Source: Nitrosomonas nitrosa
Lineage (GTDB): Bacteria > Pseudomonadota > Gammaproteobacteria > Burkholderiales > Nitrosomonadaceae
Length of the DNA stretch: 64,000 bases
Assembly (NCBI RefSeq): GCF_003051105.1
Contig: NZ_QAOO01000009.1
Location: 1-64,000, forward strand
Direction of reading: 5' to 3'
The notes below the pieces were generated by a model. The model saw nothing but the letters and a program-made list of their open reading frames with translations, searched no databases and had not been told where the DNA came from. Made by a program: the position numbers and the translations under genes. This document shows positions 1 through 64,000 of this stretch, in pieces (position 1 is the first letter of the stretch; the number at the start of each line of letters is the position of its first letter).

Positions 1-88
1 GTACCGTCGATATGTTCGCTTGCAATACGCCCGCAAACAGAACACCGCATACCGTCATCAGCCCCTTCAGCCAACTCCTGGCTTCCAT
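1..88 (-). CDS. N-terminus of a secreted or membrane protein, cut by the window edge
   Basis: Only 29 codons are visible, read leftwards from an ATG at 86-88. A very strong Shine-Dalgarno (AAGGAGGGAG on the minus strand, about 96-105) sits just upstream, which is the main reason to believe the start. The peptide has a basic start (R4, K8) followed by a hydrophobic stretch ending in an Ala-rich LFAGVLQA, which looks like a Sec signal peptide. An internal Met at residue 11 is an alternative start. The function cannot be named from this fragment. Confidence 0.55.
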   Translation of the reverse strand, partial: MEARSWLKGLMTVCGVLFAGVLQANISTV

Positions 89-164
89 TATTCTCCCTCC
101 TTTTTTCGTTTTATTTATAAAAAACTACACGAAAATGCCCATTTTAACTACTTTAACAAACAAC

Positions 165-428
165 TCAGGCCATCGCTTTTATTGAGCTTGCCAAACGGCT
201 TTTATGTCTAGCCGCTTTATTCTTATGAATAATCCCTTTATCTGCAATAGAATCGAGAATACTCGTCGATTTTCTATAAACAGCTTGCGCTTGAGTTTTA
301 TCTCCCGACTCAATCGCTTTTCTAACGCTTTTGATCGCGGTTCTTAACCTTGATCGCAAACTAAAATTCCGCTCTCGCCTTGCAACGGTCTGTCTTGCCC
401 GCTTTTTGGCTTGCGCTGTATTCGCCAT
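165..428 (-). CDS. rpsT: 30S ribosomal protein S20
   Basis: The 87-residue, very basic protein begins [13 protein letters not shown], the signature N-terminus of S20, and ends in the usual helical [11 protein letters not shown] segment. Length is typical for the family. S20 binds 16S rRNA early in assembly of the small subunit. It is a stand-alone gene on the minus strand, 77 bp from the partial gene at the window edge and 138 bp downstream of the rubredoxin reductase. The start is fixed by the conserved MANxxxAKKR. Confidence 0.97.
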
Positions 429-565
429 AAATATTCAATTCCTCAATTTGAGTTGCTAAAAACCTCGGGATGTTACGTTTATTCTCGAGATATTGCAATA
501 AAAATCCTAAGTCATAAAACCAAAAAACCCGCGATTAATCTCTTCCCTTTTATCACTGAATCGAT

Positions 566-1720
566 TTAAGCTATTACCGGCGGCAGAAGCGAAACGATTG
601 CGTTTTTTTCTTTGGTTGCTTCGCCCAATAAAGCAAAACCTTGAAGATTGCCCGCTTCATCTCTGAATAGAGCCTTGAGGCCATCTAGCTGAGCATCGAT
701 TTGCCAGCTACCTGGCATAGCAGGATCAGGTGGAGACACGATGGTCGGGCAAGCGGGTGTTTTAACCAATACTGGCATAGGCGGGTAACGGACGGGTGTG
801 GCTGTTCCATTGATAGTGGCTGCTATTGCTCGCGCTGCGTGTGTAATTGGCATTACAAATGGCAACACTTTACCCTCCACCTCAGCACAATCCCCCAACG
901 CGAAAATACTTGCATCTTGGGTTTGTAAAAATCGATTGGTCACTATGCCGCGATTAACATGAATACCCGTAGTTTGTGCTAGCGTTGTGCGTGGCCGCAA
1001 ACCCACTGCCGACAAAACCAGGTCGACTTCTATCACCTGGTCATCAGCCAAAATTAATCGATAGCGATGCCCTCTTCGCTCGATAGATTGCGTTTGTGTA
1101 TTCAAATGAAATTGGATACCCGCTGCCGCGAGCTTATCATGCAGATACTTACCCGCTTCTGTAGGGAGCAATCGACCCAAAGGCTGCATACTGATGTCTA
1201 TTATGCGTACTTGGTAACCTGCTCCTGCTAGATCATTAGCAAATTCACAGCCGATTAAGCCTGCTCCAAGTATGGCGATTTCTTTTTTTCCTTCTAAGGC
1301 TTCGCGAAAGCGGCGATAATCATCGAGATCGTTTACAGACAAAATATCGTCGACCGCATCCCCTGATAAGGGCAATCGAATAGGATCGGCACCCACCGCT
1401 AACACCAATTTACTAAAAACTAGATGACCACCGTTCTCAAGTTTTATGGCTTTGTTCGCTTGATCAATTTCCTGGGCACGCGTATGCGTGTGTATCTCTA
1501 TTTTTAGCTGGGCCGTCATTTGCGCGGCATCCGAATTCAAAATAGCAGCGGGCGTCTTACCTGTCGCTAACGCATTGGATAGCATCGGCTTGGAATAAAA
1601 CCCGCCATGATCAGCAGATAACATAGTGATAGGAATATCGCTATTCAATTTACGTAACTCCCTAGCCACAGCGTAGCCTGCAAGACCACTGCCAATAACT
1701 ACAACTGATTGCTGACTCAT
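566..1720 (-). CDS. FAD/NAD(P)-dependent oxidoreductase, rubredoxin reductase type
   Basis: This 384-residue flavoprotein has an N-terminal FAD dinucleotide fold (VVVIGSGLAGYAVAREL, residues 6-22) and a second NAD(P)H-binding GxGxxG (ILGAGLIGCEF, near residue 150). A C-terminal FALGDCAEV motif contacts the flavin. The arrangement matches rubredoxin/ferredoxin reductases of the RubB/AlkT type, which pass electrons from NAD(P)H to rubredoxin. The partner is obvious: its ATG overlaps the stop of a rubredoxin gene by 4 bp (ATGA), so the two are translationally coupled. The final electron acceptor (a hydroxylase, peroxide or oxygen defence) is not visible here. Confidence 0.85.
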   Translation of the reverse strand: MSQQSVVVIGSGLAGYAVARELRKLNSDIPITMLSADHGGFYSKPMLSNALATGKTPAAILNSDAAQMTAQLKIEIHTHTRAQEIDQANKAIKLENGGHLVFSKLVLAVGADPIRLPLSGDAVDDILSVNDLDDYRRFREALEGKKEIAILGAGLIGCEFANDLAGAGYQVRIIDISMQPLGRLLPTEAGKYLHDKLAAAGIQFHLNTQTQSIERRGHRYRLILADDQVIEVDLVLSAVGLRPRTTLAQTTGIHVNRGIVTNRFLQTQDASIFALGDCAEVEGKVLPFVMPITHAARAIAATINGTATPVRYPPMPVLVKTPACPTIVSPPDPAMPGSWQIDAQLDGLKALFRDEAGNLQGFALLGEATKEKNAIVSLLPPVIA

Positions 1721-1884
1721 ATCATCTCTACCATTTCGAAATCATCTTTGACTACTCCGCACTCGGGACAGGACCAACTCGCGGGGATTTCTTCCCAACG
1801 CGTTCCCGCCTCGATACCATGTTCTGGATCGCCTATCGATTCGTCATAAATAAACCCACATACCATGCACTGAAACTTTCGCAT
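1717..1884 (-). CDS. Rubredoxin
   Basis: A 55-codon gene with the two CxxCG knuckles that bind a single iron: Cys6-x-x-Cys9-Gly and Cys39-Pro-x-Cys42-Gly. Between them are the conserved Tyr13 and a Gly-Asp-Pro turn (GDPEHGI). Length is that of a minimal rubredoxin. It acts as a one-electron carrier fed by the reductase encoded immediately downstream, whose ATG overlaps this stop codon by 4 bp. The family is small and highly recognisable, so the identification is firm, but the downstream pathway is unknown. Confidence 0.93.
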   Translation of the reverse strand: MRKFQCMVCGFIYDESIGDPEHGIEAGTRWEEIPASWSCPECGVVKDDFEMVEMI

Positions 1885-1920
1885 CGAATTATCAAACTCC
1901 TATTAGATTTTGCATATTTA

Positions 1921-2019
1921 TACTCATCGCACCTCAAAATTCGGCATCTACACCTTCTCCCGCTGGAGAAGGTTGAATGAGGGGTGATAAAAATCCAATT
2001 TTGAGGTGTGAAGCGTATA
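1921..2019. repeat. About 100-bp palindromic intergenic element, copy 1
   Basis: This near-perfect inverted repeat lies between the divergent rubredoxin and htpX genes. The outer arms carry CACCTCAAAATT (1930-1941) and its complement AATTTTGAGGTGTG (1997-2010). The centre has a second palindrome with arms ACCTTCTCC and GGAGAAGGT around 1951-1973. A related copy lies at 22739-22840 in inverted orientation. There is no coding potential, so it resembles a MITE or REP-like element that would fold into a long hairpin. The rest of the 319-bp gap (1885-2203) holds only promoters that I cannot place. Confidence 0.75.
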
Positions 2020-2203
2020 ATTGTTTCAATAATTGTACCCCAACGAATGAACTTGGTTCGCCTTTACTATTTTCACCATTTCATAATTCATGCTTGATAG
2101 AATACATGCCTCATTTTCGCCACTGAGGCAAAATTGAACCAATGTCTGGAAGGCTATTCAAATGTTCGTTAATAAAAAAACAACTAATAGGTAGAGTTAA
2201 TCC

Positions 2204-3088
2204 ATGAAACGTATTCTTTTATTCATTGCAACCAACCTAGCTATTTTAGTGGTACTCAGCATTACGTTGAGGATATTGGGTGTCGACCGTGTGCTTGATG
2301 CTGAAAGCGGTGGGTTGAACTATAACTCCCTGCTGGTATTCTCGGCTGTCATTGGATTCGGGGGCTCGCTTATTTCTCTCGCCATGTCTAAATGGAGCGC
2401 GAAACATATGACTGGCGCAGTTGTCATCGATATTCCATCGAATGCAACGGAAGGATGGCTGGTTGAAACTGTTCGTCGACAAGCTAAAGCATCCGGTATT
2501 GGCATGCCAGAGGTTGCTATCTACGATTCACCTGATGTCAATGCTTTTGCAACGGGTATGAGCCGCAATAATGCACTTGTTGCAGTGAGTACGGGTTTAC
2601 TCCAGAAAATGGAGCGAGATGAAATCGAAGCCGTATTGGCGCATGAAGTCAGCCACATCGCCAATGGCGACATGGTGACACTGACCTTAATTCAAGGTGT
2701 GGTCAATACCTTTGTTATTTTCCTATCCAGAATCATCGGACATGCAGTCGATCGCATCATCTTCAAAACTGAAGAAGAACATGGTCCAGCCTATCTCATA
2801 ACAAGTATCATTGCTCAGATCGTGCTGGGGATCCTTGCGAGTATCATTGTCATGTGGTTCAGCAGGCAGCGTGAATTCCGTGCAGATGCGGGCAGCGCAA
2901 AACTGGTCGGTCGGAATAAAATGATCGCGGCTCTTGAAAGATTGAAACAGCAGTATGAACCTTCTCATTTACCCGACAAAATGGCCGCGTTTGGTATCTC
3001 AGGAAAACAGAGCCAGATAGGTCGTCTATTTATGTCTCACCCTCCTCTCGATGAGCGTATTGCTGCTTTACGTGAGGCTGCGTATTGA
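2204..3088 (+). CDS. htpX: Membrane-bound zinc metalloprotease HtpX
   Basis: The 294-residue protein has two N-terminal membrane segments (about 4-24 and 38-58) and a zinc-protease motif HEVSH at about residue 147, followed by ANGD. Two further hydrophobic segments come next, then an [14 protein letters not shown] segment supplying the third zinc ligand. Length equals that of E. coli HtpX (293). HtpX is an inner-membrane quality-control endoprotease active on damaged membrane proteins, with its catalytic site on the cytoplasmic face. The ATG is preceded by a weak purine-rich site. A hairpin follows the gene and separates it from convergent mlaA. Confidence 0.95.
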
Positions 3089-3107
3089 GATAGTTACTAT
3101 TTTTAAT

Positions 3108-3143
3108 ATTCGGTAGGATGCGGTTATGTGTATCCTACCGAAT
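3108..3143. terminator. Hairpin between convergent htpX and mlaA
   Basis: A 12-bp perfect stem (ATTCGGTAGGAT at 3108-3119 pairing with ATCCTACCGAAT at 3132-3143) closes a 12-nt loop in the convergent gap. No T-run follows on the plus strand. It may act as a bidirectional transcription stop or an mRNA 3'-end stabiliser. Confidence 0.5.
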
Positions 3144-3199
3144 CGCAAAGTTTACGCAGAAACAGACTGGATTATCCTGTTGAATCTCATCAAGCGAGC

Positions 3200-3970
3200 T
3201 TATTCGAGCTTTTCTGTTTCATCTTCACCATTAAACTCGAAGCTCTCATCTGCCGGTGGGCTACCGTCATAAACCAAATTCTGACGGCGTTGTAAATAAG
3301 CATCGCGTACAAATTCGTATTTATCCAGGGCTGCTTCTTCCAATGTCTTGTCCGTATCGAGCATTTGAGCACGCGTATCAATCGCCCATCCAACTGAAGC
3401 AGGAAATCGAACAGTCAGAAAATCAAAATCAGGATAGATCGACCAGATTGGATGAAAAATAGAACTGTCCACCGCAATACCTACAGCGTCACGTATCGTA
3501 CTCGGACCTAAGAAAGGTAATACAAGATAGGGTCCCGGGCCAATGCCATAACGGCCAAGTGTTTGGCCAAAATCTTCATTACGTTTACTTATGTCGATAT
3601 CACTCACGGCGCTGATATCACTCGCAAGATCGATAATTCCAAACAAGCCAAATGTCGAGTTAATTACGACACGTGTTGCGCTAGCTGCCGCATCATCGAA
3701 CTTGAGCTGCAGCAAAGCATTGGCCGTAATCACGACATCGCCAAAGTTTGAAAAAACATTACCAATTATCATTTCGAGCGGATCCGGTACAATCGCTCGA
3801 TACCCCCTAGCGACTGGCTCCAGTACAAAATCATCCACTTTTTCATTAAATGCAAATACTGCTCGGTTCATTGATTCTAAAGGATCTCTCCGATTCTCGA
3901 CCGAAGCACAACCAATCAGCATATACCCTAATAACATCAAAACCAGAAATCTATAGCGATATAAGATCAT
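3200..3970 (-). CDS. mlaA: MlaA (VacJ) family phospholipid-transport lipoprotein
   Basis: The 256-residue lipoprotein has a signal sequence ending in a lipobox (LIGC, cysteine at about residue 21) and the family hallmarks: ESMNRAVFAFNEKVDDF, an FFxNFGD-like NVFSNFGD segment and an RYGIGPGPYLVLPFLGPS block. MlaA is the outer-membrane part of the Mla pathway that returns mislocalised phospholipids from the outer leaflet. The acidic C-terminal tail is not conserved in the family. It stands alone here, without mlaBCDEF, and forms the left border of the island. Confidence 0.9.
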   Translation of the reverse strand: MILYRYRFLVLMLLGYMLIGCASVENRRDPLESMNRAVFAFNEKVDDFVLEPVARGYRAIVPDPLEMIIGNVFSNFGDVVITANALLQLKFDDAAASATRVVINSTFGLFGIIDLASDISAVSDIDISKRNEDFGQTLGRYGIGPGPYLVLPFLGPSTIRDAVGIAVDSSIFHPIWSIYPDFDFLTVRFPASVGWAIDTRAQMLDTDKTLEEAALDKYEFVRDAYLQRRQNLVYDGSPPADESFEFNGEDETEKLE

Positions 3971-4211
3971 TTTACGTCTATTGTTTTTATTTGCGAACGG
4001 GGCATCTTGCCATATTTACGTATTTGCGACAACCTAATGATCACCTCTAAATTCGCGATTACCTTTTCTGATTTGTCTCACGCGATCAGGCGGTTGACGC
4101 GGAATACACGATTTTTCGTACAAACTAGCTTATTGAACCGGGGTTGGAGTTTCGAGCCATTTTTAGATAATCAAAGACAACCCGAGTATTTAGCGGACAT
4201 TTTTCGTCATC

Positions 4212-4394
4212 TCAGGAGAATTGTTTCGCTTTGCTTCTTGTTTTTTGTCTGCCCTGATCATCAAGCGCACTGCACATAGTTTTTCCGTCAATAGCTAGGA
4301 GAGGCTCATCCAAATAGACTGATTGACTGCATACGAGCCTGGTTGGCCGGATTTTCCGATCCTTTTCGTTAAATAGAACGGCTATTCGTCTCAA
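4212..4394 (-). pseudogene. Probable transposase fragment (ISAs1-like)
   Basis: This 60-codon open stretch contains PLLAIDGKTMCSALDDQGRQ, which resembles the conserved AIDGKT strand carrying the first catalytic Asp of ISAs1-type transposases. Nothing on either side continues the protein, so it is at most a relic. The match rests on one short motif, so confidence is low. Sequence from 3971 to 4211 shows no recognisable gene. Confidence 0.35.
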
Positions 4395-4579
4395 TTGATC
4401 GAAAAATCCAACTCAATCAATCTCATCCTCGCTACATCGCTATTCTCGGCCAGTCTTACCTAACTCATAATGATGCGGTGTTTCATACTGAATTGGATGC
4501 CACGATACGAATCATCAGTGCGCGTCTAATGACAAAGCAAGAGAAAAAGGTTTATGAAGAAGACCAAGGTAAAAGATGA
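4382..4579 (+). pseudogene. C-terminal remnant of a BrnT-type toxin
   Basis: Read in frame from 4382, the sequence gives RYIAILGQSY, then TIRIISARLMTKQEKKVYEE and a stop at 4577-4579. RYIAIG, then (T)IRIISAR..T..E...YEE is the conserved C-terminal half of BrnT (PF04365), a RelE-fold ribonuclease toxin. There is no start codon or N-terminal half, and no recognisable BrnA follows. The gene is therefore decayed. The interval 4580-4801 holds no gene that I can support. Confidence 0.5.
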
Positions 4580-4801
4580 ACTTAATCATAATCTTGCAAA
4601 AAACTGTCAAGTGAGCAACTTGCAAAATTTAGGGATTAAGCAGAATTACTGGTTTGAACAGCCAACAAAAGCAAGATAGCCTGTCCATAAGTGATAAAGC
4701 TGAGTTATCAGAAACACAAAAATCATTAACAAATGAAAAGATTCCGGATGCCGGGAGCTGAGTGACATACCCGATTTGATCTAATACTCAAATGCCAGAT
4801 T

Positions 4802-5104
4802 CTAAATAAGCGCTTCTTTCTGTGATTGCCACGGATGAATTTTACGAATTTTATTGCCTAGCGCGGTTTTAGCTTTATCAAGCTCATAGGCTTTTTGCAG
4901 GTTTAACCAAAGCTCAGGGCCGGTGCCAAAGAACTGTCCTAACCGCAAAGCAGTATCTGCTGTTAAATCCCGTTTGCCACGAATAATCTGTGAGATACGG
5001 TTTGGTGGCACATCAATTTGCCGCGCAAGCTCAGTGCGCGTCATACCAATTTCCGTTAATTCATCAGCGAGAAATTCGCCGGGGTGAATAGCTTCTCTAA
5101 CCAT
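4802..5104 (-). CDS. higA: HigA-type antitoxin, XRE family
   Basis: The 100-residue protein begins with the HigA signature IHPGEFLADELTEIGMT and has a helix-turn-helix over residues about 20-60 (ELARQIDVPPNRISQIIRGKRD). The TADTALRLGQFFGTGPELWLNLQ block is characteristic of HigA/VapI antidotes. It should neutralise the toxin encoded 26 bp upstream and repress the shared promoter. As in other higBA loci, the toxin gene comes first. The gene closes the pair on the minus strand next to remnants of another toxin system. Confidence 0.93.
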   Translation of the reverse strand: MVREAIHPGEFLADELTEIGMTRTELARQIDVPPNRISQIIRGKRDLTADTALRLGQFFGTGPELWLNLQKAYELDKAKTALGNKIRKIHPWQSQKEALI

Positions 5105-5130
5105 CTTTGTTTACCTTTTCATAGACTGTT

Positions 5131-5406
5131 TCAGTGATAATCCACGATTTCCACATCAATTGCGCCTTCGTCCCACATAAAATACACGCGCCATTGTTGA
5201 TTGATACGAATACTGTATTGTCCCACTCTATCGCCGGATAAGCGTTCAAAGCAATTGCTGGGTAATGCAACCAACGCTTCCAGCGTAATGGCGGCATCCA
5301 GTATTCGGAGACGCTTTTCCGCTTGGCGTTTAAAGCTGGAAAACGCCGCAACATGCTGACCGTCAAAGAGGCGCTGGGTTTTCCGGCATTTAAAGCTCTT
5401 TATCAT
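5131..5406 (-). CDS. higB: HigB-type toxin, RelE/ParE superfamily
   Basis: The protein begins MIKSFKCRKTQRLFDGQ and contains ERLSGDRVGQYSIRINQQWR and an EIVDYH C-terminus, the fingerprint of HigB ribosome-dependent mRNA interferases. I chose the ATG at 5404-5406 (91 residues), because the five extra upstream codons lie inside the operator palindrome and do not match the family. The basic residues expected for RNA cleavage are present, so the toxin is likely active. The stop is 26 bp from higA. Confidence 0.93.
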   Translation of the reverse strand: MIKSFKCRKTQRLFDGQHVAAFSSFKRQAEKRLRILDAAITLEALVALPSNCFERLSGDRVGQYSIRINQQWRVYFMWDEGAIDVEIVDYH

Positions 5407-5415
5407 TCTTAACCC

Positions 5416-5434
5416 TAACACGCATGACGTGTTA
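5416..5434. promoter_or_regulatory. Palindromic operator upstream of higBA
   Basis: A perfect 7-bp inverted repeat with a 5-bp spacer (TAACACG-CATGA-CGTGTTA) begins 10 bp upstream of the higB ATG. Its position and symmetry suit autoregulation by the HigA dimer. Two overlapping TTGACG hexamers on the minus strand just upstream could supply the -35 element. The remaining gap up to 5577 shows nothing else. Confidence 0.6.
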
Positions 5435-5577
5435 CGTCAATCGTCAATATGATACGATAATTAAAATCAAGTTTAAGGGGACGGTGATTTACTAACTATG
5501 ATAATGAAACTCTATATTATCCGATGGTTGGAGAAATAAATTATTGAAATATAAAATTTGTCCTGAGATGCGAAGGG

Positions 5578-6471
5578 TTAAGATAATTCTTCAAAAAACA
5601 TCGTCTTTTCATGCAGATTGCAAACAACCCTACCTGTTTTTTCTTTTCGCATTTTCCTCCACACCACAAAGCCAGTAAGAATTGCTTGTTCCCATTGTTT
5701 AGGTGTAGCCTTCTTGACTTCAAGGTGTCTTGTTAATTGCCTGATTGTATGTAGTAATTGTTCATCTATCGTTTGAATTCCATCGTAAAAATTATGATTT
5801 CTAGCGTGTTCAAATACCAGTGCAGAAATTGCTTCATCAATTACAATAGCTCTTCCACCATCTTCTATTTCATTTATTAAATCATTGCTTCGCCTTTTTT
5901 TGTGCATTAATGCTCTGGCAGTGGGCGACCAGCCGAGTACAGTCACGTACGAGAAATGAAACAGGTCATGATATCTGTAGTAATCGTCTTCGTAGTGGTT
6001 ATCACGAATTGGGTCGCCAAATTTTTGCCCGTTAATGAATATTTCAACACATTCTTTTCCATTGTTATCGACCCCTTCGTTAAACTCCGCTACGAATTCC
6101 CTAGGAAACTGCTCTGTCTCTTCAAATCCGTCATCAAAAAATTCACCTCCAAGGTTTAGCTGACCTTCGCTATGTAGATCAATCCACCTTTCTTTGGTTT
6201 TTTTCAGGTTGTATTCTAGAATTTCTGAGAGAGGAATTTTTTCTATAGTTGCAATTGATGTGAGATACCAAATGATATCGCCCAGTTCTTCCATTATTTT
6301 TTCACGAAAGATCGCGTAGCTGTCTCCATCACGTATTTTTTTCTTATATTCAGTAGATAAACCTCCAACTTCTCCATTGAGGCCAAGCATTACAATTGAA
6401 AGCGCCTTTTCGTGATCTTTATTGAATTGCATCGTCTCAGCAGCTTCAGCCTGATACTCATCTGCATTCAT
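5578..6471 (-). CDS. MazG-like nucleotide pyrophosphohydrolase with a unique C-terminal domain
   Basis: Residues about 20-95 form an all-alpha NTP pyrophosphohydrolase domain. It has GLNGEVGGLSTEYKKKIRDGD (Glu34, Glu41) and a second helix EELGDIIWYL with the metal-binding ExxD (Glu62, Asp65). The usual second acidic residue of the first ExxE is Gly37, a possible weakening. The C-terminal 200 residues, including an HDLFHFSYVTVLGWSPTARAL segment, are not recognised but look globular and rich in His and acidic residues. MazG enzymes hydrolyse (d)NTPs or modified nucleotides to monophosphates. It is the last gene of the six-gene operon, overlapping the previous gene by 14 bp. Confidence 0.75.
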   Translation of the reverse strand: MNADEYQAEAAETMQFNKDHEKALSIVMLGLNGEVGGLSTEYKKKIRDGDSYAIFREKIMEELGDIIWYLTSIATIEKIPLSEILEYNLKKTKERWIDLHSEGQLNLGGEFFDDGFEETEQFPREFVAEFNEGVDNNGKECVEIFINGQKFGDPIRDNHYEDDYYRYHDLFHFSYVTVLGWSPTARALMHKKRRSNDLINEIEDGGRAIVIDEAISALVFEHARNHNFYDGIQTIDEQLLHTIRQLTRHLEVKKATPKQWEQAILTGFVVWRKMRKEKTGRVVCNLHEKTMFFEELS

Positions 6472-7465
6472 CTTTTACTCCTAATTGGATTTTCCATTTG
6501 GGGGGGAAAAAATATCTGATTGGTTCAGGATTCTGTTTAAAGCGCTGCTTAATGCGTGTTCTTCCAGAAAAACCGGATAGATTTGGATGCGCAACACGAC
6601 AGTATTTATCTACTTCACAAAAAATATTTTGTATATCTATATACTGTAACGGACGATTTCCGATTTTTTTAAAGTCAAGCCCTAGTCGTTCGAATTCTAG
6701 TTCTTGCCTATCCGTCATCATTTTGATGATATCCGTTTCCGATAAGCCACCAAGCTTAGAAAAGCATTTCTTGATTCCGTCCCTAGCTCCCGGCCCGGGA
6801 ATAGTAAATTCTGTTTCGTTAAAGTCGATTAGGTCACTATAGTTCAGGTCAGTCACGTATTGGTATGCTAGAAATCTGCCGATTAAAGGGTAATCAAGAA
6901 GTAATGCATATGCTTGCATCATCTTTTTGCATGATGCTACTTTGTCTGCCAAATTTTCATCTAGCATTCTCTTTAAAAGAATTAGATGCGCATGATGCTT
7001 TCTTGTTACATTAAATTCTTTACATCCAGAGGCCATCATATAAGCGTTCGAATACAATGTCCTGCCACTGTTCATTTCACTGTCTAGAAAAGTTCTAAAA
7101 GAATCCAAATTAAAATTATCGACATTTAGATCGCCAAATTTATTTTCCAATAACTGCCATGTCTCAATTTTGTTAAAAAGCTTGAACAATATCACTCTGA
7201 ACAAAATATCATTTGCTGTACGTTTGTTACAGTTCTGGTAGATTACGTTTTTTATTAGATACTGGCTTACTCTGTCACATGCCCGATACACATTGGTAAA
7301 CTTGAATTCTTGAATTATTGAATCTTTTGTAAATGGAGGGTTTTCAACTTTAAGTCGCGCAAAAAATACGTTTTGTCGTTCGTAAGCGAATCTCCAGAAA
7401 GTGTCATATGCTATTGTAGGCTTGGCGGGATCGAGTTTAATAATAATATCAGTCTGTTTCGACAT
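6458..7465 (-). CDS. Protein with 5-hmdU DNA kinase helical domain (thymine-hypermodification-type fold)
   Basis: The 335-residue protein carries TFWRFAYERQ (residues 22-31), FTNVYRACDRVSQYL (56-70), LFRVILFKLFNKIETW (88-103) and, near the C-terminus, HPNLSGFSGRTR. This pattern recalls the helical domain shared by phage 5-hydroxymethyl-dU DNA kinases and the alpha-glutamyl/putrescinyl thymine pyrophosphorylases (HMUDK_hel/aGPT-Pplase group), a helix-hairpin-helix glycosylase-like fold acting on hypermodified thymine. No P-loop kinase domain is attached. It overlaps the thymidylate-synthase-like gene upstream by 17 bp and the MazG gene downstream by 14 bp. I recognise the domain from memory of motifs, and the bacterial role is unknown. 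Confidence 0.7.
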   Translation of the reverse strand: MSKQTDIIIKLDPAKPTIAYDTFWRFAYERQNVFFARLKVENPPFTKDSIIQEFKFTNVYRACDRVSQYLIKNVIYQNCNKRTANDILFRVILFKLFNKIETWQLLENKFGDLNVDNFNLDSFRTFLDSEMNSGRTLYSNAYMMASGCKEFNVTRKHHAHLILLKRMLDENLADKVASCKKMMQAYALLLDYPLIGRFLAYQYVTDLNYSDLIDFNETEFTIPGPGARDGIKKCFSKLGGLSETDIIKMMTDRQELEFERLGLDFKKIGNRPLQYIDIQNIFCEVDKYCRVAHPNLSGFSGRTRIKQRFKQNPEPIRYFFPPKWKIQLGVKDECR

Positions 7466-8207
7466 ATTTTCTATACTTATTTGTAAAATTTCTGGCTTCA
7501 GTTTTATTCATTCTCCCCAGTTCAAGTACACTAGCGATACAATTGACTTCATCTAGCTCAAGCCCCATTTTACCGGCCATAAAATTCCCAAGATTTCGTA
7601 ACCCAACATAGTTACCATACCCTCTATTAGTAAGATGCTGCATGGCATATATAGCGTTGATAGTCATTTTTCCACTTTTTTTCGGAATAAAGCAGACCTG
7701 CTGTAAGCAAGGGAAGCCTCTCATTGTTTGGGATGTATGATCAATCGAAGGGTCGAATGTCAAAGCTATTAATGCGGAACGCCTATGCACAGGTTTTCTC
7801 ACGCCTTCTACACCGTTATATGTGTCTATAATATGCTTAAGCTGATTGATTGGTTGGCCGCTTGCCTCATTGAAAGCAATTAAACGTCTAAAGTAATGTC
7901 CATTTCTATTTTGTTTATCTTTTTTTACATGCTTCCAGATATTTTCAAAGCGTTCAAAGACTGTGCTCTGATCACCAGTAGCTAGGCTTTTCGGAAATAT
8001 CGTGCTGGCAGTTGTTTCAAATGAGTTCTGCCCTATACGTTTAAGAAACTCATTGAGATCATTTTCCAGTTCTTCTTGATAGTCAGGGACTGAATTGTTG
8101 ACAGCAAAATTCGCCACGAGTGGTGCAATTTCTGTACTCGCACTATCAGCTATAGCAATCAGTATTTTTAGCCAGCATTCTGTTATTGAATTTCCACGTA
8201 CAATCAT
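7449..8207 (-). CDS. Thymidylate synthase/hydroxymethylase-like protein
   Basis: The C-terminal half of this 252-residue protein aligns by eye with thymidylate synthases. FPCLQQVCF carries a candidate catalytic Cys167 in place of PPCH. It is followed by KMTINAIYAMQHLTNRGYGN, where TS has the QRSxDxxLGxPFN strand, with Asn199 as the nucleotide-discriminating residue, and then by a long helix. The first 80 residues do not resemble TS. Such proteins methylate or hydroxymethylate C5 of dUMP/dCMP; the substrate here is open. It overlaps the ImmA-like gene by 4 bp and the 5-hmdU kinase-domain gene by 17 bp. It is clearly not the housekeeping thyA, which would be about 264 residues with standard motifs. 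Confidence 0.65.
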   Translation of the reverse strand: MIVRGNSITECWLKILIAIADSASTEIAPLVANFAVNNSVPDYQEELENDLNEFLKRIGQNSFETTASTIFPKSLATGDQSTVFERFENIWKHVKKDKQNRNGHYFRRLIAFNEASGQPINQLKHIIDTYNGVEGVRKPVHRRSALIALTFDPSIDHTSQTMRGFPCLQQVCFIPKKSGKMTINAIYAMQHLTNRGYGNYVGLRNLGNFMAGKMGLELDEVNCIASVLELGRMNKTEARNFTNKYRKYVETD

Positions 8208-9034
8208 TCTTCCTCGTATTTGTATTGATAAAGCCCTTGGAACTTGTGTTGACTAGCTTTCAAAAAACAACTCCAATCCTCACTAAAAATACGCGTGATA
8301 CCAGGCGCCGTTGCCACATAAATAATTTGTTGGCTATTTGAAACATGCTTAAGAATTTGCGGCCCATCAACGGAAAGTGTTTTTGAGGATACGATATAGT
8401 CGCCGACTTCAAGCTCAATTGCTTTTTCGTCCCACCAATTTCCAATATTGAAAACTTGTGATTTCACTTCCAACCCACTAATAGAATGGCGTATATCCGA
8501 TAGTTTTGAAGAGATGAGTTTCTGATAGTGTCTATAAGGGATTAGTCGAAGATTTATGTATAAATGGGTTGCAAATGCCTGATATGAAACACCGAAATAT
8601 TTGGACAACGTATAAGCATCAACCGAAGTAATACTATCTGCGCTAATGCCATAGAGAAGTAATGTCCTATTTACAGCTGAAGATGGCATCAGAAGCATGC
8701 TTGCGAAGAAGTCAGCCTCTTGTTCTTCTTGTTTGTTGGACCCACACTCCAGAATTTCATCAATCACGGTGCCATGTTTAAGAACGTGATGTCCTATTTC
8801 ATGAGCACATGTGAATCGTTTGCGCCCCTCGGGCCTTTCAGCAGAAATTAAAATAAGATTTTTATTTGCAATATACATACCTTCAAAAGAAGGAATTTTT
8901 ATAAAACGAAGATCGAATCCCATCGCCTCACACAAAGAGTAAGGGCACACAGGTAGATGCGGATCAATACCCAAGAAGGTTTTTCTTGTTTTGAGCGCTT
9001 TAGCTGTAATTTGCGCTGCCCTAATTTTTTCCAT
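8204..9034 (-). CDS. ImmA/IrrE-family metallopeptidase
   Basis: The 276-residue protein has a zinc-peptidase motif HEIGH at residues 78-82, preceded by RKRFTCA, and a downstream Glu106 within EQEADFFASMLLMP, the ImmA/IrrE arrangement. The C-terminal 120 residues form a separate beta-rich domain of unknown function. Family members cleave a partner XRE repressor when a signal appears, as ImmA does with ImmR in ICEBs1 and IrrE/PprI does with DdrO. The XRE gene immediately upstream overlaps by 14 bp and is the likely partner. That would make this pair the switch of the operon, which is inference from context. Confidence 0.88.
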   Translation of the reverse strand: MEKIRAAQITAKALKTRKTFLGIDPHLPVCPYSLCEAMGFDLRFIKIPSFEGMYIANKNLILISAERPEGRKRFTCAHEIGHHVLKHGTVIDEILECGSNKQEEQEADFFASMLLMPSSAVNRTLLLYGISADSITSVDAYTLSKYFGVSYQAFATHLYINLRLIPYRHYQKLISSKLSDIRHSISGLEVKSQVFNIGNWWDEKAIELEVGDYIVSSKTLSVDGPQILKHVSNSQQIIYVATAPGITRIFSEDWSCFLKASQHKFQGLYQYKYEEE

Positions 9035-9362
9035 CCTTATTCTCCGAAGCCTTTATCATCTTAATGGTGTTAATCAAAGCTTCAATGTCCTCATCTTTCA
9101 TTGAACTTAGTTCACGGGCAGCAGCTAAGATAGACTGATCAATTTTATCTTCATTCACTTTTCCTTCAGTTATCCAAGTAATTTCAACACCGTACAAATT
9201 TGCCAGTTTGAGCAATTCATCAGATTTAACATTTCTACGGCCTGCTTCAATTTCACTAATAGTAGGGCGATGCATTCCAAGCCGTTTTGCTGCTTGTCCT
9301 TGAGAAAGCCCGGCCATTTCTCTAGCAGAACGAAGCCTATTGGCGATCTCCAGTTTACTCAT
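9021..9362 (-). CDS. XRE-family helix-turn-helix repressor
   Basis: Of 113 residues, the first 65 are a classic XRE domain: IANRLRSAREMAGLSQGQAAKRLG, then RPTISEIEAGRR as recognition helix and wing, then LLKLANLYGV. The C-terminal 45 residues form acidic helices that may dimerise or be the target of the neighbouring ImmA-like peptidase. It sits second in the operon, overlapping the carrier-protein gene by 4 bp and the peptidase gene by 14 bp. Two identical-spacing palindromes over the operon promoter are its probable operators. Confidence 0.9.
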   Translation of the reverse strand: MSKLEIANRLRSAREMAGLSQGQAAKRLGMHRPTISEIEAGRRNVKSDELLKLANLYGVEITWITEGKVNEDKIDQSILAAARELSSMKDEDIEALINTIKMIKASENKDGKN

Positions 9363-9640
9363 TTTGTTTTTTCCTTTGTAAATTGATATATTGATCTCAC
9401 CATTGACGAAACAGTAATATCTTCCAGATTAATATTTGAAAAAATTTTTTCAGGAGGTAATTCACATTCTATTTTTTCCTCAATGCTCATCAAGACTTCG
9501 ATAGCTCTGAGGCTATCAAAACCAGCTAGATCAGAAGCTGGCTTAGTGCTATTAGTGATGTCTGGGATCGACTCTCCTGATAGCTCAAGATTATCTCTAA
9601 GAGATTGAATTACAATATATTCCAATTCCTGTATAGTCAT
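9359..9640 (-). CDS. Acyl-carrier-protein-like protein
   Basis: This small acidic helical protein (93 residues from the ATG at 9638-9640) has DLAGFDSLRAIEVLMSIEEK. The GFDSL Ser is the standard site for 4'-phosphopantetheine, followed by the usual helix and an ELPPEKIF loop. I prefer this ATG over one four codons upstream because GGGGG precedes it at a suitable distance and the upstream start abuts the operator. It opens the operon. It is not the fatty-acid ACP, which would lie in a fab cluster. What is loaded on it is unknown, since no adenylating enzyme or ketosynthase is present nearby. Confidence 0.75.
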   Translation of the reverse strand: MTIQELEYIVIQSLRDNLELSGESIPDITNSTKPASDLAGFDSLRAIEVLMSIEEKIECELPPEKIFSNINLEDITVSSMVRSIYQFTKEKTK

Positions 9641-9655
9641 AATTTCCCCCATTTA

Positions 9656-9688
9656 TTACCAACGGTAAGAATATATTACCGGCGGTAA
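9656..9688. promoter_or_regulatory. Two tandem operator palindromes of the six-gene operon
   Basis: TTACC-AAC-GGTAA (9656-9668) and TTACC-GGC-GGTAA (9676-9688) have identical 5-bp arms and 3-bp spacers, and their centres are 20 bp apart, about two helical turns. That suits cooperative binding of two repressor dimers on one DNA face. The XRE protein encoded second in the operon is the obvious candidate. The second site overlaps the -10 element, and the first lies between it and the start codon. Confidence 0.72.
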
Positions 9689-9701
9689 TATATATTGTCA
9701 A
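9673..9701 (-). promoter_or_regulatory. Sigma-70-type promoter of the six-gene operon
   Basis: On the minus strand, TTGACA (9701-9696) is followed after exactly 17 bp by TAATAT (9678-9673), five of six matches to the -10 consensus. Transcription would begin near 9665, about 25 bp before the preferred ATG of the carrier-protein gene. A promoter this strong with operators on top of it implies the operon is normally held off and can be strongly derepressed. Confidence 0.75.
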
Positions 9702-10169
9702 GCTTCTAAATTTTTAGCTCATTGTTCTATTGGGAATGCTAGTGTTATGCAGGGATGAAAAATCAAAAGATGGCATCAACTCAGTATACGGCTGCTCGAG
9801 GGGATAGATAAAGGTTGTAAATTAATCTCTTTGAAGGGCGTTTTACGACTATTCATTTTTAATATGCGTATAGCAAAGGAAGACAATTCTTCCAAGCGGT
9901 GAGTGTGATAATACAGCGATACATTTTAATGGTGCATGAAGGCTCAATGCCGAATGCGCCACTATGCCGGGGGTATGCAACAGGGGCGCGCAGCGGGCCC
10001 CTTTGCCAAGATGGCGTCGTGCGGAAAAATCGAAGATTTTGTAGTACAACGCACAGCTTGCGTGTAACGGGAAGCGACGTAGGACAATAGCGTTTTGTAG
10101 CACAAAATGGAGACGCGACCAAACAAGACCCGTTTGATCGTTGCAATCATCGGCCAAAGACCAGAGAGC
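9702..10169. other. Gene-free junction region with clustered small palindromes
   Basis: No convincing gene is present. Short open frames on both strands lack ribosome-binding sites and family features. AT-rich sequence up to about 9880 changes abruptly to GC-rich sequence. Small inverted repeats cluster at 10039-10049 (TTGTAGTACAA), 10049-10063 (ACGCA/TGCGT) and 10093-10107 (TTTTGTAGCACAAAA). The first and third share TTGTAGyACAA. The IS3 element begins at the right edge. This may be the scar of another mobile element. Confidence 0.4.
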
Positions 10170-10228
10170 TGGTCCTACTTTGTTGGACAGATTTGCGGCG
10201 AAGTTAAGCTACAAATCGTTGGTTTATG

Positions 10229-11104
10229 TCATGCCGCTTGTCTTGTGTTTTGTTCCTCCGGGTGCAGGGCGTAGCCCAAGGCCGGAGGAACAAAATTTCG
10301 TCCATCATAAACCTCATCCGGCGTACGTCCATCAAAAGTTGAATGGGGCCGCTGCGCATTGTAAAACGCCAGCCAATGCCCGATTTCCCGCCTTGCCCGA
10401 AGGCCGTTATCAAAGGCGTTCAGATAGACGCACTCATATTTCAAAGACCGCCAGAGCCGCTCGATAAACACATTGTCCATCCACCTTCCTTTGCCATCCA
10501 TTGAGATTTTGATACCGTTTTCCTTCAAAAGCCCGGTAAATTCAAAGCTCGTGAACTGGCTGCCCTGATCGGTGTTGAAGATTTCCGGCCTGCCGTAGCG
10601 GGCCAGAGCCTCTTCCAGAGCCTCGACGCAAAAGCCTGTATCCATCGTGTTGGACAGACGCCAGGACAGCACCTTGCGGCTATACCAGTCCATAATCGCC
10701 ACCAGGTATAAAAAGCCTCTGCGTACCGGAATATAGGTAATATCCGCACACCAGACCTGACCCGGACGGGCAATATCCAGCCCTTTCAGCAAGTACGGAT
10801 AGATCTTGTGCCCGGGGTGCGGATCAGACGTGCGCGGCCTTTGATAAACCGCTTCAATCCCCATTTGCCGCATCAGCCTGCGCACACGGTGACGGCCAAC
10901 ATTATAACCCTGACGCCGTAAATGCCGCGCCATCTGACGGGAGCCGTAATACGGCGCAGCCAGAAACTGCTCGTCGATCAACCGCATCAGCTTTAAATTG
11001 AGCGGGGTCTCGCCCTTCGGATCGTAATACCAGCCAGACCGGCTGATCGATAGCAGGCAGCACTGCGCCGTGATGCTCAGATTGTCATTGCCCGGCTCTA
11101 CCAT
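10229..11104 (-). CDS. IS3-family transposase, OrfB (DDE catalytic part)
   Basis: The 291-residue integrase-fold protein has all three acidic residues in place: Asp in WCADITYI, Asp in [11 protein letters not shown] and Glu in [14 protein letters not shown]. An N-terminal HTH_21 region ([27 protein letters not shown]) precedes the catalytic core. OrfB alone is usually inactive; the functional transposase is the OrfAB fusion made by -1 frameshifting at 11146-11152. The frame remains open upstream of the ATG as far as that slip site, as expected. Confidence 0.93.
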
Positions 11105-11409
11105 TTCCTGACGCCTCCTAACCCCAACCGGCTGGAGGCATCTGCTAAAAAATCACGTTCCACCGTCAATTGCCCGATTTTTGCGTGGAGCGCTTTGACC
11201 TCTGCTTTATGATCCTTCTCCTGAACCTCCAGCTTACCGGAAAAGCCAGCCTCCATTGACGCCAGGGCTTCTTTCTTCCAACGGTGGATGACGTTCGCAT
11301 GCACGCCATAACGCGCCGACAGCTCCGCCACGCTCGCATCCTCGCGTAACGCCGCCAATGCCACCTGCGCTTTAAATTTTGCAGGGTAGTTCTTCCTTGT
11401 TTTGCTCAT
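11098..11409 (-). CDS. IS3-family transposase, OrfA (DNA-binding part)
   Basis: This 103-residue basic protein has a helix-turn-helix ([13 protein letters not shown], then [20 protein letters not shown]) followed by a leucine-zipper-like helix that ends ERDFLADAS, typical of OrfA in IS3 elements. It binds the terminal repeats. It overlaps OrfB by 7 bp, and the two frames differ by -1. The terminal residues after the slip site are unlike the family and would be replaced in the OrfAB fusion. Confidence 0.9.
11146..11152 (-). promoter_or_regulatory. Programmed -1 frameshift heptamer of the IS3 transposase
   Basis: On the minus strand the codons GAT TTT TTA of orfA present the heptamer T-TTT-TTA, which fits X-XXY-YYZ exactly in the zero frame. 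Slipping back one base enters the orfB frame, which is open from here to its own ATG, and gives the OrfAB fusion. Confidence 0.7.
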
Positions 11410-11471
11410 TTTATTGACCCTCCTTCGGTCATAAAATGTAGCTTAACAAACTGTCCGAATTCTTGGGACCA

Positions 11472-11650
11472 CCTCTAACGCCATTGATGCGGCGCAGGTG
11501 GAAATGGCCGATTCACTGCGGCGCATCATGGTGAATGTGCATCTGATACTGAGCATAGCCTATCCGGATAGCCCGATTTCCAATCCACCCGGTTCAGGCT
11601 CCCCGCAAACCATTCGCGCATTGATGCATAAGCGCAATTATCTGGAGTAA
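11472..11650 (+). pseudogene. C-terminal remnant of a gene cut by the IS3 element
   Basis: Directly after the IS end an open frame runs without a start codon: TSNAIDAAQVEMADSLRRIM, later SPISNPPGSGSPQTIRALM, ending RNYLE before a stop at 11648-11650. It has the GC-rich codon use of the conjugative genes that follow and ends 6 bp before the next ATG, so it was the preceding gene of that operon. No continuation is visible on the far side of the IS, so the front half appears to have been lost. The family is not recognised. Confidence 0.6.
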
Positions 11651-11656
11651 ATCATC

Positions 11657-12634
11657 ATGAAAGAAATCAAACATGTGGTATTGACCGACAAAGAATACGC
11701 TTATGTCGCCGTTGCCATGAATCATATAAAAAAGACGGCGCAACAGGCGCTATGGCTGCTGTTTCCGACAGCTTTATCCCTGCTGATTTTTCTCTGCGCC
11801 GCTGGAATCGAGGTTGCAATCGCCTACGGCGTATTCAGCGGCTTGCTGCAAGGTATCGAAGACCCGGTGGTGGAACATTCAGCGGGATTATTGTCGTTGA
11901 CGGCGATAGTCGCCATGCTAACCTACCACTGGATCAGCAAGGATCATCCGGATGCATGGCCGGTACGCCTGATCCGCAATCTCAGCACTATATTCGCGCC
12001 GTTTTACGTACTGGCTGGCGGCCTGTTCTTGGGCATACTGCTATTTCCCGGCGCGGTTGCCACGGCCACCACAGGCACACCCGACACGATTTTCGGGTTG
12101 CCGGTGGAACAGGCCGATGCCGGTTCAATAGGACAAGCCATCGTCACGTGGCTGCAAGACAACATGGTGCTTGCCGCACCGTTTTTTGTCGCGGGCGTCA
12201 TGGGCATTTCGATAATGGGTTTGTTTGTAGGCGGCCAGTGCATAGGTACGATCTTCACGAATGCCTCAACTATTTATCATGCCCTGTCCAACCAGAAGAT
12301 CGCCAAACAGGCATGGGGACAATTTCAGACGGATATCAACATTTATCCCAAAACTGTAAAGGCATACGACCGGCTTAAAAACTGGACTGACAGTGCGCTC
12401 AGAAACAAGGCGGCGTTGATGATCGCCGGTTTGGCCGGTCAATTTGTACAACGCGCCGAGTCGGCAATCGAGAACAATCCTGCACTACAGACTGGCAATG
12501 ACGAGCCGGATTCGGCGTTAAGCCGGTTTTTCGGCAAACAGCCTGATCTGGGGCATATCAAGCCCCGCATTGAAACCCTCAAAACACTCACTGCAAAAAA
12601 TATTCGCAGTGTCATCGACCGCAATCTTAAATAA
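11657..12634 (+). CDS. Multi-pass membrane protein of the conjugative element
   Basis: The 325-residue protein has hydrophobic segments at about 33-60, 75-95, 112-135 and 172-200 and a soluble C-terminal 120 residues. I do not recognise a family. Its place six bases after a disrupted gene and 14 bases before a secreted protein gene, followed by a coupling protein, suggests a part of the transfer apparatus or an associated membrane factor. The start is fixed by its position after the previous stop. It uses GC-rich codons like its neighbours, unlike the host genes. Confidence 0.6.
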   Translation: MKEIKHVVLTDKEYAYVAVAMNHIKKTAQQALWLLFPTALSLLIFLCAAGIEVAIAYGVFSGLLQGIEDPVVEHSAGLLSLTAIVAMLTYHWISKDHPDAWPVRLIRNLSTIFAPFYVLAGGLFLGILLFPGAVATATTGTPDTIFGLPVEQADAGSIGQAIVTWLQDNMVLAAPFFVAGVMGISIMGLFVGGQCIGTIFTNASTIYHALSNQKIAKQAWGQFQTDINIYPKTVKAYDRLKNWTDSALRNKAALMIAGLAGQFVQRAESAIENNPALQTGNDEPDSALSRFFGKQPDLGHIKPRIETLKTLTAKNIRSVIDRNLK

Positions 12635-12648
12635 AGGAGAACCAAATC

Positions 12649-13314
12649 ATGAAATTCAAGATGAAATTCACTACATTATCTTTACTGACCGCACTGGGCG
12701 GTACAAGTTACGCACAAACGCCTATACATGTGACATTTGCGCTGGATCGGTCTTCGTCCAACCCGAATGAAGTTAAAACATTCCGCGATGCCGCTGCAAG
12801 ACATGCCAAGGATACAGTTTCAGCATTGAAAATGGGCGATACCGTAGCCGTTATGGCTTTCGGCGATGGCGGCTTGAGCAATTTCCAGCTAACAAAGCGT
12901 GTGAAACTGTCGGCGCGTATGCGGCCTTCACAAGTCGGGGGTGCGTTGGAAAAAGCCATTATTGCGAAAGCCGAAGAAGCGGCAAACAAACCGCAAAACG
13001 AAACCCGCCTGATGTCTTTTCTGGAGGAATCTCACCGGGAATTCCAGTGCGCGTCCGGTAATGCCAAGGTGATTGTCTATACCGACGGTATCGAGCATTC
13101 GGCGGAACTGACGGGCAAACAATTTGTGCTCGATAAAAAACCGCTTCCCGATCCGACACCTGGCATCCTTTCGGGGTGCCATGTAGAGTTTATCGGCGTC
13201 GGTCTGGGCGTCAACGGCGCACTGCAACGGCCTGAGAAAAGACACATCACAGATGCATGGTCTGCATGGATGGAAAAAGCCGGTGCGACCTTTGAAGCCC
13301 GATCCAACCTTTAA
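12649..13314 (+). CDS. Exported von Willebrand factor A-like protein
   Basis: The 221-residue protein has a signal peptide (basic MKFKMKF, a hydrophobic core, cleavage after SYA near residue 22). The mature part opens with THVTFALDRSSSN-type sequence (actually IHVTFALDRSSSN), which resembles a MIDAS DxSxS motif, and later has VIVYTDGIEH, like the second vWA Asp strand. It probably folds as a periplasmic vWA domain binding a divalent metal. An AAGGAG site precedes the ATG. The role in the element is unknown; adhesion or assembly of the transfer machinery is conceivable. Confidence 0.6.
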   Translation: MKFKMKFTTLSLLTALGGTSYAQTPIHVTFALDRSSSNPNEVKTFRDAAARHAKDTVSALKMGDTVAVMAFGDGGLSNFQLTKRVKLSARMRPSQVGGALEKAIIAKAEEAANKPQNETRLMSFLEESHREFQCASGNAKVIVYTDGIEHSAELTGKQFVLDKKPLPDPTPGILSGCHVEFIGVGLGVNGALQRPEKRHITDAWSAWMEKAGATFEARSNL

Positions 13315-13348
13315 CGGGTTGGACGGTTTTTACTGAGCTGCATTAACC

Positions 13349-15103
13349 ATGCATCAACAATACCCCAACAATCAACCGCCACCCAGCCTGCTCATGGTTG
13401 CAGGCATAGCAGCCGGGCTGGTGTGGTGGTCGATGAACCTGAACCCGCCGCTGGTGAACGGTCAGATTGACGGTTTCTCGGCGCTGATACATTTTATGGC
13501 GGGACTGTTCTGTCTCCATACGGTTATTCGGCTGCTGGAAAATCTTTCGCACTTTATCGACTTTCTTTCCAGCCGCAGACCGATGGGACAACACGGCACT
13601 GCCGCATGGGCGAAAGTCAGGGACTACAAAAACGCACTAACCAAAAACAAACGCGGCCCATTCTGGGGGCGTGCGCTGGACGGTTCCCGGCCTGCTTTAT
13701 TCTTTGATTTCGTTAGTAATTCAATGACAGTCGCACCAGCAGGCTCCGGTAAAGGTATTTATACCGTTGTGACCAATATTATGAGTATCCGGCACAGCAA
13801 GGTCGTGGCTGATTTCAAGGGTGAGCTGGTCTGCATGTGCAAGGCCGCACTGGAAAAACGCGGCGAGATTGTGCGTGTCCTCAATCCCGGCAATCTGTGG
13901 CAGAACATTATCGGTCAAAGCGGTTCCTGCAATCCGCTCGATATTATCGCAGACGATCTCACGCGGCCCGGCGGTTTACGGGATGTAATGGACGATTTGC
14001 GGGAAATGGGTTCGCAAATCCTGCCCGAACCGGGTGACAAGGAAGGAGAAAATACCTACTTCCGCGAAGGCAGCCGCCGTCTCATTGCCGATGCAATTTT
14101 GTTTGAAGTCATGGTCGATTTGTATGACGCTACGCTGTCATCTGTGGCACTGCTCATCGAAAACCGCACCCGTCTGGAAGATATGGCGCGATGGGTGGCC
14201 GGAGTCGATATCGAAGACAAACTGCACCCGGACGGCCCGTTTCCGATTGAACATACCGAATGGGCAAAAGCGCATGATCCGCAGAATGTTGCAGAATTTG
14301 CCGCTCTAGTCAGAGCCAGAGCGAAAAACCTGATTGCACTTATGTCGGGCGGTGACAATCGTACATTCGATTCATTTATTACCGGCGCACAGCAGGCGCT
14401 TGCACCGTTTGCATTCGGCAGACTGGCCCCGGCCATGGGACGTTCGACGTTTCGCATGAGCGATCTTAAGGAAGGCAAGAAGCCGACAACATTATTTATC
14501 GTTGCGGACGCCAGCCGTATGGAAGCCTACAAGGCATTTGTCGGTCTGGTGCAATGGTGCTGTATGACGGCGGTAAAACGCCATGAAAACAAGGCACGGC
14601 CTGTCTGTTACATACTGGACGAAGCGACGAATTACAAAGTCAACGGGCTGGAAAATCTGCTCACATGGGGTCGTTCTTATGGGCTGCGTTTGCATTTAAT
14701 CTTTCAGGACTTGGCCGCATTTGAGCGCACTTACGGTAAGACCGCGCTTGATACCTTGTTAAGCGAGACGGAAATCAAGCAATTCCTGCCCGGGCAACGC
14801 TCGCCCAAAACACTGGAACTCATCTCAAAACAACTGCTCGGCGATCAATCCATGATGGCAATCGGCACCAGCCGTTCTGTCGATCAACCCGGTTTAAGCG
14901 AGAATTTGAGCGAAGCGGGCCGACCGCTCGCCACACCGGATGAAATCCGGCGCATGAAGGCAGGGATTCTGTTTGTACGCCAGCACCGCCCGATTGCGTT
15001 CGAGCCGGTGTCATACGCCGAGATCGAGCCGTGGCGCTCACAGGTCGGTATCAACCCGTTCCACGGCAAGCCCTTCAAGAAGAAAGTCAAAATCAGATTA
15101 TAG
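13349..15103 (+). CDS. Type IV coupling protein (VirD4/TraG family)
   Basis: The 584-residue protein has two N-terminal membrane helices (about 12-28 and 44-62), a Walker A APAGSGKG at residues about 129-136 and a Walker B region VCYILDEATNY. Further sequence includes DFKGELV and DPQNVAEFAALVRARA, typical of TraG/VirD4 ATPases. These hexamers bring the relaxosome to the mating channel and pump DNA. Length is near the lower end for the family. It is the only firm transfer gene in the remnant, and no relaxase lies beside it. Confidence 0.88.
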   Translation: MHQQYPNNQPPPSLLMVAGIAAGLVWWSMNLNPPLVNGQIDGFSALIHFMAGLFCLHTVIRLLENLSHFIDFLSSRRPMGQHGTAAWAKVRDYKNALTKNKRGPFWGRALDGSRPALFFDFVSNSMTVAPAGSGKGIYTVVTNIMSIRHSKVVADFKGELVCMCKAALEKRGEIVRVLNPGNLWQNIIGQSGSCNPLDIIADDLTRPGGLRDVMDDLREMGSQILPEPGDKEGENTYFREGSRRLIADAILFEVMVDLYDATLSSVALLIENRTRLEDMARWVAGVDIEDKLHPDGPFPIEHTEWAKAHDPQNVAEFAALVRARAKNLIALMSGGDNRTFDSFITGAQQALAPFAFGRLAPAMGRSTFRMSDLKEGKKPTTLFIVADASRMEAYKAFVGLVQWCCMTAVKRHENKARPVCYILDEATNYKVNGLENLLTWGRSYGLRLHLIFQDLAAFERTYGKTALDTLLSETEIKQFLPGQRSPKTLELISKQLLGDQSMMAIGTSRSVDQPGLSENLSEAGRPLATPDEIRRMKAGILFVRQHRPIAFEPVSYAEIEPWRSQVGINPFHGKPFKKKVKIRL

Positions 15104-15115
15104 GAGGTCACAAAC

Positions 15116-15397
15116 ATGAAAACCTATTCACCCGGAAAATTCCGCCCGCTGTCATGGCTCTCATTGCTGTTGCGCGGTATCGCCTATGTACTGCGCCACT
15201 GGCTTGTCATCCTGATTGCCGTGCTGGTGATCTCGCCGGTCGGGCCGCATCTGCTGGTCTGGTACACGTATAAGGATTACGGCGCATACAAGGATATGAA
15301 CGATTGCGTTTACCTGGGCGGTCGCGGACTGGTCAAGCGCCATGACGGCGATAACTGCCCGGTCATCGTCATCATCGACCGGCGCATAGAGCGCTAA
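15116..15397 (+). CDS. Small membrane protein of the conjugative element
   Basis: This 93-residue protein has a basic N-terminus, one strong membrane helix (about 23-48) and a polar tail with two cysteines (Cys64, Cys81). It starts 12 bp after the coupling protein, with AGGAGG directly upstream of the ATG, so it is likely co-translated. No family is recognised. It may be an accessory to the coupling protein at the membrane. Confidence 0.6.
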   Translation: MKTYSPGKFRPLSWLSLLLRGIAYVLRHWLVILIAVLVISPVGPHLLVWYTYKDYGAYKDMNDCVYLGGRGLVKRHDGDNCPVIVIIDRRIER

Positions 15398-15497
15398 TTT
15401 CAACTGAACATTCTCATTTTATAAACCCGCTTCCCGGCATGCCTGCATCCGGGACGGATACGATTTATGCAGGCGATTTGATTTTAAGGAGATAACA

Positions 15498-15776
15498 ATG
15501 AGCGACGAACATTCAAACACGGGCCGCAAGCCCGACCAGATTGCGTATTCGGTGAAAGAATCGCCCGATGGCAAGGGATACTGGAACAGAGTAGGAGCAC
15601 TTTTCTATCACCGTGACGGTCATGGCGCGGAACTGGTTCTGGACAGCATCCCGGTTAACGGACGTATCACGCTGCGCGATCAGCGCGACCAGCGCATGCA
15701 GGATTATCAGGACGAGCGTGAGGCGCGTCAGCCGGTGAAGCAGACCCGGACGCGTGATTATGGCCGCGAACGATAA
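15498..15776 (+). CDS. Small hypothetical protein of the conjugative element (DUF736-like appearance)
   Basis: The 92-residue protein has a central YSVKESPDGKGYWNRVGALF block, then ELVLDSIPVNGRITLRD. This resembles small plasmid and ICE proteins in which a short beta-rich domain contains a W-x-x-I/V-G-x-A/L strand. The C-terminal 25 residues are charged. AAGGAG lies 9 bp upstream of the ATG. It overlaps the next gene by about 20 bp. The function is unknown. Confidence 0.6.
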   Translation: MSDEHSNTGRKPDQIAYSVKESPDGKGYWNRVGALFYHRDGHGAELVLDSIPVNGRITLRDQRDQRMQDYQDEREARQPVKQTRTRDYGRER

Positions 15777-16164
15777 CAGTGGCGGCAACAGAAATCCCAA
15801 CCGCGAAGTATATCCGCGAACGGCAAGCTATGCCGGAAAACACCCGGAACTGGCGGGTGACATGCCCGCCGGTTTCCGTGCAGCGCTGTCACCCCGCCGC
15901 GCATTCAACGATGTCCGCGAGCACACAGGGCGCGGTTCTGAAATGATACGGCGGGACAAGCCGTTTCCCGAGCTTCGTCCCGAAGACGAACAGGCTCCCA
16001 TCCGTGAAGCGTTTAACCGCGCATGGCTGCGCGAACAGCGTGAAGCGCGGATGGCCGATCTGGAACGGCAACGCGAGGAACGGCGGATGATTGAACAGGC
16101 CGAACGTGCAAAGCAACAGGATTTTGAAGCGCAAGCGCCTGTGCAGCACGTACCGGAGCGTTAG
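15754..16164 (+). CDS. Hypothetical charged protein of the conjugative element
   Basis: This 136-residue hydrophilic protein has a disordered N-terminus rich in Asn and Gly and a long Arg/Glu-rich predicted coiled coil (about residues 85-125: repeated REQREARMADLERQREERRM). The ATG used overlaps the previous gene; an in-frame ATG two codons later (MAANDN) is equally possible. No family is recognised. It is likely co-translated with its upstream neighbour. Confidence 0.5.
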   Translation: MIMAANDNSGGNRNPNREVYPRTASYAGKHPELAGDMPAGFRAALSPRRAFNDVREHTGRGSEMIRRDKPFPELRPEDEQAPIREAFNRAWLREQREARMADLERQREERRMIEQAERAKQQDFEAQAPVQHVPER

Positions 16165-16343
16165 GTTCGATCTGCCGGTTGATCCGAAAAACCGTTGCAG
16201 GAAAAACCGGATTTAACCCCGGAAAACTTGGCGGCTGAGACGTTTTTTAATTGCCAACTCAAGGAAAATATGTTCTCTTTTTGTTCGTGTTGGGTGTTTT
16301 TTTTAAACGACAGGAAGGGGCACGACAGATGAATGGATAAACC

Positions 16344-16360
16344 GCAAGGCAGGGCCTTGC
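16344..16360. promoter_or_regulatory. Hairpin in the leader of the next gene
   Basis: A perfect 7-bp stem with a 3-nt loop (GCAAGGC-AGG-GCCTTGC) ends 15 bp before the ATG at 16376, inside a 211-bp gap. It could modulate translation of the gene pair that follows or be a transcription-factor site. The sequence alone does not decide. Confidence 0.35.
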
Positions 16361-16375
16361 CATAAGGAAAACGCT

Positions 16376-16699
16376 ATGAACGACGAAACGACAACGCAGG
16401 AAAAAAGCAAACAGGAAGCCATACCCGTCCCGGTACTGGATGTCGATGCCTACCGCGCCGACTGGACGGATTTGGAATTAACCCCCGAACAGGAAAAAGA
16501 ACTCCTGCTGATCCTGTGGGACATGATGCGCACATTATGCGATCTCAATCTGGAAATGGATGCGGTGCAGATGATCATGCCGCCGTCATTGTACAAAGCC
16601 TTCAATGACGAAACCGATGAAAATTTGAACGAGGCGGAGCAGCAGCTCGATCAAAATACAGATATACAAACCAGCACAAGGAGCAAACCCAATGGATAA
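16376..16699 (+). CDS. Hypothetical acidic protein upstream of the integrase
   Basis: The protein has 107 residues, is strongly acidic and has a central helical section (LELTPEQEKELLLILWDMMRT) and a polar C-terminus. It overlaps the integrase start by 8 bp, so the two are translationally coupled. Small genes placed like this are often directionality or stability factors for the integrase, but no helix-turn-helix is visible and the function is unproven. Confidence 0.55.
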   Translation: MNDETTTQEKSKQEAIPVPVLDVDAYRADWTDLELTPEQEKELLLILWDMMRTLCDLNLEMDAVQMIMPPSLYKAFNDETDENLNEAEQQLDQNTDIQTSTRSKPNG

Positions 16700-18302
16700 A
16701 GCCGTGATTTATTGCCGGGTGTCCACCAAGCGGCAGACCAAGGCCGGAGACGGCCTTGCGTCGCAGGCCACGCGCTGCCGTGAATTTGCCCGCTACCGCA
16801 ATCTCGAAGTGATCGAGGTATTTCAGGATTCGCAATCCGGCTCGCTGATCGACCGGCCCGGCATGCAGGACATGCTTAAATTCCTGCGTGCGCACCGCAA
16901 AGACAATCTGACGGTGATCATCGACGATCTGAGCAGGCTTGCGCGTGGCATGGAAGCGCATATTCACCTGCGTACCGCAATTGCCGAAGTGGGTGCCAAG
17001 CTGGCTTCGCCCAGCATTGAATTTGGCGAAGATTCGGATTCCGTATTGGTGGAGCATCTGCTGGCCAGCGTCTCGCAGCACCACCGGCAGAAAAACGCCG
17101 AACAAACCCGTAACCGCCGCCGTGCGCGGATGCTGAACGGCTATTGGGTGCATTTTGCGCCGATTGGTTACAAATACGTCTCAAAACCCGGTCACGGCAA
17201 GGTGCTGGTGCGTGATGAGCCGCTGGCCAGCATTATCGCCGAAGGGCTGGAAGGGTACGCCAGCGGGCGCTTTCAGATCAGGGCGGAAGTCAAACGCTTC
17301 TTCGAACAGTTCCCGGAGTTTCCCAAAGACGCTAACGGCGAAGTCAAGAACGAGCAGATCAACCGGATATTCAGCCGGGTGATTTATGCCGGTCATATTC
17401 AATCGGATGTGATGGACGTATCGTTGCGTCCGGCGCAGAACGAACCGCTGATTTCGCTGGAAACGTTCCAGAAAATCCAGCAGCGCATGCAGGAAAAACC
17501 CAAGATACCCGCGCGTAAGGATTTGAACGAAGACTTCCCACTCAGGGGCGCGGTGCGGTGCTCTGATTGCGACAACCCGTTAACGGCCTGCTGGACGAAA
17601 GGGCGCAGCAAGCACTACCCCTATTATTACTGCTTTACCAAAAGCTGCGAGAGCTACGGCAAGGCTATTGCCCGCGAGAAAATCGAAGGGGAATTTGTCA
17701 GCCTGTTGCACAAGCTGGAGCCTTCCGCGCCGCTGTTCAAGACCGCGAGCAAGATGTTCGAGACATGGTGGCGTTACCGGCAGGCGCAAATTGAACAGCG
17801 CGGGCAATCGCTTGAACGTGAGATTCAGAAGCTGGACGGCAAAATAGAGCAATTGATGGACAGGCTGGTTGAAACGGACAGCGATTCGATGGTCAAGGCG
17901 TATGAGAACCGGATCAAGAAGCTTGAAACCGACAAGGCGGTACTCGTTGAAAAATCGTCTCAATCGCTGCGCCCGATGCGTTCTTACGATGCGGCACTTA
18001 GAACCGCGCTGGATTTTATCTCAAACCCGCATAAACTCTGGGATTCAGGGCGGCTGGACAACCGCCGCGCGGTGCTGAAACTCGCCTTTCCGGGTGGGTT
18101 TCAATACCATAGAAATACAGGACTTAGAACCGCTGAAACCCCATTACCTTTCAAGGTGTTAGGCATGCTTACAGATAAAAAAAATCATCTGGCGGAGAGA
18201 GAGGGATTCGAACCCTCGATAAGCTTTTTGAGCCTATACTCCCTTAGCAGGGGAGCGCCTTCGACCACTCGGCCATCTCTCCTCGAGAACCCGCAAGCAT
18301 AA
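16692..18302 (+). CDS. Large serine recombinase (site-specific integrase)
   Basis: The 536-residue protein begins with a resolvase catalytic domain (VIYCRVSTKRQ, nucleophile Ser11; conserved DDLSRLAR near residue 78). It is followed by the recombinase domain, a zinc ribbon (CSDC...C...C near residues 288-318) and a long coiled coil (about 358-420), the layout of large serine integrases. AAGGAG lies just ahead of the ATG. The last 37 residues (from AEREGFEPSI) are the antisense reading of the tRNA-Ser gene, so the C-terminus depends on the integrated state. The native end in the circular form would differ. Confidence 0.9.
   Translation: MDKAVIYCRVSTKRQTKAGDGLASQATRCREFARYRNLEVIEVFQDSQSGSLIDRPGMQDMLKFLRAHRKDNLTVIIDDLSRLARGMEAHIHLRTAIAEVGAKLASPSIEFGEDSDSVLVEHLLASVSQHHRQKNAEQTRNRRRARMLNGYWVHFAPIGYKYVSKPGHGKVLVRDEPLASIIAEGLEGYASGRFQIRAEVKRFFEQFPEFPKDANGEVKNEQINRIFSRVIYAGHIQSDVMDVSLRPAQNEPLISLETFQKIQQRMQEKPKIPARKDLNEDFPLRGAVRCSDCDNPLTACWTKGRSKHYPYYYCFTKSCESYGKAIAREKIEGEFVSLLHKLEPSAPLFKTASKMFETWWRYRQAQIEQRGQSLEREIQKLDGKIEQLMDRLVETDSDSMVKAYENRIKKLETDKAVLVEKSSQSLRPMRSYDAALRTALDFISNPHKLWDSGRLDNRRAVLKLAFPGGFQYHRNTGLRTAETPLPFKVLGMLTDKKNHLAEREGFEPSISFLSLYSLSRGAPSTTRPSLLENPQA
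18190..18282 (-). tRNA. tRNA-Ser (anticodon GCU)
   Basis: The 93-nt minus-strand gene has a 5' GGAGAGA acceptor strand pairing with a 3' TCTCTCC-G-CCA end. The anticodon GCT lies at 18248-18246 in loop CTGCTAA. It has a long variable arm, as expected for serine, and a TTCGAATCC T-loop. CCA is encoded. The integrase of the adjacent element reads straight through it in antisense, and the element lies on the 3' side of the tRNA, the usual layout when a tRNA gene is the attachment site. Confidence 0.95.
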
Positions 18303-18355
18303 CGGGTTAAAAATACCAGGTCAAATTTTTATATTCTCTAAAAATATTAGAAATA

Positions 18356-19588
18356 TTAGAGCTCTTGATCTAAATCAAAAGCCTTGTGAAGGACTCTGAC
18401 AGCAAGCTCCATATATTTCTCGTCTACGACAACAGAAATTTTGATCTCCGATGTGGTGATCATCTGAATATTGATACCTTCTTCTGCTAATACACGAAAC
18501 ATTTTGCTCGCAATACCGGCATGAGAGCGCATACCCACACCGACTACAGAAACTTTGGCTATCTTATCACCCCCGATGATGTCTCGCGCACCAATATGAG
18601 GCAGAATCTTGTTCTTCAGGATATTCATGGTATTAGCAAATTCACCACGATTCACGGTAAAGGAGAAATCTGTAGTTCCATCATGGCCTACATTTTGGAT
18701 GATCATATCCACATCGATATTGGCATCTGCAACAGGACCCAGAATCTGATAAGCAATGCCGGGATGATCGGGTACACCCAAGATTGTTATTTTTGCCTCG
18801 TCACGATTAAAAGCAATGCCAGAAATAACAGCCTGTTCCATATTATTTTTATCTTCCTCAAAAGTGATCAGAGTCCCCTCACCTTCCTCTTCAAAGCTCG
18901 AGAGCACCCTGAGCTTGACTTTATATTTGCCAGCGAACTCAACAGACCGTATTTGCAAAACTTTCGAGCCTAGGCTTGCCATTTCTAGCATTTCTTCGAA
19001 AGTGATCGTTTTCAGCCGTCTTGCTTCGGGCACAATACGAGGATCTGTCGTATAGATTCCATCCACGTCTGTATAAATTTGACATTCATCCGCTTTTAAC
19101 GCAGCGGCGAGCGCGACACCAGTCGTATCGGACCCTCCCCGCCCAAGCGTTGTAATATTATTTGCTTCATCGATACCTTGAAAACCCGCAACCACGACAA
19201 CGTTGCCTGCTTTGAGATCAGCACGAATTCTTTCTTCGTCAATTTTTAAAATTCGTGCTTTAGTATGTGCGCTGTCGGTCAATATGCGAACTTGCGATCC
19301 CGTATAGCTTTTGGCTTTTATATTGATTTCCTTCAAGGCCATTGCCAATAACGCTATGGTCACTTGCTCGCCCGTAGAAACCATTACATCAAGCTCACGC
19401 GGATCAGGATTTGCCTGAATCTCTTTGGCTAATGCGATAAGTCGATTTGTTTCCCCGCTCATAGCAGAGACTACGACAATCAACTCGTGCCCAGCCGCAT
19501 AATATTTCGCTACACGCCGGGCTACATTTTTGATACGCTCAGCACTGCCGACCGATGTTCCACCATATTTTTGAACAAAAAGCGCCAC
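18356..19588 (-). CDS. lysC: Aspartate kinase
   Basis: The 410-residue protein starts from GTG with VQKYGGTSVGSAERI, the aspartokinase phosphate-binding signature. It has GRGGSDTT in the kinase core and two C-terminal ACT domains (from about residue 265, including ILGVPDHPGIAYQILGPVADANIDVDMIIQN). It phosphorylates aspartate as the first step to lysine, threonine and methionine. The ACT pair implies feedback by lysine and/or threonine. It is a single-gene unit on the minus strand just beyond the island. Confidence 0.97.
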   Translation of the reverse strand: MALFVQKYGGTSVGSAERIKNVARRVAKYYAAGHELIVVVSAMSGETNRLIALAKEIQANPDPRELDVMVSTGEQVTIALLAMALKEINIKAKSYTGSQVRILTDSAHTKARILKIDEERIRADLKAGNVVVVAGFQGIDEANNITTLGRGGSDTTGVALAAALKADECQIYTDVDGIYTTDPRIVPEARRLKTITFEEMLEMASLGSKVLQIRSVEFAGKYKVKLRVLSSFEEEGEGTLITFEEDKNNMEQAVISGIAFNRDEAKITILGVPDHPGIAYQILGPVADANIDVDMIIQNVGHDGTTDFSFTVNRGEFANTMNILKNKILPHIGARDIIGGDKIAKVSVVGVGMRSHAGIASKMFRVLAEEGINIQMITTSEIKISVVVDEKYMELAVRVLHKAFDLDQEL

Positions 19589-19782
19589 TGAATTAACCGA
19601 TCTTTGACTTGAAATGAAAACTCATGAAATGAGGTTTGAATTCTACACATTTCTTAAAAAGAACTCTATCTTATTATCATAAAATTAGATAAAAAATACT
19701 TGCGGGATCACTATGTTGGCTTGTAATATCACAAAGACGATCTATATCGTCGTAGTGTTTGATACCTTGAGATAAAAATGAC

Positions 19783-20223
19783 ATGGCGGAGCAGAAATAC
19801 GTAATCAGACAACAGGATAAAAACGCTGCGGTGAGTTACTTGGATCAACAGATCGCTAGCAATCCTCAGTGGTTATCCCATGATGACGCGAAGCGCTCAA
19901 TCGCTGAACGCGAGTATCGGGATGCTAAATTCGAGTCAATAACCTTGAATGACTGGTGCTGGAAATGGTTGGATGAAATCCGGTGGGCACAACTCAAGAA
20001 CGCTATTCAAGCCGCAAGAGATCGAATCGAAAGCCAGAAATACCGGCCGCAACTTAAAACAATTAGTCTCACGCACAATGCATGGCAGATTCTCACTGAT
20101 TTGGCAAAACATGATGAGGCTACGCTTTCAGAGGTCATTATCAAGAGATTAGGCGGCGAACAGCTAAATTCATACGATCAACCCGAAAAGCGCAGATACA
20201 TCAATATCAATAAATCCAATTAA
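19783..20223 (+). CDS. MatP-like ribbon-helix-helix protein
   Basis: In this 146-residue protein, the segment NDWCWKWLDEI, then L(K)NAIQAARDRIES, KTISLTHNAWQILTDLA and ATLSEVIIKRL follows the order and spacing of MatP (a Trp-containing linker, an RxRR-like basic helix, then the ribbon-helix-helix). MatP organises the Ter macrodomain in enterobacteria by binding matS. Here the host looks betaproteobacterial, so it is either a distant homologue or another RHH regulator. It stands alone between lysC and ubiJ. Confidence 0.5.
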   Translation: MAEQKYVIRQQDKNAAVSYLDQQIASNPQWLSHDDAKRSIAEREYRDAKFESITLNDWCWKWLDEIRWAQLKNAIQAARDRIESQKYRPQLKTISLTHNAWQILTDLAKHDEATLSEVIIKRLGGEQLNSYDQPEKRRYININKSN

Positions 20224-20398
20224 TTCTGCTAAAGTTTATAGTAACGCTTTATGCTTTGTAATTCCTTGCAACTATTTGTAAGCACATGAAATCCTGGTAT
20301 AAAAAGAAAAATTAGAATTGGCCTACGCCTGTGCTTAGCTGTCGTATTTGCTCATACATGCTATTCTAAATAAGTTGTCGTAATCATACTGCTTACCC

Positions 20399-21040
20399 AT
20401 GCTGCCTTCTTTCATATTTACGGCACTGAGCCATGTCTTAAATGGTGAATCCTGGGCGCGCAAGCGTCTTCAACCCCATGCCGGCAAGACGATTCAATTT
20501 GCTATTTTTTCGTCTAGCGATCTAGTTGCACTTATACAAAGTGACGGAAAAATTACGGCAATTCCATTTTCAAATACCACTGCTACAGCCAACACAAGCT
20601 TAACTATCCCACCTTCATTGCTGTTACGCCTCATCGCCCGTGATGCAAGCGCGATTCAAGAAATAAATATATCCGGTGATAGGCTGCTTGCTGATGAATT
20701 ATTAACTATCATCAGAAGCCTACATTGGGATATAGAACATGACTTAAGCCCCTTTTTAGGAGATATCCTTGCCCATCGCCTAACACAGACAGGACAAACG
20801 CTACTCCGCTGGCAATCGCAGAGTTTATTGAACGTTTCGCAAGCGATGATCGAGTATTTATCTGAGGAAAAGCCCATCTTATCAAATCAAGCAAGCATCG
20901 ATCATTTTGTTGCTGAAATCAATACACTTAACGAGCAGGTAGCTTCTTTAGAAGAAAGAATAGACACTCTAAGCAGTTCATTAGCTTCAGCCGAAAAGAG
21001 CGGCGTTACTTTACAAACAGGGAGCAAGGAAACAAGTTAG
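20399..21040 (+). CDS. ubiJ: Ubiquinone biosynthesis accessory factor UbiJ
   Basis: The 213-residue protein has an N-terminal SCP2-like lipid-binding domain (about 15-110, ending INISGDRLLADELLTIIRSLHWDIEHDLS). A C-terminal coiled coil (about 175-205, VAEINTLNEQVASLEERIDTLSSSL-type sequence, interrupted) is typical of UbiJ. UbiJ scaffolds the soluble Ubi complex that hydroxylates and methylates quinone precursors. ubiB follows 70 bp downstream on the same strand, the usual ubiE-J-B order without ubiE. Confidence 0.85.
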   Translation: MLPSFIFTALSHVLNGESWARKRLQPHAGKTIQFAIFSSSDLVALIQSDGKITAIPFSNTTATANTSLTIPPSLLLRLIARDASAIQEINISGDRLLADELLTIIRSLHWDIEHDLSPFLGDILAHRLTQTGQTLLRWQSQSLLNVSQAMIEYLSEEKPILSNQASIDHFVAEINTLNEQVASLEERIDTLSSSLASAEKSGVTLQTGSKETS

Positions 21041-21110
21041 AATAGCGCGATAGATTATTACCACGACGCTTCCACTTACACGAGCTCCTTGTTGATCAAA
21101 AGAAGAATAA

Positions 21111-22625
21111 ATGCGCTTTTTTCGCTTATTTAAAATCATTCTAATCGCATTACGTTTCGGCTTAGATGATATTTTACTGAGTCATCCCCGCCTGCGTCTA
21201 TTTCGCCCCCTTACCCTGCTGGTGCCATTTCGGTCAAGACTGAAATTGCCACGCGCCATGCGCTTGCGATTGGCTCTAGAAAAGCTGGGGCCTATTTTTA
21301 TTAAATTTGGCCAAATGCTATCTACTCGGCGCGATTTATTGGCTCAAGACTTTGCTGATGAGCTCGCGAAGCTCCAAGACCAAGTACCCCCTTTTGCGTC
21401 CGATCTTGCCATCGCCACTTTAGAAAAAGTTTATCAAAAACCGATCAGTCAAGTTTTTCTGGAATTTGAGAAACAGCCTATTGCGAGCGCATCAGTCGCT
21501 CAAGTTCATTATGCTGTTTTGCATGATGGCACTGAAGTTGCCGTCAAGATTTTGCGCCCTTCTATTGCTCCCATCATTGCACATGATATTTCCTTAATGG
21601 AAACCGGTGCATGGCTGCTTGAATCGATATGGCCTGATGGCAAACGTTTAAAGTTGCGGGAAGTCGTCACAGAATTTGCACGGCATTTGGGAGATGAGCT
21701 TGATTTGATTCGTGAAGCTTCTAATTGTAGTCAATTGAGACGAAATTTTTTAGATTCCCCCCTGCTACTTGTCCCAGAAGTATACTGGGATTACTGCCAT
21801 ACGGAAGTAATGGTCATGCAGCGTGTAGATGGTATTCCGATCAGCCATGTCGAAGAACTTCGTAAACGCGAAATTGATATCCCACAACTTGCACGCGTCG
21901 GCGTGGAAATTTTTTTTACACAAGTATTCCGAGACGGTTATTTTCATGCGGATATGCACCCAGGTAACATTTTCGTCGGATTGGATGGACGCTACATTGC
22001 CGTCGACTTTGGCATTATGGGAACACTTAGTGATGAAGATAAAAATTATTTAGCTCAGAACTTTTTGGCTTTTTTTCGCCGTGATTATCGACGTGTCGCG
22101 CAAGCACATGTTGAAGCGGGCTGGGCCCCGAGAAACACGCGCGTAGACGACTTTGAAGCAGGCATCCGCGCTGTTTGTGAACCCATTTTCGACAGACCAT
22201 TAAAAGAGATCTATTTCGGACGCGTTTTATTACGGTTATTTCAAGTATCCCGCCAGTTCAATGTTGAAATTCAGCCTCAGTTAGTTTTACTGCAAAAGAC
22301 CTTGCTCAATATCGAAGGATTAGGGCGAGATCTCGATCCTGATCTCGATTTATGGAAAACCGCCAAACCCTTCTTGGAAAATTGGATGGCAGAACAAGTC
22401 GGTTGGCGAGGTTTGATTAGCCATCTTCAAAAAGAAGCACCTAACTGGGCGGCTATGTTGCCGGAATTTCCACGATTGATCCACTATCACTTGAGTCAAG
22501 AACGCGCCCAAGTGCTCGAAGATCGACTCGCCGATCTCGTTGCACAAGAAAGAAAACAGAGTAAGCTGCTTGCATTGCTTGCAGCATTGTTAGCGGCCTT
22601 ACTGCTCGCACAGGTTTATTTTTAA
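21111..22625 (+). CDS. ubiB: Ubiquinone biosynthesis kinase-like protein UbiB
   Basis: The 504-residue member of the ADCK/UbiB family has the KxGQ motif ([11 protein letters not shown], about residue 63-73), an Ala-rich replacement of the P-loop (ASVAQVHYA), the catalytic-loop [10 protein letters not shown] and the metal-binding VDFGIMG. One membrane helix closes the C-terminus (about 485-503). These atypical ATPases are needed for coenzyme Q synthesis. Length matches the proteobacterial family. The gene follows ubiJ. Confidence 0.95.
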
Positions 22626-22738
22626 TGAAAAATTTAATTAAACCAAGAATGCAACTCGAATTTAGGAAAAACCTCTATAGGATGTCGGCTACTATTCACC
22701 ACAGAATACAGCAAACAAAGCGGGTTAAATCGACTTCT

Positions 22739-22840
22739 AGACTCACCGCACCTCAAAATTCGGATTTTACCATCCCTTATCCAACCTTCTCCCAGCAGGA
22801 GAAGGTATACATGCCGAATTTTGAAGTGCGAAGTGTATAA
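22739..22840. repeat. About 100-bp palindromic intergenic element, copy 2
   Basis: The arms GCACCTCAAAATTCGG (22748-22763) and its near complement ending AGTGCG (around 22814-22830) surround an inner palindrome CCTTCTCC/GGAGAAGG (22785-22805). Aligned with the reverse complement of the copy at 1921-2019, most positions agree from end to end. It lies between ubiB and the ferredoxin gene and may also terminate ubiB transcription. Confidence 0.75.
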
Positions 22841-22907
22841 AGATACAGTCCAATAAGTGATTTCTACCTAGTTATTACGCACAAAAAATAGAATAAGGGA
22901 AAACTTC

Positions 22908-23216
22908 ATGGCATATTATCAGAGACATGTTTTTTTCTGCGTTAATCAACGAGAAAATGGGGAAGCTTGCTGCAATGATCACAATGCTCAAGCGATGCGT
23001 GATTATGCGAAAGAACGCATTAAAGCATTAAATATGAGTGGGAAAGGTAAAATACGCATCAATAATGCTGGTTGCCTTGATCGCTGCAGCGAAGGTCCTG
23101 TCATTGTCATCTACCCTGACGATATCTGGTACACCTATGTCGATCAAGAGGATATCGATGAAATTATTGATGAACACTTAATCAATGGCCGCCCTGTTGA
23201 TCGTCTAAAAATCTAA
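22908..23216 (+). CDS. Thioredoxin-like [2Fe-2S] ferredoxin
   Basis: The 102-residue protein has the cysteine spacing of the shethna-type/thioredoxin-fold [2Fe-2S] ferredoxins: HVFFCVNQREN...CC near residues 11-22, then NNAGCLDRCSEGP with two more. A C-terminal IWYTYVDQEDIDEIIDEH segment is typical of the short proteobacterial family. It carries electrons, but the partner is unknown. A hydrolase gene starts 30 bp downstream, so the two may be co-transcribed. Confidence 0.88.
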   Translation: MAYYQRHVFFCVNQRENGEACCNDHNAQAMRDYAKERIKALNMSGKGKIRINNAGCLDRCSEGPVIVIYPDDIWYTYVDQEDIDEIIDEHLINGRPVDRLKI

Positions 23217-23245
23217 TCAATACCCACTTCACTAGCCCATCAACT

Positions 23246-23875
23246 TTGACAAAATCCGCATCGCACAAATTCTTTGTCAAGGGCCCTGCTGGCAAATTAG
23301 AGACCATTATTACAGCACCCGCCCTCGAGCCGCGAGGAATAGCCATTATTGCCCATCCGCACCCGCTGCATCAAGGTAACATGGATAATAAGGTGGTATT
23401 TATCGTCTCTAAGGCATTGATTGAATCCGGTTACGTCACGGCTAAATTTAACTTTAGAGGTGTAGGCGCAAGCGAAGGACATCACGCTGACGGTATTGGC
23501 GAAGTAAACGATGTGCTAGCTGTTACGCAATTTGTTCGTCAACATTATGATAAAAATAATGACCTTCCTTTACTGCTTGCTGGTTTTTCCTTTGGTGGGG
23601 CTATCCAAATCGTAGCTGCACAGCAACTTCATCCCCGCATATTGGTACTCATTGCGCCATCCGTTTTGCGCTCACAAGCGCCAACCGTAGTTGATCATGC
23701 CGACAAGATACTTATCGTGCAAGGTGATCTAGATGACATTGTTCCACTCAAATCTGTACTCGACTGGGCAACCCCCCAGGAAATCCCAGTTGTTGTCATC
23801 CCAGGCGCTTCCCATTTTTTTCATGGAAAACTGCCACAACTAAAACAAACGATTATCAATGCTTGTCAGCTCTGA
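23246..23875 (+). CDS. Alpha/beta hydrolase
   Basis: The 209-residue alpha/beta hydrolase has HPHPLHQG near residue 33, a nucleophile elbow GFSFGG with Ser at about residue 118, an acid in VQGDLDDIVP and a final catalytic His in GASHFFHGKL. It belongs to the small proteobacterial family that includes dienelactone-hydrolase-like esterases; the substrate is unknown. The likely start is TTG at 23246, because no ATG lies ahead of the conserved FFVKGPAG strand. It lies 30 bp after the ferredoxin gene. Confidence 0.85.
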   Translation: MTKSASHKFFVKGPAGKLETIITAPALEPRGIAIIAHPHPLHQGNMDNKVVFIVSKALIESGYVTAKFNFRGVGASEGHHADGIGEVNDVLAVTQFVRQHYDKNNDLPLLLAGFSFGGAIQIVAAQQLHPRILVLIAPSVLRSQAPTVVDHADKILIVQGDLDDIVPLKSVLDWATPQEIPVVVIPGASHFFHGKLPQLKQTIINACQL

Positions 23876-23894
23876 ACCACTAAAATAAAGCCGG

Positions 23895-24797
23895 TTACGC
23901 CACTAAACTCGAAGCTTCTTTTAATAGAAAATCTTTAAAAGTTTTAACGACTTGTGAAAATCGTTTATTTTTGCGGTGCACGACATACCAGTGGCGCATA
24001 ATCGGAAACCCTTGCACGTCTAAAACTTCTAGGCGGTGAGCGGCTAATTCCAGTTCTATGGTATGTAAAGACATGATACCCAGCCCCATACCTGCTTGAA
24101 CTGCCTGCTTAATCGCTTCAGTCGTATCGGCTTCCATCCCCCGGGTAACGTTAATTTCTTGTTCTGAAAAAAAACGCTCCATGGCACTACGTGTCCCTGA
24201 TCCCACTTCACGAACTAAAAAAACCTCCTGTTCGAGCTGCTTCACCGGAATTTGTCGCTGTCCGCATAAAGGATGGCCAGGTGGCGCGATAATGACGAGC
24301 GGATTTTCCATAAATGATTCCGAAACAATATCCAAACCATCGGGAGGCTGCCCCATGATCGCCAAATCAGTTAGATTATCCGCTAATTGTTTAAGCACTG
24401 CTTCACGATTAGAAACATTGAGGCTAACGGTTACGCCATGATAACGCTGGCAAAATTTTGCCAATAAATGGGGCGTAAAATAGTTAGCCGTACTGACAAC
24501 CGAAATAGTAAGCTTGCCTCGATCGAGACCTTTCAGCTCGTCCAGGGCAAGCTCCATATCAGCCAATAGTTGTGCGATCGATCGACTATAGTGATAAAGT
24601 TCCTGCCCCGCTTCAGTTAAATAAATGCGTTTTCCTATTTGCTCGAACAAAGGCATTGCGATTGCATTTTCAAGCTGTTTTATTTGCAATGAAATGGTTG
24701 GTTGGGTCAAAAACAATTCTTCTGCAGCACGAGTAAAACTCAGATTACGCGCAACCGATTCAAATACTTTTAGTTGACGCAGGGTTATATGCAACAT
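23895..24797 (-). CDS. cbbR: LysR-type regulator of the RuBisCO operon
   Basis: The 300-residue LysR protein has an N-terminal winged helix (LRQLKVFESVARNLSFTRAA, then QPTISLQIKQLE) and a periplasmic-binding-like effector domain. Sequence and position, divergent from cbbL with a 198-bp shared region, identify it as CbbR. CbbR activates carbon-fixation operons and senses reduced cofactors or metabolites such as RuBP or phosphoglycolate. It is likely autoregulated from the shared region. Confidence 0.92.
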   Translation of the reverse strand: MLHITLRQLKVFESVARNLSFTRAAEELFLTQPTISLQIKQLENAIAMPLFEQIGKRIYLTEAGQELYHYSRSIAQLLADMELALDELKGLDRGKLTISVVSTANYFTPHLLAKFCQRYHGVTVSLNVSNREAVLKQLADNLTDLAIMGQPPDGLDIVSESFMENPLVIIAPPGHPLCGQRQIPVKQLEQEVFLVREVGSGTRSAMERFFSEQEINVTRGMEADTTEAIKQAVQAGMGLGIMSLHTIELELAAHRLEVLDVQGFPIMRHWYVVHRKNKRFSQVVKTFKDFLLKEASSLVA

Positions 24798-24995
24798 CGA
24801 CCAAGTTAGGATAAAAAATGTATGTATAGATAAATCCTATCATAATCATCAGAATTATTAATTTGTTTTAATTGATAATATGGCATAGAGTTCGATTAGC
24901 GTTACAAACAGACCTTTTTTAATAATTTTTCGATTTAAAATTTCTCAATCACTGATAAATTTTATACAGAACTTTCAATAATAGGAAATTGCAAG
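24798..24995. promoter_or_regulatory. Divergent cbbR-cbbL control region
   Basis: This 198-bp AT-rich interval must hold both promoters. A TTAATTTGTTTTAATT stretch (24859-24874) has the imperfect dyad form expected of a LysR site, and a TAGGAT/ATCCTA inverted pair flanks the cbbR start side (24811-24839). AATAGGAAA precedes the cbbL ATG. Exact promoters cannot be assigned by eye. Confidence 0.5.
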
Positions 24996-26417
24996 ATGGC
25001 TGTTAAAACATACAATGCAGGTGTTAAAGAGTATCGACAAACCTATTGGATGCCAGAATATGTTCCTCTCGATACAGATATTCTCGCTTGCTTTAAAATC
25101 ACTCCTCAACCCGGTGTCGATCGCGAAGAAGCAGCTGCTGCAGTGGCTGCTGAATCCTCGACAGGAACTTGGACTACGGTATGGACCGACCTATTAACTG
25201 ACTTGGATTACTATAAGGGTCGTGCTTATCATATTGAAGACGTACCAGGTGACGATACCTGCTTTTACACTTTCATTGCCTATCCGATTGACTTGTTCGA
25301 AGAGGGTTCGGTAGTTAACGTATTTACATCCCTGGTAGGCAATGTATTTGGCTTCAAAGCAGTACGAGCATTACGACTCGAAGACATCCGCTTCCCTATC
25401 GCATACGTAAAAACTTGTGGTGGTCCTCCCAACGGCATTCAAGTTGAACGTGACGTGATGAACAAATATGGTCGGCCTCTTTTAGGCTGCACAATTAAGC
25501 CTAAATTAGGGCTTTCTGCCAAAAATTATGGTCGTGCTGTCTACGAGTGCTTGCGAGGTGGTTTGGACTTTACCAAGGACGATGAGAATATTAATAGCCA
25601 GCCTTTTATGCGCTGGAGACAACGTTTTGATTTCGTCATGGAAGCCATCTTAAAGTCTGAGGCTGAGACAGGCGAGCGGAAGGGTCATTACTTGAATGTT
25701 ACAGCGCCCACCCCGGAAGAAATGTATAAACGGGCTGAATATGCTAAGGAAATTGGCGCACCCATTATTATGCATGACTATATTACTGGCGGTTTTTGTG
25801 CCAACACGGGCCTAGCAAATTGGTGTCGCGACAATGGTATGCTGTTACATATCCACCGAGCCATGCATGCCGTCCTTGACCGTAATCCACACCATGGCAT
25901 TCATTTCCGTGTTCTAGCTAAAGTTCTACGTCTATCAGGTGGTGATCACATTCACACCGGTACTGTTGTAGGCAAACTAGAAGGCGATCGTCAAGCCACC
26001 TTGGGTTGGATCGATTTATTGCGTGAATCCTTTGTTCCTGAAGATCGTTCGCGTGGCATTTTCTTCGATCAAGATTGGGGGTCTATGCCTGGCGTCTTCG
26101 CTGTAGCTTCCGGTGGTATTCATGTATGGCACATGCCTGCGCTAGTGACTATCTTTGGAGATGATTCCGTCTTACAGTTCGGTGGCGGAACTCTGGGTCA
26201 CCCTTGGGGTAATGCAGCAGGCGCGGCAGCCAACCGAGTCGCTTTAGAGGCATGTGTTCAAGCGCGCAATGAGGGTCGCGAAGTGGAGAAAGAAGGTAAA
26301 GAAATACTCACTGCCGCAGCTCAGTTTTCACCAGAACTCAAGATCGCTATGGAAACATGGAAAGAGATCAAATTTGAATTTGATACCGTCGACAAATTGG
26401 ATGTCACACATAAGTGA
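24996..26417 (+). CDS. cbbL: RuBisCO large subunit, form IA
   Basis: The 473-residue protein carries the carbamylated lysine at Lys194 in [27 protein letters not shown] ahead of it, and the loop 6 region [13 protein letters not shown]. The N-terminus [21 protein letters not shown] is that of carboxysomal form IA enzymes. It fixes CO2 onto RuBP inside the carboxysome. It leads the cso operon, with cbbS 112 bp downstream. Confidence 0.98.
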
Positions 26418-26529
26418 TGTATTTCGGGATTCGAATTTTATGCTATTGAAAACATACGATATTCAATTTGTTGCTCTCAAATCATGAAATTCTTATTCGT
26501 TTCTATCTAGCAAGAAAGGATATATAAAA

Positions 26530-26856
26530 ATGACTGTTCAAGCCTATAAAGCCACAAGGAAGTATGAAACTTTTTCGTATTTGCCGCAAATGACACCGGA
26601 CCAAGTACGCCGTCAAATTGCTTACGCCATTAGTCAAGGTTGGAATCCTGCAATTGAACACACTGAGAAAGGAGCCAACTCGATGAGTAATTATTGGTAT
26701 ATGTGGAAGTTGCCATTATTTGGCGAGCAATCGATTGATGCCGTACTCGCTGAAATCGAAGCCTGTCATCGAGAGTTTCCTGATCATATGGTTCGTTTTG
26801 TTGCCTATGACAACTACACTCAAAGTCAAGGACTCGCTTTTGTTGTTTATCGTTGA
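26530..26856 (+). CDS. cbbS: RuBisCO small subunit
   Basis: The 108-residue protein has [20 protein letters not shown] near the start and [14 protein letters not shown] in the middle, standard for form IA small subunits. It caps the L8 core and supplies part of the site recognised by CsoS2 N-repeats. A GAAAGGA site lies upstream of the ATG. csoS2 begins 26 bp after its stop, so it is co-transcribed. Confidence 0.98.
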
Positions 26857-26882
26857 TCAAAAATCTATGTTAGAGGTATGTA

Positions 26883-29594
26883 ATGAGGCAAGTCTCAGAA
26901 GGTATTGCCGTTGCTACTTTGTCGGGGCGTGATCTCGCTTTACAGCGTCGTAAGGTAATGGCGCTACATGGCAAGACAGGTTTTTACCAAAAAAAATTAA
27001 ACCAACGAGTGGAAGCAGTACACAAAACCAGAAGTACTGCCTCGACCTCGTCTACGATCGATTCGGCTTTCAAGACTTTGGATTCCGAGTCCGATAGACG
27101 CTTTGTAGCTGAAACAAGTGGTCGTAGCGTTAGTCGAGAACGCCGTAACGCAATGAATAGTAAGGGAAAAGCTGCGATTAAATCCACATCCAGCATGCCG
27201 AGTGGCCGTAGACGATCGTCGCAGCATCATATTGTTACCAGTAACAACCCTTTAACAAAAATCGAGCATGCATTATCGGAAAAGTCATGCGGCTGTGGTA
27301 GCTGTAGTTGTGGTAAAGCCGAACAAGAATTTTCCAACGTACGCAATGCGAACGTTACGAATGTCGATCAGATAATTGCTGATACTGCGAAAATCCTACC
27401 CAATACGAATATTAAGATGGCCGATAGCCTAAATAGTCGTGTGTTTGCGCGTGCTCGGCGTGCTGCATTGGCGCAAGATGGAAAAGCTGGATTAAAGCGC
27501 GTATCGCAAGTGGCTAAAATTGCGACTTCAATGCCAGATATGGACTGGCAGACGGCAATAGTCAAAGGGGCTTCAGGTCGGCAGGTCGCCATGCAACGTC
27601 GATTGGTGTGTTCATTAGCTGGCCGTACCAATGTCAGCAAGGAGGACAGTCGCCCTTCTGGCCGCACACGTTCCACTCGGTCCTCACTCGCGCCTCAAAA
27701 GGTAGAACAAGGCCATACACTCTCCGGCCACACGGTTACGGGTACGATGGTGGAGCGAAGTAAAAAAGTGACGGGTAACGAACCGGGTTCCTGCCGTCCT
27801 ATCACCGGTACGGAGTACATTGGAGCAGAACAATTTCAGGAATTATGCACAACACAGCCTGAGCCTGCACCGGCTAAAGTGAATATCAGTAGTACGCTAC
27901 GCAACCATAAGATAACCGGTACTGAACTAAGCCAATCGAAGAAAATAACGGGAGATGAACCAGGTTCATGCCGTAACGTTACTGGTACAGAATATTTGGC
28001 AGCAGAGCATTTTGAAGAATTCTGTCCCAGCAAACCCGCGCCTGCGCCCTTAAAGGTTAATGTTGATTGGACTGAAAAAGAAAAAGCGGTTACAGGTACT
28101 TCAGTGATCAATACCGAAAAGGTAACGGGAAACGAACAAGGATCTGATCGTGCTATTACTGGTACAAACTATACCCGACAATCAAGAGATACCGCTCCTG
28201 ATAAAGTAGTGATCTCACACACTAGCCATGGCCGTCCAGTGACAGGTACCGCTGTAGGTCATACTAGCAAGATCACAGGTGATGAATCAGGCGCTTGCCA
28301 CAATCTCGTTACCGGTACCGAATATCTTTCAGCTGAGCAATTTAAAGATATTTGTCGTTCCGAACCACCCGCTACTCCTCATAAAGTCAGTGTGATGTCT
28401 TCACGTGGCAATCTGCCGGTATCAGGGACTGAGGTAGGTCGTTCCAGCAGTGTTACTGGCGACGAGGCAGGTTCTTGTCATTCAATTACTGGCACTCAAT
28501 ATTATACCGTTTCCGACTTTGGCGAATTATGTAACGTTAATGGACCTCGCAAAGTAAACTCTATGCAAACTTTGACAAATCAAACAGTAACTGGGACGGA
28601 GGTAGGCCATAGCCCAAAGGTAACCGGTGACGATAAAGGCGGGTGCAAACCCGTCACCGGAACAGATTATGTCGGTGCAAACCCAGAGGGTTGTACTGTC
28701 AGCACCCCGATTTCCCCTGTTGCCAAAGTATTGGTAGATCAAACCTGGCGCGGACAATCAGTTACAGGAAGTTATGTAGGTCGTTCCCAAAAAGTTACAG
28801 GCAATGAATATGGCGAGTGCACGCCTATTAGTGGCACACCTTATATTGGGCGCAACCAATATAGTAATTTTTGTGAATCTTCATCGCTTGTTGCTCAGGA
28901 AGCAAATCTCCCAGCCAGCGCTAACATATCGGCTATTGCAGTAACGGGTGATCGGCCTGGTGCTAATGGATCAACAATGACCGGTGATGATCGAGGTATC
29001 TGTGAGTTGATTACAGGCACACCTTATATCGGTGCAGATAATATTGCTAGCAAATGCCTATCGAGTGGTCGTTTTGTTCCTAGAGCGCGCGCTTCGAAAG
29101 AGTCTACATTACCGCCCCCTCCTGCTGATTTCAGTATCAAGACACCCGCACGACAAGCTCAAGAGCGACGTAACGGCAATGACACTATTACAGGCTGTGT
29201 TTACACCGATGAGCGCATAACAGGCCCGGTCAATAAAGCTGGCGGTCTCATTACAGGAACACCCGAATTTCGTCATCGTGATAGCAAAAATCAGCAGATA
29301 GAGCAGGAAGTAACGATAGCCGCTGCCCAACGGCTGACTGGCGAAGGCAATCAGACCGGAAGGCCTATCACAGGTGATGCGTGGTTTGTTCAGAATCGTG
29401 TGACAGGCACTGAAGGCGCCTCTTCTTTGACGCGTAATTTATCAATACGAGGAGAACCTCGTGGTGGTGGTATCAATGCACAGCAATTCCGTGAAATGGA
29501 ACGTCCTTCTGTGCCGGAAAGCCGTATTACCGGTTCAGCTGGAAGCGCTACAAAAGGCGCTGTCGTGACAGTTTCTGGTGGGGCACGTGCTTGA
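26883..29594 (+). CDS. csoS2: Carboxysome assembly protein CsoS2
   Basis: The 903-residue, largely disordered protein has three parts. Four RuBisCO-binding N-repeats lie at residues about 14-33, 79-98, 184-203 and 231-250 (SGRxxxxxRRxxx...GK pattern). Seven middle repeats (about 278-660) are built on VTGTxV...KVTGxExGxCxxITGTxY. The C-terminal region (about 680-903) has further TG motifs and ends TVSGGARA. It links RuBisCO to the shell. Middle repeat 3 is short and has Asp for Cys (GSDR). A Cys-rich patch (CGCGSCSC, 136-143) sits between N2 and N3. Confidence 0.97.
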   Translation: MRQVSEGIAVATLSGRDLALQRRKVMALHGKTGFYQKKLNQRVEAVHKTRSTASTSSTIDSAFKTLDSESDRRFVAETSGRSVSRERRNAMNSKGKAAIKSTSSMPSGRRRSSQHHIVTSNNPLTKIEHALSEKSCGCGSCSCGKAEQEFSNVRNANVTNVDQIIADTAKILPNTNIKMADSLNSRVFARARRAALAQDGKAGLKRVSQVAKIATSMPDMDWQTAIVKGASGRQVAMQRRLVCSLAGRTNVSKEDSRPSGRTRSTRSSLAPQKVEQGHTLSGHTVTGTMVERSKKVTGNEPGSCRPITGTEYIGAEQFQELCTTQPEPAPAKVNISSTLRNHKITGTELSQSKKITGDEPGSCRNVTGTEYLAAEHFEEFCPSKPAPAPLKVNVDWTEKEKAVTGTSVINTEKVTGNEQGSDRAITGTNYTRQSRDTAPDKVVISHTSHGRPVTGTAVGHTSKITGDESGACHNLVTGTEYLSAEQFKDICRSEPPATPHKVSVMSSRGNLPVSGTEVGRSSSVTGDEAGSCHSITGTQYYTVSDFGELCNVNGPRKVNSMQTLTNQTVTGTEVGHSPKVTGDDKGGCKPVTGTDYVGANPEGCTVSTPISPVAKVLVDQTWRGQSVTGSYVGRSQKVTGNEYGECTPISGTPYIGRNQYSNFCESSSLVAQEANLPASANISAIAVTGDRPGANGSTMTGDDRGICELITGTPYIGADNIASKCLSSGRFVPRARASKESTLPPPPADFSIKTPARQAQERRNGNDTITGCVYTDERITGPVNKAGGLITGTPEFRHRDSKNQQIEQEVTIAAAQRLTGEGNQTGRPITGDAWFVQNRVTGTEGASSLTRNLSIRGEPRGGGINAQQFREMERPSVPESRITGSAGSATKGAVVTVSGGARA

Positions 29595-29605
29595 AAGGTA
29601 GTTAA

Positions 29606-31138
29606 ATGAACACACGCAAAAATAAACTAGCTGCACGGAGGCGAATGACCAAAATGAGTATGGCCGAAAATTTTTCTGTTGATACCGTACCGCATATTGA
29701 ACCAATCTGTACTGTTGGTCCAAACCAGAGTTGCAGGCACTCACTCGTTGATCAAGAGCTCAATGAATTTTTACATATTTATGAGGAACTTGTTCGCAGC
29801 CGTTTTTCAGCGATTACAGATACGCTAAAAACGCTTTCGATATATCAGCATGAACTTGATTTCGTGACTCGAGCACAGCGTATTGCAATGGATCATTTGC
29901 ATTATAAATTGCCTTTGAATTTGCTGGAAGATTCGTGGGTATCGGGTCTCAACCTACGTGCGTTGCATTCATACTGTATTTTTCGCAGTTTCAAAGAATG
30001 TATCGCTAAGGCACGCTTTGACCAGGCCTCTTGGCGTGAGCGCAATGCTTTAAATACAAATTTCTTACATTCCTGCGGTTATCACACAGTGAATATCAGC
30101 CCCTGTGCGGATGGCCGTCTGCAAGGATTGTTATCCTTTGTGCTACGTCTCGTGCCAAGCGAAGCGGTTTATGTCAAGGCCTATGCAGGTGCTATGTTTA
30201 ATATCGAGGAAGATATTACCAATTGGGCACATCGTGAACTTGAACGACTGACTGGCGGCCTCCCAGGTGATGAAGATAGAAACTACTTAAAAATAGCGGT
30301 ATATCACTACAGCAGCTCTAATCCCTCCCACGAGGGTTGCGCTGCACATGGGAGTGACAATAAGAAAGCAGTCGAAGCCGCGCTGATGAGACTTAATGAA
30401 TTGCGTGCCGCCATAAATAATACTTATGGCCGCGGAGCAGCACCCGATATTCTTTTAATTGGGGTTGATACCGATATCGATTCTATTCGTGTACACATTC
30501 CGGATGCAAACGGTGATATCCATTCTCACCGCTTTGTCGATAGTGGTGATCTATATCGAGAGTCGCTAGGTATGACTCAGGAAGCTGCTCGGATGTATAT
30601 TGCTGATGCAGTGACCAAGGCAGAATGCCAAAATGGATTAATCCATAATAAAGGAAAAATGGCAGCAGGCATGCGAAGCCTGGTGTTTGGACTCCTTGAG
30701 GCCAATCTATCGCAAATTGAATATGTAATTCAATATCATGCTGGGCGTTATGCAGTAATTGGGCATAACGAGCGTTTCATCTGCGCTGGGGAAGCCATGA
30801 ATGAATTGCATTTGCGCAATAAGTTTTATTTTGCTCATCTCAACACAGTTGAAGAAGGTGCAATCCACTTAGATGTTGGTATCAAGATTTTTACTAATCT
30901 TAATATCAAACATGGCTTGGCGATTCCTATACTCGTGCATTATCACTACTCCTCGCGTGTACCGGGTGCCCGCGAACGGGTGATACAACGCTGCAGGCGT
31001 GTCAAGGCAGCCATAGAGGCTCGTTATTCACAACTCCATGAAAAAGGCCTGCTTTATTGCCAGATTGCAATAAGTGATAAGGCCGGCAGTGAACGCTGCA
31101 CATTCATTGAAGATGAAATCATAGAAGCTGAGCATTAA
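29606..31138 (+). CDS. csoSCA: Carboxysomal beta-type carbonic anhydrase CsoSCA
   Basis: In this 510-residue protein the expected zinc ligands are Cys167 (SPCADGR), His234 (VYHYSSS) and Cys245 (EGCAAHGSD). The His-Cys spacing of 11 matches the Halothiobacillus enzyme. The N-terminal 50 residues are disordered and basic, probably the RuBisCO-binding peptide. It converts bicarbonate to CO2 inside the shell. The gene starts 11 bp after csoS2 and is also known as csoS3. Confidence 0.97.
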   Translation: MNTRKNKLAARRRMTKMSMAENFSVDTVPHIEPICTVGPNQSCRHSLVDQELNEFLHIYEELVRSRFSAITDTLKTLSIYQHELDFVTRAQRIAMDHLHYKLPLNLLEDSWVSGLNLRALHSYCIFRSFKECIAKARFDQASWRERNALNTNFLHSCGYHTVNISPCADGRLQGLLSFVLRLVPSEAVYVKAYAGAMFNIEEDITNWAHRELERLTGGLPGDEDRNYLKIAVYHYSSSNPSHEGCAAHGSDNKKAVEAALMRLNELRAAINNTYGRGAAPDILLIGVDTDIDSIRVHIPDANGDIHSHRFVDSGDLYRESLGMTQEAARMYIADAVTKAECQNGLIHNKGKMAAGMRSLVFGLLEANLSQIEYVIQYHAGRYAVIGHNERFICAGEAMNELHLRNKFYFAHLNTVEEGAIHLDVGIKIFTNLNIKHGLAIPILVHYHYSSRVPGARERVIQRCRRVKAAIEARYSQLHEKGLLYCQIAISDKAGSERCTFIEDEIIEAEH

Positions 31139-31165
31139 CACTGTTGTTTTGTCGAGGTCGTTTTT

Positions 31166-31423
31166 ATGAGAATCATGAGAGTTGAAAAAACGCTTGTATC
31201 AACCAACCGCATCAAAGAAATGGGACATCGTCCCCTCTTGGTTGTTAGAGACAAGATAGGAGGGACACCCAGCGTAGCTGTCGATGCAGTTGGCTGCATT
31301 CCAGGTGATTGGGTGATATGTGTCGGCTCGTCCGCTGCACGCGAGGCGGCGGGTAGTAAAGAATTTCCAAGCGATCTAACCATTGTTGGCATTATTGATC
31401 AATGGGAGGAAGAAAAATCCTAA
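31166..31423 (+). CDS. csoS4A: Carboxysome vertex protein CsoS4A
   Basis: The 85-residue BMC-P (EutN/CcmL) protein starts MRIMRVEKTLVSTNRI and contains AVDAVGCIPGDWVI and GSSAAREA, the pentamer pore region. Pentamers close the twelve vertices of the icosahedral shell. The TAA stop overlaps the ATG of csoS4B by one base. Confidence 0.97.
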   Translation: MRIMRVEKTLVSTNRIKEMGHRPLLVVRDKIGGTPSVAVDAVGCIPGDWVICVGSSAAREAAGSKEFPSDLTIVGIIDQWEEEKS

Positions 31424-31668
31424 TGGAAATCATGCTTGTAAAAGATGAGCTTGTATGCACTCGTCGTGTACCCGGTATCAAAGCAGCATCCCTTCGGGTA
31501 CTAGAGAATCGCGCGGGTAGTTTGGTTGTGGCGACAGACCCTGTCGGTGTGCCAGTAGGTAAATGGGTATTCACGACAAGCGGTAGTGCAGCACGATTGG
31601 CAATGCCTGATCGAACGATATTAACCGATCTGACCATCTGCGGCATCATCGATAATTGGGATAATTAA
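31423..31668 (+). CDS. csoS4B: Carboxysome vertex protein CsoS4B
   Basis: The 81-residue BMC-P pentamer protein (MEIMLVKDELVCTRRVPG...) has VATDPVGVPVGKWVFTTSGSAAR. I chose the ATG at 31423-31425, which overlaps the csoS4A stop (TAATG), because GGGAGG lies 10 bp upstream and the family begins here. An in-frame ATG seven codons earlier lies inside csoS4A and is unlikely. It is paralogous to CsoS4A. Confidence 0.96.
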   Translation: MEIMLVKDELVCTRRVPGIKAASLRVLENRAGSLVVATDPVGVPVGKWVFTTSGSAARLAMPDRTILTDLTICGIIDNWDN

Positions 31669-31746
31669 GATGAGCGAAACAAGTTTTATTAATTGAACAA
31701 TATACATTACTTTTTAATTTTGCTTGAAGAGGAGTAACAAAACAAA

Positions 31747-32043
31747 ATGGCTAATATGACTGGTGTAGCACTTGGCATGATAGAAACTCGTGGTCTGGTT
31801 CCCGCGATTGAGGCAGCAGATGCCATGACCAAAGCTGCTGAAGTACGATTGATCGGACGACAATTTGTCGGTGGTGGTTATGTAACCGTACTGGTACGAG
31901 GTGAAACAGGTGCCGTGAACGCTGCAGTCCGCGCCGGAGCAGATGCCTGTGAACGTGTCGGTGATGGCCTCGTGGCCGCACACATCATCGCTCGTGTACA
32001 TAGTGAAGTGGAAGGCATCTTGCCAGCTGCTCCTTCTGCTTAA
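31747..32043 (+). CDS. csoS1C: Carboxysome shell hexamer CsoS1, copy 1
   Basis: The 98-residue BMC-H protein (MANMTGVALGMIETRGLVPAIEA, pore loop RQFVGGGYV) forms the shell facets. It differs from copy 2 at only a few positions. GAGGAG precedes the ATG. It is the first of three tandem paralogues; the C/A/B suffix follows the usual gene order and cannot be proven by sequence. Confidence 0.96.
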   Translation: MANMTGVALGMIETRGLVPAIEAADAMTKAAEVRLIGRQFVGGGYVTVLVRGETGAVNAAVRAGADACERVGDGLVAAHIIARVHSEVEGILPAAPSA

Positions 32044-32090
32044 ATTTTATCAACATCGCAGCAAGTGTTTTATTTTAGGAGTTTTTCAAA

Positions 32091-32387
32091 ATGGCTAATA
32101 TGACTGGTATAGCGCTTGGCATGATAGAAACTCGCGGTCTGGTTCCCGCGATTGAGGCAGCAGATGCCATGACCAAAGCTGCTGAAGTACGATTGATCGG
32201 ACGACAATTTGTCGGTGGTGGTTATGTAACCGTACTGGTACGAGGTGAAACAGGTGCCGTGAACGCTGCAGTCCGCGCCGGAGCAGATGCCTGTGAGCGT
32301 GTCGGTGATGGCCTCGTGGCCGCACACATCATCGCTCGTGTACATAGTGAAGTGGAAGGTATCTTGCCAGCTGTTCCATCTGCTTAA
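32091..32387 (+). CDS. csoS1A: Carboxysome shell hexamer CsoS1, copy 2
   Basis: The 98-residue BMC-H protein is almost identical to copy 1 in both protein and DNA (Ile for Val at residue 7, Val for Ala near the C-terminus). The 47-bp spacer before it is repeated, with one change, before copy 3 and includes the ribosome-binding site TTAGGAG. It forms shell facets with its paralogues. Confidence 0.96.
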   Translation: MANMTGIALGMIETRGLVPAIEAADAMTKAAEVRLIGRQFVGGGYVTVLVRGETGAVNAAVRAGADACERVGDGLVAAHIIARVHSEVEGILPAVPSA

Positions 32388-32434
32388 ATTTTATCAACAT
32401 CGCAGCAAGTGTTTTATTTTAGGAGTTTTTCAGA

Positions 32435-32773
32435 ATGGCTAATATGACTGGTATAGCGCTTGGCATGATAGAAACTCGCGGTCTGGTTCCCGCGATTGAG
32501 GCAGCAGATGCCATGACCAAGGCTGCTGAAGTACGATTGATCGGACGACAATTTGTCGGTGGGGGTTATGTAACCGTGCTGGTGCGAGGCGAAACAGGTG
32601 CCGTGAATGCTGCTGTGCGCGCCGGAGCAGATGCCTGTGAACGTGTCGGTGATGGCCTCGTGGCCGCACACATCATCGCTCGTGTACACAGTGAAGTGGA
32701 AGGTATCCTGCCAACGAAATTGGAAGCAGACGGCGGCGGGCGTGATGCTGAAATTACTTCAACTCGCAGCTAA
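32435..32773 (+). CDS. csoS1B: Carboxysome shell hexamer CsoS1B (extended C-terminus)
   Basis: In this 112-residue protein, residues 1-92 match copies 1 and 2, after which a polar tail replaces the last residues (PTKLEADGGGRDAEI...). A C-terminal extension is the mark of CsoS1B among the paralogues. The DNA starts to diverge from the other copies only past the middle of the gene. The ferritin-like gene begins 12 bp after its stop. Confidence 0.95.
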   Translation: MANMTGIALGMIETRGLVPAIEAADAMTKAAEVRLIGRQFVGGGYVTVLVRGETGAVNAAVRAGADACERVGDGLVAAHIIARVHSEVEGILPTKLEADGGGRDAEITSTRS

Positions 32774-32784
32774 TACGTAAATCG

Positions 32785-33222
32785 ATGAGTGTAGATTCGC
32801 GTACGCTAGGCTGGTTAACGCGGGCGCTCACTCACGAAATGAGTGCAGTGCAACAATATCTTGCACAAAGTGTACTTGCTCGTTTATGGGGTGATCCGAT
32901 CAAAGCAGAGAAATTTCATCAAGAAGCGATTGAAGAGCTCAAGCATGCTGAGCGCCTGATGGAGCATTTGATCCTGCTTGGTATTGCACCTTCAGCAGGT
33001 AATTTGATGCCTGCCCGTCTCGGACGAAATTGGGATGAAATGCTGGCAGCTGATCATGTGCTTGAAGTAAACGCCGTACATTTATACAAGGATGCGCTAT
33101 TGCATTCTCAACGTATACGTGACTCAGTAACAGCGGCATTGCTGGAATCTATTCTGTCTGATGAGATTGCGCATATCAAAGAAATTGATAGCATGAAAAT
33201 GGAGCAGAATGAACGTAGCTAA
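32785..33222 (+). CDS. Carboxysome-locus ferritin/bacterioferritin-like protein
   Basis: The 145-residue four-helix protein keeps diiron-type ligands: Glu in THEMSAVQQYL, Glu and His in EAIEELKHAE, Glu in VLEVNAVHLY and Glu/His in SDEIAHIKEID. Such genes are recurrent in proteobacterial cso operons, but their job is unsettled (iron storage or redox protection). It overlaps acRAF by 14 bp. Confidence 0.88.
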   Translation: MSVDSRTLGWLTRALTHEMSAVQQYLAQSVLARLWGDPIKAEKFHQEAIEELKHAERLMEHLILLGIAPSAGNLMPARLGRNWDEMLAADHVLEVNAVHLYKDALLHSQRIRDSVTAALLESILSDEIAHIKEIDSMKMEQNERS

Positions 33223-33484
33223 AGTGCCTGATGGATGGGAATCACGAGGTAAACCGCCAACATTGTTTAGACGCTTTGTGTTTGGGCGTTATAACGAGAC
33301 ACGTGATTTCCTTGATGCATTAGCCGCGCTGACAGATGAAGCAGGATTGCACCCGCAGAACATCAATTTTGCAAGCACTTACGTCAATATAACCTTGGAT
33401 GCAAATGATAGTGGAGAGTTGGGTGAAGCTGAATTAAGTTTAGCAACGCGCATCAATCAGCTTTATTTGAAAAAAAGCGATTGA
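33209..33484 (+). CDS. acRAF: RuBisCO assembly factor acRAF (pterin-dehydratase-like)
   Basis: The 91-residue protein has the PCD-like fold signature FGRYNETRDFLDALAALTDEAGLHP and NINFASTYVNITLDAND, where true pterin dehydratases have a catalytic HxxxH pattern that is absent here. The alpha-carboxysomal homologue binds RuBisCO and aids its assembly. It overlaps the ferritin-like gene by 14 bp and is followed 2 bp later by mcdA. Confidence 0.88.
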   Translation: MNVAKVPDGWESRGKPPTLFRRFVFGRYNETRDFLDALAALTDEAGLHPQNINFASTYVNITLDANDSGELGEAELSLATRINQLYLKKSD

Positions 33485-33486
33485 CT

Positions 33487-34122
33487 ATGGCTCCCTATAT
33501 CATCGCAATTATTAATCAAAAAGGAGGCGCTGGTAAAACGACTTTAGCAATGAATTTGGCAGCTGGATTATCTCAACGCGCTAAAACTATCGTGATTGAT
33601 CTTGATCCACAAGGTTCTTCTCTACAGTGGGCGGACATGGGCAAGGATGTGTTTTCCACACCGGTGGAAGCACTAGCAGGAAATTGGAGTACCTTTGATT
33701 TAAAACATAAATATCAAGTATACCAATATATTGTGCTTGATTGTCCTCCTTCGCTGGACAGTCATACATCCCTGCAAGCTTTGCTAGCTTGTGATTTAGC
33801 ATTAATACCTGTCCTGCCCTCTCCAATTGATCTTTGGGCAAGTATAAGACTCTCGCAGGAAATAGAGAAAACCAGAGAAATTAACCCGAATATCCAGGCC
33901 TTTCTTGTTATTAACCAGCTTGAAGCGAACAGCGCACTTTCAAGCGCTATGTATGATGCACTTAAAGAATTCAATATTCCTGTACTTAATACAATGATTC
34001 GCCGCCGCGCTGCGTATCGCAGTGCGGCACTTGAAGGGGTATCAGTTTATCAAATGAAGGGGCTCGGCAAACGAGCGGTTGAAGAAATTGAAGCAATTAT
34101 TAATGAGGTCATTCCATTATGA
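33487..34122 (+). CDS. mcdA: Carboxysome-positioning ParA-type ATPase McdA
   Basis: The 211-residue protein has a deviant Walker A KGGAGKT at residues 12-18, a VIDLDPQGS switch region and an IVLDCPPS strand, so it is a ParA/MinD ATPase. Within a cso operon and followed by an McdB-like gene it is McdA, which forms nucleoid gradients that space carboxysomes. I use the ATG at 33487; a TTG six bases upstream overlaps the acRAF stop. It overlaps mcdB by 4 bp. Confidence 0.93.
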   Translation: MAPYIIAIINQKGGAGKTTLAMNLAAGLSQRAKTIVIDLDPQGSSLQWADMGKDVFSTPVEALAGNWSTFDLKHKYQVYQYIVLDCPPSLDSHTSLQALLACDLALIPVLPSPIDLWASIRLSQEIEKTREINPNIQAFLVINQLEANSALSSAMYDALKEFNIPVLNTMIRRRAAYRSAALEGVSVYQMKGLGKRAVEEIEAIINEVIPL

Positions 34123-34328
34123 ATAAAATCAAAGACAAACTCACCTCAAGCGTGCGTCAAGCAAAGGCCACTCTGCAACCCAAACCTGAAAATGTTATTT
34201 CTGAAGATCAGCTTCCCGCTGAAACAACTCTAGACAAACCGTCAACTGAAAAGCGAGCGCCTGCGTCTGTCGGTAGCGTTCGTGAGAGTAGCGGCGAGTT
34301 GTTTCCAGATCGTGTCTGGCCAGATTGA
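34119..34328 (+). CDS. mcdB: Carboxysome-positioning adaptor McdB (short alpha type)
   Basis: This 69-residue, Lys/Pro/Glu-rich disordered protein ends ELFPDRVWPD. A C-terminal Arg-Val-Trp-Pro segment with an invariant Trp is the hallmark of alpha-McdB. The ATG overlaps the mcdA stop (ATGA). McdB links carboxysomes to McdA and can phase-separate. It is short for the family. Confidence 0.85.
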   Translation: MNKIKDKLTSSVRQAKATLQPKPENVISEDQLPAETTLDKPSTEKRAPASVGSVRESSGELFPDRVWPD

Positions 34329-34345
34329 GTAAAAGGAAGTTCATC

Positions 34346-35251
34346 ATGCACAATCAGACATTCATGCGTACTTATTCCCCTCGACAAGAAGCATTGGCTC
34401 GAAAAGCTGCTCAACAAAGAGATAATCAAAGTTTTGAGAATCTAGCTTCCTCTGATTTATTGACGCAATACCGCATCAAAAGTGAACCATATTATCGCAT
34501 GGTTGCCGATGAAATCGAACTTTATGAAGCTGCTTACTCTGTACGGATGCCTATTATGCTGAAAGGGCCAACCGGATGCGGCAAAACGCGTTTCGTAGAG
34601 TATATGGCTTGGAAGCTTAATAAACCATTGATCACCGTTGCTTGTAACGAAGATATGACCGCATCTGATCTTATCGGCCGTTACTTACTCGATGCAAGTG
34701 GAACACGCTGGCAAGATGGTCCGCTGGCAGTTGCTGCCCGCTACGGAGCAATATGCTATCTTGATGAAGTGGTAGAAGCTCGCCAAGACACAATTGTAGC
34801 CATACACACACTGACAGACGCCCGACGCATGTTGCCTCTCGAGAAAAAGGGTGAGGTCATCGAGGCTCATCCGGACTTTCAATTAGTCATATCCTACAAT
34901 CCAGGCTACCAATCACTTATGAAAGATCTCAAGCAGTCAACTAAACAGCGATTTGGCGCACTTGATTTTGATTATCCGGAACATGATATTGAGGCAGAGA
35001 TTGTCGCTCATGAATCAGGGATAAATCTTGATATTGCAAAAAAACTTGTTCACATAGCTGAACGTGCACGTAATCTAAAAGGCCATGGATTGGATGAGGG
35101 TCTGTCAACACGTATGCTAATTTATGCCGGTTCGCTCATCTATAAGGGTGTACAACCACTGGCTGCATGTCGTGTTGCACTCGTTCGCCCCATCACTGAT
35201 GACCCTGATATGCGAGATGCTCTAGATTCGGCTGTTACAACTTATTTCTAA
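34346..35251 (+). CDS. cbbQ: RuBisCO activase AAA+ subunit CbbQ
   Basis: The 301-residue MoxR-type AAA+ protein has Walker A GPTGCGKT at residues 74-81, Walker B ICYLDEVVEA and a sensor-1 SYNPGYQ. With CbbO it remodels RuBisCO to release inhibitory sugar phosphates. I chose the ATG at 34346 with AAAAGGAAG upstream; a TTG at 34325 overlapping mcdB is less likely. cbbO starts 71 bp downstream. Confidence 0.95.
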   Translation: MHNQTFMRTYSPRQEALARKAAQQRDNQSFENLASSDLLTQYRIKSEPYYRMVADEIELYEAAYSVRMPIMLKGPTGCGKTRFVEYMAWKLNKPLITVACNEDMTASDLIGRYLLDASGTRWQDGPLAVAARYGAICYLDEVVEARQDTIVAIHTLTDARRMLPLEKKGEVIEAHPDFQLVISYNPGYQSLMKDLKQSTKQRFGALDFDYPEHDIEAEIVAHESGINLDIAKKLVHIAERARNLKGHGLDEGLSTRMLIYAGSLIYKGVQPLAACRVALVRPITDDPDMRDALDSAVTTYF

Positions 35252-35322
35252 TTTAGTTAAAAGAAGCAGCAGTCATATTAAAGAAGATACGCATTTAACT
35301 AATTTGTCACGCTATTTCTCCA

Positions 35323-37677
35323 ATGACTATTCACCTTGAAGAATACCAAGCGCTCCTTGATGATTTGCCGAGCAATTCACAGGATGTACTCCGTGCATCC
35401 TGGAAAGAGGCAGCCAAGGTTTTTTCTTCGCGTGGTCTAAGTAACTATCTAAAAGGTGCTCTGGCGCTGCATGATCTTGGGCGAGGAGAAGATCTAGTTG
35501 TTACTTTCATTCAAGAGATACCACAAGTAGCGTATATCATTGGTGAGGACATTCTGCCTGAGATCGTTAGCTTCTTGCTTTCAATGTCTTCTAAAACATC
35601 AAGTGAAATACTCGCCCTAATTGTGAGTACCGCTCCCTTAGCTGCTGAGAGATTGGGAGACGAAGAACTTTTCCGTAACTACCTCAGTGTGCTCTCTATC
35701 ATGTTGGCTCAGGCACCGCGAGGCTTACGCCCTATGTTAGAGAAACTCGGACTGCTTCTGAACCAGCTTACGCTTGGGGGCCTTCGTCGTTGGGTACAGT
35801 GGGGTATTCATGCATACAAGACAGATTTTGAAGGGCAAATTGGTTATTTTTCTCTGCAAAGCCCTGATGCGCTATCAGTTCTGCAATCCGAACGAAAAGG
35901 TACGCTGTTCGTAGATGTACAGCGCCGTCTCAACATGTATCTTCGGGCGATGTGGGGGCGTGATTTTTTCTTGCGCCCAACATCGGGGGACTATGAAAAC
36001 CGAGACGGTTTGAAGCCTTATATCAGCAATTATATTATTTATATTGCTGATGCCTATGACGATTACCAACCCGAAGGCGATACAGTACCGCCTATGTCTG
36101 TGATTCCGGGAACTGAAATTTATCGAGCAATCGTCAATCACTGTGCAGCACACCTGGTTTACACCCTTAAGCCTTTGTCGATGCAGATGTTGAATACGAC
36201 TCAAATAGCCATTATTGAAGCTATTGAAGATGCGCGTGTGGAGGAACTAGCCTGTCGCCAGTTTCCAGGCATGCAGAATAGCTGGCTAGCTTTGCACCCA
36301 CTTCCTGACTATAGTGAGCCAAAAACAGTGGGGGATTTGCTAAATCGGCTGGCGCGAGCACTGCTCGAGGAAAACAGTGCTGACCCTCATCCGTGGATAC
36401 AAGAAGCTATTGAGCTTTTCAGGACAGCGCAAAACCTCGATACTAATCAGTCAAGTTGGAATATCGGTGTAGAGCTAGCTTATCGTTTAGCTAAATTCCC
36501 ATTACCAGAATACAATCCGCGCACTGATTTTCTACGTGCGATTTACCGGGATGATAATCGAGTAATCTGGGAATCTGAAGAATATAATGAAATGGAAGCC
36601 TTTGAAACGACATGGATGCCCAAGCAGACTCGTAAGAAGGTTAGCGTTATGGAAATGGTCAATACGCTAGATAACGAATTTGCCGGTGACGATGCAGAAG
36701 AAATATGGGTACTCCCCACAGAGTTCTGGTTAGATCAAGAAGGTACAACGATCAATTCTCTAGAAGGTAAAGAACCCATATCAGATCCCCATCACTATCA
36801 TGAATGGGATTATCAGATCCAGTTGGAGCGGCCCAGTTGGGTAACTGTACTAGAACGCCGTCCGAAACTTGGTGATCTCGATCTGATAAATAAGATTATA
36901 GAGGATAATAAACCGATCATATCTCGGCTTAAATTCATTATCGATTCCATGACACCTCATGGCATGCAACGAATCCGACGTGTTGAAGATGGTGATGAGC
37001 TGGACATTAATGCCGCCGTGCGTGCTATGATCGATATCCGCATGGGACAGCAGCCGGATAACCGCTTCATGATCCGTCATAAACGAAACCTGCGTGATAT
37101 AGCGGTTATGGTACTGTTAGATATGTCTGAGTCCGCCAATGACAAGGTACGCGGCCATGATTACACGGTAATGGATCTCACTCGTGCTGCCACCGTCCTC
37201 CTGTCAAACGCGCTTGATCGTATCGGCGATCCTTTTGCTCTACACGGTTTCTGTTCCGATGGACGGCATGACGTGCATTACTTTCGTTTCAAGGATTTCA
37301 ATGAGCCTTATGATGACCTTGTCAAGGCACGTTTAGCGGCCATCCAAGGTAGTTATTCGACACGAATGGGCGCTGCTCTACGTCACGCAGGCTCGATACT
37401 CGGTCAGCAACCCAATGCTAAAAAGATTTTATTCGTAATTACGGACGGTGAGCCTGCCGACAGTGATGTACGCGATCCTCAATATCTTCGATTCGATGCT
37501 AAGCGAGCTGTAGAGGAATTAGTGCGTGCTGGCATCTCGACATATGCCATTTCGCTTGATCCGGGTGCTGACCAATACGTTTCACGTATCTTTGGTATAA
37601 ACAATTTCACAGTCTTGGATCATGTGGAGCGACTCCCTGAGAAACTACCAATGTTATATATGGGACTCACGCACTGA
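35323..37677 (+). CDS. cbbO: RuBisCO activase adaptor CbbO (vWA protein)
   Basis: The 784-residue protein has a long helical N-terminal part, an acidic middle and a C-terminal von Willebrand A domain with MIDAS motif LLDMSES (Asp600) and later VITDGEPADSD. CbbO bridges the CbbQ hexamer to RuBisCO. Length matches the carboxysomal form. csoS1D begins 6 bp after its stop. Confidence 0.95.
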   Translation: MTIHLEEYQALLDDLPSNSQDVLRASWKEAAKVFSSRGLSNYLKGALALHDLGRGEDLVVTFIQEIPQVAYIIGEDILPEIVSFLLSMSSKTSSEILALIVSTAPLAAERLGDEELFRNYLSVLSIMLAQAPRGLRPMLEKLGLLLNQLTLGGLRRWVQWGIHAYKTDFEGQIGYFSLQSPDALSVLQSERKGTLFVDVQRRLNMYLRAMWGRDFFLRPTSGDYENRDGLKPYISNYIIYIADAYDDYQPEGDTVPPMSVIPGTEIYRAIVNHCAAHLVYTLKPLSMQMLNTTQIAIIEAIEDARVEELACRQFPGMQNSWLALHPLPDYSEPKTVGDLLNRLARALLEENSADPHPWIQEAIELFRTAQNLDTNQSSWNIGVELAYRLAKFPLPEYNPRTDFLRAIYRDDNRVIWESEEYNEMEAFETTWMPKQTRKKVSVMEMVNTLDNEFAGDDAEEIWVLPTEFWLDQEGTTINSLEGKEPISDPHHYHEWDYQIQLERPSWVTVLERRPKLGDLDLINKIIEDNKPIISRLKFIIDSMTPHGMQRIRRVEDGDELDINAAVRAMIDIRMGQQPDNRFMIRHKRNLRDIAVMVLLDMSESANDKVRGHDYTVMDLTRAATVLLSNALDRIGDPFALHGFCSDGRHDVHYFRFKDFNEPYDDLVKARLAAIQGSYSTRMGAALRHAGSILGQQPNAKKILFVITDGEPADSDVRDPQYLRFDAKRAVEELVRAGISTYAISLDPGADQYVSRIFGINNFTVLDHVERLPEKLPMLYMGLTH

Positions 37678-37683
37678 GAAATC

Positions 37684-38313
37684 ATGCATATCTCTTTGCG
37701 TACTTTTGTTTTTATCGATGCGCTACAGCCGCAGCTCGCATCTTATCTAGCGACTTCATCTCAGGGTTTCCTCCCTACACCAGGCGATGCTTGTCTATGG
37801 ATTGAGGTTGCGCCTGGTATGGCGGTGCATCGTCTATCAGATATTGCCTTGAAAGAAACGAACGTGCGTATGGGTGAGCAGGTCGTCGAGCGTTCATTTG
37901 GTTCTATGGAAATTCATTATCGCAATCAAAGTGATGTGCTCGAAGCAGGAAATATTATTCTACGAGAAATTGGTGCCAATATTGAATCACGCATGGCTTG
38001 TCGGATTGCATGGAATGAGATTATTTGCTCTATCACACCTGATCACGCAACGCTCATTAATCGTCAGCTACGTAAAGGCTCTATGATCTTGCCAGGCAAA
38101 AGTATGTTCATATTGGAAGTCGAGCCTGCAGGCTATGCCATTTACGCAGCTAATCAAGCTGAAAAAGCGGCCCATGTTACGCTTATCGACGTTAAGCCCT
38201 TTGGCAACTTCGGTAGACTTACCATGATGGGTAACGAAGCTGAAACGAGAGAAGCTGCTTTAGCAGTAGAAAAGGCTATTGAACAAATAAATAAACAAGC
38301 ACGTAAAGATTAG
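37684..38313 (+). CDS. csoS1D: Tandem-BMC shell protein CsoS1D
   Basis: The 209-residue protein has two BMC domains in one chain: [19 protein letters not shown]...[16 protein letters not shown] and [28 protein letters not shown]. Such pseudohexameric trimers stack and have a gated large pore for RuBP/PGA passage. The position after cbbO on the same strand fits CsoS1D. Confidence 0.92.
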
Positions 38314-38398
38314 CAAGACGAAAAATTAATTTACTGCCATAGATTGAACTAATTGATGAAATACACGGTGATTTTTCCTCACTAGAGTGTGAGTAAAT

Positions 38399-39229
38399 AT
38401 GGAAATTAACTCTATTACTAAAAAGCTACTGTTTAATACCATTCGTATTGATACTGTTCTCAATGACGGCAGCGAAGGTTCAGGAACAGCCTTTATTGTA
38501 AGCCATAATCACGCGAACAGTTCATATACCTTCATCGTAACCAATCGACATTTGGTAGACGACGTGCAACGTGGCGGCCTTGTATTTACCCAGAAACGTA
38601 GTGGACTACCCCTATTCGGTAAGCGGTTCCAGCTAAATATAGATGATTTCTCACATGCATGGTACCTGCATCCAGACCCGGATATCGATCTTGCAATTAT
38701 TCCATTACGGCCTCTTGAGCGAGCTGCGAATGATCAAGGGGTAGAGCTATATTACCACACGATCGATAGTCGATTGGCGCTGGATGCTATGACTCTACGT
38801 ACACTTGACGTACTAGAAGAAGTATTTTTTATCGGCTACCCAAGTGGCGTGTGGGATCAAGTAAATCTTATGCCGATTCTTCGCCGCGGTACCACAGCAA
38901 CACCTATTGCGCTTGAATTTGAAGGCCGACAGGAATTTCTCATTGATGCTGCCGTATTTCCTGGCTCCAGTGGAAGCCCTGTCTTCATTAACTACTCAGA
39001 TACGCTAAGATTGACGCGACATACTAACAATAAATTACTCTTCGCCGGTATCGTCACTGCAGTTTTTTTTAGAGAAGAAGCTAATCATCTTATTCCTATT
39101 CCAGTTCCAGCCAATAATCATAGTATTGTCATGGGTTCTGAAATGATTGACCTCGGTCTTGTCATTAAAGCACAGGTAATTATTGATCTAATCAATATCT
39201 ATTTAAGTGAATACGGATTTCAGAATTGA
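38399..39229 (+). CDS. Trypsin-like serine protease (S1-fold), carboxysome-locus associated
   Basis: The 276-residue protein has a chymotrypsin-fold catalytic triad by motif: His51 in VTNRHLV, Asp97 in DPDIDLAII and Ser191 in PGSSGSPVF. The N-terminus has no signal peptide, so it should be cytoplasmic, unlike HtrA/DegP, and there is no PDZ domain. It follows csoS1D after an 85-bp gap on the same strand. A role in carboxysome turnover or processing is only inference from position. It could equally be an independent stress protease. Confidence 0.72.
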   Translation: MEINSITKKLLFNTIRIDTVLNDGSEGSGTAFIVSHNHANSSYTFIVTNRHLVDDVQRGGLVFTQKRSGLPLFGKRFQLNIDDFSHAWYLHPDPDIDLAIIPLRPLERAANDQGVELYYHTIDSRLALDAMTLRTLDVLEEVFFIGYPSGVWDQVNLMPILRRGTTATPIALEFEGRQEFLIDAAVFPGSSGSPVFINYSDTLRLTRHTNNKLLFAGIVTAVFFREEANHLIPIPVPANNHSIVMGSEMIDLGLVIKAQVIIDLINIYLSEYGFQN

Positions 39230-39900
39230 ATAGCGTTTCAGTAATTACCGCTATCCAAGGGACCTCTCACTCAATGCAACATACACGGCAATTAAATGTG
39301 TTAACGCTATTGCGCTTTATTGTGAGGAAATAGTATGGGTACGCTTCTTTAGCAAGTAAAATTGTAAGCGCACAAAATTGGCGAGAGAGATTGACTTGGT
39401 TTACTCTTTACTTAAAGTAAACCCCCACACCATAGAGTATAACGATGATAGCATTCCCAAATAGTTGGTATTGCTAGTTTCCCCTATTAGCCTACCAGCA
39501 ACACTTCCATTTTTTGGACTTAAAAATGAATTCAGATTTTGCTGCCGTTGCTGAGTGATCCGATTATTGGGCTAAGTTTAAAATATTTATAGTCATCTGC
39601 AATAAGCTAGATTCTAAACCAGACCCCGGCAAAGTCTTCTCACACTCCGGCATTAAAAATCAGGTTTCTGTGATTGATCCGTCTAAGTACTTCTTTCTTC
39701 TTAAATTTTCCCGTCTACGTTGCCCACAGTAACCCACTCCAAAATAAACCAAGATAAGCTAAATTGTCTTAGATTGGTATTATAGGCACATTGTATCCCC
39801 TTAATCACCAATATGATTCATTTATTACTACTTAATTTGTGAATTTTTTGTGAATAAAATAGTCTTATTAGAAAATATTCGATTCCGGTCTGAATTTTTT
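39230..39900. other. Gene-free AT-rich stretch after the carboxysome locus
   Basis: No supported gene in 670 bp. One small hairpin occurs at 39398-39423 (GGTTTACT and AGTAAACC, 8-bp stem), possibly a weak terminator for the protease gene. The last 60 bp likely contain the promoter of the micropeptide gene, but no -10/-35 pair stands out. Confidence 0.5.
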
Positions 39901-39928
39901 TTAATAACTTTTTATTAAAGGAGATATC

Positions 39929-39997
39929 ATGAAGCTAACGATTACTTATTATACAATTTTAATCATTCTATTAATTATCTTTGAATTGATTAGTTAA
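39929..39997 (+). CDS. 22-residue hydrophobic micropeptide
   Basis: ATG at 39929-39931 follows a strong ribosome-binding site (TTAAAGGAGATATC, spacing about 5). The peptide is MKLTITYYTILIILLIIFEL plus IS: a Lys then one continuous membrane helix. A 17-bp perfect terminator hairpin starts 36 bp after its stop. RBS, short frame and terminator together form a complete miniature transcription unit between the protease and the DAB operon. No family is known to me. It is too short for coding statistics to help. Confidence 0.55.
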   Translation: MKLTITYYTILIILLIIFELIS

Positions 39998-40032
39998 ATA
40001 AACACGAACACAATTCTTAGTAGTTACCAATC

Positions 40033-40075
40033 AGCCAAACCGCGCTTTCTAAAGAAAGCGCGGTTTGGCTTTTTT
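40033..40075 (+). terminator. Strong Rho-independent terminator
   Basis: A 17-bp perfect stem (AGCCAAACCGCGCTTTC at 40033-40049 with its complement at 40054-40070) has a 4-nt loop TAAA and a T-run at 40070-40075. The T-run exists only on the plus strand, so it terminates the micropeptide transcript. It would also block read-through from the carboxysome operon into dabA, which converges on it. Confidence 0.9.
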
Positions 40076-40091
40076 AATTATGCTTACCTAT

Positions 40092-43000
40092 TTAATGTAA
40101 TTGGTTTGAAGTTGCATTACTGATTCTAACCCATTCACCTGTAGGTCGATAACGATAGAGCACACCTTCCTCAGGCTCCATTACCACGAGATTCACCCAC
40201 TCATTATGATAATAATGTCTTAATAATTCATGCTTGGCAATTAGCTTCTCAATTTCTTTCCGTGGCGCTTCTACAACTGAAACCAGGCGCATTGGCTCAT
40301 GAAATGGCATTTCCCCATTCATTACAGTCTGCCATGATAAGCCAAGGCGAAGATCACTCCAAGGCCCTGCCAAAACACCAAAATTTCCGACCACATTATG
40401 ATAAATTTTACTGCCACTGCCATACACGTCATAGTCGGTTGTGGAGAAATAGTGCTCCATATTGATCCATTGCGCCACTACCTGAGGCGCGGTTAACAGG
40501 ACTTCAAGGAACTTACTTTCCGTATCATAGCGATAATCATATGAATGCAAAAAGACACGACCCCGTAAATCGAGTGAATCCGTGAGTGCACGCCGTCCAA
40601 TAACAAAAGCTGTATTGCTGGACAAACCCCACTCAGGTCTTACCTGACTCCAGTCTGCGCTTCTCTGAATAACATGCGATTTAGCCTCATCATATGACAA
40701 AGTATTCTCAATGTCCGCGAATCGGCTGCAGCGCTCCTGACTAGTTCTCCGTCCAGCCTCTTCTAAATACTCAATCAATCTCGCAATATCCTGTGAATGC
40801 GATAGAGGAAAATCCTCCAGATCAAAGAGCTCAACTTCATCAGTTGTCGTATTAATTTGGCCGGCAACGAAATAGGTGTCTGCAGGTATCTCAATACCGT
40901 TTTGTGCCAAACGTTCTCTAACCAAAGGATTGTTAGCCATCATGACGAAAACCCGGGCATTTGGTTTGCCTTCGTTCCCGCCACACGCGCCACAATCAAG
41001 TGCTGATTCATACGGGTTATTATCTGACTCACTTCCATGTCCGCAAATCAACACCAGCCGTGCAAAGTTACTGGTAAGACCCATTATCCGCAAAGCTGTG
41101 CTAACTGTTTGAGCTTGCTCATCCAAAGAAAATCCAGTATGCAAAATAGATTCCTTTTGACAAGAAATCTCTTTATGTTCAACACCATATTGGAGCTGTA
41201 AACGACTAATTGTTTCAGAAAGCTTATCTTTGGAAATTCCGGCCTCACCGGCTATTTCGATCAAAGAAGAAGTTAATTCTGCTTCAGAGTTCAATATATG
41301 TTGCCACAATGCATCAACCAAATGAGTCGGTATCTGCCACCGGCTTAATCCCGTCACATCATGTAGTACCTTAAATATGAGATTTTCATATTTAACTTTC
41401 AACATTTCTTCAGTTTCTGCTTCGCTAGGCTTATCAACCGTAATCGTAGTCGAAATAGCTGGAATAAGCTTCTTCTGGAGCCAATGACTCGCTTTATTGT
41501 AGAGCCTTGGTAATATCGTCTTACCAAACATCTGTATGGTATAAAACAACCCTACCGCTTCTACCATAACATAGGTAGTTATCGCATTATGCTTCAAATC
41601 ATGCAGAAGCGTATGACCCGCATGAATCATACTAGTACGATGCTCATACATAGGAAGCATCTTTTCCAGATAGCTCCGTGGAATTTCGTGAACTTCAGTT
41701 TTAGGGCCAACAATAACTGGATATTGTTCAGTTTTATGCTCATGTTCCCAGAAGCTGTGACGGATTAGTACGCCAAAGAAACCTGCAAATCCGTAGGTTT
41801 GATTTGGCCCTAAAGACTCCAAATGGCGCCTAAAAGGCTCAGATCGCACATCGATACAATAAACAGATTGAGTATGAGGGCGCTCACTTACCTGCGTTTT
41901 ACTATGCGCTAATTCTTCGTTTTTAACTTTTGCCTCAGCAATTCTACCGAGTAATTGTTCTTGATATCCTGCTTCAAAGGCCCTGAGCCACACCGGACCA
42001 TGATCCGACTCTGGAAACGCTTTTATCCAATCAATCAGCTTCTTAAGATCTGTAGAAGAGCAATTCAGTAAATCTGCTGGCTCTATCTTCATCTCTGATG
42101 CCAGCAAGCATAGGCTTTTAGACAGCTTATTATGCGATGCCCTGACTATCTTCGGATTAGCATTGTCCCAATAATGATTAAACAAGTCATCCCAAGTAAC
42201 ACCTTTTCGATGAGACAAACGATCAACTTCTGCTGAATAAGCTGCTGGCAAGCGGCCTGCAATCCTCTCCCTTCGCAAAAAATATTCACGCGAGGAATTT
42301 TTCATGTAGGAAATCATTTCTGGATAGCGCCCATCAATACCAAGAAATTGATGACAATATTTGTTAACTAATTCACGCTCATACCAGAGACTCACCGCCA
42401 GGTATTGGAATAGATCAATGGGGTATGCTTCCTGCCAAACATAGTTATTTTGTTTAGCGCGCCACTTAATATAGCCAACCCAGCCGGGTAAAGCACTCAT
42501 ATGAAGCGTTATATAATCTCTCCACGCCTGCTGCGGAATTGCAAGCGCTTGAAGGCAATCTATCACAACGTATTCCGCATCATCAGGAAGTTGATCAACC
42601 TTTCTTCCAACATCATCGATGCCACAAGTTGCCCATTCATCAGATAGCGTAGCTTTCCAACTTCTAAAAAATCCTTTTTCTCGGCCTGGCATTTCCCAAG
42701 TAGTATAGCCCTCATCCAGGAATGGTTCGCATCTACCAATCAAATCACTCGTGATCTGATCAACAATTTGTGTATCCAACACCTGGTCACACCACTGGGA
42801 GAGGGTTACTGTTCGAGCAAGTGCTGCTTCGTCCTCCGAGGCAACAGCTTGTAGCTTTTCGGAGGCATCTTGAACTGGAAGCACGGATGCGAGTCGATCA
42901 GAAAGTGATTTGATTAGCTCATAATCCGGATCGTTGACATTACTGACACTCGGATATTCATCCGCAAAAGCTGAGATACGATTAGTCAAGCATGCGTGCA

Positions 43001-43400
43001 ATACCTCTTTATGACCTATTTGACGCGTACCAATCGATATGTGTTCATTCTGCACTTTAGCCTCAAGTGCCGAATCCACATGCCGCGGCTGAATTCTGCC
43101 TGATTTAAAATACTCACGATACATATAATTCGGAAGGTAACCTTTTCCATTAAGAAATTGTTTACCGCGTTGTACCGCTTCATCGAATTTAAGGTATTCA
43201 AGAGAGTGAAGGGGATTATGGTGGACGAACGTGCGCATTGGCCAGAATCCAGCGATCACCTCATTAGCCAATTTAACTTCCTCACGCAGTTTTGTACGCA
43301 GGCTTTCTACATCCGCTCTCGCAACGATTGCATCTACTTTTTCCTCTAATACCGCTCTTGCAAATACATTATTAGCAGTCGTTTCTTCTATTAGTTTCAT
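40092..43400 (-). CDS. dabA: DabA, carbonic-anhydrase-like subunit of the DAB carbon accumulator
   Basis: The 1102-residue DUF2309 protein has all four catalytic-site residues: Cys515 and Asp517 (YCIDVRSE), His788 (ICGHGSE) and Cys803 (LDCGACGG). The Cys-x-Asp and His-15-Cys spacings equal those of Halothiobacillus DabA. DabA binds zinc and, with the membrane partner, is thought to hydrate CO2 vectorially using the ion gradient to build cytoplasmic bicarbonate. It is the long version of the family. It is the last gene of the dab operon, 42 bp after the middle gene. Confidence 0.95.
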   Translation of the reverse strand: MKLIEETTANNVFARAVLEEKVDAIVARADVESLRTKLREEVKLANEVIAGFWPMRTFVHHNPLHSLEYLKFDEAVQRGKQFLNGKGYLPNYMYREYFKSGRIQPRHVDSALEAKVQNEHISIGTRQIGHKEVLHACLTNRISAFADEYPSVSNVNDPDYELIKSLSDRLASVLPVQDASEKLQAVASEDEAALARTVTLSQWCDQVLDTQIVDQITSDLIGRCEPFLDEGYTTWEMPGREKGFFRSWKATLSDEWATCGIDDVGRKVDQLPDDAEYVVIDCLQALAIPQQAWRDYITLHMSALPGWVGYIKWRAKQNNYVWQEAYPIDLFQYLAVSLWYERELVNKYCHQFLGIDGRYPEMISYMKNSSREYFLRRERIAGRLPAAYSAEVDRLSHRKGVTWDDLFNHYWDNANPKIVRASHNKLSKSLCLLASEMKIEPADLLNCSSTDLKKLIDWIKAFPESDHGPVWLRAFEAGYQEQLLGRIAEAKVKNEELAHSKTQVSERPHTQSVYCIDVRSEPFRRHLESLGPNQTYGFAGFFGVLIRHSFWEHEHKTEQYPVIVGPKTEVHEIPRSYLEKMLPMYEHRTSMIHAGHTLLHDLKHNAITTYVMVEAVGLFYTIQMFGKTILPRLYNKASHWLQKKLIPAISTTITVDKPSEAETEEMLKVKYENLIFKVLHDVTGLSRWQIPTHLVDALWQHILNSEAELTSSLIEIAGEAGISKDKLSETISRLQLQYGVEHKEISCQKESILHTGFSLDEQAQTVSTALRIMGLTSNFARLVLICGHGSESDNNPYESALDCGACGGNEGKPNARVFVMMANNPLVRERLAQNGIEIPADTYFVAGQINTTTDEVELFDLEDFPLSHSQDIARLIEYLEEAGRRTSQERCSRFADIENTLSYDEAKSHVIQRSADWSQVRPEWGLSSNTAFVIGRRALTDSLDLRGRVFLHSYDYRYDTESKFLEVLLTAPQVVAQWINMEHYFSTTDYDVYGSGSKIYHNVVGNFGVLAGPWSDLRLGLSWQTVMNGEMPFHEPMRLVSVVEAPRKEIEKLIAKHELLRHYYHNEWVNLVVMEPEEGVLYRYRPTGEWVRISNATSNQLH

Positions 43401-43442
43401 GATACAGATTCCATTAAAGTTACAATGATTGGGGACATTAAA

Positions 43443-44696
43443 TTAGATGCCAGTTATATTGCTTGGCAGTACCCCCAACGCAACGCAAATCAATACTACA
43501 ATAAGAAGAGATGCAAATTCCGATCGATGCAATTCAATCCGGCGAATCTCAAGCTGCTTTTGACCAAAGAGCATTTTTTGCACCATACTCATAATGTACC
43601 AGGATGCGGCTAACCATGCGGCGAGGATAAATATCAGCGGGATATAGGTCGTAAAAGTCGTGGTAAGAAGCATGCCTACAAACCCAGCAAATACACCAAA
43701 TGGCGGCATACCCATTGCTGCCAATGCTACAAGTGTCAATAAAACAGCAAACTGAGGCATCGACCAAACAAGACCATGAACTGTCCGCATATCCACATCA
43801 TCGCCATACCTGCTACATATTACCTGCCAGGAAACCATAAGACCGGTTGCCACAAATGCTACCGCAACAAGATAAATCACATTCTGAGGCGTCACTGTTT
43901 GTGATGATGCCAAGAACCACCAAAGAATGGCAAAAAAAGCAAAACTACTATAGGCCAGGATCAAGGGTACTCGAGATTGAACTAGCGCTTTGGCCGTTCC
44001 GAAAACAACACTGAGCAGGGCTATTATTGATATTGAATACGCGATATCATCCGGTACGTCAGTTATCAGATTGGCAAGATTATTCAAACCAAGAACAGGT
44101 AGTAGGAATATCAAAAATGACGGCAAGCTACCTGGTAGTCGCGTTACTGCTGTTACATATCCAGCTTGTAAGGGTAGCAGCGGTAACAATACTGCACTAA
44201 CCAATAATGAAATAATTAGAGCAGTTGATGTATCAACACCAGCAGAATAACCGGCACCTACCGCAGCTAAACTGAAAATCCCTATACCTGCCCAGGATGA
44301 AGACCACAAAGGGTTCCGGTATTTAAATAGCAGATATGCATTGAGGCCAAATATTACAGTGAGAAAGAGCTGGCTCGTGAGACCTGCGCTCGTCAAAGCC
44401 CCTAACCCCAGCCCAAGGAGCAAGACAGTCATAAGCAAGCTAAGCTGATCGTCATGGCTATTAAGTTTCACGAGCAAAGATACGCAAGCAGCCAATGGCA
44501 AGAGATAAAGTAATAACGTTCCGCCAACTGATGTTGTTAACTGATCTGATAATGCAAAAGCAAGGGCCAAACTGAGGATTGTAACCAAGATCAGCCACAT
44601 CTTAAGTTTGATAGGCTGGGACCAGACCGTTACTCCTAACAATCCACCCAATAGAGGTACCATTGTTAATATTAAAGAATTTGTTTCAAATGTCAT
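43443..44696 (-). CDS. Second proton-channel-like (NuoM/N-type) subunit of the DAB operon
   Basis: The protein has about 417 residues from an ATG that overlaps the dabB stop by 4 bp (ATGA); a GTG three codons upstream is possible but less likely. About 12 hydrophobic segments are present, with MPQFAVLLTLVALAAMGMPPFGVFAGF resembling the conserved antiporter-like helix of NuoM/NuoN (shown here in two blocks). It is shorter than true NuoM and has no nuo genes around it, so it is a dedicated partner of DabB/DabA. Confidence 0.78.
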   Translation of the reverse strand: MTFETNSLILTMVPLLGGLLGVTVWSQPIKLKMWLILVTILSLALAFALSDQLTTSVGGTLLLYLLPLAACVSLLVKLNSHDDQLSLLMTVLLLGLGLGALTSAGLTSQLFLTVIFGLNAYLLFKYRNPLWSSSWAGIGIFSLAAVGAGYSAGVDTSTALIISLLVSAVLLPLLPLQAGYVTAVTRLPGSLPSFLIFLLPVLGLNNLANLITDVPDDIAYSISIIALLSVVFGTAKALVQSRVPLILAYSSFAFFAILWWFLASSQTVTPQNVIYLVAVAFVATGLMVSWQVICSRYGDDVDMRTVHGLVWSMPQFAVLLTLVALAAMGMPPFGVFAGFVGMLLTTTFTTYIPLIFILAAWLAASWYIMSMVQKMLFGQKQLEIRRIELHRSEFASLLIVVLICVALGVLPSNITGI

Positions 44697-46393
44697 TTCG
44701 ACCACCCCGCATCATGCCCAACGATTCGATTTAGAACACGCATAAAAAACCGCCCTAACCCTTCATACATTTTTTCAATATAGAATCGGTTCATGGATAA
44801 CCTGTATAAACGCACTTTGAACGACTCTATCCAGTCGGGCACGCGTATCGAACCTCCTCTTGCGCTAATATACAAATAAGACCAGCTTGTAATAATTACT
44901 AAAGAAACAGCAACTACAATAGTACTAAAGAGCCAGTCAGGAAGCGCAGCGGCCTTCAGATAAAACTCGACTTCAGCCGGATTTGGATAAATAAATGCGG
45001 TGAATGTCTCGGCAGCAAACAAATAAATAAATATGACAAAGAACCAGACAGATATCATGCTGGCTGACACCTTCCACGATGCCACGCCACGAATACGTGT
45101 AAGCGACAATATTGCCTGTGTAGAAGTTATCCAAATAAAGAATAGAAAAATCATCAGCCCTTGTGACTCAAGCAGTGGGATAGCGAGAACATCATGTATA
45201 GCAAGAAGAATAACCAGCGGGATCAATAGCGTAGTGACTAATCCCGTAAACCAGGTCAGAAAAGAAAACTCTGCTGGTTTTCTGGAAGTGACGATATGAG
45301 GCAAGCTTGGTTCTTTACGCGCATGATGAATCACATTGCCGCAATACAAGAATACCGAACCTTTGAAAAAACCATGTGCAATGAGATGAAACACTGCTAA
45401 AGCAAACGCGCCCAGTCCACACTCCATAATCATGTAGCCCATTTGTCCAATTGTCGAATAGCCCAGTTTTCTCTTAATATCATTCTGCCTTAGCATCATG
45501 AGTCCACCGACAATAACAGTAATCAGGCCTACCGCAAAAGCCAAATGTAATATCGTTGGGCTCAAACCAAACATCGGCGCTAAACGATTGATCAAAAATC
45601 CACCAGCATTGATAATGCCTGCATGGAGCAAGGCATGCATGGGGGTTGGTGCAAAAAGAGAGCTAGGCAACCAAATATGGAACGGAAAATTAGCAGACTT
45701 GCAGATCCCGCCTATGAAAAGGAATAATGTGATAGCTGTTGCACCGCTAATTTCTATCCCGGGAAAAGGCGTAAGCATAACGGGCGATTCAGCGACCCTT
45801 TCAAAAAGCGTGCTATATTCCAGCGTGCCGTACAACTGATAGGCAAGCACGATACCTATTAAAAAAGCAACGTCCCCAACTCTTAGCATCGTATACGTTC
45901 TAAATGCGCCTGCAAGCGTGGGTCCATGAGAATGATTATGAGCCAGGATATATAGCAAATAGCTCAATAACTGCCAAAATATGTACAGCATCATGATGTT
46001 GGCGCTGGAAACCATACATAGCAGCACAAAAACTGTAAACGCCATCAGCGATAAATATCTTCTGGCATTATAATCCTGGAACATATTGCCAACAGAGTAA
46101 GTATAAACGATCATGCCAACGCAAGAGATTAGCGTCATCATGACTGCACTCAGCCGGTCAATATAAAAACCTATCGGAAAAACCAGGGACGAGAGTGAGT
46201 CTGGATCATAATAACGGATAGTGATTGGTCCCTGTGTTGCCACATGCCAGAGCGTCAGGGCGGATCCAAGGAAAGCTGCACCGAGGAAAAAAATTGCGAT
46301 TTTGGCACGTTTATGCAAGGAGCTACTGCCTCCTGAAGCTACAATAAGCGCACCTATAAGTGGAAGTAAGGGAACTAAAACAACAATAGGCAT
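44693..46393 (-). CDS. dabB: DabB, NuoL-like membrane subunit of the DAB carbon accumulator
   Basis: The 566-residue polytopic protein has the antiporter-like core: FHIWLPSSLFAPTPMHALLH, KRKLGYSTIGQMGYM and FHLIAHGFFKGSVFL, with the conserved Lys and His residues of ion channels in complex I. It is shorter than NuoL and lacks the lateral helix. With DabA it forms the energy-coupled carbon accumulator. It opens the operon on the minus strand. Confidence 0.93.
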   Translation of the reverse strand: MPIVVLVPLLPLIGALIVASGGSSSLHKRAKIAIFFLGAAFLGSALTLWHVATQGPITIRYYDPDSLSSLVFPIGFYIDRLSAVMMTLISCVGMIVYTYSVGNMFQDYNARRYLSLMAFTVFVLLCMVSSANIMMLYIFWQLLSYLLYILAHNHSHGPTLAGAFRTYTMLRVGDVAFLIGIVLAYQLYGTLEYSTLFERVAESPVMLTPFPGIEISGATAITLFLFIGGICKSANFPFHIWLPSSLFAPTPMHALLHAGIINAGGFLINRLAPMFGLSPTILHLAFAVGLITVIVGGLMMLRQNDIKRKLGYSTIGQMGYMIMECGLGAFALAVFHLIAHGFFKGSVFLYCGNVIHHARKEPSLPHIVTSRKPAEFSFLTWFTGLVTTLLIPLVILLAIHDVLAIPLLESQGLMIFLFFIWITSTQAILSLTRIRGVASWKVSASMISVWFFVIFIYLFAAETFTAFIYPNPAEVEFYLKAAALPDWLFSTIVVAVSLVIITSWSYLYISARGGSIRVPDWIESFKVRLYRLSMNRFYIEKMYEGLGRFFMRVLNRIVGHDAGWSK

Positions 46394-46803
46394 ACAAACC
46401 TCATAAAGATATCCAAATTAAGTGGAGTTTTTAAAATACTATAAACATTGTTAAGGCTTGCTTAAAAAAGCATATCCGACATGCTCCTTTAGCTTGCGCC
46501 ATGATTTTAAATGTGTTTCAGCGTTTTATTTAACAACTTTTGTTGCACGCTCAGGAATATCAACAATATCTTCTAAAATAGATTCCGAAGAGATATTAAC
46601 AATAACAACAGTACCTCACCGCAAAGCGGTGAGGTATAAAACTCATTAGCTATTCATAGCCTAGTAACTGTTTTTTCTTAATTACACTTTATCCAAATAT
46701 GAAGATACTTGGAACGATAATAAGCTTCGCTACCTTCCTTTGTTTTAGAGCAATGGTATGACTATCGCCCCAACAAAGAAACCAAAATCAATTAAAAAAT
46801 GGA
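46394..46803. other. Intergenic region between the PII-like gene and dabB, with hairpin
   Basis: This 410-bp interval holds the dabB promoter side and a strong hairpin at 46612-46636 (11-bp perfect stem TACCTCACCGC, loop AAA). On the minus strand the stem is followed by a T-rich stretch (TGTTGTTATTGTT), so it may end transcription from the PII-like gene. No supported gene is present. Confidence 0.55.
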
Positions 46804-47124
46804 CTAATAAGATACTACTGCTGCACCTTCAACCCATAAACAATTAGAAACAATACATACGCCGCCAAAACCTTTCAGCTTCGGCTGTAGTGATTCAACC
46901 AGTGCCTTCGCAGTATCATTTTCGCATACTAGAAACACTAGGATATTTTCCTCTTCGTTTAGAACATCCTCAGGCGTGCGATGACCCCGTGCGCCCAATC
47001 CGGAAATTCTCCGGATAATAGAATAACCGCGAATTTTATTCTCTAATAAAATATCCACTAATTCATCAATCTTCTCTGCACCAACGACAATATCAATTCT
47101 TTTCATTGCTAATGTATTCCTCAT
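46804..47124 (-). CDS. PII-like regulator of bicarbonate transport (SbtB/CPII type)
   Basis: The 106-residue ferredoxin-like protein has KRIDIVVGAEKIDELVDIL, a shortened T-loop region (RRISGLGARGHRTPED) and KLKGFGGVCIVSN. It lacks the uridylylated Tyr of GlnB. Such proteins bind adenyl nucleotides and control bicarbonate transporters. An alternative start is the ATG at 47106 (MKRIDI), also preceded by GAGGAA. It lies 67 bp downstream of the SbtA-type gene, surely its target. Confidence 0.88.
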   Translation of the reverse strand: MRNTLAMKRIDIVVGAEKIDELVDILLENKIRGYSIIRRISGLGARGHRTPEDVLNEEENILVFLVCENDTAKALVESLQPKLKGFGGVCIVSNCLWVEGAAVVSY

Positions 47125-47191
47125 AATTTATTTCCCTTTCAACCTTAAATAAGAAGTAACCCACGAATCTATACTCATCACTTATAGCTTA

Positions 47192-48154
47192 TTAGGTGAT
47201 ATTGTGAATCCATTTTGACATTTCCCAATAAAGTGGAACACCCAAAAATATGTTAAAAGGGAAGGTGATCCCCAATGATGCGCCAATTGACAGTGCTGGA
47301 TCTGCTTCCGGCACAGCAATTCGCATAGCAGCAGGAGCGGCAATATATGAACAACTTGCGTACAGCACTGCTAATAACATCGTTCCACCTGCAGACAACT
47401 CAAACAACCAGCCTACATAAGTACCGAACACTGCTGCCGCTATTGGAAATGCAACCCCAAACACCATCAAGAATAACCCTTTTTCTCTGACCGCGGACAA
47501 GCGAGCCGATGCGAGCAATCCCATTTCCAAAAGAAATAAAGCCAACACACCCATAAACAAATCCATGTACATTTTGTCTAACGGTGCGACGTTATCTGTT
47601 ACACCGGCATAGTAGCCAATGAATACCCCACCTATTAATAGCACCAGACTGGTACCGGTAAGTATCTCATGCAACAGCTTGCCCCATGGCGTTTTTTCAC
47701 CGCTGGCACTGGCAACACCAGCACGAGCCAGGATGGTACCGGTAACTAGCGCCGGTATTTCCATCAGCGCCATAATCAGCGCCATGTAACCTTCATAGTA
47801 TTGATTGAGTTCATGTAATAGCGCCAACCCCACTGCAAAAGTCACCGCACTTACTGAACCGTAGTGAGCAGCAATAGCACCCGAGTCAGCTTTGCTGAAT
47901 TTACCCACATATTTCAGAATTGGATAAGCGAGTAAGGGAACTAACGCCGACAGTACAACCATTGATATAGCGATGGGTAATACTTGCATAATATCGTATT
48001 TAGCCATCGACACCCCGCCCTTGAAGCCAATTGCGACAAGCAAGAAGATGCTTAAGCTTTTATACAACGCTTCTGGGATTTTTAAATCAGATTTTATTAC
48101 ACCTGCAAGCACTCCTAAAATAAAAAACAACACTACTGGCTGTATCGTCGCCAT
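47192..48154 (-). CDS. sbtA: SbtA-type sodium-dependent bicarbonate transporter
   Basis: The 320-residue DUF897/SbtA protein has about ten hydrophobic segments in two inverted halves. GFKGGVSMAKYD and AAHYGSVSAVTFAVGLALL mark the substrate and sodium region. The central cytoplasmic loop (about 150-160) is short. It imports bicarbonate with sodium. It is co-directional with the PII-like gene and the dab operon. Confidence 0.92.
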   Translation of the reverse strand: MATIQPVVLFFILGVLAGVIKSDLKIPEALYKSLSIFLLVAIGFKGGVSMAKYDIMQVLPIAISMVVLSALVPLLAYPILKYVGKFSKADSGAIAAHYGSVSAVTFAVGLALLHELNQYYEGYMALIMALMEIPALVTGTILARAGVASASGEKTPWGKLLHEILTGTSLVLLIGGVFIGYYAGVTDNVAPLDKMYMDLFMGVLALFLLEMGLLASARLSAVREKGLFLMVFGVAFPIAAAVFGTYVGWLFELSAGGTMLLAVLYASCSYIAAPAAMRIAVPEADPALSIGASLGITFPFNIFLGVPLYWEMSKWIHNIT

Positions 48155-49056
48155 GTTTCCATTCTCCCTGTATAATTTATATAAAAATCTATAGCCTGTA
48201 TTTATTAGTTTTTATGTGCCATCTGCGCAGCCACATTAAAAATTAAGAGCTTTGTCCACAGTCACCTTCGCTTGTATATGAAGATAAAATAACAAGTTGA
48301 GATACGAAATAAAAAAAGCATACTGCTCCTCCACTAAACTTCTAAAAGTGCATAACTTTTTTTCTTTCGCAGCTAAAAGCTAACATAACGATCGTGAAGA
48401 ATTTGTGAATCTATAATTGATTGTCGTAACTTAATAGAATTGATCATTCCTTAACGTCACGACGAGATTGTGAAGCGCATTTTTCTGATATTTTTTCCAG
48501 GAAAAACCTTCATGAAAAAAAATCATGCTTTTTTCTGCAAACCTGATTCTGTCAATTCTGAAACAATTCAAGATCGGATCGATACTTGGTGAGCAGGACG
48601 CCTTCATGACGGCACGATTGAAGGTTTGAAGATGAGCGTCAATGCTTACAAGAAGTTAATAGAGGGGTTTAGTACAGCGCGCGGTCATTCATCTCCGGCA
48701 GAATACGCCATCAGAGCTCGTGACCTGAACAGTAAACGTCAAGGCAAACCAAATATCCCATTGACTGCAATAACATCTCTGAGAAAATATCACAAGCCAT
48801 GAAGAAACCCGCTGCCTGTTCCCAGCGCTGCGATGAGCAGTGCGCACTTCTCGGCTGTTATTTGGCAAATCAATCTCATTTTTGCGCACCGTCCAACTTG
48901 CGCTTCGGATGCGCACTACGTTTTTTTTATCGCTTTCCAGCAAAAGCCAGAAAATCTTCACCGGCATCGATGAAACGCGGAGATTGCATCGTTATGACTG
49001 CAGGATTGTTGTTATGCTGAGAAATTGAGCTTAAAACTGAATTTTCTGCATCGCCT
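48155..49056. other. Intergenic region with a possible decayed gene
   Basis: This 900-bp gap contains no intact gene. From about 48512 an ATG-led frame is broken by TGA at 48590-48592 and then stays open to 48802, with protein-like composition (IEGLKMSVNAYKKLIEGFST). That may be a decayed short gene of unknown family. Overlapping short frames at 48689-49028 on both strands lack ribosome-binding sites. The first 200 bp presumably hold the sbtA promoter. Confidence 0.4.
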
Positions 49057-50352
49057 CTAAGGAAAAACAATATGAAACGTCGCTCCACTCCCTGGTGTGC
49101 TATCGACTTCAATTCTCCAATCGTAGTAATCACAAATACGTTTGACGATTACCAACCCAATCCCCAAACCTTGTGTTTTTTCTGAGCCACGAAAAAAACG
49201 TTCATAAAGAAAAGGCATAAAAGCGGGCTCAATGCCAATTCCTGAGTCGGCAATCGACAATCGATTATTGTCAAAACTGATACGGATAAATCCTTGCTCG
49301 GTATACTGCACGGCATTTCTTAAAATATTCACGAGGGCAGTATGCAACGCCTGTCTATTAAGCGTTAGAACGACACCTGGTTTGACTGTAACATCCAGCT
49401 CCAGATTCTTCTGATAGATTTCTTCACAAAATGGCTCGACCGCATCATATACGCATTCAGCTATAGCAACCGGTTCCATAGTACCCAAAGCTTGCTCACG
49501 TGCCAGGAAAAGCAGTGCCTGGACTTGCTCACTCATACGATTCGATACCGCCTCAATGTTTCGGATGCGAGCATAAGCTTTAGGAGACAAGTTTTGCTCT
49601 GCAAGCAGCAATTCGCAGCTTGTCAGAATGGTTGTAATAGGTGTACGCAGTTCATGGCTGATATTAGAAGTAAACTCCTGCTCGCGCTGAAGCATGCGGA
49701 CGATGCGGTACTGATAATCTTCCAGTGTTCGGGCAAGTTGAGCAACTTCTTCATCCTGACCAGGCTGACTTAGCGATACGCAATGAATGTTATTAGAAAC
49801 CAAACCCGTGCTATCATTGATCGGCAGCAGGCGTTTAACCCGCTCAGCCAGATCCGTCACTTGTTTCACCAGCAAGCCCGCCAATAAGTAACCGATCAGG
49901 AAAGCAATTGCAACAACAGCTACCAAAGACAAAACGACAAGCAGCCTAAACTCACGCTGACGCTGCTCATGCAACCCGATTTTGTAGGCGACAACAAACT
50001 TTACTCCCCCTGCGTATTGTACGAGCACACGAATCTCTTGATCATGACGAAAAATCTTGTGTGATCCACGATCAAGATTCTGCAAATAATCAGGTAATTG
50101 CGACTCTTCTTCGGTATTGCGTATGACATAACTTTTAAGACTAGAACCCACTTGGGGAGTAAAGCGGGTATGTTGAAGGTAATGATGAATCACATGATTC
50201 ATCTCGGCCTTCATGATTTGCTCGATATGCGTTTCCTCAATATCATCCGAAGCGAAATAGAGGCTGATAGCAAGCGCACCTACGATGATGATACAGAAAA
50301 TTGCTAGCGCCAACGTAACCCGAAGGCGAATACCATATTTAATCTTGAACAC
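49057..50352 (-). CDS. Sensor histidine kinase
   Basis: The 431-residue protein starts at GTG. It has two membrane helices (about 12-32 and 145-167) around a 110-residue periplasmic sensor, a HAMP region, a HisKA domain with phospho-accepting His233 (NISHELRTP) and an HATPase domain with IADSGIGIE and GLGIGLVIVKRI. The signal is unknown. It overlaps the response regulator gene by 14 bp. Confidence 0.93.
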   Translation of the reverse strand: MFKIKYGIRLRVTLALAIFCIIIVGALAISLYFASDDIEETHIEQIMKAEMNHVIHHYLQHTRFTPQVGSSLKSYVIRNTEEESQLPDYLQNLDRGSHKIFRHDQEIRVLVQYAGGVKFVVAYKIGLHEQRQREFRLLVVLSLVAVVAIAFLIGYLLAGLLVKQVTDLAERVKRLLPINDSTGLVSNNIHCVSLSQPGQDEEVAQLARTLEDYQYRIVRMLQREQEFTSNISHELRTPITTILTSCELLLAEQNLSPKAYARIRNIEAVSNRMSEQVQALLFLAREQALGTMEPVAIAECVYDAVEPFCEEIYQKNLELDVTVKPGVVLTLNRQALHTALVNILRNAVQYTEQGFIRISFDNNRLSIADSGIGIEPAFMPFLYERFFRGSEKTQGLGIGLVIVKRICDYYDWRIEVDSTPGSGATFHIVFP

Positions 50353-51022
50353 TAGAACTCAGGCAATACCCTAAACCATGAACAGTTTCGATCGGATCAT
50401 ATCCGCCCGCTTTTGTTAAAGCGCGTCTTAGCACGTGCATATGACTTCGTAGTGTGTCACTCGTCTCTTGCTCTTCTTCCCAAGCTTCTAACTCTAATTC
50501 CTTACGACTAAATACTTTTCCAGGTTCACTCATCATAAGCGCAAGCAATCGAATACACTTCGGCGGTAATTTGACTTCATTCTCTACAAAACGGATCGAC
50601 AACGTTTTAGGATCGAATGTAAGATCACCCACTTCGAGCTTACGTGCCGCCACCTTGCCTTTATACCGCTTATGCATCGCTGTCAGGCGCGCCTCGACTT
50701 CTTTGAGTGCAAACGGCTTGACGAGGTAATCATCCGCACCGTTTTCGAAACCAATCAATTTATCTTCAAGTGTATCGCGGGCGGTCAGCATCAAGATTGG
50801 AATATCGATTTGACATTCGTGGCGAAGCTTGTGACATAAGGTCATTCCGTCAAGATTTGGTAATTTTAAATCGAGCAAGATAGCATCGAATGATTGTGTG
50901 CTTGCAAGATGGAACCCCGTTATTCCATCGAGTGCAGCATCCGCTTTGTGTCCACGCGACTCTAAAAAATCATAAAGATTTGCAGCTATCGCTTGATCGT
51001 CTTCTATAATGAGTATACGCAT
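50339..51022 (-). CDS. OmpR-family response regulator
   Basis: The 227-residue protein has a receiver domain with acidic pair Glu7/Asp8, phospho-acceptor Asp51 (ILLDLKLPN), Thr/Lys switch residues (LTARD, LVKPF) and a C-terminal winged helix (SMHVLRRALTKAGG-type recognition region). It pairs with the overlapping histidine kinase gene. hemE ends 31 bp upstream, so the three may share a transcript. Target genes cannot be inferred. Confidence 0.94.
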   Translation of the reverse strand: MRILIIEDDQAIAANLYDFLESRGHKADAALDGITGFHLASTQSFDAILLDLKLPNLDGMTLCHKLRHECQIDIPILMLTARDTLEDKLIGFENGADDYLVKPFALKEVEARLTAMHKRYKGKVAARKLEVGDLTFDPKTLSIRFVENEVKLPPKCIRLLALMMSEPGKVFSRKELELEAWEEEQETSDTLRSHMHVLRRALTKAGGYDPIETVHGLGYCLSSSVQD

Positions 51023-51053
51023 ATCGAGCCAACAAGAATCTTAAAAAAATAGA

Positions 51054-52121
51054 CTATTCCTTATGATAGGGACGACTTAAAGTATGAACAGCATCCACCA
51101 GCACCAGTGCATTTTCAGGCGGCGTAAATTGAGAAATACCATGCCCTAGGTTAAATACATGCCCCGCACCCTGTCCATAACTTGCTAATACCTTCCCTAC
51201 TTCATTGGTTATGGTCTCCGGAGAAGCAAACAAAACTGCAGGGTCGAGATTTCCTTGTAACGCAACCTGATCTTTAACACGTCGCCTAGCTTCCCCAATA
51301 TCGACTGTCCAATCAAGCCCAATTGCATCGCACTGACTCTCTATCATTTTTTCCAACCATAATCCGCCACCTTTCGTGAAAATGATATTGGGAATACGTA
51401 CACCATCATGCTCACGCTTTAATCCTGAAATTATTTGAGTCATATAGTGTAAAGAAAATTCCAGGTAAGCGGATTGTGATAGTGCCCCGCCCCATGTATC
51501 AAAAATCATGACTGCTTGTGCGCCGGCTTCAATCTGGGCATTGAGATATGCCGTTACTGCCTGCGCATTCGTATCCAGAATATGGTGCAATAAATCAGGA
51601 CGTTGATAGAGCATCGTCTTGATTTGACGAAAATCTGTACCCCCACACCCCTCTACCATGTAACAAGCAAGCGTGAACGGGCTACCGGAAAAGCCGATGA
51701 GCGGAACTTGATTGTTCAATGCCTTACGGATTTGCGAAACCGCATCGATGACATAACGCAAATGAACATCAGGATCGGGTACCGCGAGCGAGCGTATTTC
51801 CCACTCCTCTCTTAATGGCCGTTCAAAACGAGGCCCTTCCCCTTCAGCAAAATAGAGTCCCAGCCCCATTGCATCAGGAATGGTAAGAATATCGGAAAAT
51901 AAAATAGCGGCATCTAACGAAAAGCGCGCTAGCGGCTGCATAGTTACTTCAGTCGCAAAATTTGGATTCTTGCATAACGACAGAAAATCCCCAGCTCGAG
52001 CACGCGTCTGGTTGTATTCGGGCAAATAGCGCCCTGCCTGGCGCATGAGCCATACGGGCGTATATTCAGTCGGTTGACGCAATAATGCCCGTATCAAGGT
52101 ATCATTTCTCAGCTTAGTCAT
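51054..52121 (-). CDS. hemE: Uroporphyrinogen decarboxylase
   Basis: The protein has 355 residues from the ATG at 52119-52121; a TTG four codons upstream does not fit the family start MTKLxND. Signatures are [16 protein letters not shown] near the N-terminus and [13 protein letters not shown]. It decarboxylates uroporphyrinogen III to coproporphyrinogen III in haem synthesis. Length is typical. Confidence 0.97.
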
Positions 52122-52133
52122 TGCATTATTCAA

Positions 52134-52515
52134 TTGATAGAATAGGTAATAGGTAAAATTAAAGTTAGTCGAATTTCTATTGATTTTTTATTTCGCCAAC
52201 TTATACATAAGGACGAGTATGTTACCAGTGATTTGCTCATGATTCACATTTAAGCTAGGAAAAGACACATTGATTACCAATGAGTGATCTCCAGCAGCCA
52301 GATTTCTTCATTCTTTATCTGCGAAAATCAAAGTTTTTTTGATGTTACTCAATTAATTCATTAGAATACGCGATCGTTATCACGACAGCAGTATTAAAAA
52401 AGTCACAAAGCGCAGTAAATTCTTAACCCTTGCCTCACTGTGTACTAAAAAGATTGAAAAGATTGAAAACTTTCAATTTTTTGTCTTTACAGGAGGCTTT
52501 ACCCATAAGGATATT
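52134..52515. other. Leader and promoter region of the rpsF operon
   Basis: This is a 382-bp AT-rich divergent gap. A tandem AGATTGAAA (around 52450-52467) is followed by a small hairpin ATTGAAA-AC-TTTCAAT and a T-run, a possible attenuator. AGGAGG precedes the rpsF ATG by about 24 bp and AAGGATATT is nearer. No gene is seen. Confidence 0.4.
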
Positions 52516-52956
52516 ATGAGACATTACGAAATTGTTTTTATCGTTCACCCGGATCAAAGTGAACAAGTTCCTGCCATGATCGAACGTTATCGCGGCATCG
52601 TCACTTCAAAAGGGGGCGCCATTCATCGTGTAGAAGATTGGGGACGACGTCAACTAGCTTATCTCATTCAAAAAGTGCACAAGGCGCATTATGTTTTAAT
52701 GAATATCGAATGTAACCAAGAAACGCTAAATGAGCTCGAACATGCATTTAAGTTCAGCGATGCGGTACTTCGGCATCTGACGATTAAAATGGATCAGGCA
52801 ATCACCACACCATCCATCATGATGCGAGAAGACAAAATCAAAGCGTCAGCGATGAATGAGGATACCGAAACAAATCAAGATAACGCAGAAGTAACCGAAC
52901 CCAGTGCTGAAGGTGTTACCGAAGAAATATCGGAAAAAGCCAGCGCTGAAACTTGA
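52516..52956 (+). CDS. rpsF: 30S ribosomal protein S6
   Basis: The 146-residue protein has [21 protein letters not shown] and an [20 protein letters not shown] core of S6. Beyond residue 100 a Glu/Ser-rich tail extends the protein to about 50 residues longer than the minimal family length. S6 pairs with S18 on the platform of the small subunit. First gene of the rpsF-priB-rpsR-rplI operon. Confidence 0.97.
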
Positions 52957-52970
52957 TCACAGGTCAATGA

Positions 52971-53267
52971 TTGAATTGCAATCAAACCGTCATTTGCGGA
53001 GAAATCATCAACATCGGCCAGTTGCGCTATACCCCTGCAGGAAAAGCCGTTATTGAATTTGCGCTTGCTCATCATTCAAAGCAAGTTGAAGCCGGCATAC
53101 AGCGCCAGGTTATATGCGAAATTCCCGCCGTAGCGCTTGCTGATACAGCCAATATGATTTCTACGCTGACAATCGGTAGTTTGGTTAAATTGACCGGTTT
53201 TCTGGCAAAGAAAAGTAGAATCAGCTCTCAACTAGCGCTGCACGTAACGCATATCGATATCATATAA
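52971..53267 (+). CDS. priB: Primosomal replication protein PriB
   Basis: This 98-residue OB-fold protein ([25 protein letters not shown], then [12 protein letters not shown]) resembles single-strand binding proteins and is typical of the position between rpsF and rpsR in betaproteobacteria. PriB helps restart stalled forks with PriA and DnaT. TTG at 52971 is the only start before the conserved strand; AGGTCAATGA lies upstream. Confidence 0.9.
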
Positions 53268-53290
53268 ATTTTGGAAATAGGAAGAATACG

Positions 53291-53569
53291 ATGAGATTTA
53301 CCAGGAATAGAGATAGCAATCTCAAAAATAAGGACAAAATGGCTAATCGCCCTTTGTTCAAACGCAAGAAGTTCTGTCGCTTTACCGTGGAAGGTATCAA
53401 AACAATCGATTATAAAGATGTTGATTTGCTGAAGGATTTTATTAGCGAAAACGGCAGAATCATTCCAGCTCGCATCACAGGTACGAAATCGTTCTATCAG
53501 CGTCAACTCAATACAGCGATAGAACGCGCCCGCTTTCTTGCTTTGCTGCCCTATACCGACCGACATTGA
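53291..53569 (+). CDS. rpsR: 30S ribosomal protein S18
   Basis: The 92-residue basic protein has the S18 core [27 protein letters not shown] and [19 protein letters not shown]. Two starts are credible: the ATG at 53291, with TAGGAAG upstream, and an ATG at 53339 (MANRPLF), with AAGGAC. The family is variable at the N-terminus, so I keep the longer form. Confidence 0.95.
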
Positions 53570-53587
53570 GAACCGAGGAGAAATAAC

Positions 53588-54043
53588 ATGCAAGTGATAC
53601 TGTTGGAAAAAATTGCGAATCTCGGACAACTAGGAGACATTGTCAACGTTAAAAGAGGCTATGCGCGCAATTATCTGATACCTCAGGGTAAAGCCAAATG
53701 GGCGACCGAAAATGCAATTGCGGATTTCAATGCAAGACGTGCTGAATTAGAAAAAAAACAAGCAGAAAGCATGGCGTCTGCCCAAGCGCTCGCGGCCAAA
53801 CTCGATGGATTAATGCTGCAAATCACGCAAAAAAGTGGTGTCGACGGGAAGTTGTTTGGTTCGGTTACCAATGCGAACATCGCAGAAGCACTCAAAGAAC
53901 AGGGCTATGAAATTGATAAATCGATGATACGTATGCCGGACGGCCAACTCAAGCAAGTTGGCGATTATACGCTCACTATAGCATTACATAGCGATATCTC
54001 AGCGCATATAACCGTATCAGTACTGGGTGAAGCAACCACTTAG
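53588..54043 (+). CDS. rplI: 50S ribosomal protein L9
   Basis: The 151-residue protein starts [19 protein letters not shown] and has [16 protein letters not shown], the L9 signature, followed by the long helix and a C-terminal domain. It ends the operon, with a terminator 26 bp downstream. Confidence 0.98.
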
Positions 54044-54068
54044 GTTTACGAGTTAACCCACCTTCGGT

Positions 54069-54097
54069 AAAAAGGACTGGCAACAGTCCTTTTTTTA
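54069..54097 (+). terminator. Rho-independent terminator after rplI
   Basis: AAAAAGGACTG (54069-54079), a GCAA loop and CAGTCCTTTTT (54084-54094) form an 11-bp stem followed by further T residues. Confidence 0.9.
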
Positions 54098-54157
54098 TTC
54101 CTACCAATCAATGATAGAATTCATTTCATCAGCGTTCGTAGACTCCACTGGATTCCT

Positions 54158-55549
54158 ATGATTCAATCGCCCATCAGCATCACACATAATGAATTAGATA
54201 TTTACAAGACTCCGCCTCATTCAGTGGAAGCAGAGCAATCAGTACTAGGCGGTTTGATGCTCGATAACCACGCCTGGGACAGAATCGCGGACATTCTCAC
54301 CCACTCTGATTTTTACCGGCACGATCATCAGCTAATCTATCATCATATCTGCAACTTGATAGAGCAAAACAAACCTGCGGACGTCATCACGGTAGCGGAA
54401 TCGCTCGAAAATTCAGCAGAATTACAAAATGTTGGCGGATTAGCCTATATCGGCGCTATCGTCCAAAATACCCCAACCGCCGCCAATATCCGCCGCTACG
54501 CGGAAATCGTGCGGGAACGCGCCATCATGCGCAAGCTCGCTGAAGTCAGCACTCAAATCGCTGACTCTGCATATAACCCCGCAGGACGTTCCGCGACCAA
54601 CTTATTGGATGAAGCAGAAAGCAAGATCTTTGAGATCGCCGAATTAGGCGCGCGTGGCAGACAAGGTTTTACCGATATCCAGCCACTCTTGAAGCAAGTG
54701 GTGGAACGCATCGAAATGCTTTACAGCCGCGATAATCCCAGTGATGTTACTGGGATCGCATCAGGCTTCCATGATCTGGACCAAAAAACCTCGGGCTTTC
54801 AACCGGGTGATCTAATCATTGTTGCTGGCAGACCCTCGATGGGCAAAACAGCTTTTTCCCTGAATATTGCCGAGCACGTCGCATTGGAGCTCAATAAGCC
54901 TACCGCTGTTTTCAGCATGGAAATGGGTGGCGCGCAGCTCGCAATGCGGATGCTGGGCTCAATAGGCAGGCTTGATCAACACAAGGTACGCACTGGACGA
55001 CTGGATGATGAAGATTGGCCCAAGTTGACGCATGCGCTTGGAAAACTCAATGATGCGCCTATTTTTATCGATGAAAGCGCCGCATTGAATGCATTGGAAC
55101 TGAGGGCGCGGGCGAGACGCCTATATCGCCAGCATGGTGAGTTAGGATTGATTGTCGTGGACTACCTCCAACTCATGTCCTCTCACACGCAAAGTGAGAA
55201 TCGCGCAACTGAGATTTCCGAGATTTCGCGTTCTCTGAAGGCGCTGGCAAAGGAATTACAAGTACCGGTTATCGCCTTATCACAGCTCAACCGTAGCCTT
55301 GAGCAGCGACCCAATCCACACAAGCGGCCTGTTATGTCCGATCTTCGGGAATCGGGAGCAATCGAGCAAGATGCAGATGTTATTTTGTTTATCTATCGTG
55401 ATGAAGTATATAACCCAGATACGCCAGACAAAGGTATCGCTGAAATTATCATTGGTAAGCAACGCAATGGACCCATCGGAAAAGTCGATTTAACTTTTCT
55501 GGGCGAATATACCCGTTTTGAGAATTGTGCCCGGGCGGAATATTACTGA
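54158..55549 (+). CDS. dnaB: Replicative DNA helicase DnaB
   Basis: The 463-residue protein has an N-terminal domain (PPHSVEAEQSVLGGLMLDN), a linker and a RecA-like motor with Walker A GRPSMGKT and FSMEMGGAQLAMRML. The arginine finger region SDLRESGAIEQDADVI follows. There is no intein. It is a hexameric fork helicase and follows the rplI operon, as is common in proteobacteria. Confidence 0.98.
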   Translation: MIQSPISITHNELDIYKTPPHSVEAEQSVLGGLMLDNHAWDRIADILTHSDFYRHDHQLIYHHICNLIEQNKPADVITVAESLENSAELQNVGGLAYIGAIVQNTPTAANIRRYAEIVRERAIMRKLAEVSTQIADSAYNPAGRSATNLLDEAESKIFEIAELGARGRQGFTDIQPLLKQVVERIEMLYSRDNPSDVTGIASGFHDLDQKTSGFQPGDLIIVAGRPSMGKTAFSLNIAEHVALELNKPTAVFSMEMGGAQLAMRMLGSIGRLDQHKVRTGRLDDEDWPKLTHALGKLNDAPIFIDESAALNALELRARARRLYRQHGELGLIVVDYLQLMSSHTQSENRATEISEISRSLKALAKELQVPVIALSQLNRSLEQRPNPHKRPVMSDLRESGAIEQDADVILFIYRDEVYNPDTPDKGIAEIIIGKQRNGPIGKVDLTFLGEYTRFENCARAEYY

Positions 55550-55564
55550 TGCTATCGCGACGAT

Positions 55565-57073
55565 TTAACTTCGATCCAATCGACGATATTGAATCGCCTC
55601 TGCAACATGGCTGCTTTGTACCAGCTCACTGCCTGCCAAATCTGCAATAGTGCGCGCAAGCTTCAAAATACGGTGATAGGCTCGCGCAGATATGTTCAAA
55701 CGGGTGATGGCCTGCTCCAATAACTGTTTCCCTTGCCCATCAGGTGTGCAATATGCGTCAATCTCTCGCGTTTTCAAGCGGGTATTCGTAACGTGTTGTC
55801 GTGTAAGTTGCAATTGACGAGCTTTCTCGACACGCACTCTTACTTCGATACTTGACTCCCCTTCCCCTTGACGTAACAAATCCTCTTGTGGGACGGCGGG
55901 GACTTCAATCTGCATATCGATGCGATCGAGCAAAGGCCCGGATAACTTCCCGCGATAGCGCGTTACCTGATCGGGAGTACAGCGGCAGCGCCCACCATAA
56001 TGCCCTAAATAACCGCAAGGACAAGGGTTCATTGCTGCGATCAACTGAAACTGTGCAGGAAAATTAGCTTGGCGGGTTGCGCGTGATATCGTGATCTGCC
56101 CTGATTCAAGCGGTTCACGCAATACTTCCAGGACTTTTCTGTCAAATTCTGGCAGCTCATCCAAAAATAGCACACCGTGCATTGCCAACGAAATTTCTCC
56201 AGGCTTGGGAATACTTCCGCCTCCTACCATCGCTACAGCAGAAGCGGTATGGTGAGGCGAGCGGAATGGGCGGCGCTTCCAACCAGCAACATCGAAACGA
56301 CCACTGGCAAGCGATTGAATTGCGGCAGACTCGAGCGCCTCCTGCTCCGTCATGGACGGGAGAATACCCGGCAAACGTTCTGCCAGCATAGATTTTCCAG
56401 TTCCCGGTGGGCCGATCATCAAGACGCTATGGCCACCCGCCGCAGCAATCTCTAGCGCACGTTTGGCATGCGCCTGGCCTTTCACATCTTTCCAATCTGG
56501 ACAATCTAGCATGTCCCCAACAAGACTTTTTTCTGCTGGTGGAGCATGGCGTAATAATGGTTCATGTCCAGTTAAATGCGCGCATATCTGCAGCAATGAG
56601 GTTGCAGGATAAACCCTTGCTTCTTTGACCAGGGCAGCCTCGGCAGCATTGTGTTGCGGTAACACAAAACTACGCCCTGAACGGGATGCACCGTAAGTCA
56701 TGGCTAGCGCACCATGAATGGGGCGCAGCTCTCCGCTTAATGAAAGCTCCCCTACCCATTCATATTGGTCAAGTGCATTTGCAGGAATTTGCCCAGTGGC
56801 CGCAAGAATACCCAGCGCGATCGGCAGATCGAACCGGCCACTTTCTTTGGGTAAATCAGCGGGTGCAAGATTGACGGTAATGCGTTGTGCTGGAAATTTG
56901 AAGCGTCCGTTTTGTAGTGCAGCGCGTACTCGATCTTTACTTTCTTTGACCTCTGTTTCAGGCAATCCTACGATTGTAAAACTCGGCAAGCCATTGGATA
57001 AATGCGTTTCTACGGTAACCAACGGCGCTTCCATTCCGGACAACGCACGACTATAAAGGATAGCCAGTGACAT
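55565..57073 (-). CDS. comM: ComM/YifB AAA+ ATPase (Mg-chelatase-like)
   Basis: The 502-residue protein has an N-terminal Lon-like fold (GMEAPLVTVETHLSNGLPSF), a Walker A GPPGTGKSM, the PFRSPHHTAS block and the zinc-like CPCGYLGH region. ComM is a branch-migration helicase aiding natural transformation. Convergent with dnaB, only 15 bp between stops. Confidence 0.95.
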   Translation of the reverse strand: MSLAILYSRALSGMEAPLVTVETHLSNGLPSFTIVGLPETEVKESKDRVRAALQNGRFKFPAQRITVNLAPADLPKESGRFDLPIALGILAATGQIPANALDQYEWVGELSLSGELRPIHGALAMTYGASRSGRSFVLPQHNAAEAALVKEARVYPATSLLQICAHLTGHEPLLRHAPPAEKSLVGDMLDCPDWKDVKGQAHAKRALEIAAAGGHSVLMIGPPGTGKSMLAERLPGILPSMTEQEALESAAIQSLASGRFDVAGWKRRPFRSPHHTASAVAMVGGGSIPKPGEISLAMHGVLFLDELPEFDRKVLEVLREPLESGQITISRATRQANFPAQFQLIAAMNPCPCGYLGHYGGRCRCTPDQVTRYRGKLSGPLLDRIDMQIEVPAVPQEDLLRQGEGESSIEVRVRVEKARQLQLTRQHVTNTRLKTREIDAYCTPDGQGKQLLEQAITRLNISARAYHRILKLARTIADLAGSELVQSSHVAEAIQYRRLDRS

Positions 57074-57185
57074 GAAGAACTAGGGTTGCGGTATTTGTTC
57101 TGCTTATTGTCGATATCTTATGCAAGAAAAAAAGAACAATGGTGCGATTGATAAGATAAACGCAGAGAAATTAGCTGCTCGCGCA

Positions 57186-57467
57186 CTACCCTTCGTAGTT
57201 CGTATCACCTATCTCAGTACTGGAGGAGGCTGGTTTTAGTTGGCGCTCCAATTCGGAAACCTTGTCTTCAAGTTCGTTCAGCTTAGCGCGTGTTCTGCTA
57301 AGCACTTCTTGCTGCACCTCAAACTCCTCACGAGTCACCATATCCAAACGAGAAAGCATACTCGTCATCATGGCACGCATATTTCTCTCAATATCTTTGG
57401 CTGGGCTATGTGCTACGATCTCACTGATTTTGGCGCCGATTTCATCCAAAACATTTTTATTAACCAT
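57186..57467 (-). CDS. ubiK: Ubiquinone biosynthesis accessory factor UbiK (BMFP family)
   Basis: The protein has 93 residues from the ATG at 57465-57467, with GGAGAG at the right distance. An upstream extension in the same frame lacks family similarity. It has an amphipathic helix (IERNMRAMMTSMLSRLDMVTREEF) and a coiled coil (LNELEDKVSELERQL), as in UbiK. UbiK partners UbiJ in the Ubi complex, so it complements ubiJ/ubiB at 20399-22625. Confidence 0.88.
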   Translation of the reverse strand: MVNKNVLDEIGAKISEIVAHSPAKDIERNMRAMMTSMLSRLDMVTREEFEVQQEVLSRTRAKLNELEDKVSELERQLKPASSSTEIGDTNYEG

Positions 57468-57761
57468 TTTTCTCTCCAATTTTTTTATAATAATAGCTTT
57501 ACACCCACTATATAGGTTTGGCCAGCGTCTATACAAGATAACATCGCATACTTCAAACAAATAGGCAACCTTCCAGAGGTAAGCGAGGCAAGCTTAACAG
57601 CCTGTAATCGGCCTGTAATTTATTTCGACCTTCACCCAGACCATATTCCTGATCGATCGGTATATGAATTTAATTTTCCCGCACAATTTTGCGCTATCGA
57701 GAAACTGTCTTGAAAGCTTATCCTATGCGATGATTTCATTTTTTTAGCCTAATCCGGATTC

Positions 57762-58772
57762 ATGACTATCGATCGCTTACACCGCCTGGAAGAATGGATT
57801 AAAGCAACCTTTCCAGAAAAACCCTTCAGTCTCTCCCCTGCTTCTGCTGATGCGAGCTTCCGCCGCTATTTCCGTATCACAATGGCTAATGACACCATGA
57901 TCGCTATGGATGCTCCGCCAGAACTTGAAGACTGCTCGCCTTTTTTACATGTAGCCAAGGTATTTGCTACAGCGGCAGTTAATGTGCCAACCATATTGTC
58001 GCAAAATCTGGCAGAAGGTTTTCTATTGCTTTCCGATTTAGGCAGCACCACTTACCTTCGCACATTGATGGCAAACCCCGCCAGTGCTGATGAGCTTTAT
58101 ACGGATGCTATTGATGCCCTCATCAAGATTCAATTAATCAGCCAGGAACACGTTTTTCCGACATATGATGAACCCCTGCTTAGAAGAGAATTAAACCTTT
58201 TCCCAGAATGGTATATCGCCCGCCATCTTCAAGTGACGCTTGATCAGAAGCAGCAAAATAATTTAGAAATGATTTTTGCCCGTATTCTCAGAAATAACCT
58301 GGCCCAGCCGAGGGTATATGTCCATCGTGATTATCATTCCCGCAACCTGATGCTGACCACGCCCAACCCAGGCATTATCGATTTCCAGGATGCAGTTTAC
58401 GGTCCAATTACCTATGACTTAGTTTCCTTATTTAAGGATGCATACATTCATTGGGAGGAAGATCGCGTGCTCGACTGGGTTATCCGCTACTGGGAAAAAG
58501 CACGTAAAGTAGGTCTTCCTGTCGCTATAGATTTCTCGGACTTTTACCGTGACTTCGAATGGATGGGTGTCCAGCGCCACCTCAAAGTACTGGGTATTTT
58601 TGCCCGCCTTTATCATCGTGATCATAAAGATGCCTACCTTAAAGACATGCCCCTGGTCATGACTTATTTGCGGAGAGCCTGTGAACGCTATCAGGAATTA
58701 CATCTATTGCTCGCCCTGCTCGATCAGCTTGAGAATATTCGACCTGATACACGAATAGGCTATACCTTCTGA
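57762..58772 (+). CDS. amgK: Anomeric amino-sugar kinase AmgK
   Basis: The 336-residue aminoglycoside-phosphotransferase-fold protein has the catalytic loop VHRDYHSRNLM and the metal site IIDFQDAVYGP. Position directly before a murU gene (3-bp gap) identifies AmgK, which phosphorylates MurNAc/GlcNAc at C1 in peptidoglycan recycling. Confidence 0.92.
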   Translation: MTIDRLHRLEEWIKATFPEKPFSLSPASADASFRRYFRITMANDTMIAMDAPPELEDCSPFLHVAKVFATAAVNVPTILSQNLAEGFLLLSDLGSTTYLRTLMANPASADELYTDAIDALIKIQLISQEHVFPTYDEPLLRRELNLFPEWYIARHLQVTLDQKQQNNLEMIFARILRNNLAQPRVYVHRDYHSRNLMLTTPNPGIIDFQDAVYGPITYDLVSLFKDAYIHWEEDRVLDWVIRYWEKARKVGLPVAIDFSDFYRDFEWMGVQRHLKVLGIFARLYHRDHKDAYLKDMPLVMTYLRRACERYQELHLLLALLDQLENIRPDTRIGYTF

Positions 58773-58775
58773 CCA

Positions 58776-59495
58776 GTGGCTAATCATCCTTTTCGGGCGA
58801 TGATACTCGCTGCCGGGCGAGGCGAACGAATGCGCCCGCTTACAGATACCCTGCCCAAACCGTTATTGCGTGCCGGCAACCAAATGCTGATCGAATATCA
58901 TCTGCATAATTTGGCGCAAGCTGGCTTTCTGGAAATTATCATCAACCATGCCTACCTAGGCCATATGATCGAAGCAGCTCTCGGTGACGGTCAGCGCTAT
59001 AGCGTCCATATCACTTACTCTAAAGAAACCTCGGTACTAGAAACAGCTGGCGGCATAGCGAATGCGCTCCCACATCTGACTAACGGCGCGGCTAATCAAC
59101 CCTTCCTCGTTGTCAATGCCGATATTTACGTCCAAATGGATTATGCCACCCTGCTGCCAGCATTAAAACGCTTGCATTCCACCCCCGAAAATGATCTCGC
59201 GCATTTGATCTTGGTCGATAATCCTCCTCATCATCCTGCAGGCGACTTTTTTCTGGCGAACGATCGTATTACAACTTCTGGGCACGCTACACTGACATAC
59301 AGCGGGATTGGCGCTTATCATCCGATACTCTTTAATCAAGTCACCCCCGGCGTTGCGACAAAACTCTCACCATTGCTGCGCCACGCCATTTCGGTAAAAA
59401 AAGTAACGGGAGAATATTTCTCGGGTACTTGGATGGATATCGGCACACCTGAGCGTTTACAGTGGTTGGATAAACAGTTTAGCGATAAGAGGTAA
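58776..59495 (+). CDS. murU: N-acetylmuramate-1-phosphate uridylyltransferase MurU
   Basis: The 239-residue nucleotidyltransferase has the signature LAAGRGERMRPLTDTLPKPLL (in two blocks), a VNADIYV metal strand and GTWMDIGTPERL at the end. It starts from GTG 3 bp after amgK. It makes UDP-MurNAc directly from recycled MurNAc-1-P, bypassing the fosfomycin-sensitive step. Confidence 0.92.
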   Translation: MANHPFRAMILAAGRGERMRPLTDTLPKPLLRAGNQMLIEYHLHNLAQAGFLEIIINHAYLGHMIEAALGDGQRYSVHITYSKETSVLETAGGIANALPHLTNGAANQPFLVVNADIYVQMDYATLLPALKRLHSTPENDLAHLILVDNPPHHPAGDFFLANDRITTSGHATLTYSGIGAYHPILFNQVTPGVATKLSPLLRHAISVKKVTGEYFSGTWMDIGTPERLQWLDKQFSDKR

Positions 59496-59700
59496 AAAAA
59501 CAGGATACTAAAGCTATGCCTTGCTCAATAGCCATTGCATCATTCTTTTCCAGGTAGCAATGGGTAACACTGATCTGTATCCCTATATTCGCCAGGTAAG
59601 GTTGCCCGAGAATAGAGAGGCTGCAAATCAACTGTTCGCGCTGTCCGCTCGGTATCTGGAGTGTTTCCTACCATTTGTTAGCAAAACTTCTTTTTATCAA

Positions 59701-59732
59701 AACTCCGTTTTCACGAAACTCCGTTTTCACAA
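59701..59732. repeat. Tandem 16-bp repeat in a 450-bp gene-free gap
   Basis: AACTCCGTTTTCACGA is followed at once by AACTCCGTTTTCACAA. It lies in the interval 59496-59946, which otherwise holds only the rpsO promoter. A short open frame across it (59521-59769) lacks any recognisable feature. Confidence 0.6.
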
Positions 59733-59869
59733 CCTCTCAGTAGCTTTAGTTTGCTTTGTCGGACAATAGTGAGAAATATCCGTAAAATTCTAAATATATT
59801 CCTTTATTTATCTGCAGAATATTTCCTTTACACCTATTTGATCCAGACCCTCCCAACGCTTTGTTAGTT

Positions 59870-59899
59870 TTGGACAAATACCCCATTAAAGAGTAAAAT
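59870..59899 (+). promoter_or_regulatory. Probable promoter of rpsO-pnp
   Basis: TTGGAC (59870-59875), an 18-bp spacer and TAAAAT (59894-59899) lie about 50 bp ahead of the rpsO start. They are good matches to the sigma-70 consensus. Confidence 0.5.
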
Positions 59900-59946
59900 C
59901 GCGCATCTTGAAATAGGTTAATAACACAAAAACTGGAGAAAACTAT

Positions 59947-60216
59947 ATGGCAGTCACAACCGAGCAAAAAGCTAAGGTGGTGCATGACTATCAAAGAGCC
60001 GCAGGAGATACCGGTTCTCCTGAAGTTCAGGTAGCACTTTTAACTACTCGCATCAATGACTTAATCAATCACTTTAAAACACATATCAAAGATCATCACT
60101 CACGCCGCGGCTTACTTAGAATGGTCAGTCACCGACGCAAATTACTCGATTACTTGAAAAAGAAAAACAACGATCGCTATCTTGCGCTAATTGAGCGCCT
60201 TGGTTTACGCAAATAA
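59947..60216 (+). CDS. rpsO: 30S ribosomal protein S15
   Basis: The 89-residue protein has [19 protein letters not shown] and [23 protein letters not shown]-type sequence, the invariant S15 core. CTGGAGAAA precedes the ATG. pnp follows after 88 bp, the classic rpsO-pnp pair. Confidence 0.98.
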
Positions 60217-60304
60217 TTGACTTATTAGCTTTCTACCCTAGCTTGGATGAGTTTTAAGTAATTGTTTAAACTATTTTAGCTAAACAATAAAGAAGGACTG
60301 TTAA

Positions 60305-62413
60305 TTGAAACTGATCAAGAAAAGTATTACCTACGGTCGCCATACGCTTACACTGGAGACCGGAGAAATTGCGAGACAAGCGCATGGTGCAGTGATGGTC
60401 ACGATGGATGACACAGTTGTACTGGTAACTGTCGTAGGCGATAAAAACACCAAACCTGGTCAAGATTTTTTTCCATTGACCGTTGATTATCAAGAAAAAT
60501 TTTATTCGGCAGGACGTATTCCAGGCAGTTTCTTTAAACGTGAGGGGCGCCCTTCCGAAAAGGAAACGCTGACTTCAAGACTGATCGATCGCCCTATTCG
60601 GCCATTATTTCCCGATGGCTTTTATAATGAAGTACAAGTTCTCGCCATGGTACTCTCATCGGAGAGCGAGATAGACGCCGACATTCCTGCCATGATAGGC
60701 ACGTCTGCCGCGCTCGTTCTTTCTGGCATCCCATTTGACGGCCCTATTGGCGCCGCGCGTGTAGGCTACATCAATGGCGAATACGTACTTAACCCGACCA
60801 CGACTGAGCTAAAAGAAACACAACTCAATTTAGTCGTAGCGGGTACACAGCAAGCAGTTCTGATGGTTGAATCCGAAGCAAATGAGTTACCTGAAGAAGT
60901 GATGCTCGGGGCCATCATGTATGGTCACGAACAAATGCAAAAAGTCATCGATGCCATTAATGAATTTGCCGATGAAGCTGGGGTAACTGCGTGGGATTGG
61001 AAACCAGTAGAAAAAGATCCGACATTGATCGAAAAAATCAAACAATTAGCTGAGGCCGATTTACGCAATGCATTTCAATTAAAACAAAAGCAAGCCAGAA
61101 CCGAAGCGATTAAAGAAACCTGGCAACGTGTCTATAATGAATTGGGTATCGGTACAGAAACGGGTCCTGAAGAACAATCTGTCAAAGAAATCGCTTTCGA
61201 GCTTGAATCTCAAATCGTTCGTACACGCATTCTTGATGGAGAACCACGCATAGATGGGCGCGGAACACGTACGGTCCGCCCGATTACCATACGACATGGC
61301 GTGCTGCCTCGCACACATGGCTCTGCATTATTTACCCGTGGCGAGACCCAAGCATTGGTTGTTGCTACTTTAGGAACGGCTCGCGACGAACAAAGAATCG
61401 ATACCTTGCAAGGTGATTATTCAGACCGTTTCATGTTGCACTATAACATGCCACCTTTTGCTACCGGTGAAATTGGGCGGGTTGGCACACCAAAACGGCG
61501 TGAGATCGGTCATGGGCGACTCGCTAAACGCGCCCTAGTGGCCGTGCTTCCTTCAACCGAAGAATTTGGTTACTCATTGCGAGTTGTTTCTGAAATTACT
61601 GAATCTAATGGTTCGAGCTCCATGGCGTCGGTCTGTGGGGGGTGTTTAGCATTAATGGATGCGGGTGTTCCCTTAAAAGCACATGTGGCAGGAATCGCCA
61701 TGGGTTTGATTAAGGAAGGAAATCGTTTTGCGGTATTAACCGATATACTGGGTGATGAAGATCATCTTGGCGACATGGATTTTAAAGTTGCCGGAACGGA
61801 AAAAGGAATCACCGCATTACAGATGGATATCAAAATCCAGGGTATCACCAAGGAAATCATGCAAGTTGCTTTGTTGCAAGCACAAGAGGGGCGGCTACAT
61901 ATTCTCGAACTCATGAAACAGGCATTACCCACCACACGCGAGAATATATCGACCCATGCTCCACGCATTATTAAATTCAAAATCAATCCTGAAAAAATCC
62001 GCGATGTCATCGGAAAAGGCGGCGCAGTAATTCGTGCGCTTACCGAAGAAACCAATACCACGATTGATATCACAGATGATGGAACCGTCATGATCGCGTG
62101 CATCAATAGCGAGGGAGGTGAACTCGCCAGAAAGCGTATTGAAGATATCACTGCAGAAGTGGAAGTCGGCAAAATCTACAATGGAGTAGTATTGAAACTG
62201 CTCGATTTTGGTGCAATTGTCAGCATACTGCCCGGGAAAGACGGGCTCCTGCATATTTCACAAATTGCCAATGAACGAGTGGAGGATGTTGCCACCCACC
62301 TTAAAGAAGGTCAATCAGTTCGGGTAAAAGTGCTGGAGGCGGATGATAAGGGCCGACTCCGTTTGAGCATGAAAGCAGTTACGACTGATGAAACAGAAAG
62401 TGCCGTTTCTTGA
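60305..62413 (+). CDS. pnp: Polynucleotide phosphorylase
   Basis: The 702-residue protein has two RNase PH domains (first with [16 protein letters not shown]; second with [14 protein letters not shown] and [10 protein letters not shown]), a KH domain with [15 protein letters not shown] and a C-terminal S1 domain ([18 protein letters not shown]). It starts at TTG, with AAGAAGGAC upstream. It degrades RNA 3' to 5' using phosphate. A small inverted repeat (TTGTTTA/TAAACAA, 60261-60286) in its leader could be the RNase III target used for autoregulation in other bacteria. Confidence 0.98.
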
Positions 62414-62461
62414 TTGTCGAATCAAACTTGACCTGATTTCTTACAGTAGATCTGAAAAAAT

Positions 62462-62504
62462 AAGCGTTACCCGTTTGCGATAAATAAGGGGGTAACGCTT
62501 TTTT
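62462..62504 (+). terminator. Rho-independent terminator after pnp
   Basis: AAGCGTTACCC (62462-62472) pairs with GGGTAACGCTT (62490-62500) across a 17-nt loop and is followed by TTTT. Confidence 0.85.
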
Positions 62505-62556
62505 CATTCATTGATGCAAATGCGAAGCAGGGATTAAAGCAAGGAACTTATTTGCG

Positions 62557-63909
62557 CTAATTACTCTTTTTCACCATGCGGCGCAATCGCCTCACGCCAA
62601 AGAATACCGCAGCCACAACAATGGGAATGGCCACGCCGGTAAGCAATTCTACGTTAACTGCATAACCCGCTGCTTTAACTGCTTTTAGCCCATAGCCCAC
62701 AATACCGATTAAATAATAACTGAGTACGACGACTGACAAGCCTTCGACCGTTTCTTGCAAACGCAATTGCAAGTGCGCGCGATTATCCATGGATTTCAAT
62801 AAATCACGTATTTGCGATTCCATAGAAATATCTACTCGCGTCCGTAGCATCGATGAGGCGCGCGCCACACGCAGAGAAAGGATTTCTAGTTGCGAACGGA
62901 CCAGATCAAATGTCCCCATCGCTGAAGTCACACGCTGTTTCCTGAACTCGTACAACATTTGCAGACCCTCGATACGCTCCTCTCTCAATTCGACGATACG
63001 CTGTTGCATAATCGCGTAATAGGTCTGCGAAGCGCTGAAACGGTGACTCGTTTGGGCTGAGATTTTTTCGATTTCAGAAGCTAACTTAGTCAGCTCACCA
63101 AGTAAACGCTGTTCATCTTCGATCCCTGTCAACTCATTGCCCGTTATCAGTTCGGCTAATCGATCATCATAACGCTCCAGCTGAGGGATGACTTTCCGTG
63201 TCAATGTGAGCGGCAATATCGCCAACATTCGATATGTTTCGATCTCCAATAATCGCTGCACCAGCCTGCCGACTTGGCGGCTGCGCAAATTGTCATCATG
63301 AATCAAGATTCGACTAAAGCCATCCGCATGAATTTGGTTATCACTCCATACGCTCGCGCTTCCACCCGACACTTTAGAACCAATGACAGTATTGGACTCA
63401 AATAGATTAGCCAATTCACTCAAACTACGGCTCGGACGAGAACGATCATCCAAAGCGATGTGTGTCGCTACCAGCACTTCACCTGGTATACGCGCTAACC
63501 AATCTTGAGGTATCTCGGCGATAGCCGGCTTTGCAAATGGAATATCAAACGACCCTCTCCGGTAAACAGTATAGGTTGAATATTCAGTGTGGCGCTCCCA
63601 ACGCAAACGAAATTCACCCATTTCGGCACTGAACTGATCAAAATGTGAATTAGGTCGTGCAATTTTGTAGCGATCGCAGAGCGCTACAATCAACTGACGC
63701 TCTTGGTCTATCCATTGCCTGTCGGATAACAGCACCAAGTGCGATAGTTGCGCGGGTATACTTACCAGTTCATAAACATCCGCATTAAGCTCTGTATGAA
63801 GATCGTGCCGTTCGGGGTACTCAGGGATACCCGCCAAATTTCTCTTTGGAAGAGGCTGGCTATCTGCTTCTGGCTGCGCAAGAAAAGAGGAGAAATTCAT
63901 ATCACTCAT
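62557..63909 (-). CDS. DUF3422 family membrane protein
   Basis: The protein has 450 residues from the ATG at 63907-63909; a GTG two codons earlier is an alternative. It is soluble for most of its length, with RWERHTEYSTYT and DDRSRPSRSLSELANLF blocks typical of DUF3422, a long helical part (about 265-390) and two C-terminal membrane helices (about 395-440) ending in RRLRRMVKK. The layout resembles CorA-like metal channels only loosely. Function is unknown. The last 90 bp of the window hold no gene. Confidence 0.88.
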   Translation of the reverse strand: MSDMNFSSFLAQPEADSQPLPKRNLAGIPEYPERHDLHTELNADVYELVSIPAQLSHLVLLSDRQWIDQERQLIVALCDRYKIARPNSHFDQFSAEMGEFRLRWERHTEYSTYTVYRRGSFDIPFAKPAIAEIPQDWLARIPGEVLVATHIALDDRSRPSRSLSELANLFESNTVIGSKVSGGSASVWSDNQIHADGFSRILIHDDNLRSRQVGRLVQRLLEIETYRMLAILPLTLTRKVIPQLERYDDRLAELITGNELTGIEDEQRLLGELTKLASEIEKISAQTSHRFSASQTYYAIMQQRIVELREERIEGLQMLYEFRKQRVTSAMGTFDLVRSQLEILSLRVARASSMLRTRVDISMESQIRDLLKSMDNRAHLQLRLQETVEGLSVVVLSYYLIGIVGYGLKAVKAAGYAVNVELLTGVAIPIVVAAVFFGVRRLRRMVKKSN

Positions 63910-64000
63910 GATCACCGGGGTTTCATCAAACTAGAGGGCACCACTCAAAATCCGTATAGGTTTACAATGCTTCGTTGCTCACAGAAAAGGTTTCATTAGC

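Follow-up and report, generated by a model that had tools for sequence, protein, structure and literature searches.

How would a carrier protein, an XRE repressor, an ImmA/IrrE peptidase, a thymidylate synthase (TS)-like protein, an HMUDK_hel protein, and a MazG-MazG_C protein work together? The question is raised by a six-gene operon of Nitrosomonas nitrosa lying in the window considered here, by which we mean the whole stretch of 64,000 nucleotides that was analyzed. Our preferred answer, held with about as much conviction as doubt, is that the operon encodes a mobile, stress-inducible conflict system that modifies pyrimidine nucleotides and is most likely directed against phage; we infer both the defensive role and the chemistry.

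Organization and Regulation of the Operon

The six genes lie on the minus strand and run gap-free from 9640 down to 5578, overlapping by 4, 14, 4, 17, and 14 bp, an arrangement verified in the list of open reading frames (ORFs). The ATG at 9640, preceded by GGGGGA, was kept from the earlier note as the most likely start of the first gene, the ORF start at 9652 being less likely. The earlier note had also called the operon AT-rich relative to its flanks, and this was borne out by a GC of 0.377 and a GC3 of 0.327, below those of both comparison sets (0.452 and 0.402 for eight flanking host genes; 0.535 and 0.620 for three genes within the block at 11.6–18.3 kb). The HigBA pair and insertion sequence described beside the operon were likewise verified by profile scores and transposase domains. 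HigBA (4802..5421, minus strand; HigB 50.5 bits against a cut-off of 27, HigA 93.6 against 47.7) is a toxin-antitoxin neighbor outside the system, and the IS3-like transposase pair (10229..11409, minus strand; rve, HTH_21, and HTH_Tnp_1) is part of the context. A T4SS coupling protein and a serine recombinase are also encoded near the operon. A simple tRNA-Ser att repeat for the island was rejected, as positions 18141–18300 and 3901–5000 have no 11-mer in common. In the three relatives closest by the MlaA flank, which are draft assemblies, the two flanks are found on separate contigs.

Ahead of the first gene is a sigma-70-type promoter, TTGACA-N17-TAATAT (9673..9701, minus strand), the top site (10/12) of a scan of positions 4000–10300; the scan returned 12 sites against 17.0 expected, and the promoter site alone is weak evidence. 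Two predicted operators of the form TTACC-N3-GGTAA overlay this promoter, the first (9676..9688) as the core of a 23-bp palindrome extending into the -10 element and the second (9656..9668) as a match to the motif. These are the only two matches in the 64 kb, where 0.03 would be expected, and none of 100 shuffles contained two. In a test that entered 12 of the 14 loci of the window's type (type A), the window among them, and used simple dinucleotide-block shuffles, 9 loci have related half-sites 5′ of the carrier gene, against a shuffle mean of 0.096. The half-sites are absent in type-A loci L025, L015, and L056 and in all 10 loci with a C1 peptidase that were entered out of 11.

The second gene (9021..9362, minus strand, 113 aa) encodes the XRE repressor (HTH_3, 62.7 bits against a cut-off of 23), for which the best PADLOC model is capH (7e-12). 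The third (8204..9034, minus strand, 276 aa) encodes an ImmA/IrrE (M78) metallopeptidase with a HEIGH motif (PF06114, Peptidase_M78, 64.2 bits against 22), for which it is capP (6e-22). That the six genes form a regulated operon, as had been proposed, is thus a well-supported prediction, borne out by the promoter, the operators, and the XRE-ImmA pair with its capH and capP models. Three features of the CapH-CapP type are present, namely an XRE protein, an HEXXH peptidase, and an operator over the promoter, and DdrO-PprI likewise joins an XRE protein to an M78 peptidase. The text of one report describes activation of both PprI and CapP by ssDNA (PMC10904395). In contrast to these systems, the ImmA of the window has no GAF-like domain detectable by Pfam, and the C-terminal domain in a sister form of the cassette is chagasin-like; this I42 domain was not detected in the C-terminal part of the window's ImmA.

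The Carrier and the Three Putative Enzymes

The first gene (9359..9640, minus strand, 93 aa) encodes a protein with an FDS motif that matches the PP-binding profile (PF00550, 30.1 bits against a cut-off of 20.8). By eye, all 22 printed homologues have the attachment Ser; of six homologues scanned together none reaches the PP-binding cut-off, and L020, in another scan, does at 24.8 bits. By profile and Ser together, the protein is a PP-binding carrier for which phosphopantetheine attachment is predicted. A phosphopantetheinyl transferase gene lies inside or adjoining six cassettes, and Pfam profiles find no adenylation or acyl-loading enzyme within the six-gene operon.

The fourth gene (7449..8207, minus strand, 252 aa) encodes a divergent TS-like protein. 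Its best match is the methanogen TS family TIGR03283 (40.5 bits, 2e-10), far under the curated cut-off of 174.55, and it matches no Pfam family, PF00303 included. In ThyA of E. coli, Cys146 is the nucleophile, Asn177 reads the pyrimidine, and Asp169 binds folate. Alignment by hhalign pairs Cys167 and Asn199 of the TS-like protein with Cys146 and Asn177, both residues are invariant in 16 of 16 alignment rows, and two separate alignments agree on the Asn pairing. At the position of Asp169, the TS-like proteins carry His, Gln, Phe, or Tyr in 11 of 11 rows, as read by eye in a weak register. Matches to solved structures were weak (E 0.16–0.92), a second structure search returned E 0.2–1.1 with TS in 17 of 19 rows, and the single sequence gave no match to solved structures. 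A housekeeping TS was rejected as the identity of this protein: the genome has a separate ThyA with 69% identity to that of E. coli, and BLAST of the TS-like protein against ThyA gives only E 3.

The fifth gene (6458..7465, minus strand, 335 aa) had been described in the earlier note as carrying a 5-hmdU-kinase domain. Its membership of the HMUDK_hel family stood (PF18723, 351.8 bits against a cut-off of 25, 3.6e-105); the kinase part did not, and we rejected the protein as a kinase by itself because it has no Walker A motif (P-loop) and no kinase domain. Walker A occurs in one of 32 HMUDK_hel ORFs, that of L025, where it lies inside a fused thymidylate-kinase domain. Sequence searches of the PDB gave no convincing match. 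With an AF2 model (pLDDT 89.3), Foldseek matches to the PDB were weak (best E 0.094), and VIA Z scores were 10.7 for a DUF2419 queuosine hydrolase, 10.1 for the phage 5-PmdU glycinyltransferase PUGT, and 8–9.2 for HhH glycosylases, with the caveat that a Z of about 10 can be common among helical folds. Judged from this model, the protein may be a base-acting enzyme with a glycosylase-type fold.

The sixth gene (5578..6471, minus strand, 297 aa) has a strong MazG_C match (PF18722, 242.2 bits against 29.7, 4.2e-72) and a marginal MazG match (PF03819, 1.8e-4, 22.1 bits against a cut-off of 22). PDB matches to its MazG part include dCTP pyrophosphatase 1 along with other small pyrophosphohydrolases. 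A fold assignment for MazG_C was dropped since the model was too poor (pLDDT 52).

Distribution and Modularity of the Cassette

Is this combination of genes peculiar to the window? The shared gene order that the earlier note had suggested looking for was found in distantly related bacteria, other phyla included, where plasmids and mobile elements carry it. Neither of the outcomes that the earlier note had named as refuting it came about: the two central genes fall in the TS-like and HMUDK_hel families, and the gene set does co-occur. Because the order recurs in other phyla, the composition of the operon is not a matter of chance. The order carrier-XRE-ImmA-(C1 peptidase)-TS holds in 24 of 24 loci that have ImmA and TS-like genes and enough flank; the loci were collected by HMUDK_hel, TS-like, or MazG_C queries, and co-occurrence is conditional on that. 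Two loci fall outside this count. L029 has an HTH-M78 fusion protein near HMUDK_hel and no TS-like match, and L051 has MazG_C, TS-like, and SocA-fused UDG proteins, and neither a carrier nor XRE nor ImmA was found there.

Among the 34 plasmids with a tblastn match to the sixth gene (MazG_C plasmids), UDG adjoins in 23, HMUDK_hel in 9, both in none, and neither in 2; 26 of 45 UDG plasmid records entered this count, the remaining 19 lying outside the 34. The 18 plasmid TS-like matches stand beside HMUDK_hel (7) or UDG (11) and never both, with a match to the sixth gene beside 17. Near-copies occur among the plasmids and loci (five sphingomonad records, L015/L056, and L010/L011). Judged by gene content, the system is modular, with a core cassette, MazG_C, and one predicted base-acting enzyme, either HMUDK_hel or UDG. 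HMUDK_hel itself is spread more widely than the cassette: of the 21 plasmid records that carry it, 12 have no match to the sixth gene and 14 have no TS-like gene, and within the window's genus two of four HMUDK_hel genomes (L044 and L045) are without the cassette.

The sister form, MazG_C and UDG with a C1 peptidase (L049, L050, L052–L055, L058, and L066), shares the carrier, XRE, ImmA, TS-like protein, and the slot for UDG or HMUDK_hel, and MazG_C is present in seven of these eight loci, with none found near L055. It differs in that UDG replaces HMUDK_hel, a papain-like peptidase is added, ImmA carries I42, and the partner genes are on the opposite strand. The I42 domain was seen in 11 of 11 C1 loci (eight above the Pfam cut-off; L055, L013, and L050 below) and in none of 10 C1-less loci (L008, L011, L020, and L056 left out), a link that corresponds to one change on the tree and hence is unreplicated. 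On the ImmA tree, the HMUDK_hel/UDG label must have changed at least twice, with a single UDG clade not firmly rejected (AU p 0.069). The pairing of an ImmA that bears a chagasin-type inhibitor domain with a papain-like peptidase alongside provides a checkable regulatory idea.

Proposed Function and Alternatives

From the families represented, it is plausible that the operon makes or removes a modified pyrimidine. In our preferred reading, XRE would keep the operon off until ImmA, switched on by a signal of damage or infection, cleaves it; the signal could be ssDNA, as in the ImmA relatives PprI and CapP. The TS-like enzyme would hold a uracil nucleotide in the customary Cys adduct and alter its C5, the carrier would present a donor group as a thioester to this step, and MazG-MazG_C would act on the nucleotide pool. 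The target of HMUDK_hel (or UDG) would be the base, whether in DNA or in a nucleotide; the enzyme might complete the altered base but would more likely remove it, sparing the host while phage replication is poisoned. A more specific proposal is that a folate-independent TS-like enzyme, by way of its Cys adduct, moves an acyl or aminoacyl group from a dedicated holo-carrier onto uracil C5, generating a poison nucleotide, and that MazG-MazG_C and an interchangeable glycosylase-type enzyme, HMUDK_hel or UDG, form an immunity arm clearing the pool and the host DNA. This version, which would be a new kind of inducible defense chemistry, is speculative and improbable. In L051 a TS-like protein occurs where no carrier was found, so the enzyme may not require one, and our estimate for a carrier-bound donor was therefore lowered.

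The earlier note knew of no characterized system with exactly this gene set. No paper describing the carrier-TS-XRE-ImmA set was found in the literature searched, which was not exhaustive. The statement needs qualification, as the text of the DefensePredictor study reports TS and 5-hmdU kinase domains in validated E. coli defense systems, in units that cut phage plating or plaque size (PMC13092281). Judged from that text, the operon has both kinds of domain in common with those systems. The same text places MazG and MazG-C among defense domains that are predicted and still await validation, and UDG in the legend of a predicted-systems figure, and the terms "acyl carrier" and "ImmA" are absent from the main text (PMC13092281).

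The operon would link TS-like and HMUDK_hel domains in bacterial defense with MazG_C partners, since the plasmids seen carry UDG or HMUDK_hel and never both, and would tie in the presence of a carrier, on occasion accompanied by a phosphopantetheinyl transferase of its own. If this is true, the nucleotide pool would be the site of a testable defense chemistry, and there would be reason to recast the bacterial "nucleotide kinase domain" members of the HMUDK_hel family as base-acting enzymes.

The cassette may also be carried by viruses, as suggested by its presence on four IMG/VR contigs and by the alignment of PHROG 229 across the whole of the sixth gene (2e-34). Both observations fit an alternative in which DNA hypermodification marks the mobile element's own DNA, in the manner of thymine-hypermodifying phages, instead of attacking an invader. 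Homologues of HMUDK_hel and TS take part in phage thymine hypermodification, whose enzymes (HMUDK, aGPT-Pplase, and amino acid:DNA transferases such as PUGT) have the HMUDK_hel domain and fold in common with the window protein, and fold searches with the HMUDK_hel model rank PUGT and the SP10 5-hmdU DNA kinase. However, the window protein lacks the P-loop kinase domain, as do nearly all HMUDK_hel ORFs, and sits in a bacterial cassette with XRE-ImmA and a carrier, and the operon is missing a further transfer enzyme. Furthermore, the TS-like protein has no match at E 1e-3 in 50,697 phage records, none of 186 phage matches covers 80% of the sixth gene, and the sister systems use UDG, which would remove a base and not place one. 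We consider self-marking unlikely.

The neighbors of the cassette raise the possibility that adjoining effectors read the modified nucleotide as a second messenger, as in CBASS or Thoeris. L009 has a patatin-like phospholipase, a ThsB TIR protein, and Nmad2 beside HMUDK_hel-MazG_C, and L061 has an annotated phospholipase and TIRs, Nmad2, SLOG, and ThsA beside MazG_C-UDG. Yet Pfam profiles recognize no effector within the six-gene cassette, and no phospholipase- or TIR-type effector is annotated in the fetched stretches of L007, L008, L015, L052, and L053, which makes signaling a doubtful explanation. A conflict system directed at pyrimidine nucleotides also has to be weighed against housekeeping sanitation of the host nucleotide pool. 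MazG and UDG are sanitizing families, and in L045 HMUDK_hel sits with a dCTP-deaminase-like gene; the distribution is nevertheless patchy and rare (HMUDK_hel in 6 of 199 relatives; MazG_C in 4 of 398 genomes of a phylum sample, all four with the cassette), the island is AT-rich, and the genome has its separate ThyA, so we regard sanitation as quite improbable. Least credible is that the operon is the ImmR/ImmA-type control region of a mobile element and that its metabolic genes are unrelated passengers. XRE-ImmA pairs do control many mobile elements, and HigBA, an IS, and the coupling-protein and recombinase genes are nearby, but the same enzymes in the same order across phyla and a common operator ahead of the carrier gene speak against it.

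Returning to the conflict system, the neighborhoods contain both defense genes and pyrimidine enzymes. Defense neighbors are examples picked by hand from defense-like annotation, with relevant matches for 5 of 10: Lamassu LmuB-like genes adjoin L010, L011, and the MazG_C-UDG locus L059, and Thoeris ThsA/ThsB occur in MazG_C loci L061 and L009. Nucleotide-centric conflict systems were reportedly predicted by Burroughs et al. in 2015, and an association of Nmad2, SLOG, TIR, MazG_C, and UDG occurs here in L061. A dCTP deaminase is encoded near L010, L013, L053, and L055, and dTMP kinase adjoins the cassette in L019 and is fused in L025.

Organization and Conservation of the Operon

Six genes run along the minus strand from 9640 to 5578 with successive overlaps of 4, 14, 4, 17 and 14 bp, and profiles identify their products as a carrier protein (gene 1, ACP), an XRE repressor (gene 2), an ImmA/IrrE (M78) peptidase (gene 3), a protein resembling thymidylate synthase (gene 4, TS-like), an HMUDK_hel protein (gene 5) and a MazG-MazG_C protein (gene 6). 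The operon is AT-rich, with a GC of 0.377 and a GC3 of 0.327 versus 0.452 and 0.402 for eight host genes that flank it. HigBA lies downstream and an IS3-like pair upstream. Beyond that pair sits a block in which a T4SS coupling protein gene (13349-15103) adjoins a large serine recombinase gene (16692-18302), the 3′ end of which overlaps a minus-strand tRNA-Ser (18190-18282). This block is the remains of an integrative element whose left edge was not found. In a Nitrosomonas MAG, the TS-like gene is present as two contig-end pieces with 97% and 92% identity.

Comparison loci were gathered by HMUDK_hel, TS-like and MazG_C queries and annotated with profiles made from annotated plasmids. All 24 loci with ImmA and TS-like genes and sufficient flank share the order ACP-XRE-ImmA-(C1)-TS on one strand, C1 being a papain-like peptidase (the window, L007, L008, L010, L011, L013, L015, L019-L021, L024-L026, L032, L046, L049, L050, L052-L056, L058 and L066). 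Two further cassettes, L022 and L047, are cut by contig ends and stand outside the 24. The order for L054 comes from annotation, stop-to-stop ORFs having sorted its first two genes otherwise, and the TS-like gene is split between two reading frames in L013 (3642-4503) and L058 (7524-8325). Hosts include beta-, gamma- and alphaproteobacteria, cyanobacteria, Streptomyces and Haloarcula, and four of the cassette loci are IMG/VR contigs. The genes for HMUDK_hel, uracil-DNA glycosylase (UDG) and MazG_C lie on the cassette's strand or the opposite one, depending on the locus, which sets them apart as a second arm.

Each part comes from a known family, and nucleotide-modifying conflict systems are already known as a kind. 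In the literature searched, which did not include Burroughs 2015 and Iyer 2013, the likeliest sources of such descriptions, we found no account of the carrier-XRE-ImmA-TS cassette and no description of either the HMUDK_hel-or-UDG choice or an ImmA-I42 protein with a C1 peptidase.

Control Region and a Sister Form

A sequence scan places a TTGACA-17-TAATAT promoter in front of gene 1 (9701-9673), with two TTACC-N3-GGTAA sites (9676-9688 and 9656-9668) over and just past its -10 side. The 64 kb hold no other copies of this motif, for which 0.03 are expected. Half-sites, defined as TTAC-N5-GTAA or GTAA-N5..7-TTAC at most 120 bp from the carrier gene, occur at 9 of 12 loci of the window's type (window counted), cyanobacterial and rhizobial plasmids among them; shuffles average 0.096 and never exceed 2. 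None of the 10 C1-type loci scanned has them. The carrier gene thus opens a transcript under repressor control and is no stray neighbour. The best PADLOC models are capH for XRE and capP for ImmA. According to PMC10904395, ssDNA triggers repressor cleavage in the relatives PprI and CapP, and we infer by analogy that cleavage of XRE by ImmA in this operon would be activated by ssDNA as well.

The C1 type is a sister form comprising 11 loci (L013, L019, L024, L049, L050, L052-L055, L058 and L066) in which the papain-like C1 peptidase gene directly follows ImmA. Such peptidases are the expected targets of I42 proteins. A C-terminal I42 (chagasin-type inhibitor) domain is present in ImmA at 11 of 11 of these loci, 8 of them above the Pfam cut-off, and was not detected in any of the 10 tested ImmA proteins without an adjoining peptidase. 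The link between I42 and C1 takes one change on the tree and is thus an association within one clade. This pattern suggests that ImmA and the adjoining C1 protein stay linked because one inhibits the peptidase that the other is, and that the window's form lost, or never had, this layer.

The TS-like Enzyme and Its Partners

Gene 4 as the housekeeping TS was rejected, since the genome has its own ThyA, 69% identical to that of E. coli. Gene 4 aligns only weakly with ThyA (hhalign probability 64%, E 6.5e-5), but the register is reproduced when solved TS structures are searched with hmmsearch. Across 16 gene 4 homologues, the nucleophilic Cys and an Asn aligned with ThyA N177 are invariant. The position of ThyA D169, which we take to be folate-binding, holds H, Q, F or Y in 11 of 11 rows, as judged by eye in the hhalign register. 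This residue pattern fits an enzyme that would still activate uracil C5, maybe with another donor than folate. Gene order alone makes the carrier protein a candidate donor, though it is not always present. All 22 homologues inspected keep its attachment Ser. A phosphopantetheinyl transferase gene adjoins the carrier gene in L013, L019, L054 and L055 or lies at the cassette's far end (L010 and L011). At L051 (324-3037), MazG_C and TS-like genes accompany a UDG that carries a fused SocA/Panacea-like tail; carrier, XRE and ImmA were all not found at this locus. It speaks for a core of TS-like protein, MazG_C and base enzyme, and against every TS-like enzyme needing a carrier. L051 is possibly a minimal form of the system.

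The slot beside MazG_C is mostly filled by either HMUDK_hel or UDG. Among 34 plasmid records matching gene 6, UDG lies within 6 kb in 23, HMUDK_hel in 9, neither in 2 and both in none. The 18 plasmid records with a TS-like gene divide into 11 with UDG and 7 with HMUDK_hel, and 17 have a gene 6 match. The converse is looser, as 12 of 21 HMUDK_hel plasmid records lack a gene 6 match and 14 lack a TS-like gene. The choice also appears beyond the cassette, with patatin, a ThsB-type TIR and Nmad2 near HMUDK_hel-MazG_C in L009, and with an annotated phospholipase, TIRs, Nmad2, SLOG and ThsA near MazG_C-UDG in L061. The HMUDK_hel/UDG label requires at least 2 changes on a 25-locus ImmA tree, although the rejection of one UDG clade is not firm (AU p 0.069). 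Read most simply, HMUDK_hel does work resembling that of UDG. A large metallophosphoesterase gene recurrently adjoins MazG_C-UDG (L054, L057, L058 and L059). L045 (6878-8685), from another genome of the genus to which the window belongs, has HMUDK_hel after a dCTP-deaminase-like gene and no cassette nearby.

For gene 5, 12 sequences gave a good AF2 model (pLDDT 89.3, pTM 0.86). The top VIA-align matches are the human queuine salvage enzyme DUF2419 (Z 10.7, 5.8 Å over 240), the phage PaMx11 5-PmdU glycinyltransferase (Z 10.1, 3.8 Å over 214) and, at Z 8.0-9.2, HhH glycosylases; Foldseek by itself reaches only E 0.09. The viral structures matched comprise helical domains of 5-hmdU DNA kinases as well as aGPT-Pplases. 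The Pfam name implies a kinase, which the gene 5 protein alone is unlikely to be, since it lacks a Walker A motif in a scan of 32 HMUDK_hel ORFs. The one ORF of the 32 with Walker A has it through a fused thymidylate kinase domain; this fusion (L025, 6212-7969) is part of a cassette carried by an IMG/VR contig.

Proposed Function

We give even odds to the following scheme as a whole and less to each chemical step: the operon would be an inducible system for altering a uracil nucleotide, and genes 6 and 5 would act on the product both in DNA and in the nucleotide pool, where they probably form the protective arm. A role in defence is likely. According to the DefensePredictor study (PMC13092281), the domains of validated E. 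coli defence systems include TS and 5-hmdU kinase, and MazG and MazG-C are among the predicted defence domains. The TS-like protein has no match at E 1e-3 among 50,697 phage records, and gene 6 has 186 phage matches, none spanning 80% of the protein; PHROG 229 nonetheless aligns over the entire gene 6. LmuB-like ATPases adjoin L010, L011 and the MazG_C-UDG locus L059, and the Thoeris-type genes ThsA and ThsB occur at the MazG_C loci L061 and L009, respectively, LmuB, ThsA and ThsB making up 5 of 10 neighbours that were chosen for defence-like annotation.
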